NCBI GenBank assembly: GCA_016794005.1
Contig: JAEUKY010000085.1
Span: forward strand, 1 to 40,546
From: Rhodospirillales bacterium
GTDB taxonomy: Bacteria; Pseudomonadota; Alphaproteobacteria; CACIAM-22H2
DNA length: 40,546 bases
Reading direction: 5' to 3'
Numbering within the stretch: position 1 is the first letter of the stretch; the number at the start of each line of letters is the position of its first letter. The notes under the pieces were generated by a model. That model ran no database searches. It was not told the DNA's origin and was given only the letters and a program-made list of their open reading frames with translations. The position numbers and the translations under genes are program-made. Positions 1 to 40,546 of this stretch are shown piece after piece.

Positions 1-1
1 G

Positions 2-286
2 CTGTGGAAATCCGATCCGCGCCTGCCCGTGCCGCTGATGGCGCGGCTGGCCGCGCAGGACGGCGTGACGGTCGGCGACAACCAGCCCTACGACGCGCGC
101 GACGGGCACGGCTACACGATGCGCGCGCACTGCGAGCTTTCCGGCCTGCCGCACGCGCTGATCGAGATCCGCCAGGACCTGATCGACACGCGCGCGGGCT
201 GCGACCGCTGGGCCGCGATCTTCGGCGACGCACTCGCTCCGCTCGTCGACCTTCCCGAAATGGCGGCGGCGAAGGTGTATCCATGA
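2..286 (+). CDS. N-formylglutamate amidohydrolase family protein (C-terminal part)
   Basis: Partial gene entering from the left edge; about 94 residues are visible and no start lies in the window. The reading frame begins LWKSDPRLPVPLMARL and contains GDNQPYDARDGHGYTM followed by HALIEIRQDLI, which is the conserved end of the N-formylglutamate amidohydrolase (HutG-like, FGase) fold. Family members hydrolyse N-formyl- or N-acyl-glutamate-like amides in the cytoplasm. The stop codon overlaps the next ATG as ATGA, so the two products are probably translationally coupled. The neighbour is a carboxylate-amine ligase rather than a histidine-utilisation gene, so a role in a peptide or amide pathway is as likely as histidine degradation. 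The fold is clear; the substrate is not. Confidence 0.85.
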   Translation: MWKSDPRLPVPLMARLAAQDGVTVGDNQPYDARDGHGYTMRAHCELSGLPHALIEIRQDLIDTRAGCDRWAAIFGDALAPLVDLPEMAAAKVYP

Positions 287-1428
287 GCGAGCCCGCCTTC
301 ACGATCGGCGTCGAGGAGGAGTACCTGCTGGTCGACCGCGCGACGCGCGACCTTGCACGCGATCCGCCGTCCGATCTGGTCGCCAGGGTCGAAGCGCGAT
401 TGGCGGCGCAGGGACAGGCCGGGCAGGCGAGCCCGGAATTCCTGCGCGCGCAGATCGAGGTGCAGACGCGCGTCTGCCGCACCGCGCGCGAGGCGCGCGC
501 CGATCTGGCGCGCCTGCGCCGCGCCGTTGCCGACGTGGCCGGCGAGTTCGGCCTTGCCCCCATCGCCGCGTCGACGCATCCGTTTGCACCCTGGCGCGGG
601 GCGGGTGCGACCGACAAGGACCGCTACCGCGCGCTCGAGCGCGACCTGCAGGGCGTGGGGCGCAGGCTGGTGATCTGCGGGCTGCATGTGCACGTGGGCA
701 TCGAGGACGACGAGCTGCGCATCGATCTCATGAACCAGATCGGCTACTTCCTGCCGCACCTGCTGGCGCTGTCGACGTCTTCGCCGTTCTGGCAGGGCGA
801 GGATTCGGGGCTGGCGAGCTATCGCGTGGCGATCTTCAACGAACTGCCGCGAACCGGCCCGCCCGACCATTTCGAAAGCTACGGCGAGTACCGCCGCCAG
901 CTCGACCGGCTCGTCGCGGCCGGGCTGATCGACGATGCCTCCAAGCTGTGGTGGGACGTGCGCCCGTCGGCGCGGTTCCCGACACTGGAGATGCGCGTCA
1001 CCGACATGTGCCCCTATCTCGACGATGCGGTGGCGATCGCGGCTCTCTACCAGTGCCTGATCTCGATGCTCTGGCGATTGAAGCGGCAGAACCAGCGCTG
1101 GCGCATCTATCCGCACATGCTGGTGAAGGAGAACCGCTGGCGCGCGCAGCGCTACGGATTCGACGGCGGGCTCGTCGATTTCGGCAAGGGCGAGATCGTC
1201 GCCTATGCCGCGCTGCTCGACGAACTAGTCGAACTGGTCCGGCCGGATGCCGAGCGGCTCGACTGCGTTGCCGAGATCGCGCATGCCCGCACGATCCTGA
1301 CGCGCGGCACGTCGGCGCATCGCCAGCGCGCGGCCCATGCCCGGGCGGTCGCGGGCGGTGCCGACCGCCACTCCGCCCTCGTCGCCGTCGTGGACGGGTT
1401 GGTCGCCGAAACGGTCGAGGGTTTGTAG
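283..1428 (+). CDS. Carboxylate-amine ligase, glutamate-cysteine ligase type 2 (YbdK) family
   Basis: A 381-residue protein of normal length for the GCS2/YbdK family. The ATG at 283 is chosen because it overlaps the preceding stop and puts the family's first motif, FTIGVEEEYLLVD, at residue 6. The nucleotide and metal region includes GLHVHVGIED near residue 140 and the ARFPTLEMRVTDMCP block near 235. YbdK-type enzymes form an amide bond between a carboxylate and an amine using ATP and show weak glutamate-cysteine ligase activity; the physiological substrate is unknown for most. Coupling to an FGase-family hydrolase suggests both act on the same small amide or peptide. It is unlikely to be the main glutathione enzyme, which in alphaproteobacteria usually belongs to another subfamily. 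Confidence 0.88.
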   Translation: MSEPAFTIGVEEEYLLVDRATRDLARDPPSDLVARVEARLAAQGQAGQASPEFLRAQIEVQTRVCRTAREARADLARLRRAVADVAGEFGLAPIAASTHPFAPWRGAGATDKDRYRALERDLQGVGRRLVICGLHVHVGIEDDELRIDLMNQIGYFLPHLLALSTSSPFWQGEDSGLASYRVAIFNELPRTGPPDHFESYGEYRRQLDRLVAAGLIDDASKLWWDVRPSARFPTLEMRVTDMCPYLDDAVAIAALYQCLISMLWRLKRQNQRWRIYPHMLVKENRWRAQRYGFDGGLVDFGKGEIVAYAALLDELVELVRPDAERLDCVAEIAHARTILTRGTSAHRQRAAHARAVAGGADRHSALVAVVDGLVAETVEGL

Positions 1429-1481
1429 ACGGACGCCGGACGGCCTATATCTTGGGCCAGAACTCCAGCCGGGAGACCGCA

Positions 1482-1787
1482 ATGGCCGCCGATCTCGACG
1501 AGAAGACCCGCACCGAACTGGAAGCCGCCGCCTTCCGCCGGCTCGTGACGCATCTGCGCGAACGCACCGACGTGCAGAACATCGACATGATGAATCTCGC
1601 CGGGTTCTGCCGCAACTGCCTGTCGAAATGGTACCTCGCCGCGGCGCAGGAAAAGGGCGTGGGCCTCACCGATCCGCAGGCGCGCGAGATCGTCTACGGA
1701 ATGCCGTACGACGAGTGGAAGGCCAAGCACCAGAAGGAAGCGACGGCCGACCAGAAGGCAAAGCTTGCCGTTTCGCACAAGCATTAG
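1482..1787 (+). CDS. DUF1244 family protein
   Basis: A 101-residue soluble protein matching the DUF1244 family, found almost only in proteobacteria and especially alphaproteobacteria. Recognisable parts are RRLVTHLRERTDVQNIDMMN, the cysteine-containing NLAGFCRNCLSKWY segment (residues 39-52), and GLTDPQAREIVYGMPYDEWK. The CRNC pair could bind metal or form a disulfide, but this is inference. The start ATG is preceded by GGGAGA. It follows the ligase by 53 bases on the same strand and may share its transcript. No function is established for the family that I can name. Confidence 0.85.
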   Translation: MAADLDEKTRTELEAAAFRRLVTHLRERTDVQNIDMMNLAGFCRNCLSKWYLAAAQEKGVGLTDPQAREIVYGMPYDEWKAKHQKEATADQKAKLAVSHKH

Positions 1788-1801
1788 CCCCGCTTTGCAC
1801 C

Positions 1802-1810
1802 TTATCCACA
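1802..1810 (+). promoter_or_regulatory. Consensus DnaA box upstream of gapR
   Basis: The nine bases TTATCCACA match the strict DnaA box exactly. The site lies 83 bases before the gapR start, in the 106-base gap after the DUF1244 gene. It is a single box, not an origin. DnaA control of gapR is plausible but not shown. Confidence 0.45.
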
Positions 1811-1812
1811 GA

Positions 1813-1837
1813 CCGCGACGATTTCGTCTGGTCGCGG
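1813..1837 (+). terminator. Inverted repeat between DUF1244 gene and gapR
   Basis: CCGCGAC at 1813-1819 and GTCGCGG at 1831-1837 are perfect inverted copies, with an alternative inner pairing GACGA/TCGTC. There is no T-run, so it may be a weak or Rho-assisted terminator, or an operator adjoining the DnaA box. Confidence 0.3.
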
Positions 1838-1893
1838 CGGGCCCGCACGGCTAGCTTCCGGCTCCTTCGAATCGAATCCTTGGAGACGGACAG

Positions 1894-2145
1894 ATGGCGG
1901 ACGGCGGCGACACGGGCGGGATTGCGGCGGCGAAACTGAAGTCGTTCGTCGAGCGCATCGAACGTCTGGAGACCGAGAAGGCCGATCTGGCTGCGGACAT
2001 CCGCGAGGTCTATGCCGAGGCCAAGGGCAACGGGTTCGACACGAAGATCATGCGTCAGGTGATCAAGCTCAGGAAGATGGAAGAGCCCGACCGCAAGGAG
2101 CAGGACGAGCTGCTCGACCTCTACCGCGCGGCGCTCGAGGTCTGA
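1894..2145 (+). CDS. gapR: GapR family nucleoid-associated protein (DUF2312/UPF0335)
   Basis: An 83-residue protein. The LKSFVERIERLETEKADLA block followed by DIREVYAEAKGNGFDTKIMR and VIKLRKMEEPDRKEQDELLD is the diagnostic DUF2312 sequence. In Caulobacter the family member GapR is a small, largely coiled-coil DNA-binding protein that recognises overtwisted DNA ahead of replication and transcription machinery. Residues 14-40 form the long helix and residues 45-83 the second helical part. The start is preceded by TGGAGA. The upstream region carries a consensus DnaA box. It is convergent with phaR, leaving only four bases between the two stops. The family assignment is secure; a nucleoid role here is inferred from homology. 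Confidence 0.92.
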   Translation: MADGGDTGGIAAAKLKSFVERIERLETEKADLAADIREVYAEAKGNGFDTKIMRQVIKLRKMEEPDRKEQDELLDLYRAALEV

Positions 2146-2149
2146 GGCT

Positions 2150-2809
2150 TCAGGACTTCTTCGACAGGTCCGAAAGCCGGGCCTGCATGGCTTCGAGCTG
2201 CTTGCGCAGTTCGTCCAGCGATTCCGTGCCCTGAACTCCCGCACCCGGCTCGGCCGACGGAGCCGCCCCGGACGGCGCCTTGCCGCCATCGAAGCCGAAC
2301 GGTGCCCACATCTTCATCGCGTTCTGCAGCATCGCCATGTTCTGTTTGCCGATCTCCTCGATCGTGCCGCCCATGGGGGCGCCGAACGGGAACATGCCGC
2401 CGAAGGCCTGCTGCATGGCCGTGCGCATCTGCTCCTGGTTGCGCGAGAACGCCGACATCGAGTTCTCGAGGTAGCGCGGCACCAGCGCCTGCAGGTTGTC
2501 GCCGTAGAACGAGATGAGCTGGCGCAGGAACGTCACGGGCAGCATGTTCTGGCCGCCCTTGCTCTCTTCCTCGACGATGATCTGGGTCAGGACGCTGCGG
2601 GTGATGTCCTCGCCGGTCTTGGCGTCGTGCACCACGAAATCGGTTCCCTGCTTCACCATCGTGCAGAGATGGTCGAGCGTCACGTAGCTCGACGTCGCCG
2701 TGTTGTAGAGACGGCGATTTGCATATTTCTTGATCTTGACCGGTTCCTTCCCGGCGTCGCCGGAGGCAGGGGCGTCGGCCGCGGGCGGCACGTTGGTTGT
2801 GTCTGTCAT
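2150..2809 (-). CDS. phaR: Polyhydroxyalkanoate synthesis repressor PhaR
   Basis: A 219-residue protein. After a Pro/Ala-rich leader it carries VKIKKYANRRLYNTATSSYV, the PhaR DNA-binding N-terminal domain, then EDITRSVLTQIIVEEESKGG and LPVTFLRQLISFYGDNLQAL, the PHB accumulation regulatory domain. The C-terminal half has a Met/Gly-rich linker and ends in a heptad-like helix, ESLDELRKQLEAMQARLSDL. PhaR proteins bind both PHB and promoters of phasin and synthesis genes, releasing DNA when polymer is present. The ATG at 2809 is preferred over an in-frame GTG at 2851, which lacks family sequence after it. It is divergent from the PHA operon across a 110-base gap, the usual setting for control of that operon and itself. 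Confidence 0.95.
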   Translation of the reverse strand: MTDTTNVPPAADAPASGDAGKEPVKIKKYANRRLYNTATSSYVTLDHLCTMVKQGTDFVVHDAKTGEDITRSVLTQIIVEEESKGGQNMLPVTFLRQLISFYGDNLQALVPRYLENSMSAFSRNQEQMRTAMQQAFGGMFPFGAPMGGTIEEIGKQNMAMLQNAMKMWAPFGFDGGKAPSGAAPSAEPGAGVQGTESLDELRKQLEAMQARLSDLSKKS

Positions 2810-2919
2810 GTGGTTAAACTCGCATGACGGGGGGACATCTCGCAAGCGCACACTAAATCGGCATACGGTATCTATTTACCCTTATCCGCGCAACCCGTTT
2901 CGGCTAGGCTGGAGGCCGC
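2810..2919. promoter_or_regulatory. Divergent phaR / PHA operon control region
   Basis: This 110-base gap separates the phaR start from the PhaE-like gene. It is AT-richer than its surroundings between about 2852 and 2885. It holds a small palindrome, ATAC-G-GTAT, at 2863-2871, a reasonable operator candidate for PhaR or another dimeric regulator. No promoter hexamer pair is convincing by eye. Confidence 0.4.
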
Positions 2920-3396
2920 ATGACCGCCGATCCGCCCAATCTCGACGAGCTCGCGAGACGCTATCTCGACCTCTGGCAGGACCAGATCGCCGCCATGTCG
3001 GCCGATCCGGAAATCTCGCGCACGATGGGCCGCTACGCGCAGCTCTGGGCCACGCTCGGACCGGCGGGAATGGCGGGCATCTGGGCCGCGGCGGCCGAAG
3101 GGTTGAAGGGGGCGGGGCCGGGTGCGAATGTGTTCACCGATGGCCCGTTCGCCGAATTCTTCAAGCACGCCGCAGGACCGGCCGCCCCCGCGCACGGGGC
3201 CGCGCCCGCTGGCGCTGCACGTGGCGATCGCGGCGACGAGCTGGCTGAGCTGCGCCGCCGCCTTGCCGTTCTCGAAGAGAGGGTTGCAGGAAACGCCGGT
3301 AAGGCTGCCGGGGCTGGCGTGGCATCCAAGCCTGAAGGAACGGGCGGAAAGTCTCGCAAGCGAACTCGCAAGCCATCCGGAACCGGCGTTCCGTGA
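2920..3396 (+). CDS. Small PhaE/PhaM-like PHA-associated protein
   Basis: A 158-residue protein at the head of the PHA operon. Residues 8-35 (LDELARRYLDLWQDQIAAMSA) resemble the start of PhaE/PhaM-type polymer-associated proteins. The middle (residues 36-85) is helical with many Ala and Gly, followed by an Ala/Pro linker. Residues 106-122 (ELAELRRRLAVLEERV) form a short coiled coil, and the tail GGKSRKRTRKPSG is basic. This layout recalls PhaM, whose basic tail ties granules to DNA, and PhaE, which activates class III synthases; neither assignment is firm. The last 215-275 bases are also read in another frame by the next gene. Third-position GC in this frame drops after about 3180, so this tail could be a constrained dual-coding stretch or an artefact of a frameshift. 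Confidence 0.6.
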   Translation: MTADPPNLDELARRYLDLWQDQIAAMSADPEISRTMGRYAQLWATLGPAGMAGIWAAAAEGLKGAGPGANVFTDGPFAEFFKHAAGPAAPAHGAAPAGAARGDRGDELAELRRRLAVLEERVAGNAGKAAGAGVASKPEGTGGKSRKRTRKPSGTGVP

Positions 3397-4426
3397 AGCG
3401 CTGGGCCGCGAGATCCGCCGCCGCCTCGCCGATTTCCACGAAGGACTGACGCGCTACCGCCGGCATCCGTGGCGCCGTCCGCTCGAATGGCCGGCGACGG
3501 TCTGGCAGGAAGGCACCACGCGCGTCTACGACTATGGTCCGGCGGCACCGAAGGGCGCACTTCCGCTGCTGCTCGTGCCTTCGCTCATCAACCGCGCCTA
3601 CGTGCTCGATCTCGACGAGGGCAACTCGCTCGCGCGCTTCCTCGCCGCGCGCGGCTTCCGGCCGTTCCTCGTCGACTGGGACGCGCCGGGCGACGTCGAG
3701 CGCGGCTTCGGGCTGTCGGCCTATATCGACCGTCGCCTGACCGATGCGCTGAGTGCCGTCGAACGTGCCGGCGGCACGCGCCCGGCCGTGCTCGGCTACT
3801 GCATGGGGGGCCTGCTGGCGCTGGGCCTTGCGGCGCGCCAGCAGCACCGGCTGTCCGGTCTGGCGCTGCTCGCCACTCCTTGGGATTTCCATACCGAACG
3901 GACGGATCTCGCGCTCGGTATCGGCGACGCGCTGCGACCGTGGTGGCCGTGGATCGACGCGGCGGGCGAACTGCCGGTCGACGTGCTGCAGGCGATGTTC
4001 GCGGCCCTCGATCCGTTTCTTGCAGCGCGCAAGTTCCGCGGCATCGCCGGCGTTCCCGACGACAGCCCGAAGCTGCGCGCGTTCCTCGCACTCGAAGACT
4101 GGCTCAACGACGGCGTACCGCTGTCGGCCTCCGTCGCCCGCGAGACGCTGGTGGGCTGGTACGGCGAGAACAGCCCGGCCAAGGGCAGGTGGACCCTGTC
4201 GGGCCGCGCGGTGCTGCCGCACGTCCTCGACCTGCCGGCGATGTGCGTCATTCCGGCGCAGGACCGCATCGTGCCGCCGGCGAGTGCCCGCGCACTTGCA
4301 GCAAAACTGAAAAGGCCCGACACGCTCGAACTCCAGCTCGGCCATATCGGCATGGTCGTCGGCGGGCGCGCGAAGACCGAGCTCTGGGAGCCGCTGGCGC
4401 AGTGGCTGGGGCGCTTGCCCGGTTGA
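3140..4426 (+). CDS. phaC: Short poly(3-hydroxyalkanoate) synthase, PhaC-like alpha/beta hydrolase
   Basis: About 428 residues, shorter than class I synthases (near 600) and closer to class III PhaC. Homology-like sequence starts at GPRPLALHVAIAATSW. Conserved parts are RRHPWRRPLEWPATVWQEGT, a LLVPSLINRAYVLDL strand, the synthase box GYCMGG with the nucleophilic Cys at base 3800, DRIVPP with the likely Asp, and GHIGMVVGG with the likely His, so the catalytic triad is intact. The product polymerises hydroxyacyl-CoA on granules. The start is uncertain: GTG 3122 has a GAAGGGGG upstream, ATG 3128 and ATG 3140 are in frame, and high third-position GC begins only near 3182. Any of these overlaps the previous gene out of frame by more than 200 bases. 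phaA follows after 57 bases. Confidence 0.88.
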   Translation: MARSPNSSSTPQDRPPPRTGPRPLALHVAIAATSWLSCAAALPFSKRGLQETPVRLPGLAWHPSLKERAESLASELASHPEPAFREALGREIRRRLADFHEGLTRYRRHPWRRPLEWPATVWQEGTTRVYDYGPAAPKGALPLLLVPSLINRAYVLDLDEGNSLARFLAARGFRPFLVDWDAPGDVERGFGLSAYIDRRLTDALSAVERAGGTRPAVLGYCMGGLLALGLAARQQHRLSGLALLATPWDFHTERTDLALGIGDALRPWWPWIDAAGELPVDVLQAMFAALDPFLAARKFRGIAGVPDDSPKLRAFLALEDWLNDGVPLSASVARETLVGWYGENSPAKGRWTLSGRAVLPHVLDLPAMCVIPAQDRIVPPASARALAAKLKRPDTLELQLGHIGMVVGGRAKTELWEPLAQWLGRLPG

Positions 4427-4483
4427 CGCGGCCACGCGTAGACTGACGGCCAATCCGCGAGAATTCCACAACGGGAGAGACCA

Positions 4484-5656
<1,173 letters not shown>

Positions 5657-5705
5657 ACGGAAGACAAGAAAGCAATAAGCTGAACATCGAACGGGGAGAA
5701 GGCGC

Positions 5706-6431
5706 ATGTCGGGACGTGTAGCGATCGTGACGGGCGGAACGCGCGGGATCGGCGAAGCCATCAGCACGGGTCTCCGCGATGCCGGCTACAAGGTGGCCGC
5801 CAATTACGGCGGCAACGATTCGGCCGCGCAGGAATTCACAAAGCGCACCGGCATCCCTGCCTTCAAGTGGGACGTGTCGAAGTACGAATCGTGCCTTGCG
5901 GGTGTGAAAGAGGTCGAGGCGAAGCTCGGCCCCGTCGACGTGCTGGTCAACAACGCCGGCATCACGCGCGACGGCACGATGCACAAAATGACGTTCGAGC
6001 AGTGGGACGCGGTCATCCAGACCAATCTCGGCTCGTGCTTCAACATGAGCCGGGCGGTCATCGAAGGCATGCGCGCGCGCAAGTTCGGCCGCATCGTCAA
6101 TATCGGCTCGGTCAACGGGCAGGCCGGCCAGTACGGTCAGGTCAACTATGCGGCGGCGAAGTCGGGCATCCACGGCTTCACCAAGGCGCTGGCCCAGGAA
6201 GGTGCCTCGGCCGGCATCACCGTCAACGCGATCGCGCCCGGCTACATCGATACCGACATGGTGCGCGCCGTACCGCCCAACGTGCTCGAGAAGATCGTCG
6301 CGCGCATCCCGGTGGGGCGCCTCGGCAAGGCGTCGGAGATCGCGCGTGGCGTCCTGTTCCTCGTGTCGGACGACGGCGGCTTCGTGACCGGCTCGACCAT
6401 GTCGATCAACGGCGGCCAGCACATGTATTGA
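5706..6431 (+). CDS. phaB: Acetoacetyl-CoA reductase (short-chain dehydrogenase)
   Basis: A 241-residue short-chain dehydrogenase. The cofactor loop is TGGTRGIG (residues 9-16), the structural motif VNNAG is at 81-85, and the catalytic triad is Ser135, Tyr148 and Lys152 in NIGSVNGQAGQYGQVNYAAAK. The sequence ends with GSTMSINGGQHMY, the PhaB C-terminus. It reduces acetoacetyl-CoA to (R)-3-hydroxybutyryl-CoA with NADPH, supplying the synthase two genes upstream. GGGGAGAAGG precedes the start. A strong hairpin with a T-run follows the stop, so it is probably the last gene of the operon. Confidence 0.97.
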   Translation: MSGRVAIVTGGTRGIGEAISTGLRDAGYKVAANYGGNDSAAQEFTKRTGIPAFKWDVSKYESCLAGVKEVEAKLGPVDVLVNNAGITRDGTMHKMTFEQWDAVIQTNLGSCFNMSRAVIEGMRARKFGRIVNIGSVNGQAGQYGQVNYAAAKSGIHGFTKALAQEGASAGITVNAIAPGYIDTDMVRAVPPNVLEKIVARIPVGRLGKASEIARGVLFLVSDDGGFVTGSTMSINGGQHMY

Positions 6432-6459
6432 AGCCGCACCGGCAAACCGCTAGGAGAAG

Positions 6460-6487
6460 GCCCCCGGCCGCCGGTCGGGGGCTTTTT
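6460..6487 (+). terminator. Rho-independent terminator after phaB
   Basis: GCCCCCG pairs with CGGGGGC, extended inward by GCC/GGT, giving a GC-rich stem at 6460-6482 followed by five T. It starts 28 bases after the phaB stop and closes the PHA operon. Confidence 0.85.
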
Positions 6488-6506
6488 CGTTTCGGGAGAA
6501 GTTTTC

Positions 6507-7373
6507 TTGTCGGTCCGTACCGCGACGCTTTTCGGCCTGGGCGCCATCGTCCTGTGGGCATCGCTCGCGGTCCTCACCGCGATAGCACAACCGCCGCCGT
6601 TCTTCGGCTGCGCCGTCGCGTTCGGGATCGCCGGGCTGCTCGGCCTTGCCAAGCGCGCGATCCGGCGCGAACCGCTGTTCGCCGCCTGGCGCCAGCGCCC
6701 GCAGGTCTGGGCGCTCGGCCTCTACGGACTGTTCGGCTATCACGCCTGCTATTTCGCTGCCCTTGCACTCGCCCCGCCTGTCGAGGCGAACCTGCTCAAC
6801 TATCTCTGGCCGCTGCTGATCGTCGTGTTCGCCGGATTCCTGCCGGGCGAGCGTCTGCGCTGGTTCCATCTTGCCGGTGCCGGGGCTGGGCTTGCCGGCT
6901 GCGTCCTGATCGTCGGTGCCGGGGCGGGTTCGGGCGGATTCACGCCGGCGCAGATCGCCGGATACGGCTGCGCGTTCGCGGCCGCCGTGATCTGGTCGAG
7001 CTATTCGGTGCTATCTCGTCGTTTCGGCGACGTGCCGACCGACGCGGTCACCGGCTTCTGCGTCGGCACGGCCGCACTCGCCGCGATCTGCCACATGCTG
7101 TTCGAGGACGCCTATGCCGGCACGTCCGGCCAGTGGGCGGCCCTGCTGTCGATGGGGTTCGGGCCGGTGGGACTCGCCTTCTTCGTGTGGGACATCGGCA
7201 TGAAGAAGGGCGACATCAAGGCGCTGGGTGCGGCATCGTATCTGACGCCGCTGATGTCGACGGGCCTGTTGCTGATCGCAGGCACGGGCAGCGCCAGCAT
7301 CTCGCTGCTCGCCGCGTGCGTGCTGATCGTCGGCGGTGCCGTGCTCGCGTCGAAGGACGTGCTGTTCCGCTAG
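6507..7373 (+). CDS. EamA/DMT superfamily transporter
   Basis: A 288-residue integral membrane protein with ten hydrophobic segments in two similar halves, the standard EamA arrangement. The pattern WASLAVLTAIAQPPPFFGCA at the start and VIWSSYSVLSRRF in the second half match the YddG-like branch, which exports aromatic amino acids or related metabolites across the inner membrane. The start is a TTG at 6507 with GGGAGAA seven bases upstream; no ATG or GTG fits the first membrane helix better. It sits just after the PHA operon terminator, so it has its own promoter or depends on read-through. Its stop overlaps that of the convergent GGDEF-EAL gene by four bases. The substrate cannot be told from sequence. 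Confidence 0.85.
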   Translation: MSVRTATLFGLGAIVLWASLAVLTAIAQPPPFFGCAVAFGIAGLLGLAKRAIRREPLFAAWRQRPQVWALGLYGLFGYHACYFAALALAPPVEANLLNYLWPLLIVVFAGFLPGERLRWFHLAGAGAGLAGCVLIVGAGAGSGGFTPAQIAGYGCAFAAAVIWSSYSVLSRRFGDVPTDAVTGFCVGTAALAAICHMLFEDAYAGTSGQWAALLSMGFGPVGLAFFVWDIGMKKGDIKALGAASYLTPLMSTGLLLIAGTGSASISLLAACVLIVGGAVLASKDVLFR

Positions 7374-9103
7374 CCGGCAGCCGTCTGCGGACGGAACGTC
7401 GCCGGCGCGGGGTTGTCGCACAGGCGCTCGATTTCCTGCGCGGGCAGCGGGCGATGGAACAGGTAGCCCTGTCCGTGCGCGCAGCCGAGGCTGCGCAGGA
7501 GGCGCATCTGGCTCTCGCGCTCGATGCCTTCTGCCACGGTGCGCATGCCCAGCGCCTGGGCGAGCGAGACGATCACGCGCACGATCTCGAAGCTTTCCGA
7601 CTCCACGTCCATGCGCGCCACGAAGGCGCGGTCGATCTTCAGCTTGGCGAGGGGAAGGCGCGGCAGCAGCGACAGGGCCGATTGGCCGGTCCCGAAGTCG
7701 TCGATCGCGAGCGACACGCCGAGCGCCACGACCTCCTGCAGGATGCGCTGGCCGACTTCCGGATTCTCGACGACCGTCGATTCCGTCAGTTCGAGCTCGA
7801 GATGGCGCGGATCGAGATTCGAATCCGCCAGGACGCGGCGCACGAGAGCGGGCACGTCGTCCCGGTCGATCTGGCGGGCCGACAGGTTTACGGCGACGTA
7901 CTCGGGGGCGGCGGCACCGTAGCGGTCGCGCCACACCTTCATCTGCGTACAGGCGCGCCGCAGGACCCATTCGCCGATCTGGACGATCAGGCCGGACTGT
8001 TCGGCGATCGGGATGAAGACCGACGGCGGGACGGTCGTGCCGCCCTCGCGGTTCCAGCGCAGCAGCGCCTCGACTCCGCGCAGGTTGCCGCGCTGGAGAT
8101 CGACGATGGGCTGGTAGACCAGTTCGAACTCTCCGCGCTGGAGCGCCTCGCGCAGCGCCAGTTCGATCTCCAGAAGGCCGAGCGCCTCGCCGTGCCGGGT
8201 CGGCTCGAAGATCTCGATCCGACCGCCGCCGGTGCGCTTGGCGCGATGCATCGTGACGTCGGCGTTCGACAGCAGCGTCTGGACATCGGTCTCTTCGTCG
8301 GGCGACGCGAAGGCGAGGCCAAGCGAAGCGTCGATCAGCAGCGATCGGCCGGTCAGGGCGAACGCGGCCGAGAACGTGCCGAGCGCGCGTTCCGCGGCGA
8401 CGACGGCTTCCGACTTGCGCGCCACGCCGTCGACGAGAATGCCGAACTCGTCCCCGCCCAGCCGCGCGACGGGCGTGCCGGGCCCGAGTTCCCGCGACAG
8501 ACGCGCGGCGACGGCGGCGAGAAGCTCGTCGCCGGCGGGATATCCCAGCGAATCGTTGACCAGCTTGAAGCGGTCGAGGCCGACGCAGACGACCGCGATC
8601 TCGCCGCCGGAAGCGCCGGCTCGGCGGCGGGCCAGCGAATGCTCGACCTGTTCGATGAAGAGGGCGCGCGTTGGCAGGCCGGTCAGCGCGTCGCGCAGCG
8701 TGCGGTCGACGAGCTGGCGATGGGCGCGAGCCTGGTCGGTCACGTCGCGGATCGACACGACATGCCACGACATGCCGGCGACGGCACTGACCGAAAGCGT
8801 CGCGGGGAATGCCCGGCCGTCGAACGTGAGCGCGTGCACTTCGGCCGAATGCGCCCCGCGCGAATCCGACCAGATCTCCTGGATCGCATCCGCGTTCGGC
8901 ACGATGCGCGACAGAGCGACGTTCTCGAGCTCGCGCACGGTGCAGCCGAGCATCCGGCCGGCCGACGGGTTCGCGCGCAGGATCAGGCGATCTTCGCCGA
9001 CGACCAGAATCGCGTCGGCCATGGCGTCCATGATCGCGCAATCCGTCGCCGACGACAGCGGATCGGCAGACGGAATGGGGGAGTCCGGCTGGGCGCGTTT
9101 CAT
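7370..9103 (-). CDS. PAS-GGDEF-EAL cyclic-di-GMP turnover protein
   Basis: A 577-residue cytoplasmic protein without membrane segments. A PAS sensor (about residues 25-122) leads through a short helix to a GGDEF domain (135-300) and an EAL domain (about 308-560). The cyclase motif is an intact GGDEF at 216-220 and the phosphodiesterase motif an intact EAL at 345-347, with ELTES, DDFGTG and AEGIE also present, so both activities are possible. The position normally holding the RxxD inhibitory site reads GPGT (207-210), so that product feedback site is lost. It is transcribed alone, convergent with the DMT gene. The PAS ligand is unknown. The start ATG has AAAGGGCG before it. Confidence 0.93.
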   Translation of the reverse strand: MKRAQPDSPIPSADPLSSATDCAIMDAMADAILVVGEDRLILRANPSAGRMLGCTVRELENVALSRIVPNADAIQEIWSDSRGAHSAEVHALTFDGRAFPATLSVSAVAGMSWHVVSIRDVTDQARAHRQLVDRTLRDALTGLPTRALFIEQVEHSLARRRAGASGGEIAVVCVGLDRFKLVNDSLGYPAGDELLAAVAARLSRELGPGTPVARLGGDEFGILVDGVARKSEAVVAAERALGTFSAAFALTGRSLLIDASLGLAFASPDEETDVQTLLSNADVTMHRAKRTGGGRIEIFEPTRHGEALGLLEIELALREALQRGEFELVYQPIVDLQRGNLRGVEALLRWNREGGTTVPPSVFIPIAEQSGLIVQIGEWVLRRACTQMKVWRDRYGAAAPEYVAVNLSARQIDRDDVPALVRRVLADSNLDPRHLELELTESTVVENPEVGQRILQEVVALGVSLAIDDFGTGQSALSLLPRLPLAKLKIDRAFVARMDVESESFEIVRVIVSLAQALGMRTVAEGIERESQMRLLRSLGCAHGQGYLFHRPLPAQEIERLCDNPAPATFRPQTAAG

Positions 9104-9160
9104 GCGCCCTTTATCGTGCCCGCCGTATTTATGAACGGTTAAAGATAAAATTGAAGACGT

Positions 9161-9691
9161 CTACGTCGCGCCGCGAACGACCTGGTGGCCCATCTGGTTG
9201 ATCAGGCGGTCAATCGCCGGATCGTCGAACGATTCCGGCCGCTTCAACCATCCATGCACCGCGACCACGGGGCCGCGCGGCGTGCACAGTACGGCGTGCA
9301 CGTTAATTCTTGCGGGATCCTTTTCGAATCGCGGTGCGCGCCCGGCACAAATCCCGGGAAAGTCCGGCTGACGGACGGTCCGCGCCTCGAACACGAAGAC
9401 GATGCGATAGTCGCCCGTCGCCTTGCTCCGATCGGTCTCGAATTTCAGCCACGGATGCGGATTGGCCTCGCGCAGGACCTTGGCGACGCGCTCGCGCAGG
9501 GCCGTCTGCCCGGTCCCGTCCGCTTCCATCGTCTCGACAAGGAGCGGGCCTTCGACCGACGCCGCCTGCAGGATCTGCGGCACGTCGGCGCCCATCGTGT
9601 AGACGACCTGGCTGGCGACCAGCCGTTCGCACCCGATCAGCGCCAGAAGGCTTCCCAGCAATCCCATGGCCGTCACCCAGTTCCCGCGCAT
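9161..9691 (-). CDS. Putative lipoprotein, DUF4136-like
   Basis: A 176-residue protein. Residues 1-21 form a short signal peptide ending in a lipobox, LLALIGC, with Cys21 as the likely lipidated residue, so it should be anchored in the envelope. The rest alternates strand and helix and includes DYRIVFVFEARTV, ICAGRAPRFEKDPARINVHAVLC and AVHGWLKRP. The two cysteines in the ICAG and AVLC segments may form a disulfide. The pattern weakly resembles DUF4136-type envelope lipoproteins, but I do not recognise a specific family. It lies four bases after ybjQ on the same strand and is probably co-transcribed. An internal Met nine residues in could also be the start. Confidence 0.7.
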   Translation of the reverse strand: MRGNWVTAMGLLGSLLALIGCERLVASQVVYTMGADVPQILQAASVEGPLLVETMEADGTGQTALRERVAKVLREANPHPWLKFETDRSKATGDYRIVFVFEARTVRQPDFPGICAGRAPRFEKDPARINVHAVLCTPRGPVVAVHGWLKRPESFDDPAIDRLINQMGHQVVRGAT

Positions 9692-9695
9692 GCGC

Positions 9696-10019
9696 CTAGC
9701 CGAGCTTCACGGCCGTGCCGTTCGCCGCGACCATCAGCAGCATCTTGCTGTCGCCGCCGATCGTCTGATAGTCGAGATCGATGCCGATGACGGCGTCGGC
9801 GCCGAGTTCCTTGGCGCGCGCCTCGAGTTCGCCAAGCGCTTCGCGCTTGGCATCGGCGAAGACCTTCTCGTAACTGCCCACGCGCCCGCCGACCCAGTCG
9901 CGGATCGAGGCGAAGAAGTCCTTGAACACGTTCGACCCGAGAACGACGTCCGACGACACGATGCCCAGATGGGCGGTGACGCGCTTCCCGTCGACCGTCG
10001 GCGTGGTAGTGAGAATCAT
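9696..10019 (-). CDS. ybjQ: YbjQ family protein (UPF0145, heavy-metal-binding-like fold)
   Basis: A 107-residue protein of standard YbjQ length. The features GIVSSDVVLGSNVFKDFFASI, VGGRVGSYEKVFADAKREAL and LGADAVIGIDLDYQTIG are diagnostic, and it ends AANGTAVKLG. Members form small multimers with an alpha/beta fold; despite the heavy-metal label no function is established. The start is preceded by GGGAGCG. A predicted lipoprotein follows after four bases. Confidence 0.9.
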   Translation of the reverse strand: MILTTTPTVDGKRVTAHLGIVSSDVVLGSNVFKDFFASIRDWVGGRVGSYEKVFADAKREALGELEARAKELGADAVIGIDLDYQTIGGDSKMLLMVAANGTAVKLG

Positions 10020-10081
10020 GGCGTCGCTCCCGCTGGACGAAATATTGGTGTCCGGAACCTAGCAGCCGCCGCGACGGCTGC

Positions 10082-12949
10082 CTACCTTTGTGCGCTAGCC
10101 ACCCGCCGGGCCGGGCAGTTGCGCGCGATCGCGTCGAGCAATGCGGCCTTCCGGTACGGCTTGGGCAGGAAATCGTCCATTCCGGCGTCGAGGCACTCGG
10201 CCGCGTGACTCTGGAAGGCATTCGCCGTCACCGCGACGATCGGCACGCCGGCCGCCTCGCTGTCCAGTGCCCGGATCGCGCGTGCGGCGGCGAGGCCATC
10301 CATTTCGGGCATGTGGATGTCCATCAGAACGATGTCGTAGGGGTGCGCGCGGACGGCCGCCAGTGCCGCGGCACCGTCGGCGGCAAGATCGGCGGTCAGC
10401 CCGACGCTTTCGAGCATCGAGAGCGCCACGAGGCGATTGGTCTCGTTGTCTTCGACGAGCAGGATGCGCAGCGGACCGCCGTCGGGCCGGCGCAGTGCCG
10501 CGATGCCGCCGGCCGTCTCGTTGCGCGCGGCTTCGACGAGAGCGGCGCGCTCCGCGACGGCGAAGGGAAGGCGCGTCTCGAACACGCTGCCGCGGCCGAC
10601 CTCGCTTGCCACGCCGATCGTCCCGCCCATGCGCGCGACGAGGCTGCGGCATATCGCGAGCCCCAGCCCGGTGCCGCCGTATCGCCGCGTGATCGAACTG
10701 TCGAGCTGGTTGAATTCGCGGAAAAGGTCGGCGCGGCGCTCTTCGGGAATGCCGATGCCCGTGTCGTGGACCGAGAACCGGATCCAGGCGCGCTCGTCCG
10801 GCGCGTCGGCAAGCCGCGCGATCTCGAGCCGGACGGATCCGCGCGCGGTGAACTTCACGGCGTTCCCGACGAGATTGATCAGGACCTGGCGCACGCGCAC
10901 GCTGTCGCCGACGAGGATGTCCGGCACGTCGGCGGCGACGGCGAGCGAGACGGGGAGTCCCTTCGCGGCCGCACGCGGCTCGACGATGTCGATCACGCCC
11001 TGCGCCAGCGCCGCCGGCTCGAACGGCAGGGCGTCGAACGCCATCTTCCCGGCTTCGAGCTTCGACAGGTCGAGGATGTCGTTGATGATCTGCAGGAGGA
11101 TCTCGCCCGAATCGCGGATCGTCTCGACCGCGCGGCGCTGGTCGGGCTGGAGCTTGCCGTCGAGCAGAACGCCCGCCATGCCGATGACGCCGTTCATCGG
11201 CGTGCGGATCTCGTGGCTCATCGAGGCGAGGAACTCCGACTTCGCGCGGTTGGCCTTCTCGGCCGCCTCGCGTGCGGCCTCCGCCTCGTCGCGCGCGGCG
11301 GCGAGCCGCGCCTGGCTCTCGTGGCGTTCCGACGCGTCGCGCTCGATCGCGACGTAGTGGGTGAGCCGTCCGCGCTCGAAGATGGGATCGAGGCGGATGT
11401 CGACCCAGCCCGACGAGCCGTCCTTGCGCGGCAGCAGCAGTTCGCCCCGGAACGGGACGCCGTCGCGGATCGCCGCCCACAGGCCGGCGGCGGCCTGACG
11501 ATCGGCGTCGGTACCCAGCAGGCGGCGCGGCGGCTGGCCGACGACCTCGCCTGCGGAGAAGCCCGTCAGCCGCTCGAACGCGCGGTTGACGAAGGCGATC
11601 TCGACGCGCCGGTCGCGATGGCCGCTCGCCTCGACGACCGTGACCGCGTCGTTGGCGTTGTCGATGGCGCTCTGGAGAAGTTCGAGGCTCCGGCGCGCGC
11701 GGACTTCCTCGGTGACAAGGCGCCCGGCGCCGCGATAGCCGACGAAGGCGCCGGAATCGTCGAACAGCGGGATACCCGACACGTCCACCCATTCGAGCGC
11801 GCCGCTTCCCTGCCGAAGCGGATAGACGAAGTTCCGGAACGGGCGATGGGAGGCGAGCGCCCGGCGATGCGCCTCGATCTCGGATTCCGGAAAGCCGTCG
11901 ACGGTCTCCATCAGGTCGATGCGCGTTCGGCCCAGCGTCGTCGTCAGGTCGAGCGCCAGCACGCCGCGCGGATCCGATACGAACGTGAAGCGGTGTTCGT
12001 GGTCGGTTTCCCAGAACCAGTCGGACGTCACCTGCGCGAAGTCGCGCAGCCGGATCTCGCTGTCGGCGAGCTGCTTGAGCGTGCGCCGCGCCTCGGTGAC
12101 GTCGCGATAGGTCGCCACGCGTCCGCCGTCGGCGGTCTGCCGCTGCATGCCTTCGATGATCTGGCCCGTACGCATGCGCAGTTCGTAAGGCACGCCCGGC
12201 CGGTCGCGCCGCAGGCGCGCGGCCTGCAGGATCTCGTCGATCGACCGGAAGCCCTCGTAGACGTCGGCCTGCGCGTCGAGGCGGATGATGTCCTCGTGCG
12301 CGATACCCACATGCAGGCGGTCGCGCAGATGCGGGAACAGCTCGACGAAGCGGTCGTTCCAGATCGCCAGCCGATTCTCGGTGTCGTAAAGCGTGAATCC
12401 GTCGGTCATGGCCGCGATGCCGTCGCGGAACCGCTGGTCGCTGATCGCGAGTGCCCGCAACGCCGCGCGCTCGGCCGTGATGTCGCGCACGATGACGACG
12501 CGCCCGCCGTCGGCCGTGCGTCGTTCAATCCCTTCGACCACTTTCGGGCCGGGCAGCTCGAGTATGAAGGGGGCCTCGGTCGCGGCGCGGCCGGCGCGGC
12601 TGGCGGCGATGAAGCGCTCGCGCTCGTCCGGCCGGCCGGCCCAGACGGAATCGCCGGCGACCGCGGCGAGGACCTCGCCGAACGGCATCCCGGCGCGGAT
12701 GCGCCCGCGCGCCTCGGGAAAATCGACGACGTAGAGCGCGTTCCACGTGACCAGCCGGTCGTCCGCGTCGTACAGCGCGAACCCTTCGCCCAGCGCTTCG
12801 AGCCCTTCGCGGAAGCGGGCTTCGGCGGCGTGGGCTCCCGGGTCTTCCGCCAGCCGCGCGCCGTGCGAACCCAGCATCGCGCCAAGCCGTGCCGCCAAAC
12901 GGTGGAACGGAGAGGGCGGCTCGTTCGGGTCGGGATCGTTCGTCGGCAT
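10082..12949 (-). CDS. Hybrid sensor histidine kinase with four PAS domains and a receiver
   Basis: A 955-residue protein with no clear membrane segment, so probably cytoplasmic. Four PAS-like domains occupy about residues 40-545. The first two are similar to each other: each has ALYD/TLYD, a WN motif, an IERRTADGGRV or MQRQTADGGRV strand and a terminal RDIT/RDVT, pointing to an internal duplication. A coiled segment leads to HisKA with the phospho-accepting His579 in SHEIRTPMNG, then HATPase_c (NLVGNAVKF, DTGIGIP, GGTGLGLAI), then a receiver with Asp877 in VLMDIHMPEMDG and the conserved Lys in LPKPY. No Hpt or separate response regulator is adjacent, so its phosphorelay partner is elsewhere. 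The ATG at 12949 precedes a Pro-rich leader; no strong ribosome site is visible. Confidence 0.93.
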   Translation of the reverse strand: MPTNDPDPNEPPSPFHRLAARLGAMLGSHGARLAEDPGAHAAEARFREGLEALGEGFALYDADDRLVTWNALYVVDFPEARGRIRAGMPFGEVLAAVAGDSVWAGRPDERERFIAASRAGRAATEAPFILELPGPKVVEGIERRTADGGRVVIVRDITAERAALRALAISDQRFRDGIAAMTDGFTLYDTENRLAIWNDRFVELFPHLRDRLHVGIAHEDIIRLDAQADVYEGFRSIDEILQAARLRRDRPGVPYELRMRTGQIIEGMQRQTADGGRVATYRDVTEARRTLKQLADSEIRLRDFAQVTSDWFWETDHEHRFTFVSDPRGVLALDLTTTLGRTRIDLMETVDGFPESEIEAHRRALASHRPFRNFVYPLRQGSGALEWVDVSGIPLFDDSGAFVGYRGAGRLVTEEVRARRSLELLQSAIDNANDAVTVVEASGHRDRRVEIAFVNRAFERLTGFSAGEVVGQPPRRLLGTDADRQAAAGLWAAIRDGVPFRGELLLPRKDGSSGWVDIRLDPIFERGRLTHYVAIERDASERHESQARLAAARDEAEAAREAAEKANRAKSEFLASMSHEIRTPMNGVIGMAGVLLDGKLQPDQRRAVETIRDSGEILLQIINDILDLSKLEAGKMAFDALPFEPAALAQGVIDIVEPRAAAKGLPVSLAVAADVPDILVGDSVRVRQVLINLVGNAVKFTARGSVRLEIARLADAPDERAWIRFSVHDTGIGIPEERRADLFREFNQLDSSITRRYGGTGLGLAICRSLVARMGGTIGVASEVGRGSVFETRLPFAVAERAALVEAARNETAGGIAALRRPDGGPLRILLVEDNETNRLVALSMLESVGLTADLAADGAAALAAVRAHPYDIVLMDIHMPEMDGLAAARAIRALDSEAAGVPIVAVTANAFQSHAAECLDAGMDDFLPKPYRKAALLDAIARNCPARRVASAQR

Positions 12950-13017
12950 CGTCGGTTTCGCGGGAGGGAAGTCCGGAAACTCTAGCCCATGCCCGCCGTT
13001 CCGCGAAGGGCCGGGCG

Positions 13018-13923
13018 TCAGCCGCCGGCGGCCTCGACCTCTTCGCGCGTCGGGCAGCCGAGCCGCCCGCCGAAGCGCGTGCACTTGATCGAGGCGGCGA
13101 CGCACGCGAACCGCGCGGCGGCTTCGATCGGCCGTCCTTCCGCGATCATCAGGGCCAGCGCGCCGTGGAACACGTCGCCCGCACTCAGCGTATCGACGAC
13201 GTCGACCTTGGGGGCCGGAACGCGGCGAACGGCGCCGTTCTCGATCCACGCGTAGCCCGCCGGTCCGCAGCTCGCCCCGACATGGCCGCCATGCTCGGCG
13301 GCGACGCGCTTCAGCGCCGTCTCGAGATCGTCCGTACCCGCATACGCGAAAATCCCCTGATCGGAGAAGACGGCGTGCGTGGCGAGCGGCACGAGGCGGC
13401 GCAGCACGTCGAGCGGTGCGGTCTCGCCGTCGACCATCGCGCGCAGGCCGGCGCGGCGCGCTGCCGTCAGCCCGGCATGCGCACCCTCCGGCCAACGCAC
13501 CTCGCAATGGAAGAAGTCGGCGTCCTTCAGCCGCTCGACCGGGAACCAGTCGGCCGACTTGTCGAGGCCGGGATCGTGGAACGGCACGACCAGCCGGTCG
13601 CCGTTCGCGTCGACGATGACGCTCGAATGCGAGGATCTGCCGCCGGGAATCATGCGGAAGGACGCGACGTCGACCCCGGTCGCGGCAAGCTCGGCGCGCA
13701 TGGCGATGCCCTCGGGATCGTCGCCCAGGCGCGCCCAAATCTCGGCGTCGCCGCCGAGCCGCTGGAACGCGCAGGCGGCCGAGATCGCCATGCCGTCGGC
13801 AACGCGCCGGGCGTCGGTCGAGACGATCTTGACGGGGGCCGGCGGGATCGACGGGACGCGGTAGATGCTCGTGAGGCACACCGCCCCGACCGCGACGAGG
13901 CGCTTCCTGGGAGACGATTTCAT
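13018..13923 (-). CDS. PfkB family carbohydrate kinase
   Basis: A 301-residue ribokinase-like kinase. The start at ATG 13923 gives MKSSPRKRLVAVGAVCLTS; a longer open frame upstream has no family sequence. The fold is shown by ADGMAISAACAFQRLGGDAE (substrate region), VVPFHDPGLDKSADWFP, and the signature DTLSAGDVFHGALALMIAEG near residues 240-260, which carries the catalytic base Asp and the anion hole. The usual GAGD is SAGD here, a tolerated change. The end, IKCTRFGGRLGCPTREEV, resembles sugar kinases of the ketohexokinase or YihV type. It phosphorylates a sugar or nucleoside with ATP; the neighbours do not reveal which. It lies 68 bases before the hybrid kinase gene and is divergent from the TPR gene. 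Confidence 0.9.
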   Translation of the reverse strand: MKSSPRKRLVAVGAVCLTSIYRVPSIPPAPVKIVSTDARRVADGMAISAACAFQRLGGDAEIWARLGDDPEGIAMRAELAATGVDVASFRMIPGGRSSHSSVIVDANGDRLVVPFHDPGLDKSADWFPVERLKDADFFHCEVRWPEGAHAGLTAARRAGLRAMVDGETAPLDVLRRLVPLATHAVFSDQGIFAYAGTDDLETALKRVAAEHGGHVGASCGPAGYAWIENGAVRRVPAPKVDVVDTLSAGDVFHGALALMIAEGRPIEAAARFACVAASIKCTRFGGRLGCPTREEVEAAGG

Positions 13924-13994
13924 GACAGGCAGGACTATAGCCAATCCCGGCCGCTTGGCGAAAAAGATAGAAACCCGCCGGCGAATGCGCGAAA

Positions 13995-14624
13995 TTGTCG
14001 GGCGTGAAGCAGGAACGCAAGCAACCCGCACTTCGGAGCACGGCCGACCGTCCGCCGGTCGCCGCGGCCCCGCGCGTGCCCGACATCTCGGGGGCGCTGC
14101 GCCGCGTGCTGACGCTTTGCGACCGCCCGCCGCCGGCCGGCCTGCCCAAGCGCCTGGACGCGCTGTTCCGCGAACTGCAGCGCGAGAAGCCGCCGCGCGG
14201 CGCCGAAGAGACGGGCGATCTGATCTGGGCGCTGTGGACAGACCATTCCGAACCGGCGGCGGTCGATGCGATGCATGCCGCGATCGGCCAGATCGTCGCC
14301 AAGGAAAGCGACCGTGCGCGCGATACGCTCGACGATCTGTGCGCGCGCTATCCCGACTGGGCAGAGGCCTGGAACAAGCGCGCGACGCTGGCCTTCATGG
14401 AAACCCGGGACGCCGACGCCGTGGCCGACATCGTCGAGACCTTGGCGCGCGAACCCCGCCATTACGGGGCCTTGGCCGGGTTCGGTCAGATCGCGATGCG
14501 CCAGGGCCATCCGGCAGCGGCCCTTGCGGCATACGAACGGGCGCTGATCCTGAATCCGCACCTGAACGAACTTCTTAAGGCCGCAGAAGACCTTCGCGAG
14601 CTCTACGCCGCCCGTCCCAACTGA
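13995..14624 (+). CDS. Tetratricopeptide-repeat protein
   Basis: A 209-residue soluble protein. After a basic, low-complexity leader (residues 1-35) it has a helical region and then TPR-like helices. The clearest repeats are WAEAWNKRATLAFMETRDADA and HYGALAGFGQIAMRQGHPAA followed by ALAAYERALILNPHLNELLK, which fit the W-LG-Y-A-P pattern. TPRs mediate protein contacts. The start is uncertain: TTG 13995 or GTG 14004 are possible and neither has a strong ribosome site. It is divergent from the PfkB gene and followed by a hairpin near 14645. Partners are unknown. Confidence 0.75.
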   Translation: MSGVKQERKQPALRSTADRPPVAAAPRVPDISGALRRVLTLCDRPPPAGLPKRLDALFRELQREKPPRGAEETGDLIWALWTDHSEPAAVDAMHAAIGQIVAKESDRARDTLDDLCARYPDWAEAWNKRATLAFMETRDADAVADIVETLAREPRHYGALAGFGQIAMRQGHPAAALAAYERALILNPHLNELLKAAEDLRELYAARPN

Positions 14625-14644
14625 CATTCGTATGCCTCCGAGGC

Positions 14645-14672
14645 GGCCCGGCTTGGATTCGGCCCGGGTTTT
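14645..14672 (+). terminator. Probable terminator after the TPR gene
   Basis: GCCCGG pairs with CCGGGT around an 11-base loop, followed by a short T-run. It ends about 48 bases before the next start and separates two co-directional genes of unrelated type. Confidence 0.4.
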
Positions 14673-14719
14673 GCTACTCTTGGTGCAATCCACGCGCACT
14701 CCCTCGGAGGGGGACAAAG

Positions 14720-16312
14720 ATGAAAAAGACCGCTCTTGCCGGCGTCCTCGCCGGATTTTTCGCCGTTGCCGCGATCCCGATGCCGCTCGACGCCAAGCCG
14801 TTCCGCTGGGCGAACGACGGCGACGTCAACTCGATGGACCCGTACGCGCGCAACGAAACCTTCCTGCTGACCTTCACGCAGAACATCTACGAACCGCTCG
14901 TGCGCCGCGACGCCAACCTCAAGCTCGAAGCCTCGCTTGCGACCGAATGGCGGCAGTCCGCCCCCACCGTGTGGCGCTTCACGCTGCGCCAGAACGTCAG
15001 GTTCCACGACGGCACGCCCTTCACGGCCGACGACGTGCTTTTCTCGCTCGAACGCGTGAAGAGCGGCGGCTCGAACCTCAAAGGCACGCTCGCCAGCGCC
15101 AAGGGGGCGCGCAAGATCGACAGCCACACGGTCGAATTCGACACCGACGGCGTCGACCCGATCTTCCCCGAGCAGCTCTCGACCTGGGGCATCATGTCGA
15201 AGGCATGGGCGGAGAAGAACAACGCCACCGTCGCCGCCGACATCACTAAGAACGAGGAAAGCTATGCCACGCGCAATGCGAACGGCACGGGCCCGTTCGT
15301 GCTGCGCACGCGCGAGCCGGACGTGCGCACGGTACTGGTCCCGAACCCGGGCTGGTGGGACAAGCCCGTGCACAACATCACCGAGGCGAGCTTCTTCCGC
15401 ATCGGCAACGACGCGACGCGCATGGCCGCCCTGCTGTCGGGCGAAGTCGATTTCGTCTACACGGTGCCGCCGCAGGATCAGGAGCGGCTCAGCCGCACGC
15501 CGGGCCTGAAGCTCGTCCAGGGGCCGGAGCTGCGCATCATCTACCTGTCGTTCGACCAGATGCGCGCGGAACTGACCGATTCGGCCGTCAAGGGCAAGAA
15601 TCCCTTCAAGGACAAGCGCGTGCGCCAGGCCTTCTACCAGGCGATCGACGTCGAGGCGATCAAGAGCCGCGTGATGCGCAACCAGTCGGTTCCGACGGGC
15701 TCGCTGATCGCGCCCGGCGTCAACGGCTACACGGCCGAGATGGGCCGGCGTGCCGCTCCGTTCGATCCGGCGGCGGCCCAGAGGCTGCTGGCGGAGGCCG
15801 GCTATCCCAACGGCTTCGAGGTCACGCTCGACTGTCCGAACGACCGCTACGTCAACGACGAGGGCATCTGCACGGCTGCCGTGGCGATGCTGGCGCGCAT
15901 CGGCATGAAGGTGAATCTCAACGCCCAGACCCGCGCGCGCTTCTTCGCCAAGGTCAACACGCCGGGCTTCAACACGTCGTTCTACCTGCTGGGCTGGACG
16001 CCGGCCACCTACGACGCCCACAACGTCCTGTTCAACCTGATGCACACGCGCGACGCGGCGCGCAGCCGGGGCCAGTTCAACAACGGCGGCTATTCGAATC
16101 CGGAGGTCGACAAGCTGACGGATCTGGTCTCGGTCGAGACAGATCCCGCGAAACGCCAGGAGATGATCGGCCGGGCCTTCAAGCATCTCGCCGACGATTT
16201 CGGCTACATCCCGCTCCACCAGCAGACGATCGTGTGGGCGATGAAGCAGAACATCGACGTCGTCCAGATGGCGGACAACTACTTCCCGCTGCGGCTGGTC
16301 AACATCAAGTAA
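14720..16312 (+). CDS. ABC transporter substrate-binding protein, family 5 (peptide/opine type)
   Basis: A 530-residue periplasmic protein. Residues 1-25 are a signal peptide (two lysines, hydrophobic core, probable cleavage after PLDA). The mature part has the family 5 signature: NIYEPLVRRDANLKLEASLA, RFHDGTPFTADDVLFSLERV, a GTGPFVLR segment, VRQAFYQAIDVEAI and YSNPEVDKL. Relatives bind di- or oligopeptides, opines, nickel or sugars and deliver them to inner-membrane permeases. No permease or ATPase gene adjoins it, so it must use components encoded elsewhere or act as a sensor. A strong GGAGGGGG precedes the ATG, and a hairpin terminator follows, so it is monocistronic. Confidence 0.93.
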   Translation: MKKTALAGVLAGFFAVAAIPMPLDAKPFRWANDGDVNSMDPYARNETFLLTFTQNIYEPLVRRDANLKLEASLATEWRQSAPTVWRFTLRQNVRFHDGTPFTADDVLFSLERVKSGGSNLKGTLASAKGARKIDSHTVEFDTDGVDPIFPEQLSTWGIMSKAWAEKNNATVAADITKNEESYATRNANGTGPFVLRTREPDVRTVLVPNPGWWDKPVHNITEASFFRIGNDATRMAALLSGEVDFVYTVPPQDQERLSRTPGLKLVQGPELRIIYLSFDQMRAELTDSAVKGKNPFKDKRVRQAFYQAIDVEAIKSRVMRNQSVPTGSLIAPGVNGYTAEMGRRAAPFDPAAAQRLLAEAGYPNGFEVTLDCPNDRYVNDEGICTAAVAMLARIGMKVNLNAQTRARFFAKVNTPGFNTSFYLLGWTPATYDAHNVLFNLMHTRDAARSRGQFNNGGYSNPEVDKLTDLVSVETDPAKRQEMIGRAFKHLADDFGYIPLHQQTIVWAMKQNIDVVQMADNYFPLRLVNIK

Positions 16313-16328
16313 TCCGCGAGGATCGGGG

Positions 16329-16364
16329 AAGGGGCGGTACCGGCGACGGCGCCGCCCTTTCGTT
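16329..16364 (+). terminator. Terminator after the family 5 binding-protein gene
   Basis: AAGGGGCGG and CCGCCCTT pair with one bulged G, the stem continuing through CCG/CGG around a GCGA loop, followed by TTTCGTTTT. It lies 16 bases after the stop. Confidence 0.7.
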
Positions 16365-16365
16365 T

Positions 16366-18030
16366 TCACGATTGGGAATCCGTCGCCCGCACGCGGCCGG
16401 CGGGAAGCCGCAGCGTCGCCTTCGTTCCGCGGCCGGGCTCGCTGTCGATCGTCAGCGAGCCGCCGTGCAGTTCGGCAAGCCCGCGCGCGATCGCAAGGCC
16501 AAGGCCCGTCCCCTGCACGTCGCGCGCTCCGCCTTCGCGCACGCGTTCGAACGGCGTGAAGACGCGGGCGAGCGCCGCCGGATCGATGCCGATCCCGTCG
16601 TCGCGCACGGCGAGGGCGAGCCAGCCGCCGGCCTCGCGCGTCGCGACGACGGTCACGCTGCCGCCGGCCGGCGTGAACTTGATCGCGTTCGACAGCAGGT
16701 TGAGCAGGATCTGCAGCAGCGCCTTGCGGTCGGCCTGGACGCTGATGGCGGGCGGAGGTTCGGCCGTCAGCCGGATCTCGCGCTTGCGCGCCTGTGCCGC
16801 GACGAACCCGAGCGACGCATGGACAAGCTCGCCGACATCGACCTGCGTCTCGCGCAGGTCGAAGCGGCCGGCCTCGATCTTCGACAGGTCGAGCAGGTCG
16901 TCGATCAGCGCCAGAAGGTGCTCGCCGCTGCGCTCGATGTCGCGCGCGTACTCGGCGATCTTCTCCGGCGGATGGGCGCGGCCTTCGCCCAGCAGCGAGG
17001 AAAGCCCGATGATCGTGTTGAGCGGCGTGCGAAGCTCGTGGCTGGCGGTGGCGAGGAACATCGACTTGACCTTGCTGGCGGTCTCGGCACTCCGCCGCTC
17101 GGCGACGAGGGCGACGATCGTCAGCACCGTCATCGCCAGCAGGACGACGAGGACGCCGACGAGCTGAAGCGAGTTGCCCGCACCCGTCTGGAACGGGCCC
17201 ACGCCCGCGACCGTGCCCGCACTCGCCACGATCGCGACGAGCGAGACGAGCGTCAGGGCCGCGCGCAGCGACATGCGCAGCGCCACCCACGCGATTGGAA
17301 CCACGAGCAGGAACGGGAAGGCCCACTTGATCGCCGCACCGGGCATCTCGCGCGTCAGGAACAGCAGGATCGCGAGCACGGCCACCGCCGTCCAGACAAG
17401 CAGTTCGCGCGGGGCCAGCGGCTCGGCCGGGCCGCGCTGGCCCTTCTCGATGCCGAGCCACAGCATCGCCGCCGCCGCCAGGAACAGCGTGCCGCCGCTG
17501 TCGGAGAGCCACCAGCCGAGCCAGATCTCGTAGAAGAGCGCGCCGTCGAAGGGCTTGCCGATCGTCAGCGCCGTCGCGCCGCCCAGCGCCGTGATCGCGG
17601 GCGCCACGAGGGTCGTGGAGACGAGGAACGCCACGACGCCCGAAAAGCTGTCGAACAGCCCCCGGCGCGGATGCCAGTGGCGCAGCAGGGCGGCACCCAG
17701 CAGCGGACCGGCCGTGTTGGTCGCGGCGATCGCGGCGGCTTCGGCCACCGGCGGATCGAACAGGACGAAGTTGGCGACGAAGGCACCGACATAGATGCCC
17801 GGTGCGGCGCCGAGGCCGCCGGCCATCGCGGCGACCATCGCCACGCTCGCGGGCAGCCAGATCGGCGCCGGGAACAGGCCGTAGGCGGCGAAGAACCGCG
17901 ACACGATCATGGCCAGCGCGAAATAGCCGGCCGCGACGGCAAGATTCCCGAGCATCCATACGGAACCGCCGCCCGTCTCGAGCGTGCGGGGCAACCAGGG
18001 ATTCACGGCAGGCTGTGCGGGAGCGGACAT
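16366..18030 (-). CDS. MASE1-domain sensor histidine kinase
   Basis: A 554-residue membrane kinase. Residues about 28-310 contain eight or more hydrophobic segments of MASE1 type (WLPASVAMVAAMAGGLGAAPG, FVANFVLFD, SGVVAFLVSTTLVAPAI, WWLSDSGGTLFLAAA). Then come HisKA with His331 in ASHELRTPLNTIIG and HATPase_c with NLLSNAIKFTPAGG, RDDGIGIDP and GTGLGLAIARGLAELHGGSL. There is no receiver domain. MASE1 senses an unknown signal in the membrane. No response regulator gene is adjacent, so its partner is elsewhere. It is convergent with the binding-protein gene and upstream sequence at 18031-18103 should hold its promoter. Confidence 0.93.
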   Translation of the reverse strand: MSAPAQPAVNPWLPRTLETGGGSVWMLGNLAVAAGYFALAMIVSRFFAAYGLFPAPIWLPASVAMVAAMAGGLGAAPGIYVGAFVANFVLFDPPVAEAAAIAATNTAGPLLGAALLRHWHPRRGLFDSFSGVVAFLVSTTLVAPAITALGGATALTIGKPFDGALFYEIWLGWWLSDSGGTLFLAAAAMLWLGIEKGQRGPAEPLAPRELLVWTAVAVLAILLFLTREMPGAAIKWAFPFLLVVPIAWVALRMSLRAALTLVSLVAIVASAGTVAGVGPFQTGAGNSLQLVGVLVVLLAMTVLTIVALVAERRSAETASKVKSMFLATASHELRTPLNTIIGLSSLLGEGRAHPPEKIAEYARDIERSGEHLLALIDDLLDLSKIEAGRFDLRETQVDVGELVHASLGFVAAQARKREIRLTAEPPPAISVQADRKALLQILLNLLSNAIKFTPAGGSVTVVATREAGGWLALAVRDDGIGIDPAALARVFTPFERVREGGARDVQGTGLGLAIARGLAELHGGSLTIDSEPGRGTKATLRLPAGRVRATDSQS

Positions 18031-18103
18031 CGAACTACAACCGGATTCTGACCGTCGCCCTTAATCTGGGTGACGGATTACCGCTTGTCGAGTGAAGAAA
18101 TCT

Positions 18104-18125
18104 GGGCCCGGCTTCAGCCCGGCCC
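18104..18125 (-). terminator. Probable terminator after the racemase-like gene
   Basis: GGGCCCGGC and GCCCGGCCC pair with one central mismatch around a TTCA loop. On the minus strand the stem is followed by AGATTTCTTC, a weak T-rich tract. It lies 15 bases beyond the stop of the leftward racemase-like gene. Confidence 0.5.
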
Positions 18126-18139
18126 GAACATCCGCTGGC

Positions 18140-18880
18140 TCAGCCTTCGAGACGCCTTGCGAGCGCCGAGGAAAGCGCCACGCTCTCGCGGCCCGCCGGC
18201 AGCGCGTAGCTGCCGGTGCGCGGCTTGGCCGGCTTCATGCGCACCAGCGCTTCGAGCAGCGGCACGCCGGTCGTGATCCCGTCGAACATCGGCACGTCGA
18301 TCCGCGGCTGCAGGCGCGCGGGCACGCCCGCCATCACGGCGCCCGTCAGCACGATGGCTTCCACGCCGTCGCGCTCGACGAGGTCGGCCGCCGCCGCGAC
18401 GATCATCCTGTCGACCTCGCTCTGGTCGCCGGGCGCGTAGGGGGCGGCACTTTCCAGCGCCCGCCAGCCGGCCACGCAGCCGCCCAGCCCCGTCGCCCCG
18501 ATCGTGTCGCGGTAGAGGCCGAGCACGCGCTTGCCGAACGCGATGACGCCCACGCGCCGCCCCAGAAGCGTGGCCACATGCAGGGCCGCCTCGGTCATGC
18601 CCAGCACGGGGATCGGCAGCATCTCGCGCGCCGCGTCGACCGCCGTGTCGTAGGAAACGGCGATCAGCACGCCGTCGCAGTCGCCGGCGTGCTCGGCCAC
18701 CAGCGCCATCGTCGAATGCATGGCGACGGCGTTCTCGCTGCGCGTGCCGATGACGCGGGCACCGAACGTGCCGGTCACGGCGCGGATCTCGGTTCCAGGG
18801 CCGGCCACCGCGCGCGCCGCCTCCGCGACGCGGCCGGTGACGAATTCGGAGGTGTTGGCGTTGACGAGCAGCAGGCGCAT
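18140..18880 (-). CDS. Asp/Glu/hydantoin racemase-fold protein lacking both catalytic cysteines
   Basis: A 246-residue protein starting MRLLLVNANTSEFVTGRV, the hydantoin/Asp-Glu racemase N-terminus. Active racemases have Cys in an IACFSDPG-like motif and again in LGCAGM. Here the first motif reads IAVSYDTAVDAARE, with Val75 in the Cys position, and the second AIVLTGAVMAG, with Gly180 in place of Cys. Two other cysteines (68 and 135) are not in motif positions. Cofactor-independent two-base racemisation is therefore unlikely. It may catalyse a different reaction, as other members of the superfamily do (decarboxylases, isomerases), or only bind ligand. It is transcribed alone with its own terminator. 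The fold call is firm; function is unknown. Confidence 0.82.
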   Translation of the reverse strand: MRLLLVNANTSEFVTGRVAEAARAVAGPGTEIRAVTGTFGARVIGTRSENAVAMHSTMALVAEHAGDCDGVLIAVSYDTAVDAAREMLPIPVLGMTEAALHVATLLGRRVGVIAFGKRVLGLYRDTIGATGLGGCVAGWRALESAAPYAPGDQSEVDRMIVAAAADLVERDGVEAIVLTGAVMAGVPARLQPRIDVPMFDGITTGVPLLEALVRMKPAKPRTGSYALPAGRESVALSSALARRLEG

Positions 18881-18993
18881 GGCGGTTCCAGGCTGTTGGG
18901 GGCAACGCCCACGAGCCTAGCGCCGAAACGGCGATGCCGCGAACGGATTTCCGACGGGGTGCCGCGCGCCACCGGCATGGACGAGACCACGCC

Positions 18994-19557
18994 CTAGACG
19001 GACTTCAGCCGCCCGATCCACGCGGCGAAGGCATCGAGCGACTTGGCGACTGCGGCGCGGGCGCGCTCGTCGACGAGATTTCCTTCGGCGTCGAAGGCCG
19101 TGGTCGCCGACGGAACGGCCACGTCGGCTCCCACCATCTGCGCCATGCCCATGCCGGCCAGCACGGGCCGCATGACGACCTGCACGCGCAGCGTGCCGCC
19201 CATGCCGGGCGAGGTCCCCATCACCGCGACGGGCTTGCCCGCACTGGTCGACTTGCCGGGCGGGCGCGACATCCAGTCGAGCGCGTTCTTGAGCACGCCG
19301 GGGATGCCCGAATTGTACTCCGGTGTGGCGATCAGCACGCCGTCGGCCGCACCGACCGCCGCCTGCAGCTTGGCTACCGCGTCGGGATAGCCCTTGGCCT
19401 CGACGTCCTGGTCGAACAGCGGCACGCCGGCAAGGTCGTGGATCTCGATCGCGAGCGTTGCGGGCGCCGATTTGCGCGCGTGCTCCAGCAGGGCGCGGTT
19501 GAAGGACTTGGCGCGCAGGCTGCCTGCGATGCCGACGATGCGATAGGGACCGGCCAT
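18994..19557 (-). CDS. NADPH-dependent FMN reductase
   Basis: A 187-residue flavodoxin-like oxidoreductase. The start MAGPYRIVGIAGSLRAKSFN is the FMN phosphate-binding loop; PEYNSGIPGVLKNALDWMSR (about 82-101) is the family signature and GKPVAVMGTSPGMGGTLR follows. Members (ChrR, SsuE, azoreductase and quinone reductase types) transfer hydride from NAD(P)H to FMN and on to quinones, metals or azo compounds. The ATG at 19557 has AGTTCCCTTTC before it, a poor ribosome site, but the motif spacing fixes the start. It is divergent from the AroE-like gene by 99 bases. Role probably redox protection; unproven. Confidence 0.92.
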   Translation of the reverse strand: MAGPYRIVGIAGSLRAKSFNRALLEHARKSAPATLAIEIHDLAGVPLFDQDVEAKGYPDAVAKLQAAVGAADGVLIATPEYNSGIPGVLKNALDWMSRPPGKSTSAGKPVAVMGTSPGMGGTLRVQVVMRPVLAGMGMAQMVGADVAVPSATTAFDAEGNLVDERARAAVAKSLDAFAAWIGRLKSV

Positions 19558-19656
19558 GAAAGGGAACTCCGTCGCCGAAAAGGTGGCTTCCGCCACCGTA
19601 GCCGATATCCGCGCACCGCGATAGGATCCCCGCCGGACAGCGGAGTCTCGGTTACG

Positions 19657-20490
19657 ATGATCAGCGGCAGGACGAAACTCATCGCGCATCTCGGCGTTCC
19701 GACCGAGACCTTCAAGGCGCCGATGATCTACAACCCCCATTTCGAGAAGCACGGCATCGACGCGGTCGTCGTCCCGATGGGCAGCCGCGCGGAAGACTAT
19801 CCGCAGTTCCTGAAGCTGCTGTTCCGGCTGACCAACATCCACGGCGCGCTGGTCACGATGCCGCACAAGGTGACGACCGTCGGCCTGCTCGACGAGGTTT
19901 CGACCGCGGTCAAGATCGCGGGTGCCTGCAACGCGGTCCTGCTGCGACCCGACGGCACGCTGCTGGGCGACATGTTCGACGGCGAGGGATTCGTGCGCGG
20001 CGTCCGGCGCAAGGGACTGGCGCTGGCGGGCGCGCGCGCGCTCGTCGTCGGCGGCGGCGGCGTGGGATCGGCCATCGCCGCGTCGCTCGCCGCGGCCAAG
20101 GTCGGCGAGATCGCGCTCCACGACACGCACGCACCCAACGCCGAAGCGCTGGCACGGCGCATCTCGACGCATTACCCCGACTTGCGCGTCGCGGTCGGCT
20201 CGAACGATCCCGCCGGCTACGATCTGGTGGTCAACGCCACGCCGCTGGGCATGAAGGCCGGCGATCCGCTGCCCTTCGACGCGGGCCGCCTCGATCCGGC
20301 GACCTTCGTGGGCGAGGTCGTGATGAAGCAGGAGATGACGCCGCTGCTCGAAGCGGCGGCGGCGCGCGGCTGCCGCGTTCAGGTCGGCGTCGACATGCTG
20401 TTCGAGCAGATCCCGGCGTATCTGGAGTTTTTCGGCTTTCCGACGGCGACGCCGGAAGAACTGCGTGCCGTCGCGCGGATCGCGTACTGA
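19657..20490 (+). CDS. Shikimate dehydrogenase-like protein with altered substrate site
   Basis: A 277-residue AroE-fold protein. It keeps the catalytic lysine, Lys71 in LVTMPHK, Asn92 in GACNAV, and Asp108 in GDMFDGEG, and it has a nucleotide loop VVGGGGVGSAIAAS (about 131-143) and NATPLGM. However, the substrate segment normally reading HS-x-SP reads TETFKAP, so the two serines that hold the shikimate carboxylate are Phe19 and Ala21. It is probably not the housekeeping aroE and more likely acts on another cyclic polyol or acid. The ATG lies 99 bases from the divergent FMN reductase start. The length is normal and there is no frameshift. Confidence 0.85.
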   Translation: MISGRTKLIAHLGVPTETFKAPMIYNPHFEKHGIDAVVVPMGSRAEDYPQFLKLLFRLTNIHGALVTMPHKVTTVGLLDEVSTAVKIAGACNAVLLRPDGTLLGDMFDGEGFVRGVRRKGLALAGARALVVGGGGVGSAIAASLAAAKVGEIALHDTHAPNAEALARRISTHYPDLRVAVGSNDPAGYDLVVNATPLGMKAGDPLPFDAGRLDPATFVGEVVMKQEMTPLLEAAAARGCRVQVGVDMLFEQIPAYLEFFGFPTATPEELRAVARIAY

Positions 20491-20610
20491 GGTTTGCGCG
20501 ATCGCGAATTTCCACGTTGCAACTGTTAAATTCAATTAACCGAAGATTCAGCAGTTTTTGCACAGTCTCCTCCGAGCGGAGCCAATTCCGCCGAAGGGGA
20601 GGATCGCGCC
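20491..20610 (+). promoter_or_regulatory. AT-rich promoter region of the chemoreceptor gene
   Basis: The 120-base gap has an AT-rich core at 20505-20560, unusual in this window. It contains TTAA-6 bases-TTAAC at 20526-20540, close to the CtrA site TTAA-N7-TTAAC but with a spacer one base short. A ribosome site (GGGGAGG) at 20596-20602 precedes the GTG start. Confidence 0.4.
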
Positions 20611-22653
20611 GTGGCCAAGACATCGACGACCGGACTGTTTGCAGTGCTTGTGAACATGAGGCTGCGCACGAAGGTCATGTGCGGGTTCGTCGTGATCCTG
20701 GCGCTGCTCGCGGCTCTCGGGACAGTCAGCGTCCTAGGCATCCGGAATGCGGATGACTCGTTCAACAGGTTCGAGATCATCGCGAAAAACACCCTGAAGA
20801 TGGCGCAGATCGACCGCGACGTCGTCCAGTTGCGGCGCACGGCGTACATCTACTCCGACACCGGCGAGGTGGCGGTCGCGACGCAGTTCGACGCGCAGGC
20901 CGCGACGGTCCGCAAGGAGATTGCCGATATCGCGGCAGCGCTCATCGACGCCGAACGACGGGCGCAGATACTGGCGACTGGCAAGATCGTCGAAGACTAC
21001 ATCGCCGGCTTCGCGCGGCTTCGCGAACTGCGCACGGCGCGCGACAAGCTCGTCGCGGATACGCTCAATCCGGCCGGCGCGAAGGCGCGCGAGGAGCTGA
21101 CCGCCGTCATCCGCGGCGCGATGGCCGACCGCGAGTACGACGCGGCGGCGCTCGCCGGCGTGGCGCAGGAAGCGCTGATGCAGATCCGGATCAATTCGGC
21201 GCGGTTTTTGGGCCGGCCGGACGCGCGTCTGATCGAGACCAACGTGCAATGGCAGCGGGACTTCGAGCGCGCGACTGCCGATCTCGTGCAGCGGCTGCAG
21301 AATCCGACGCGCCGTCAGGGCGTGCAGAGCGCCCAGACCCTGATGAAGACGTTCGAGACCGCGTTCGCCGAAGTCGCGACCCAGTCCTTTGCGGTCGACA
21401 GGCAGGTCGGCGAGACGATGGCCCGGCTTGCCGAAAGCGTCGCGACCTCCATCGCGCAGATCAGTGCCGGCCAGCAGAAGTCGCTCGAAGAGATCGATGT
21501 GCAGACGACGAGGCTGATGGAGACGACGATTCGGACGACGAGCGGCCTTTCGATCGGTGCCCTCGTCTTGGGGCTCCTCATCGCCTGGTTCCTCGGCGGC
21601 GGGATCGCCGGGCCGGTCGTGCGCATGACGGAGGCGATGAAGAAGCTCGCCGGCGGCGACAAGACGGTCGAGATTCCCGCCCAGGGCCGCACCGACGAGA
21701 TCGGCCAGATGGCGGGCACCGTGCAGGTCTTCAAGGACAACATGATCGAGGCCGAACGCCTGCGCGGCGAGCAGGAAGAGGCCAAGCGGCGCGCCGAGGT
21801 CGAGAAGAAGGCCGCGATGAACGGCATGGCGGACGATTTCGAATCGTCGGTCAAGGGCATCGTCCAGATGGTCTTGTCGGCGTCGACCGAGCTGCAGAGC
21901 ACGGCGCAGTCGATGACCGCGACGGCCGAGGAGACCAGCCGGCAGGCGAGCGCCGTCGCCGCCGCGTCCGAGCAGGCATCGACCAACGTGCAGACCGTCG
22001 CGTCGGCCGCCGAGGAGCTTTCCTCGTCGATCGCCGAGATCAGCCGCCAGGTCGCGGAATCGGCGAAGATCTCCGGCCAGGCGGTCAGCGACGCGGAGCG
22101 CACGAACCAGCAGGTCAACGCGCTGGCCGAAGCCGCCCAACGCATCGGCGACGTGGTCAAGCTGATCAACGGCATCGCCGGGCAGACGAACCTGCTGGCA
22201 CTCAACGCCACGATCGAGGCCGCGCGCGCGGGCGAAGCCGGCAAGGGCTTCGCGGTGGTGGCAAGCGAGGTCAAGAGCCTCGCCAACCAGACGGCGAAGG
22301 CGACGGACGAGATCTCGGCGCAGGTCACGTCGATCCAGACGGCGACGTCGGACTCGGTGCAGGCGATCCAGAGCATCACCGGCACGATCGGGCGCATCAA
22401 CGAGATCGCGGCCGCCATCGCCTCGGCGGTGGAGGAGCAGGGTGCGGCCACGCAGGAGATCGCGCGCAACGTGCAGCAGGCGGCCGCCGGCACCAACGAG
22501 GTGTCCTCGAACATCACGGGCGTGACCAAGGCTGCGACCGACACGGGTGCGGCCGCCGGTCAGGTACTGAGCGCTTCGGGCGAGCTGTCGCGCCAGTCCG
22601 AGGCGCTGGGCGAGAAGGTCGACGCGTTCATCTCGCGCATCCGCGCGTCCTGA
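20611..22653 (+). CDS. Methyl-accepting chemotaxis protein with long helical periplasmic domain
   Basis: A 680-residue chemoreceptor. TM1 spans about residues 22-44, a mostly helical periplasmic region 45-310 follows, and TM2 is at 312-332. The periplasmic length of about 265 residues fits the helical bimodular (HBM) type of sensor. HAMP follows ([18 protein letters not shown]), then the long cytoplasmic coiled coil with the signalling tip [20 protein letters not shown] and [18 protein letters not shown]. The GTG at 20611 follows AAGGGGAGG. No CheR-docking pentapeptide ends the protein (it stops at FISRIRAS). HBM receptors often sense organic acids; the ligand here is unknown. No che genes are nearby. 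It is convergent with the dioxygenase gene, six bases apart. Confidence 0.93.
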
Positions 22654-22659
22654 GGCCGG

Positions 22660-23547
22660 CTAGCGGATGGGTGCCTGCGGGAGCGCGGCTTCCCCCGGCT
22701 CCATCGTGAAGGTGAAATCGAGCGAGTACCACGGCACGCCCGCATCCGTCGCATCCGGGTGCGGCGCGTCGTGCCGCTCGAAGCGCGCCGTCAGCGCCGT
22801 CGTGACGCCGAACTGCGGATCGCTTTCCAGCCCCGGATCGTCGTCGGCATAGACCTGGCTGATCAGCGTCTTGAAGCCGGGCTTGAAGGCCAGCACGTGC
22901 AGGTGCGCGGGCCGGTTCGCATGCCTTCCCTGTGCGGCAAGCATCCTGCCGACGACGCCGTCGGTCGGGATCGGATAGCCGGCGGGGCGCACGGTGCGAA
23001 ACCGGAAGCGCCCGTCGGCGTCCGTCGCGAGCTTTCCGCGCAGGTTGAAGTCCGCCTGCCGCGGGTCCTGATTCTCGTACTGGCCATCCGGCGAGGCCTG
23101 CCAGACGTCGACCTCGGCGCCGGCGACCGGCCGGCCTTCGCGGTCGACGATGCGCGCGTTCACGAACAGGGCGGCGCCGGGCGTGTCCGAACGCAGGATC
23201 GAACCCCCGTCCGGAACGTGCGGCGCGTTCATCCGCCAGAACGGCCCCAGCAGGTTCTGCGACGTCTCGGCCCGGCCGCCGCCGTTGTTGAGCAGGCAGA
23301 CCAGTGCGGAAACGCCGAGCGAACCCGCCATCAGCACCATCTCGTTGTGCGTGTCGGTTTTCATGCGGCCGATGTCGTTCAGGATCTCGGTCGCCCGGCG
23401 GAACTCGGGCTCGGTCAGGCGCACCTCGCGCACGAACGCGTGCAGGTGGCGCACGAGCGCGCCCATGATTTCGCGCAGGCGCGGATCGGACGTGCGCTCC
23501 ATGGCCGCGAGCACGGCCGCCGTGACGTCTTCGTGCGTTCGGATCAT
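22660..23547 (-). CDS. Intradiol ring-cleavage dioxygenase (hydroxyquinol/catechol 1,2-dioxygenase type)
   Basis: A 295-residue non-haem Fe(III) dioxygenase. The N-terminal helical dimerisation domain (1-95) includes RRATEILNDIGRMKTDTHNE. The catalytic beta domain begins near 98 with LLGPFWRMNAPH and contains all four iron ligands: Tyr157 (DGQYENQD), Tyr191 (AGYPIPTDG), His215 and His217 (RPAHLHVLAFKPG). It opens a catechol-type ring between the hydroxyls to a muconate-type acid. The length and the SLGVSALVCLLNN segment fit the hydroxyquinol 1,2-dioxygenase branch better than catA, but the substrate is not certain. It starts only 10 bases after the stop of the upstream chemoreceptor gene, so the two are probably co-transcribed. 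Confidence 0.92.
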   Translation of the reverse strand: MIRTHEDVTAAVLAAMERTSDPRLREIMGALVRHLHAFVREVRLTEPEFRRATEILNDIGRMKTDTHNEMVLMAGSLGVSALVCLLNNGGGRAETSQNLLGPFWRMNAPHVPDGGSILRSDTPGAALFVNARIVDREGRPVAGAEVDVWQASPDGQYENQDPRQADFNLRGKLATDADGRFRFRTVRPAGYPIPTDGVVGRMLAAQGRHANRPAHLHVLAFKPGFKTLISQVYADDDPGLESDPQFGVTTALTARFERHDAPHPDATDAGVPWYSLDFTFTMEPGEAALPQAPIR

Positions 23548-23557
23548 GGCTTTGCGG

Positions 23558-25699
23558 CTAGAACTCGTCGCCCCAGTCGTCGTCTTTCAGCGCGGGCGCC
23601 TTGCGCGACGGTGGCCTCGGCGCCTCGGCCCTCGCTTCGGCCGGCGGCGGTGCCGGCGGCGGCTCGCCGCCTTCGCCCCGGAAGCGCGCGACGACCGCGA
23701 CGAGCTGGCCCGCCTGTTCGGCGAGCGAGGCGGCGGATGCCGAGCTTTCCTCGACGAGGGCGGCGTTCTGCTGCGTGGCGGCGTCGAGATGGCCGATCGC
23801 CTTGACGATCTCGGTTATGCTCTGTGCCTGTTCGCGGCTGCCCGCGGCGATCTCGGGGGCGACTTCGGAGACCTTGCGGACGATCTCGATGATGCTGGTC
23901 AGCGCGTCGCCGGCCGCCCCGGCCAGGCGCACGCCTTCGCCGACCTCGCGCGAGCTTTCGGCGATCAGCTTGCGGATCTGCTGCGAGGCCTGGCGCGAGC
24001 GGTCGGCGAGCGAGCGCACTTCCTGCGCCACCACGGCGAAGCCCTTGCCCGATTCGCCCGCGCGCGCAGCCTCGACCGCGGCGTTGAGCGCCAGCAGCTT
24101 GGTCTGGAACGAGATCTCCTCCATCACCTGGATGATCTCGGAGATGCGCGAGGACGAACCCTCGATGCCCGACATGGCCCCGACGACGCTGGAAACGGCC
24201 TGTCCGCCGGCTTCCGCACGCGCCAGCGCGTCGGCGGCGAGTTGGCGCGCGATGTCGGAATTTCCGGCGTTCGTCGACACGGTCGCGGAGATCTCCGCCA
24301 TCGTGGCGACGGTCTGCTGGAGGGTGGAGGCCTGCCGCTCGGTGCGCGCGGCCAGATCGTCGCTGCCCTGCGATATCTCGCTGGCCGCCGCCCGGATCGC
24401 GTCGACCGATTCGGCGACGCGCACGGCCATCTCGGAGAGATGCTTGGCAAGCTCGCGTTCCTTGGCCTGCATCTCGCGCTGGGCGAGCGAGTTGCGCCGA
24501 AGGATCTCGATCGAACGCGACAGGCCGCCGATCGCGTCCGTGCGCTGCGTGCCGTCGACGCCGACGTCGAGTTCGCCGTCGGCGATGCGGTGGGTCAGCT
24601 TCTCCATCGTGCCGATGTCGCGCGCCACGCCGCGCATCTTGATCGCGTAGCCCGCGATCGAGGCGAGCACGAGCAGGATGGCGGCGAGGATCGCCGCGTT
24701 GGTGTGCAGCGTGGCGACCGCCTTGTCGGTCATCACGTCGAGCGGGATCGCGACGGCGACGACGAGCGGCAGGTTCAGCGCGCGGCCCAACGGGGCGACG
24801 GCGGCCAGATGCGGCCGGCCCTCGATTTCGACGCGGTCGTTCTCGATCTTGCCGGCGCGCGCGATGGCGGCCAGCGCCTTTTCGCCGGCACTGCCGCCGG
24901 CGGGCCCGCCCGGCGGACGGGCGACGATGTTGCCGGCCATGTCGACGACGAGAAGCGTGGCGCTGGGCGGAATGCGGTCGGACTTCCAGCGCGCGAGGGC
25001 GGCGTTGAGCGGGGCGACGAGGAAGTCGATGGCCACAACGCCCCAGACCGTCCTGTCGGGATTGGAAAGCCGGCCCGCGAGCGTGATCGCGAAATCGTCC
25101 GACGAAGCGGTCCGATAGGGCTCCGTCCAGACCGGCCCGTCGTTCCGGAGTGCCGCCGCATACCACGGCCGCGTGCGCGGGTCGTAGTTGAATGCGGGTT
25201 CGGGCACGGCAAGCCATTCGGCGCGCGTGCCCGAGAAATAATACCAGGTCGACTGCAGGCCGGCCGGCGTCGCCAGGATCGCCCGCCGGTAGCCGCGCGC
25301 ATGGACCGGGCTTTCGAGTTCCTTGCCGTCGAGGAAGGCCGGCTTCACCTCGCGGTGCTGCCAGAACTCGCCGTTCGGGAAGCCGACATAGAGCGAGTTG
25401 ATGGTGCCCGCGCGCTGGACGGGCCCTTGCGCGATCGCGCCGAAGGTACGCTGCGCCTCGGCTCGGTCGAGCCGCATCAGGGCCGCGTCCTCGACCGATG
25501 CGATCAGGTCGATCGCCGGGCGGAACAGGCCGCCGGCCTCTTCGGCCATCTGTTCGAGCGTGCGGCGCGCCTCGACGGCCGCCTCGTCGACGATCGTGTC
25601 GAGTTCGCGATAGAACAGCGTGCCGACGAGAGCCGCACCCGCGACCAGCAGACCGATTCCGGCCAGGATCTCGCGGCCGCGCAGCGTTCCGATTGCCAC
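23558..25699 (-). CDS. Methyl-accepting chemotaxis protein with amino-acid-type dCache domain
   Basis: A 713-residue chemoreceptor. TM1 is at about 10-30 and the dCache sensor spans about 35-330. It carries the residues described for amino-acid-binding dCache_1AA domains at nearly the same spacing as in PctA: Tyr172, Arg177, Trp179, Tyr180 (YDPRTRPWY), Tyr195 (TEPY) and Asp225 (VVAIDF, one residue further than in PctA). TM2 is near 335-355, then HAMP, and the signalling tip [20 protein letters not shown] with [19 protein letters not shown] Pro/Ala-rich tail ends in DDDWGDEF, resembling but not matching the NWxxF CheR tether. The probable role is amino acid or amine taxis. The dioxygenase gene follows 10 bases later. 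Confidence 0.94.
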
Positions 25700-25715
25700 C
25701 GTTGTCCGTCTCCTG

Positions 25716-25736
25716 CCTGCCCGCGATTCGGGCAGG
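25716..25736 (-). promoter_or_regulatory. Hairpin in the leader of the dCache chemoreceptor gene
   Basis: CCTGCCCG and CGGGCAGG form a perfect 8-base stem with a CGATT loop, ending a few bases before the GGAG ribosome site of the leftward chemoreceptor gene. There is no T-run on either strand, so a role in translation or mRNA stability is more likely than termination of the upstream reductase gene. Confidence 0.4.
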
Positions 25737-25801
25737 CCCCGTCATGGCGACGAAAGTAGCACAGGCTGGAACTGTAAAAGGAAATTTTAGCGTGTGCCGA
25801 T

Positions 25802-26389
25802 TCAGAGGACCGTGCAGGCCGTCTCGAACGGTAGCCGTTTCTGGCGGCCGAACAGCTTCGACGCGTCGCCGTAGCCGAGATTGCACAGGAAATCGGTCTT
25901 GAAGCGGCCGTCGGGGAAGAACTCGGCATCGACCTTGGCGGCGTCGAAGCCGCTCATCGGGCCGCAGTCGAGGCCGACGGCGCGCGCGGCGATCATCAGG
26001 TAGGCGCCCTGCAGCGTGGCGTTGCGCTGCGCGGTCGCGGCGGCGAGCGCCGGATTGCCGGCGAACGTCTCGCGGGCCTCGGGCTTGTGCCAGATCTCGG
26101 GCATGTACTCGTAGAACTTCGTGTCGCGCGCGACGATCGCCGTGACGGGGGCCGCCGCCGTCTTGTCGACGTTCGCGGCCATCAGGGCGGGGACGAGCCG
26201 CTTCTTCGCCTCGGGCGTGCGCAGGAAGACCACGCGCATGGGCTGCGTGTTCATCGAAGTCGGCCCCATCTTCGCAACGTCGTAGATCTCGCGCAGCAGC
26301 GCGTCGGGGACCGGCCGGTCGAGCCAGCCGTTCTGGGTGCGGGCGTTCAGGAACAGGTGCGCGATCGCGGCCTGCATGGTCGTGTCCAT
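25802..26389 (-). CDS. Nitroreductase family protein, RutE/HadB type (malonic semialdehyde reductase-like)
   Basis: A 195-residue FMN enzyme of standard RutE length. LFLNARTQNGWLDRPVPDAL, AKMGPTSMNTQPMRVVFLRT (FMN contacts) and GLDCGPMSGFDAAKVDAEFF are diagnostic of the RutE/HadB branch. RutE reduces malonic semialdehyde to 3-hydroxypropionate in pyrimidine degradation. No other rut gene is nearby, so here it may detoxify another semialdehyde or reactive product. It is 40 bases after the GntR regulator on the same strand and probably in its operon, which links it to the divergent catabolic operon. GGAGAC precedes the start. The substrate is inferred only from the subfamily. Confidence 0.88.
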   Translation of the reverse strand: MDTTMQAAIAHLFLNARTQNGWLDRPVPDALLREIYDVAKMGPTSMNTQPMRVVFLRTPEAKKRLVPALMAANVDKTAAAPVTAIVARDTKFYEYMPEIWHKPEARETFAGNPALAAATAQRNATLQGAYLMIAARAVGLDCGPMSGFDAAKVDAEFFPDGRFKTDFLCNLGYGDASKLFGRQKRLPFETACTVL

Positions 26390-26429
26390 CGTCTGTCTCC
26401 GTCGTCGGGTCGGTTGTGCGGGGACCGGA

Positions 26430-27143
26430 TCAGGGCGCGATCGACGAAGCGACGATCGTCGCGGTCCGTTTGAGATGGCTTTCGAGCGTCGCCGCGGCGC
26501 GATCGGCGTCGCGCGCCATCGCGGCGTCGAACAGCGCCTGGTGCTCGCCGCGCACGTCGCGCGACTTGCCCTGCAGGGGCACGGAAATCCGCCGGTAGCG
26601 CTCCGACTGCTCGTAGAGCATCGCGCGCATGCGCAGCAGCCATTCGTTGCCGCAGGCGTCGACGAGCGCGCCGTGGAACTCCGAGTGCGCGCGCGCCCAC
26701 TGTTCGCTGAGATGCTCGCGCGCGCCCTCGTCGGTCTCGCTGAGGCGCGACAGACGGTGCCAGGCGGCGACGATTCGCGTTTCCCAACCGAGGTCGCCCT
26801 TGGCGAGGGATGCGCGCAGGCACATCGTCTCGACCGCGATGCGCGCTTCGGTGATCTCGGCGAGCTCCTTGGCCGAAACCGGGCTCACCGTGTAGCCGCG
26901 CTGCGGTTCCGCGACGACGAGCGCTTCGGACTGCAGCTTGGAAAGGGCTTCGCGCACCGCGCCGAGACTGACGTCGAGTTCGTCGGCAAGGGCCGAGATG
27001 TTCAGCTTCGTGCCCGGGGCGTGGCGACAGCACAGGATGTCGGCGCGAATCTGCGCATAGGCACGATAGGCCTTCGTGCCGGGCACGTCGGCGTCGATGC
27101 CCGATGCTGCGGCGGGTGCGGGGAGGGTATGGAGGGCCTTCAT
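26430..27143 (-). CDS. GntR family transcriptional regulator, FCD (FadR-like) type
   Basis: A 237-residue regulator. The winged-helix domain (about 25-95) has IRADILCCRHAPGTKLNISALADELDVS-type sequence with the recognition helix near SLGAVREALSKLQSEALV. The FCD ligand domain (about 100-230) keeps the metal/ligand histidines in AHSEFHGAL, EHQALF and LESHL. FCD regulators bind carboxylic acids and usually repress an adjacent pathway until its substrate or an intermediate appears. It is divergent, across 93 bases, from the dioxygenase-FAH-Liv operon, which is therefore its likely target, together with its own operon. No transmembrane or extra domain is present. Confidence 0.93.
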   Translation of the reverse strand: MKALHTLPAPAAASGIDADVPGTKAYRAYAQIRADILCCRHAPGTKLNISALADELDVSLGAVREALSKLQSEALVVAEPQRGYTVSPVSAKELAEITEARIAVETMCLRASLAKGDLGWETRIVAAWHRLSRLSETDEGAREHLSEQWARAHSEFHGALVDACGNEWLLRMRAMLYEQSERYRRISVPLQGKSRDVRGEHQALFDAAMARDADRAAATLESHLKRTATIVASSIAP

Positions 27144-27236
27144 CCAGAAAATATATTGCCTGCGTTCAAATCTATATGCTAGTCAAAAAACTATAAGACC
27201 AAAGGCCCCCGCGAATGCGGGGCGGAGGAAACGAGA
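27144..27236. promoter_or_regulatory. Shared control region of the GntR gene and the catabolic operon
   Basis: The gap is strikingly AT-rich from 27148 to 27203 in a GC-rich window and should hold both divergent promoters and the GntR operator. On the minus strand there is a TTGACT hexamer, and on the plus strand TATAAG at 27192-27197; neither has a well-spaced partner. No clear GntR-type palindrome is visible by eye. Confidence 0.45.
27207..27222 (+). promoter_or_regulatory. Leader hairpin before the dioxygenase gene
   Basis: CCCCGC and GCGGGG pair around a GAAT loop, immediately before the GGAGGAA ribosome site. No T-run follows. It may stabilise the mRNA or influence initiation. Confidence 0.4.
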
Positions 27237-28187
27237 ATGTCAGATCCGCGCCGTCCCGGCGTCACCGCCATCCATTCTCTCGACCGCTTCGTGTTCAGCG
27301 TGCCCGATCTGGGCGTCGCGAAGTCGTATTTCGACGATTTCGGACTCGATGTCCGGAAGGTCGGGAACCGCCTCGATCTCCATACGTTCGGGCATCCCCA
27401 TCGCTGGGGCTCGATCTACGAAAGCGGCAAGCCCAAGAAGCTCGAGTATCTCGCCCTCGGCGTCTATCCCGAGGACTACGAGCCGATGCGCCGGCACCTC
27501 GAGAAGTCGGGCGTGAAGTTCGTCGACCCGCACCCGCTCGTCGACCAGCAGGGCATCTGGATCCGCGACCCCGACGGCGTGACGCTGCAGATCGTCGCCG
27601 CCGAGAAGAGCTCGCCCAACCGCAAGGGCGACGCCTACGGCCCGATCTACATGACGACCGACAAGGGCACGACGGTCGGCATCAACCGGCGCAACGTGAA
27701 GAAGGTGTGCCCCGTGCGCCTGACGCACGCGCTGGTGTTCTGCTCGGACGTGCCGCGTTCGCTGGAATTCTACGACAAGGCGCTCGGCATGCGCCTGTCG
27801 GACCGTTCGGGCGAAGGTATCGCCTTCATGCACGGCGCCCACTCCAGCGACCACCACATGCTCGCCTTCGCAAAATCGAACGGCCCGGGCCTGCACCACA
27901 CGAGCTGGGTGGTGCGCGGCATCGACGAGATCGGCCTCGGCATGGAGCAGATGCTCGCCAGGGGCCACAAATACGGCTGGGGCGTGGGCCGCCACGTGCT
28001 CGGGTCGAACTATTTCTACTACCAGCGCGACCCGTGGGGCAGCTTCACCGAATATTCCTACGACATCGATTTCATCGGCCTCGAAGGCGAGTGGCCGGCG
28101 CAGGACCACCCGCCCGAGGACTCGTTCTATCTCTGGGGTCCGGGCGCGCCGGAAGACTTCATCACCAACCACGAGACCGCCGGCTGA
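27237..28187 (+). CDS. Two-domain VOC-fold extradiol dioxygenase
   Basis: A 316-residue type I extradiol dioxygenase. Two vicinal-oxygen-chelate domains are visible (about 12-125 and 160-305). The Fe(II) ligands expected in the second domain are present: His164 (RLTHALVFC), His220 or His221 (GLHHTSWVV) and Glu272 (SFTEYSYDIDFI). It should open a catechol-like ring next to the hydroxyls. The N-terminus shows the usual AIHSLDRFVFSVPDL. GGAGGAA precedes the ATG. It is the first gene of an operon with a FAH-family enzyme and a Liv-type importer, so it probably starts degradation of the imported compound. The length and two-domain form fit catechol 2,3- or dihydroxybiphenyl 1,2-dioxygenases, but the substrate cannot be read from sequence. 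Confidence 0.9.
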   Translation: MSDPRRPGVTAIHSLDRFVFSVPDLGVAKSYFDDFGLDVRKVGNRLDLHTFGHPHRWGSIYESGKPKKLEYLALGVYPEDYEPMRRHLEKSGVKFVDPHPLVDQQGIWIRDPDGVTLQIVAAEKSSPNRKGDAYGPIYMTTDKGTTVGINRRNVKKVCPVRLTHALVFCSDVPRSLEFYDKALGMRLSDRSGEGIAFMHGAHSSDHHMLAFAKSNGPGLHHTSWVVRGIDEIGLGMEQMLARGHKYGWGVGRHVLGSNYFYYQRDPWGSFTEYSYDIDFIGLEGEWPAQDHPPEDSFYLWGPGAPEDFITNHETAG

Positions 28188-28223
28188 GGCGAACCCGCCT
28201 CGAACGAAAGGACCGCCTTCAAG

Positions 28224-29078
28224 ATGCGACTGCTTAATTTCGTCAGGGACGGACGCCGGGCTCTCGGTGCGCGCAGCGGCGACAGGATCGTCGACCTCAC
28301 GGCCGCCGGCCTGCCCGAAAGCGTCGACGCGCTGCTTGCACTCGGCGCCCCCGGCATGGAGACCGCGAAGGCCGCCGCCGCGCGGGCGTCGGCGACGTTC
28401 GCCGCGACGGGCGTGAAGCTGCTCGCCCCGGTCCTGGCACCCTCCAAGGCGATCGCCGTCGGCCTCAACTACATCGACCATGCGGCGGAGAGTCCCTACA
28501 AGGACGCGCCCAAGTATCCGGTGCTGTTCCACCGCTTCGCCTCGTCCTGGGTCGCCCACGACGAGCCGCTCGTGAAGCCGAAGGTCTCCGACCATTTCGA
28601 CTACGAGGCCGAGGTCGCGGTCGTGATCGGCGCGGCGGGGCGCTATATCGCGAAGGACAAGGCGCTCGGCCACGTGGCGGGCTATTCGCTCTTCAACGAT
28701 GGCTCGATCCGCGACTACCAGTTCAAGTCGCACCAGTGGATGATCGGCAAGAACTTCGACGCGACCGCGTCGTTCGGCCCCGATCTTGTCACGGCGGACG
28801 AACTGCCGGCGGGGGCCGCCGGCCTGCGCATCCAGTGCCGTCTCAACGGCCAGGTGCTGCAGGATGCCAACACCAAGGACATGATCTTCGACGTGGCGAC
28901 GCTCGTCGCCACCTGCTCGGAGATCTTCCGGCTCGAACCGGGCGACGTGATCATCTCGGGCACGCCGGCCGGGGTCGGCTTCGCGCGCAAGCCGCCCGTC
29001 TTCATGAAGCAGGGCGACACGGTCGAGGTCGAAGTCGACAGGATCGGGATCCTGCGCAACACGATCCGCAACGAGTAG
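28224..29078 (+). CDS. Fumarylacetoacetate hydrolase (FAH) family protein
   Basis: A 284-residue FAH-fold enzyme. The metal ligands are in the FDYEAEVAVVIG motif (Glu128, Glu130) and Asp159 of GYSLFNDGSIRDYQ, followed by GKNFDATASFGP and GDVIISGTPAGVGFARKP. An N-terminal strand-rich segment (1-65) is usual for this subgroup. Family members hydrolyse, hydrate or decarboxylate 2-oxo or 3-oxo acids formed from aromatic ring cleavage. Placed 36 bases after the dioxygenase gene, it most likely processes that enzyme's ring-opened product. Which of the FAH reactions applies (hydrolase, hydratase or decarboxylase) is not decided by the sequence. Confidence 0.92.
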   Translation: MRLLNFVRDGRRALGARSGDRIVDLTAAGLPESVDALLALGAPGMETAKAAAARASATFAATGVKLLAPVLAPSKAIAVGLNYIDHAAESPYKDAPKYPVLFHRFASSWVAHDEPLVKPKVSDHFDYEAEVAVVIGAAGRYIAKDKALGHVAGYSLFNDGSIRDYQFKSHQWMIGKNFDATASFGPDLVTADELPAGAAGLRIQCRLNGQVLQDANTKDMIFDVATLVATCSEIFRLEPGDVIISGTPAGVGFARKPPVFMKQGDTVEVEVDRIGILRNTIRNE

Positions 29079-29121
29079 CAACGAAGAACGTCCGCAAACC
29101 TCGAAAACGGGAGGACACCCC

Positions 29122-30321
29122 TTGATCAACCTCAGGAAGATCGCCGTCGCGGCGGTCGCGGCCATCGGCCTTGCCGGCGCCCTGCCGGTTTCGGCCCAGA
29201 CACCCGGACCGGTGCGCATCGGCAGCACGCTGGCGTTGACCGGTCCGCTGTCGGCGACGGCGCTGGTCCACAAGCTGGCCGGCGAAATCTACATCGAGGA
29301 CCTGAACAAGCGCGGCGGCCTGCTCGGCCGCAAGGTCGAATGGATCGTCCGGGACGACCAGTCGCGTCCCGATCTCGCGCGCACGCTCTACGAACAGCTC
29401 GTGACGTCGGAAAAGGTCGACCTGCTGATGGGTCCCTACGCGACGGGCGCCATCCTGTCGGCGATCGGCGTCGCCCAGCGCTACAACAAGATGCTGATCT
29501 CCCACACGATGGGCATCCCGTCGCTCGCCAAGTACGACATGCACTTCCCGGCCTGGTCGCTCGGACCCGACCCGGCGCAGACCGTGCCGACGACGGTGTT
29601 CGAAGGCCTCGCGCAGACGAACAAGCCGCCGAAGACCGTGGCCGTCGTCACCAGCAAGTTCCCGTCGATCCACTTCCTCAGCCTCGGCGCGCGCGAGATC
29701 ATCAAGAAGCGCGGCCTGACCGAAGTCCTGTTCCTCGAATGGGAATTCGGCAACCGCGACTTCGGCCCGATCGCCGCGCGGGTGAAGGACGCCAAGCCCG
29801 ATCTCGTCTGGGTCGGCGACATCGGCCTGGAAGGCAACATGCTGCTCGAGGCGATGAAGAAGATCGACTACGAGCCGCCGATGCACATCCACCTGTACCC
29901 GGCGCCCGGGCCGCTGGCGAACGCGCCGGAAGGCAAGAACGCCCTGTCGCTGACGATCTTCGAGGAACACGCGCCCTACACCAACGACCCGGTGGCGGCG
30001 CAGTTCGTGAAGACGTTCGGCGAGCGCGCCAAGCAGGCGGGCCTGCCCTATACGGCGGTCGAGACGCAGGCGGCGGCATCGTTCACCGCCTGGCAGATCC
30101 TCGAGGCGTCGATCGTCGCGACCAACAGCTTCGACGACCGCAAGATGGCGGACTGGCTCAAGGCGAACCGCGTCAAGACGATCCACGGCACGCTGCGCTT
30201 CGACAGGGGCAACAACTTCGGCGACGACCTGATGCGCATGAAGCAGGTCCAGGACGGGCGCTGGGTGACGGTGTGGCCGAAGGAATGGGCACCGCCGGGC
30301 GCGACGATCCGCACGCAGTAA
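29122..30321 (+). CDS. Liv-type ABC transporter substrate-binding protein (Peripla_BP_6)
   Basis: A 399-residue periplasmic receptor. Residues 1-25 are a signal peptide with probable cleavage at VSA-QT. The mature part has GSTLALTGPLSATA, YIEDLNKRGGLLGRKVEWIV, DLLMGPYATGAILS and the two-lobed periplasmic fold typical of branched-chain-amino-acid-type receptors. Relatives bind amino acids, amides, urea or aromatic acids. The start is TTG at 29122 with GGGAGGA just upstream. Within the operon it follows the FAH gene and precedes the permease genes, so its ligand is probably the compound degraded by the dioxygenase. MRMKQVQDGRWVTVWPKEWA near the end is usual for the aromatic-compound branch, but that is an impression. 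Confidence 0.93.
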   Translation: MINLRKIAVAAVAAIGLAGALPVSAQTPGPVRIGSTLALTGPLSATALVHKLAGEIYIEDLNKRGGLLGRKVEWIVRDDQSRPDLARTLYEQLVTSEKVDLLMGPYATGAILSAIGVAQRYNKMLISHTMGIPSLAKYDMHFPAWSLGPDPAQTVPTTVFEGLAQTNKPPKTVAVVTSKFPSIHFLSLGAREIIKKRGLTEVLFLEWEFGNRDFGPIAARVKDAKPDLVWVGDIGLEGNMLLEAMKKIDYEPPMHIHLYPAPGPLANAPEGKNALSLTIFEEHAPYTNDPVAAQFVKTFGERAKQAGLPYTAVETQAAASFTAWQILEASIVATNSFDDRKMADWLKANRVKTIHGTLRFDRGNNFGDDLMRMKQVQDGRWVTVWPKEWAPPGATIRTQ

Positions 30322-30330
30322 ACGCGAACC

Positions 30331-31188
30331 ATGGCGATTCCCAGCCTCAACCTGCTCCTCCAGTCCATCCTTTCCGGAATTTTCATCGGCGGGATGTACG
30401 CGATGACCGGGCTGGGGCTGGGGCTCGCCTGGGGCCTGCTGCGCCAGATCAACCTGGCGCATTTCGGCTTCGTCTTCCTGTCCGCCTATCTCTGCTACCA
30501 GATGTCGACGGTCGGCGGCATCGACCCGCTGCTGACCGTCTTCGTCCTGCCGCCGGCCTTCTTCTGCGTCGGCGTCGCCATGCAGTGGGTCCTGTCGCGC
30601 TTCCGCATTTCGGCCTTCAATTCGCTGCTGGTCACGTTCGGCGTGACCGTCATGATCGAAAGCGGCATCCAGTACGTCTGGACCGCCGACTTTCGCAAGA
30701 TGCAGTCTGTCTACGCCGAGGAGAAGTTCGTCGTCGGCGGGCTGTTCGTGCCGCTGCCGGAGTTCCTCACCCTCGCCGTGGCGGTGGCGCTGTCGTTCGC
30801 GATCTGGGCGGCGATGCGGTTCACCGATCTCGGCAAGGCCATGCGGGCGATGGCCGAGGACGCTCCGATCGCCGCCGCCTTCGGCATCAACGAGCGCGGC
30901 CTGTCGCTTGCGCTGTCGGGCATATGCGTGGCGCTCGCCTCGGTCGCGGGCATCTGTTTCGCGCTGACCTTCACGCTGACGCCCACGCAGATCTTCTCGT
31001 GGGTCGGCGTCGTCTTCGCGGTCGTCATGCTCGGCGGTCTCGGCAGCGCGCTCGGGCCGCTCGTGTCGGGCATCGTGATCGGCGTCAGCGAGGCGGTCGC
31101 GATGGCGCTGTTCGCACCCTCCTGGGCGCCGATCGTGTCGTTTTCCCTGCTGATCCTCATGCTGCTCTTCAGGCCCGGCAAGGCATAG
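30331..31188 (+). CDS. Liv-type ABC transporter permease, LivH subunit
   Basis: A 285-residue integral membrane protein with eight or more hydrophobic segments. The family pattern SGIFIGGMYAMTGLGLGLAW, INLAHFGFVFLSAYLCY and VVMLGGLGSALGPLVSGIVI is clear; MRAMAEDAPIAAAFGINERG is the cytoplasmic loop that contacts the ATPase. It starts nine bases after the binding-protein stop. It forms the translocation channel with the LivM part of the following fusion protein. Confidence 0.95.
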   Translation: MAIPSLNLLLQSILSGIFIGGMYAMTGLGLGLAWGLLRQINLAHFGFVFLSAYLCYQMSTVGGIDPLLTVFVLPPAFFCVGVAMQWVLSRFRISAFNSLLVTFGVTVMIESGIQYVWTADFRKMQSVYAEEKFVVGGLFVPLPEFLTLAVAVALSFAIWAAMRFTDLGKAMRAMAEDAPIAAAFGINERGLSLALSGICVALASVAGICFALTFTLTPTQIFSWVGVVFAVVMLGGLGSALGPLVSGIVIGVSEAVAMALFAPSWAPIVSFSLLILMLLFRPGKA

Positions 31189-31198
31189 GCGCGCGCAG

Positions 31199-32956
31199 GT
31201 GAAACGTTCCGTCATCCTTGCGATCCTCGCCGCCGGCGCCGTGCTCGCCGCCGTGCCGTCGGCAGGCCTGCCCGCCTTCTACGAATCGTTCCTGTACCTG
31301 CTGTTCCACTGGATCGTGCTCGCGGTGTCGTGGAACATCCTTTCCGGCTACACCGGCTATTTCTCGTTCGGCCACGGCGCGTTCTTCGGCGCCGGAATCT
31401 ACGGGACGGCGTTTCTCGCGGGCAAGATGGACTGGCCGTTCCTCGCCACGCTGCCGGCCACGATGTTCGTGGCCGCACTGCTCGGCGTGGCGCTGGGCGC
31501 CGTCGTGTTCCGCGTCGCGTCGATCCGCGGCGAGATCTTCGCGCTGCTGACGCTCGCCGTGACCTTCATCCTCGCGACCGTGATCCTCAACACGCGGATC
31601 GACGGCGGCCCGGGCATCTACCTGATCTCGATGGAGATCCCGAAGCTCGGGCGGACGCAGTCGGCGTCGATCTACGCGATGGGGCTGCTTGCGGCCGTGA
31701 CGACGCTGCTGGTCGCCTATCTCATCTACGCGTCGAAGTTCGGTACGGGCCTGTTCGCGATCCACGACGACGAGGACGTCGCCGAGGTGATGGGTGTGCC
31801 GACCTACCGCTACAAGCTCTACGCGCTCGCGGTGTCGTGCGCGCTCGCGGGCCTCGCGGGCGGCATCCACGCGTCGTTCGTCTCCTACGTCACCGTCTCC
31901 GAGACGTTTTCGATCCTCGTTCCGCTCAGCGTCGTGCTGATGAGCATTCTCGGCGGCAGCCGGCACTGGTTCGGCCCCGCCGTCGGCGCCGTCGCGATCA
32001 CGTCGCTGCTCTATTACGCGACTTCGGGCGACTACGCCGTGGCCGGACGCGCGTCGGTCGGATTCATCCTCGTCGCCGTGATCCTGTTCATGCCGGAAGG
32101 CGTGCTCGGCCTCTATTCGCAGTGGCGTCGCAGGCGCAACGCGCCGGCCGCGACGGAAGGCGGGACCGCCCATGCGCCGGCCGTGCCCGTGCCGTCCGCC
32201 GCCGCCCGGGTCGTCCGCCGGCCCGCCGGCCCGCCGCTGCTGCAGGTCGAGGGGCTCTCGAAGGCCTTCAAGGGCGTGCAGGCGCTCAACGACGTGACGT
32301 TCGACGTCCGCGCGAACGAGATCCTCGGCCTGATCGGCCCGAACGGATCGGGCAAGTCGACCTTCATCAACGTGGTCAGCGGGCACTACAAGCCGACGGC
32401 CGGCCGCATCCGCTTCGACGGCCGCCGGCTCGAAGGGCTCGACGCGCACCGCTTCGCGCAGGCCGGAATCTCGCGCACCTACCAGATCCCGCGCCCGTTC
32501 GCGCACATGACGGTGCTCGAGAACGTCGCGACGGCCGGCATGTTCGGCGGCAACGGCAGCGGCCGGGCGGCCGCGACGGAGGCCGCGCGCGAGTTCGTCG
32601 AGTTCGCCGGGCTCGGCCACCGCGCCCATGTGCGGCCCGACGACCTCAACCTGCACCAGCGCAAGTTCCTCGAACTCGCCCGCGCGCTCGCCGCCCGTCC
32701 GAAGCTTCTGCTGCTCGACGAGGTGCTGTCCGGCCTCACGCCGGGCGAGATCAACGAGGCGATCGCGATGGTCCGGCGCATCCGCGAGGGCGGCACCACC
32801 ATCGTCTTCGTCGAGCACGTCATGCGCGCCGTCATGGCGCTGACCGACCGGATCGTCGTCCTCAACCACGGCAGGCTGATCGCCGAAGGCGATCCGGCGG
32901 CCGTGATGGACGACGAGCAGGTCAAGGTCGCCTATCTCGGGAAATCCCATGCTTGA
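31199..32956 (+). CDS. Fused Liv-type permease-ATPase (LivM-LivG)
   Basis: A 585-residue fusion. Residues 1-305 form a LivM permease (SWNILSGYTGYFSFGHGAFF, FGTGLFAIHDDEDVAEVMGV, LGGSRHWFGPAVGA). An Arg/Ala/Pro-rich linker spans 306-345. Residues 346-585 form a LivG ATPase with Walker A GPNGSGKST (380-388) and Walker B LLLLDEVLSGL. The ABC signature, normally LSGGQ, is replaced by LNLHQRKFLELARAL; degenerate signatures are known in LivG proteins, where the partner LivF supplies a canonical site. The start is GTG 31199 with a weak ribosome site, only 10 bases after livH. Such fusions occur in proteobacteria and keep the two parts in equal amount. Confidence 0.93.
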   Translation: MKRSVILAILAAGAVLAAVPSAGLPAFYESFLYLLFHWIVLAVSWNILSGYTGYFSFGHGAFFGAGIYGTAFLAGKMDWPFLATLPATMFVAALLGVALGAVVFRVASIRGEIFALLTLAVTFILATVILNTRIDGGPGIYLISMEIPKLGRTQSASIYAMGLLAAVTTLLVAYLIYASKFGTGLFAIHDDEDVAEVMGVPTYRYKLYALAVSCALAGLAGGIHASFVSYVTVSETFSILVPLSVVLMSILGGSRHWFGPAVGAVAITSLLYYATSGDYAVAGRASVGFILVAVILFMPEGVLGLYSQWRRRRNAPAATEGGTAHAPAVPVPSAAARVVRRPAGPPLLQVEGLSKAFKGVQALNDVTFDVRANEILGLIGPNGSGKSTFINVVSGHYKPTAGRIRFDGRRLEGLDAHRFAQAGISRTYQIPRPFAHMTVLENVATAGMFGGNGSGRAAATEAAREFVEFAGLGHRAHVRPDDLNLHQRKFLELARALAARPKLLLLDEVLSGLTPGEINEAIAMVRRIREGGTTIVFVEHVMRAVMALTDRIVVLNHGRLIAEGDPAAVMDDEQVKVAYLGKSHA

Positions 32957-33662
32957 GGTCGAGAACCTGCGCGTCGCCTACGGGGCCGCAACGGCGCTCT
33001 GGGACGTCAGCCTGAAGGTCGGGAAGGGCGAGCTCGTCTGCGTCGTCGGCCCGAACGGAGCCGGCAAGACGACGCTGATCGGCACGCTTGCGGGGCTCAA
33101 CCGCGCGTCGTCCGGCCGCATGGTTCTCGACGGAAACGACGTGACGCGGCTTGCCCCGCACCGGTTCTGCGCGGCCGGCATCGCGATCGTGCCGGAAAGC
33201 CGGCGGCTGTTCACCGGAATGACGGTTCTGGAGAATCTCGAACTCGGCAGCTTCCTGCCCGCGGCGCGCGAGCGCCGGCGCGAGACGCTGGAGCAGGTCT
33301 GCGAGCTCTTCCCGGCGGTGCGCCAGAAGCTGGCGATGCCGGCGGGCTCGCTGTCGGGCGGCCAGCAGCAGATGGTGGCGATCGGCCGCGCGCTGATGGC
33401 ACGGCCGCGCCTGCTGCTGCTCGACGAGCCGTCGCTCGGCCTGGCGCCGTCGATCGTCATGGACATGTTCGATTCGATCCGCCGGATCAACGCCGAGGGC
33501 CTGACCGTGCTGCTGGTCGAGCAGAATGTCAGCATGGCGATGGCGCTGGCGACGCGCGCCTACGTGCTGGAAGAGGGGCGGATCGTCATGGACGGGTCGG
33601 CGGGCGACCTGATCCGGCGCCCGGAGATCCGCAAGGCCTATCTCGGACTCGAAGAGGGTTAG
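32949..33662 (+). CDS. Liv-type ABC transporter ATPase, LivF subunit
   Basis: A 237-residue ATPase. Walker A is GPNGAGKTT (34-42), the signature is a canonical LSGGQQQ and Walker B is LLLLDEPSLGLAPS with the usual downstream EQNVSMAM. The ATG overlaps the fusion gene by eight bases, so translation is probably coupled. It pairs with the LivG half of the fusion to power uptake. It is the last gene of the operon; a tRNA gene on the other strand follows. Confidence 0.95.
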   Translation: MLEVENLRVAYGAATALWDVSLKVGKGELVCVVGPNGAGKTTLIGTLAGLNRASSGRMVLDGNDVTRLAPHRFCAAGIAIVPESRRLFTGMTVLENLELGSFLPAARERRRETLEQVCELFPAVRQKLAMPAGSLSGGQQQMVAIGRALMARPRLLLLDEPSLGLAPSIVMDMFDSIRRINAEGLTVLLVEQNVSMAMALATRAYVLEEGRIVMDGSAGDLIRRPEIRKAYLGLEEG

Positions 33663-33690
33663 GCGCGCGCTCGGCGCGTCCGGAAGGCGC

Positions 33691-33765
33691 TGGCTGGGGC
33701 GCTAGGATTCGAACCTAGGAATGCCGGTACCAAAAACCGGTGCCTTACCGCTTGGCGACGCCCCA
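33691..33765 (-). tRNA. tRNA-Gln (anticodon TTG)
   Basis: Read on the minus strand, the acceptor stem TGGGGCG pairs with CGCCCCA, the anticodon arm is CCGGT-TTTTGGT-ACCGG with anticodon TTG, and the T arm contains GGTTCGAATCC. The CCA end is encoded (33691-33693). Length 75 with CCA. All arms are intact. Confidence 0.96.
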
Positions 33766-33813
33766 GCAGGCGCTTGGTCTATCTAGAACGGCGCGCCGCC
33801 GCTGTCGAGGGCG

Positions 33814-34773
33814 TCACGCCGCCTTCGACGCCACGTTGTCGACGTACCAGCGATAGGCGTCGGCGAGACCCGGTTCGAGGTCGATCTTCGGCCGCCAGCC
33901 CAGCGCCATCAGGCGCGACGGATCGGTGAGCTTGCGCGGCGCGCCGTTGGGCTTGCTCGTGTCGAAGGCGAGGGAACCGGAATAGCCGGCGACCTTGCAC
34001 ACCGTGCGCGCGAATTCGGCGATCGTCACTTCCTTGCCCGTGCCCACGTTGAACGCGTCGAGCCCGGTATAGTTCTTCATCAGGAACACGCACGCGTCGG
34101 CGAGGTCGTCCACGTGCATGAACTCGCGCATCGGCGAACCGTCGCCCCAGACCGGGATCGTCGGGTCGCCCGCGAGCTTCGCGCGATGCACCTTGGCGAT
34201 GATCGCGGCGGGCACGTGGCCCATCTCCAGGTCGTAGTTGTCGTGCGGCCCGTAGAGATTGGTCGGCATGCAGGCGATGAAATCGACGCCGTACTGCTTC
34301 TTGTAGGCGTGGCACATCTTGAGACCGGCGATCTTGGCGATCGCGTACCACTCGTTCGTCGGTTCGAGCGGGCCGGTCAGCAGCGCATCCTCGCGCATCG
34401 GCTGCGGGGCAAGGCGCGGATAGATGCAGGTCGAGCCGAGGAACAGCAGCTTGCGCACGCCCGCCTTCCAGGCGCCGTGCATCACCGCGCTCTGGATCGC
34501 GAGATTCTCGTAGAGGAATTCGGCCGGGCGCGAGTTGTTGGCGTGGATGCCGCCCACGCGCGCGGCCGCGAGGAACACGGCGTCCGGCTTCTCGCGCGCG
34601 AGCCATTCCTCGACCGGGCCCTGGCGCGTCAGGTCGAGTTCGGCCTTCGGCGCGGTCAGGATCGTGCACTTCTCCGCCGCCAGGCGCCGCACGAGGGCGG
34701 CTCCCACCATGCCGCGGTTGCCCGCGACGAAGACGCGTTTGCCGGAAAGATCGAATTCAGCCCGATCGGTCAT
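33814..34773 (-). CDS. fcl: GDP-L-fucose synthase
   Basis: A 319-residue epimerase-reductase. The NADP loop is [14 protein letters not shown] (18-31). Catalytic Ser114 and the nearby Cys116 lie in LGSTCIYP, Tyr143 and Lys147 in WYAIAK, and His177 in [10 protein letters not shown], so the epimerase and reductase residues are complete. It converts GDP-4-keto-6-deoxymannose to GDP-L-fucose for surface polysaccharide or glycoprotein synthesis. It starts 17 bases inside the end of gmd, so the two are coupled. No glycosyltransferase is adjacent. The length is normal. Confidence 0.96.
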
Positions 34774-35827
34774 TGCGGTGGCGCTCCCGTTCGACGAGAC
34801 GGAGGTCGGAATCGACCATCTCCTTCACCAGATCGCGGAAGCTGGTCTTGTGCTTCCAGCCCAGCTTCGTGCGCGCCTTGGTCGGGTCGCCGAGCAGATA
34901 GTCGACTTCGGTCGGCCGGAAATAGCGCGGATCGATCTCGATGAGGACCTCGCCGGTCTTCGCGTCGAGCCCCTTTTCGTCCACGCCCTTGCCCATCCAT
35001 TCGATGGGCCGGCCGATCTGGGCGAAGGCGATCTCGACGAACTGGCGCACGGTCTGCGTCTCGCCGGTGGCGAGCACGTAGTCGTCGCCTTCGGGCTGCT
35101 GCAGCATCAGCCACATGCCTTCGACGTAGTCGCGCGCGTGGCCCCAGTCGCGGAAGCTGTCGATGTTGCCCAGATAGAGCTTCTTCTGCAGGCCGAGCTT
35201 GATGGCGGCGGCGGCCCGGCTGATCTTGCGCGTGACGAACGTCTCGCCGCGCGTCGGGCCCTCGTGGTTGAACAGGATGCCGTTCGAGGCGTGGATGCCG
35301 TAGGCCTCGCGGTAGTTGACCGTGATCCAGTAGGCGTAGAGCTTGGCGGCCGCATAGGGGCTGCGCGGATAGAAGGGCGTCTTCTCGCTCTGCGGGCGCT
35401 CCTGCACCAGGCCGTACAGTTCCGACGTCGACGCCTGGTAGAAGCGCGCCGTCTTCTCCATGCCGAGGATGCGGATGGCTTCCAGCAGGCGCAGCGTGCC
35501 GATGCCGTCGGCGTTGGCCGTGTATTCCGGCGTCTCGAAGCTGACCGCGACGTGGCTCTGCGCCGCGAGATTGTAGATCTCGGTCGGCTGGGTCTGCTGG
35601 ACGAGGCGGATCAGGTTCGTCGCGTCGGTCAGGTCGCCGTAATGCATGAAGAAGCGCACGCCGTGCTCGTGCCGGTCGGCATAGAGATGGTCGACGCGCG
35701 CGGTGTTGAACGACGACGAGCGGCGCTTCACCCCGTGGACGATATAGCCCTTCTGCAGCAGCAGTTCGGCCAGATAGGCGCCGTCCTGGCCCGTGACGCC
35801 GGTGATGAGTGCGACTTTCTGCGACAT
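34757..35827 (-). CDS. gmd: GDP-mannose 4,6-dehydratase
   Basis: A 356-residue short-chain dehydrogenase-like enzyme. The NADP loop is [13 protein letters not shown] (9-21), Thr134 and Glu136 are in STSELYG, and Tyr158 and Lys162 in SPYAAAK, the full dehydratase active site. [15 protein letters not shown] is a known family segment. It turns GDP-D-mannose into GDP-4-keto-6-deoxymannose, which fcl uses. The ATG at 35827 is preferred over an in-frame codon at 35869 because the sequence [16 protein letters not shown] is the family start. GGAAG lies before it. Confidence 0.96.
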
Positions 35828-35855
35828 TGGACTTCCGTAAAAGAGGCGTCGAGGA

Positions 35856-35874
35856 GGGGGGTTTAGCACCCCCC
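35856..35874 (-). terminator. Possible weak terminator at the end of ispE
   Basis: GGGGGG and CCCCCC pair around TTTAGCA; the ispE stop codon lies in the loop. On the minus strand a short T-run comes about 20 bases later, so it is at best a weak stop between ispE and gmd. Confidence 0.3.
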
Positions 35875-36744
35875 GCGAGGCCCGACAACGGCGGCTTCCG
35901 GCGGTTTATGCCATCCCCCGGCGGCGATCCACCAGCCGGGCGGGGCGCCGGCGCGCAAGGCCGTTTCGGCCGTTTTCGCGCCCGCCCGGTCCGCGAACAG
36001 GGCAAAGCACGTCGCCCCGCTGCCCGACATGCGCGCGATCAGGGCTCCCGGCAGGCTTTCCAGTGCGGCCAGCACCTCGCCGATCGCCGGTGCGAGTGCC
36101 GTTGCCGGTTCCGCCAGATCGTTCGAGGTGCCCGTCAGCGCACGCGCGAGGCCGGCCGCGTCGCCCGGGATCGCGAACCGGGCCGGCGTCGAGAACGGGC
36201 CGCCGCGTGCGGCGAAGACCTGCCGGGTCGCCACGGCGATGCCCGGGTTGGCGAGCAGGACCCCCGCTTCCGGCAGCGGGCCGGCCGGTTCGAGGATCTC
36301 GCCGGTTCCCGACATCCATGCGGGCATGCCGGCAAGGCAGACCGGAACGTCCGCGCCCAGGTCGCGCGCGATCCGCGCGAGGCGGGCGGGTTCCGGCAGG
36401 CGGCCATGCAGCCGGCCCAGTGCACGCAGCGTGGCCGCCGCGTCGGCCGAACCGCCGCCGATGCCGCTGGCGACCGGCAGGTTCTTGGTCAGCCGGATGG
36501 CGGCACCGCCCGCCGCGCCGAACGCCTGCGCCGCCCGCAGCGCGAGATTGTCGAGCGTATCGCCCAGTGCCGCCGCGAAGGGACCGTCGACCGACAGGGC
36601 GGTCGCGTCGCCGGGCGCCACCGCGAGCGTGTCGCCGATATCGGCGAACGCGACGAGCGAGTCGAGCAGGTGATGGCCGTCCGCGCGCCGGCCGACGACG
36701 CGCAGCGACAGGTTCAGCTTCGCGGGCGCGAATTCGACGATCAT
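35863..36744 (-). CDS. ispE: 4-diphosphocytidyl-2-C-methyl-D-erythritol kinase
   Basis: A 293-residue GHMP kinase of the MEP isoprenoid pathway. It starts [20 protein letters not shown] with catalytic Lys9, has the ATP loop [20 protein letters not shown] (90-109), the catalytic Asp132 in GADVPVCL and the final GHMP motif [12 protein letters not shown]. It phosphorylates CDP-methylerythritol at the 2-hydroxyl. The ATG overlaps the stop of the upstream methyltransferase gene by four bases. The length is normal; the gene is likely essential. Confidence 0.96.
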
Positions 36745-37478
36745 CGCGCGCGGCCAAGACCGGGTGCCGCCGCCCCGGCGCGCACGCGGCCGCGGGCATG
36801 CGCGTGCGCGCGCACCGGCGTGGGCGCATAGAGGGTCTTGGTCGCCTCGACCAGCGCCACGCCGGCAAGGGCCGGGAACGCGCGCGCACCCGCCGCTTCC
36901 CACGCGTCGGCCGAGGACAGCCACAGCCGCCCGCCGAAGGGCGGCATGAACAGGCCGCTGCGCGTCTGCTGGGGCACGAACAGGTTGTCGCGCAGCAGGT
37001 GCCTGATCTGGCCGATCGTATAGGGATGGCCGTGGCCGAAGGGCGTGCGGTCGAGCCGCGCCCAGATGCCGCGCCGGTTGGGCACCACGATCAGCACGCA
37101 CCCGCTTCCCGTGAGCACGCGCCACACTTCGCGCAGGAACGGGCGCAGCGATTCCGCGTGCTCGACCGCATGGACGAGCAGCACGCGGTCGACCGACATG
37201 TCGGGCAGCGGCAGCGCCTCTTCCTCGACGAGGCTGGTCGCGTTGGGGCCCTCCGGCGGCCAGTGCAGCACGCCCTGCGGGGCCGGCATCATCGCGATGC
37301 AGCGCGTCGAGGCCTGGTGGAACCCGCGCAGATAGGGCACGGCATAGCCGAGCCCCAGCACCGACTGGCCGTTCGTGTCGGGCCACATCTCGGCGATCTG
37401 GCGCGCGATCAGCCGCCGCGCGGTCTGGCCGAGCGGGCTTGCGTAAAAATCGCGGAGATCGACGACATCGGTCCACAT
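36741..37478 (-). CDS. SAM-dependent methyltransferase
   Basis: A 245-residue class I methyltransferase. The SAM loop region reads SVLGLGYAVPYLRGF (about 39-53), the acidic strand LPLPDMSVDRVLLVHAVEHAE follows (about 90-110), and LREVWRVLTGSGCVLIVVPNR is the motif after the acceptor. The C-terminus is Arg/Ala-rich and low complexity. Overlap with ispE as ATGA suggests coupled translation, although the substrate is unrelated or unknown. The start MWTDVVDLRDFYASPLGQTA is the usual beginning of this family, often found near hydroxyacylglutathione hydrolase genes; no such gene is seen here. Confidence 0.9.
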   Translation of the reverse strand: MWTDVVDLRDFYASPLGQTARRLIARQIAEMWPDTNGQSVLGLGYAVPYLRGFHQASTRCIAMMPAPQGVLHWPPEGPNATSLVEEEALPLPDMSVDRVLLVHAVEHAESLRPFLREVWRVLTGSGCVLIVVPNRRGIWARLDRTPFGHGHPYTIGQIRHLLRDNLFVPQQTRSGLFMPPFGGRLWLSSADAWEAAGARAFPALAGVALVEATKTLYAPTPVRAHAHARGRVRAGAAAPGLGRAR

Positions 37479-37562
37479 GGCGGGCGGAGTTTCCGACGGC
37501 GCGCGGAATTGCGCAACTTCGCTCCCCCTTCGCGCCGCCTTCCTGCTTAAGATGGCGCGGCG

Positions 37563-39344
37563 ATGGAACAGATCAACCACCTCATCCTGCTGGGCGGATT
37601 CCTGATCGTGGTGAGCATCCTTGCCGGGATGTTCTCCTCGCGGCTGGGCGCCCCGCTGCTGCTCGTGTTCCTCGGTCTGGGCATGCTGGCAGGCGAGGAC
37701 GGGCCGGGCGGCATCAAGTTCGACGATTTCCACCTGACCTATCTCGTGGGCTCGGTAGCGCTGGCCATCGTGCTGTTCGACGGCGCGCTGCGCACGCCGC
37801 GCCAGGCGATCCGCATCGCGTGGCGGCCGGCACTGGGACTCGCCACCGTCGGCGTGCTGATGACCGCGGGGCTGATCGGCGTGGTCGCGTGGTGGGCGCT
37901 CGACCTGCCGCCGGTCGCGGCGTTCCTCGTGGGGGCCGTCGTCGCGTCGACCGACGCGGCGGCGGTTTTCCTGCTGCTCAACATGGGCGGCACCGAACTC
38001 AACAAGCGCGTCACGGCGACGCTGGAGGTCGAAAGCGGCGTCAACGACCCGATGGCGGTGTTCCTCACCATCGCGTGCGTCGAGTATCTCCTGAACCCGG
38101 CCGCGGGGACGGGCCTGCACATGTTCGCGTTCTTCGCGGTCCAGATGCTGGGCGGGGCCGCGATCGGGATCGTCGGCGGCTTCGCGCTGGTCTGGCTCGT
38201 CAACCGCGCCGATCTCGCGGGCGGGCTCTATCCGGTGCTGTGCGCGGCTTTCGCGGTGACGGTGTTCGCGGCCGCGCAGTCGGTCGAGGCGTCGGGCTTC
38301 CTTGCGGTCTATCTCGCGGGCCTCGTGCTGGGCAACCGGCGCCACCGCGCGCAGGCGACGATCCTGCGCTTCCACGACGGGCTCGCGTGGATCGCGCAGA
38401 TCGTCATGTTCCTGCTGCTCGGCATGCTCGTGACGCCCTCGAAGCTGCTGCAGAACCTGTGGGGCGAGCTTGCCATCGCCTTCGCGCTGATCTTCGTGGC
38501 GCGCCCGCTTGCCGTGCTGGCGTGCCTCGCCTTCTCGCGCTTCGGCAAGCGCGAGCGCGCGTTCATCGCGTGGGTCGGGCTGCGCGGGGCCGTCCCCATC
38601 TTCCTCGCCTCGATCCCGGTCATCGCCGGCGTGCCGGACGCGATGGTCTATTTCAACGTCGCGTTCGTCGTCGTGTTCGCCTCGCTCGTCGTGCAGGGCT
38701 GGACGGTGGGGCCGGCGGCGCGTTTCCTCGGCCTCGCCCTGCCGCCGCACACCGAGCAGGTCGGCCGCAGCGATCTCGACCTGCCCGTCGTCGCCGACCG
38801 CGACGCGGCGAGCTGGCGCGTGGCCCCCGGCAGCCCGGCGCTCGACAAGCCCTTCGCCGATCTCGCCCTGCCGCGGCGCGCGCGCATCATCGCGGTCATC
38901 CGCGACGGCACGCTGATGAACCGGCAGGAGCTCGACCGGCTGGCACCCGACGACCAGATCATCGGCCTCGTGCCGCCCGAACACACGATGGCGCTCGACC
39001 GGCTGTTCGCCACGCGGCCCGTGCGGCGCAAGAAGTTCGACGACGGCGGCGAGTTCGTCTTCGCAGGCGATCTCCGGCTCGACGCGCTGTGCGTGCAGTA
39101 CGGCCTGCCCTTCGATCCGGCCGACGGCGAGGTGACGCTGGCCGAGTATCTCGCGGCCCGCCTCGGCCCCGACGCCGTGGTCGGCGACCGCGTGACGTTC
39201 GGCCCCGTCGAGCTCGTCGTGCAGGAGATCGCCAAGGGCCGCGCGGTCAAGGTCGGGCTCGAGCTGGAAACGCCGGACGAGCGCCTGCCGGTGGTGCGCG
39301 TCGTCCACCGCATCCGCGACGCGCTGCGCGCACTGGTCCGTTGA
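37563..39344 (+). CDS. K+/H+ antiporter, NhaP2/CvrA type
   Basis: A 593-residue CPA1 antiporter. About twelve membrane segments fill residues 8-390. The transport motifs are STDAAAVF and ESGVNDPMAVF. After residue about 415 a cytoplasmic regulatory part follows: a TrkA_C-like domain (SWRVAPGSPALDKPFADLAL to LVPPEH) and a CorC/HlyC-like domain (FVFAGDLRLDALCVQYGLPF to LELETPDERLP). This domain order is that of NhaP2/CvrA, which exports K+ (or Na+) in exchange for protons and supports osmotic and pH balance. It is divergent from the methyltransferase by 84 bases. The ATG at 37563 directly precedes the first helix. Confidence 0.93.
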   Translation: MEQINHLILLGGFLIVVSILAGMFSSRLGAPLLLVFLGLGMLAGEDGPGGIKFDDFHLTYLVGSVALAIVLFDGALRTPRQAIRIAWRPALGLATVGVLMTAGLIGVVAWWALDLPPVAAFLVGAVVASTDAAAVFLLLNMGGTELNKRVTATLEVESGVNDPMAVFLTIACVEYLLNPAAGTGLHMFAFFAVQMLGGAAIGIVGGFALVWLVNRADLAGGLYPVLCAAFAVTVFAAAQSVEASGFLAVYLAGLVLGNRRHRAQATILRFHDGLAWIAQIVMFLLLGMLVTPSKLLQNLWGELAIAFALIFVARPLAVLACLAFSRFGKRERAFIAWVGLRGAVPIFLASIPVIAGVPDAMVYFNVAFVVVFASLVVQGWTVGPAARFLGLALPPHTEQVGRSDLDLPVVADRDAASWRVAPGSPALDKPFADLALPRRARIIAVIRDGTLMNRQELDRLAPDDQIIGLVPPEHTMALDRLFATRPVRRKKFDDGGEFVFAGDLRLDALCVQYGLPFDPADGEVTLAEYLAARLGPDAVVGDRVTFGPVELVVQEIAKGRAVKVGLELETPDERLPVVRVVHRIRDALRALVR

Positions 39345-39407
39345 AGCGGCCCGCGCGGGCCTCTAGTGTGGCGGTCCCCGAAGCAGAAACGCCCCGGAGC
39401 CGCCCCG

Positions 39408-40016
39408 ATGAAGCTCGCCTACAGTTCCGCCAGCCCCTACGTGCGCAAGGTCATGATCGTCGCTCTCGAATGCGGTCTCGCCGACCGGATCGAGAAGGTC
39501 CCGACCGCCGTGCGCCCCGACCAGCCGAACACGGCGCTGGGCCGCGACAACCCGCTGATGAAGGTGCCCACGCTGACGACCGACGGCGGCGAGGTGCTGT
39601 TCGACAGCCGCGTCATCTGCGCCTATCTCGACTCGCTGCATTCGGGCCGCAAGCTGATCCCCGAGGCGGGCGGGGCGCGCTGGAAGGCGCTGCGCCTGGA
39701 AGCGCAGGGCGACGGCATGACCGACGCGGGCATCCTCGTGCGCTACGAGTCGACGCTGCGCCCGGAGAACCTGCGCTGGAAGGAATGGATCGACGGCCAG
39801 ACGCTGAAGGTCATGCAGGGCCTCGACGCGCTGGAAAAGGAGCCCGAGCAGCTTGCCGGCGACCTGACCGTCGGCCAGATCGCCATCGCGTGCGGTATCG
39901 GCTGGATGCAGTTCCGCTCGATCTTCGGCGACCTGTTCGCCGGAAAGCCGAAGCTGAAGGCGTGGTTCGACAGGATGTCGGAACGCCCGTCCTTCAAGGC
40001 CACCATCCCGGCGTGA
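39408..40016 (+). CDS. Glutathione S-transferase family protein
   Basis: A 202-residue GST. The thioredoxin-like domain begins MKLAYSSASPYVRKVMIVAL, where a Ser in the SASPYVRK loop is the likely glutathione-activating residue, and includes NPLMKVPTLTTDGGEVLFDS (the cis-Pro loop and glutathione carboxylate site). The helical domain spans about 85-200. It may conjugate or reduce electrophiles; no particular substrate is indicated. Its TGA overlaps the next gene's start as GTGA, so the two are coupled. Confidence 0.93.
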   Translation: MKLAYSSASPYVRKVMIVALECGLADRIEKVPTAVRPDQPNTALGRDNPLMKVPTLTTDGGEVLFDSRVICAYLDSLHSGRKLIPEAGGARWKALRLEAQGDGMTDAGILVRYESTLRPENLRWKEWIDGQTLKVMQGLDALEKEPEQLAGDLTVGQIAIACGIGWMQFRSIFGDLFAGKPKLKAWFDRMSERPSFKATIPA

Positions 40017-40411
40017 CGGCCGACGAAATCGTCGCCGCCCTCGGGCTCGCACCGCATCCCGAGGGCGGCCACTACCGCGAGACGTTCCGCCACGTGCCGC
40101 CGGGCGGCGGGCGCGGGGCGATGACCGCGATCTACTATCTCCTGAAGGCGGGCGAGCGTTCGCACTGGCATCGCGTGGACGCGGCCGAGATCTGGCACTG
40201 GTACGCCGGATCGCCGCTCGCCTTATATATGCCCGAGCGCCGCACGCTCGGCCCCGACATCGCCGCCGGCCAGCGCCCGCAGATCACGGTTCCCGCCAAC
40301 GAATGGCAGAGTGCCGAAAGCCTCGGTGCTTGGACGCTCGTCGGCTGCACGGTCGGCCCGGCGTTCGAGTTCGCGGGCTTCGAGATGGCGCCGGAAGGGT
40401 GGAACCCCTAA
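40013..40411 (+). CDS. Cupin domain protein, DUF985 family
   Basis: A 132-residue single-domain cupin. It begins at GTG 40013, inside the GST stop, giving VTADEIVAALGLAPHPEGGH; the family motifs are PHPEGGHYRETF, YYLLKAGERSHWHRVDAAEIWHWY and AWTLVGCTVGPAFEFAGFEM. The His and Glu residues of the SHWHRVDAAEIWHW segment are the likely metal ligands. DUF985 cupins have no agreed function. The stop overlaps that of the convergent gene by four bases. Confidence 0.92.
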   Translation: MTADEIVAALGLAPHPEGGHYRETFRHVPPGGGRGAMTAIYYLLKAGERSHWHRVDAAEIWHWYAGSPLALYMPERRTLGPDIAAGQRPQITVPANEWQSAESLGAWTLVGCTVGPAFEFAGFEMAPEGWNP

Positions 40412-40546
40412 CGCCCCTCCTGCCGCCACGCCGCGAAGGCGAGGCCGAGGCAGAGGAGGAAGGTGAGCAGGCCCGGCATCAGCGGCATCTGGGAAACGCC
40501 GGTCACGACGAAATCGCCGTTCGCCTTGAAGCCGATCCAGCCGCGC
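40408..40546 (-). CDS. C-terminus of an unidentified membrane protein
   Basis: The gene runs off the right edge; only the last 45 or so residues are seen, ending MPLMPGLLTFLLCLGLAFAA then WRQEGR and a TAG stop. This is a single hydrophobic helix with a short basic cytoplasmic tail, after a strand-like GWIGFKANGDFVVTGVSQ segment. The family cannot be named from this fragment. Confidence 0.6.
   Translation of the reverse strand, partial: RGWIGFKANGDFVVTGVSQMPLMPGLLTFLLCLGLAFAAWRQEGR

Follow-up and report, generated by a model that had tools for sequence, protein, structure and literature searches.

The window, a stretch of 40,546 nucleotides from a Rhodospirillales genome (contig JAEUKY010000085.1), carries a gene for a short class III-like PHA synthase (phaC, 3140..4426, plus strand) whose 5′ end lies inside a smaller gene on the same strand. 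This small PhaE-like partner gene (2920..3396, plus strand) starts with ATG, comprises 158 codons and is defined by its open reading frame and by a family alignment of 58 members (A1). Translation of phaC from the ATG at 3140 would yield 428 aa; alternative starts are an ATG at 3128 and a GTG at 3122, the latter giving an ORF of 434 aa (3122-4426). Depending on the start, the two genes share 257 nt (ATG 3140) or 275 nt (GTG 3122), or 215 nt if counted from 3182, where the alignment with relatives begins. An earlier note on this DNA had described the same ORF pair with a shared stretch of 215–275 nt; its coordinates and both translations agree with the ORF listing, and the range was reproduced. 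The partner codons begin at position 3 of the PhaC codons, and over the dual-coding overlap (3140..3396, plus strand) this out-of-frame arrangement is kept in relatives, with both frames constrained.

The surrounding genes are those of a PHA operon. A divergent phaR for the polyhydroxyalkanoate synthesis repressor (2150..2809, minus strand) was recognized by TIGR01848 (E = 3.5e-44, above the cut-off), PF07879 and PF05233, and is adjoined by a GapR/DUF2312-like nucleoid protein gene (1894-2145, plus strand; NF010247 above cut-off). Downstream of phaC follow, on the plus strand, a phaA-type acetyl-CoA C-acetyltransferase (thiolase; 4484..5656; TIGR01930, 472.6 bits) and a phaB-type acetoacetyl-CoA reductase (5706..6431; TIGR01829, 351.5 bits), both above their cut-offs. 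Elsewhere the same genome encodes two more PhaC-like proteins of greater length (G000:C274:6405-6818 and G000:C124:8955-9368; frames of about 606 aa, partial matches at 33% identity), which brings its synthase-like genes, with the overlapping phaC, to three or more.

The PhaC of the window matches PF07167 and TIGR01836 (E = 1.7e-49), the latter at 168.7 bits and thus under the curated cut-off of 365.3 bits; class III is its nearest class, but by this rule it is not a member. The catalytic triad C221, D375 and H402 is invariant in the family alignment. The AlphaFold model (pTM 0.91; all models were calculated for single chains with family alignments) has the PHA synthases 9knl, 5xav and 5t6o as its closest solved structures, and the protein thus combines the Cys-Asp-His triad with the alpha/beta hydrolase fold of a PHA synthase. 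Near its N-terminus lies the anchor GPRPLALHV (3197..3223, plus strand), where constraint is dominated by PhaC and the partner frame encodes an Ala-rich linker, overlapping the start of a predicted helix of residues 24–44 (3209..3271, plus strand; block pLDDT 91–95 over residues 21–40) that is located inside the overlap.

The partner protein (16.1 kDa, pI 9.5) opens with a conserved N-terminal motif, NLDELARRYLDLWQDQIAAMSAD (2938..3006, plus strand), outside the overlap, in which L11, A12, L18, W19, Q20 and Q22 are nearly invariant in A1. AlphaFold predicted helices at residues 8–27 (block pLDDT 93–97), 30–64 and 104–131, with connecting segments of lower certainty (pTM 0.35). The last of these is a coiled coil inside the overlap (3229..3312, plus strand; block pLDDT up to 95) that includes ELAELRRRLAVLEERV, and it is followed by a basic tail (3313..3393, plus strand) with seven Lys or Arg and one Asp or Glu in the last 28 residues. 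Both proteins are therefore predicted to have an ordered helix that is encoded by the overlap. A coiled coil and a basic tail in the first frame had already been noticed from the sequence of the window, and both recur in nearly all relatives; in 92 of 102 loci the last 30 residues carry a net positive charge. Searches of the 58 aligned members against Pfam and NCBIfam returned no family matches, a fold search with the low-confidence model (pTM 0.35) gave nothing significant, and comparison with the sequences of solved structures retrieved generic coiled coils only. The partner is an undescribed protein family, absent from Pfam and NCBIfam.

Relatives were collected by protein searches that yielded 29 loci in related genomes and 80 named loci, 90 distinct loci being used, with PhaC identities of about 44–78%. 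They include Azospirillum, Thalassospira, Telmatospirillum, Tagaea, Stella, Pelagibius, Thalassobaculum and many metagenome-assembled genomes. All 90 loci have the out-of-frame pair in an identical register, with a median overlap of 215 nt (range 161–302). In these loci the PhaC frame starts near GPRPLPLHL, where the +2 frame encodes an Ala-rich linker; in nearly all of them the +2 frame continues with a coiled coil of the pattern (E/Q)LxRRLAxLExRLAxLE and then a basic tail, and in most the third frame is shut at about +73. Such a comparison had been proposed in the earlier note as a means of finding out whether both frames are conserved or a single fused frame exists: both are conserved, and no fused PhaE-PhaC frame was present in any locus examined.

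A wider sample of 241 Alphaproteobacteria genomes, drawn evenly across the class, contained 104 with this PhaC at E ≤ 1e-40. For most of these the 5′ regions were obtained, and 85 loci with a conserved PhaC N-terminus were counted. The overlap is kept in 74 of the 85, seven have a short partner match and four none. Most short-partner loci end before or just inside phaC; L202 was counted as short, being mis-binned by the anchor rule, though its coil is present. Judged from these seven short and four absent cases, the coil of the partner is dispensable in some lineages. A short partner frame devoid of the coil, mostly ending before or just inside phaC, was seen in L166, L167, L168, L179, L184, L189 and L190, which retain the PhaC N-terminal segment and represent natural losses of the overlap. 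PhaC matches in five genomes (G056, G257, G261, G142 and G113) were reported with one in-frame stop; these may be match ends overrunning the stop or real interruptions.

Could the second frame be open merely by chance? The earlier note had pointed to a switch of high third-position GC from the first to the second frame near 3180. The switch is real, but it is not diagnostic of frame use, because position 3 of PhaC is position 1 of the partner; over the overlap, GC3 of the PhaC frame (0.79) and GC1 of the partner frame (0.80) are one and the same signal. When synonymous PhaC codons were resampled, the fraction of trials leaving the second frame open, given the PhaC protein, had a median of 0.65 over 62 representatives and was 0.50 for the window. 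An open second frame was accordingly rejected as evidence on its own, chance openness being about 0.6 per GC-rich genome. Since a single genome of this kind leaves the frame open by chance, the sequence of the window alone is undecided and it is the relatives that decide. In four loci from genomes of 0.40–0.45 GC (L191, L201, L194 and L195) the probability of an open frame by chance is 0.000–0.052, and the frame is nonetheless kept; L031 and L198 (47–50% GC) are uninformative on this point.

Selection on the two frames was assessed from position-specific identities, from synonymous sites and from family profiles. In close pairs, the anchor GPRPLALHV has identities of 0.93/0.95/0.64 at the three PhaC codon positions, which is the pattern of PhaC alone. 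Over the coil part, in contrast, PhaC third-position identity rises to 0.759, compared with 0.559–0.603 downstream, and PhaC second positions are less conserved; reading of the partner frame should produce this combination. The partner-frame identities over the coil are 0.757/0.816/0.748, with raised synonymous identity. Fourfold synonymous identity in the PhaC frame is 0.586 in the coil and 0.488 outside (difference 0.097, bootstrap CI 0.065–0.140), and in the partner frame 0.657 versus 0.418 (difference 0.239, CI 0.193–0.276). This measure does not formally model overlapping codons, and the bootstrap over genomes allows only in part for shared ancestry, the relatives not being independent. 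In a leave-one-out profile test, whose profiles were drawn from within the same family, the partner frame exceeded what is implied by the PhaC protein with a mean z of 3.9 (p < 0.05 in 42 of 45 representatives), and the PhaC frame exceeded what is implied by the partner protein with a z of 5.5 (43/45). Among the exceptions are L029, L110 and L113, in which the coil has disappeared; in L065, L073 and L107 the anchor was one codon off, which should weaken and not inflate the result. Each frame carries family-specific information exceeding what the protein of the other frame imposes, and purifying selection over the overlap is evident in both. A real dual-coding stretch, one of the options left in the earlier note, is thus strongly supported by recurrence in relatives and by constraint in both frames.

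Taken together, the data argue for an old and genuine same-strand overlap, situated in an operon (phaE-like gene, phaC, phaA and phaB) that diverges from phaR. Two proteins would be made from it, the partner aiding PhaC; we assign this reading a probability of about 0.78. The conserved overlap and the constraint in both frames are observed here, whereas translation of the two products, their complex and its function are inferred. One mRNA would then give rise to two proteins: ribosomes would read the partner from 2920 to the stop at 3396, and phaC would be initiated in the other frame at an internal ATG, most likely that at 3140, either independently or by translational coupling. The 200-odd common nucleotides would encode the N-terminal helix of PhaC after GPRPLALH and, at the same time, the C-terminal coiled coil and basic tail of the partner. 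The partner would most likely be a subunit that binds PhaC and either activates it or nucleates granules, like class III PhaE or Ralstonia PhaM. In 78 of 90 loci the PhaC frame contains an ATG within 90 nt upstream of the anchor, compared with 2 of 90 for the free frame, and any PhaC-frame start codon precedes the anchor in 89 of 90. Shine-Dalgarno sequences of at least four matching bases are slightly enriched before PhaC starts (27% versus 17%), that at 3140 being weak. Since most loci (78 of 90) thus provide PhaC with an ATG, internal and possibly coupled initiation seems indicated and frameshifting unneeded; independent internal initiation would be the best reading of these start codons.

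Programmed ribosomal frameshifting (+1/−2), which would yield a fused protein, either exclusively or in addition to the two individual ones, and had been offered as an option in the earlier note, is formally possible given overlapping frames. However, besides the excess of PhaC-frame ATGs over the free frame just described, no conserved slippery run was found at the junction among the relatives inspected there, and we consider this route very improbable. The related proposal that a single-base change or an assembly error split a naturally fused PhaE-PhaC gene drew on the run of five C at 3185-3189, and the assembly of the window genome is indeed fragmented (402 contigs). It is refuted by independent genomes, some of them complete chromosomes (e.g., L048 and L107): in every overlapping relative the partner is in the +2 frame and never in frame 0, the register is constant, and the C-run is not conserved among relatives. 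We therefore give it practically no credence.

It could also be argued that only the upstream part of the partner is functional and that, from about 3180 on, its tail is merely a frame that high GC and the residues of PhaC happen to keep open. The high chance openness in single GC-rich genomes and the 11 class-wide loci without the full overlap would agree with this, but it fails to account for the recurrence of coil and basic tail in nearly all loci, the partner signal beyond that implied by PhaC in 42 of 45 representatives, the retention of the frame in AT-rich genomes and the constraint on PhaC synonymous sites over the coil; it is thus highly unlikely. Alternatively, dual coding might be real while the partner is not a synthase subunit at all, but a phasin, a tether between granule and DNA, or a regulator of the operon. 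The basic tail and coiled coil would suit granule-DNA attachment, and no homology fixes the role of the partner. Nevertheless, the partner is tightly and invariably linked to this type of phaC, and its order and architecture are PhaE-like, which makes such roles rather unlikely beside a synthase subunit encoded by overlap.

The partner gene is unannotated in all five Azospirillum plasmid records inspected, A. brasilense Sp7 p3 included, according to the PLSDB gene table, which is known to be incomplete. These records list phaR, an "alpha/beta fold hydrolase" (corresponding to this phaC), thiolase and reductase in the order of the window; in Azospirillum records a small hypothetical gene also occupies the position matching the GapR/DUF2312-like gene. 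In A. brasilense Sp7 the partner frame is present at 3568-4233, contains MAESSESDTPSLETLAQRYLDLWQ and overlaps the PhaC CDS at 4004-5251, which is annotated as AMK58_RS26790 with a GTG start. The case for an omission in Azospirillum is thus strong but not final; the overlap exposes a conserved family lacking in Pfam and NCBIfam and passed over by the RefSeq-derived annotation of this strain. No report that brings together overlapping genes, PHA synthase and phaE turned up in a literature search; co-located phaE and phaC have been annotated in Defluviicoccus (PMC9041414), in passages that describe no such overlap. As a tentative and on balance doubtful extension, many Alphaproteobacteria might possess a further kind of PHA synthase, in which a short PhaC works with an obligate partner not described before, the coil of this partner being encoded by the same DNA as the N-terminal helix of PhaC. 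If so, two possibly interacting segments, the coil and the helix, would be genetically locked together, and the enzyme examined in earlier studies of such synthases, R. rubrum PhaC1 perhaps among them, would have been incomplete. It is predicted that these PhaC enzymes need, or are altered by, a small partner that was probably left out of assays. The few lineages without the overlapping coil offer a natural experiment, for example on relaxed PhaC synonymous sites.

Among known systems, the class III PhaE-PhaC pair (PF09712/TIGR01836) has the same layout of a short PhaC beside a partner gene; in the window, too, the partner gene is the immediate neighbour of a phaC of the short class III type. 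Like the window partner, the PhaE proteins extracted for comparison have an N-terminal helix motif rich in aromatic residues, a coiled coil in the C-terminal part and a basic tail, but they are about 345–445 aa long, compared with 158 aa for the window partner. Position and architecture thus suggest a PhaE/PhaM-like synthase partner. The label "PhaE-like" of the earlier note holds in this respect, but not as sequence membership: PF09712 had no match at its gathering score in the window genome or among the 58 family members, and hhalign aligned the partner with 22 PhaE proteins at 23% probability over 24 coiled-coil columns, a match that any coiled coil would be likely to give. PhaM is an activator of PhaC whose basic C-terminal tail attaches granules to DNA. 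The Ralstonia-type PhaM (NF043076) resembles the partner in its coil-plus-basic-tail layout, although this model was not found in the window genome and matched 0 of the 58 members. In Haloferax mediterranei (subtype IIIA), PhaE (20.4 kDa) is encoded upstream of phaC in one operon and is essential for activity; haloarchaeal PhaE and PhaC coding regions overlap as well, but by 4 nt instead of 161–302 nt (PMC12028471), and, this being another domain of life, the likeness to the window pair is one of layout. The phaC1 operon of Rhodospirillum rubrum (Rru_A0276 PhaR, A0275 PhaC1, A0274, A0273) has the gene order of the window, with consecutive locus tags and no annotated partner, and phaC1 was overexpressed from the annotated ORF alone (PMC4026134, PMC4958253). 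A phaC1 primer differs by one mismatch from the EDWLND codons of the window PhaC family, while R. rubrum qPCR primer sequences had no match in the genomes sampled. R. rubrum phaC1 probably belongs to this family with its partner gene unannotated; the consecutive PhaR and PhaC1 tags suggest the same omission, orthology and overlap there being presumed. Bacteria seldom have long same-strand overlaps under two-frame selection; the one described here is both deep and widespread and belongs to a biotechnologically important pathway. Like pop/ompA, where long overlapping genes ignored by annotation give two proteins from one stretch (PMC7103648), the window pair hides a second gene; in comparison with overlaps of that type, it is on the same strand, has been retained in many families within one class, and its two products probably act in one pathway.
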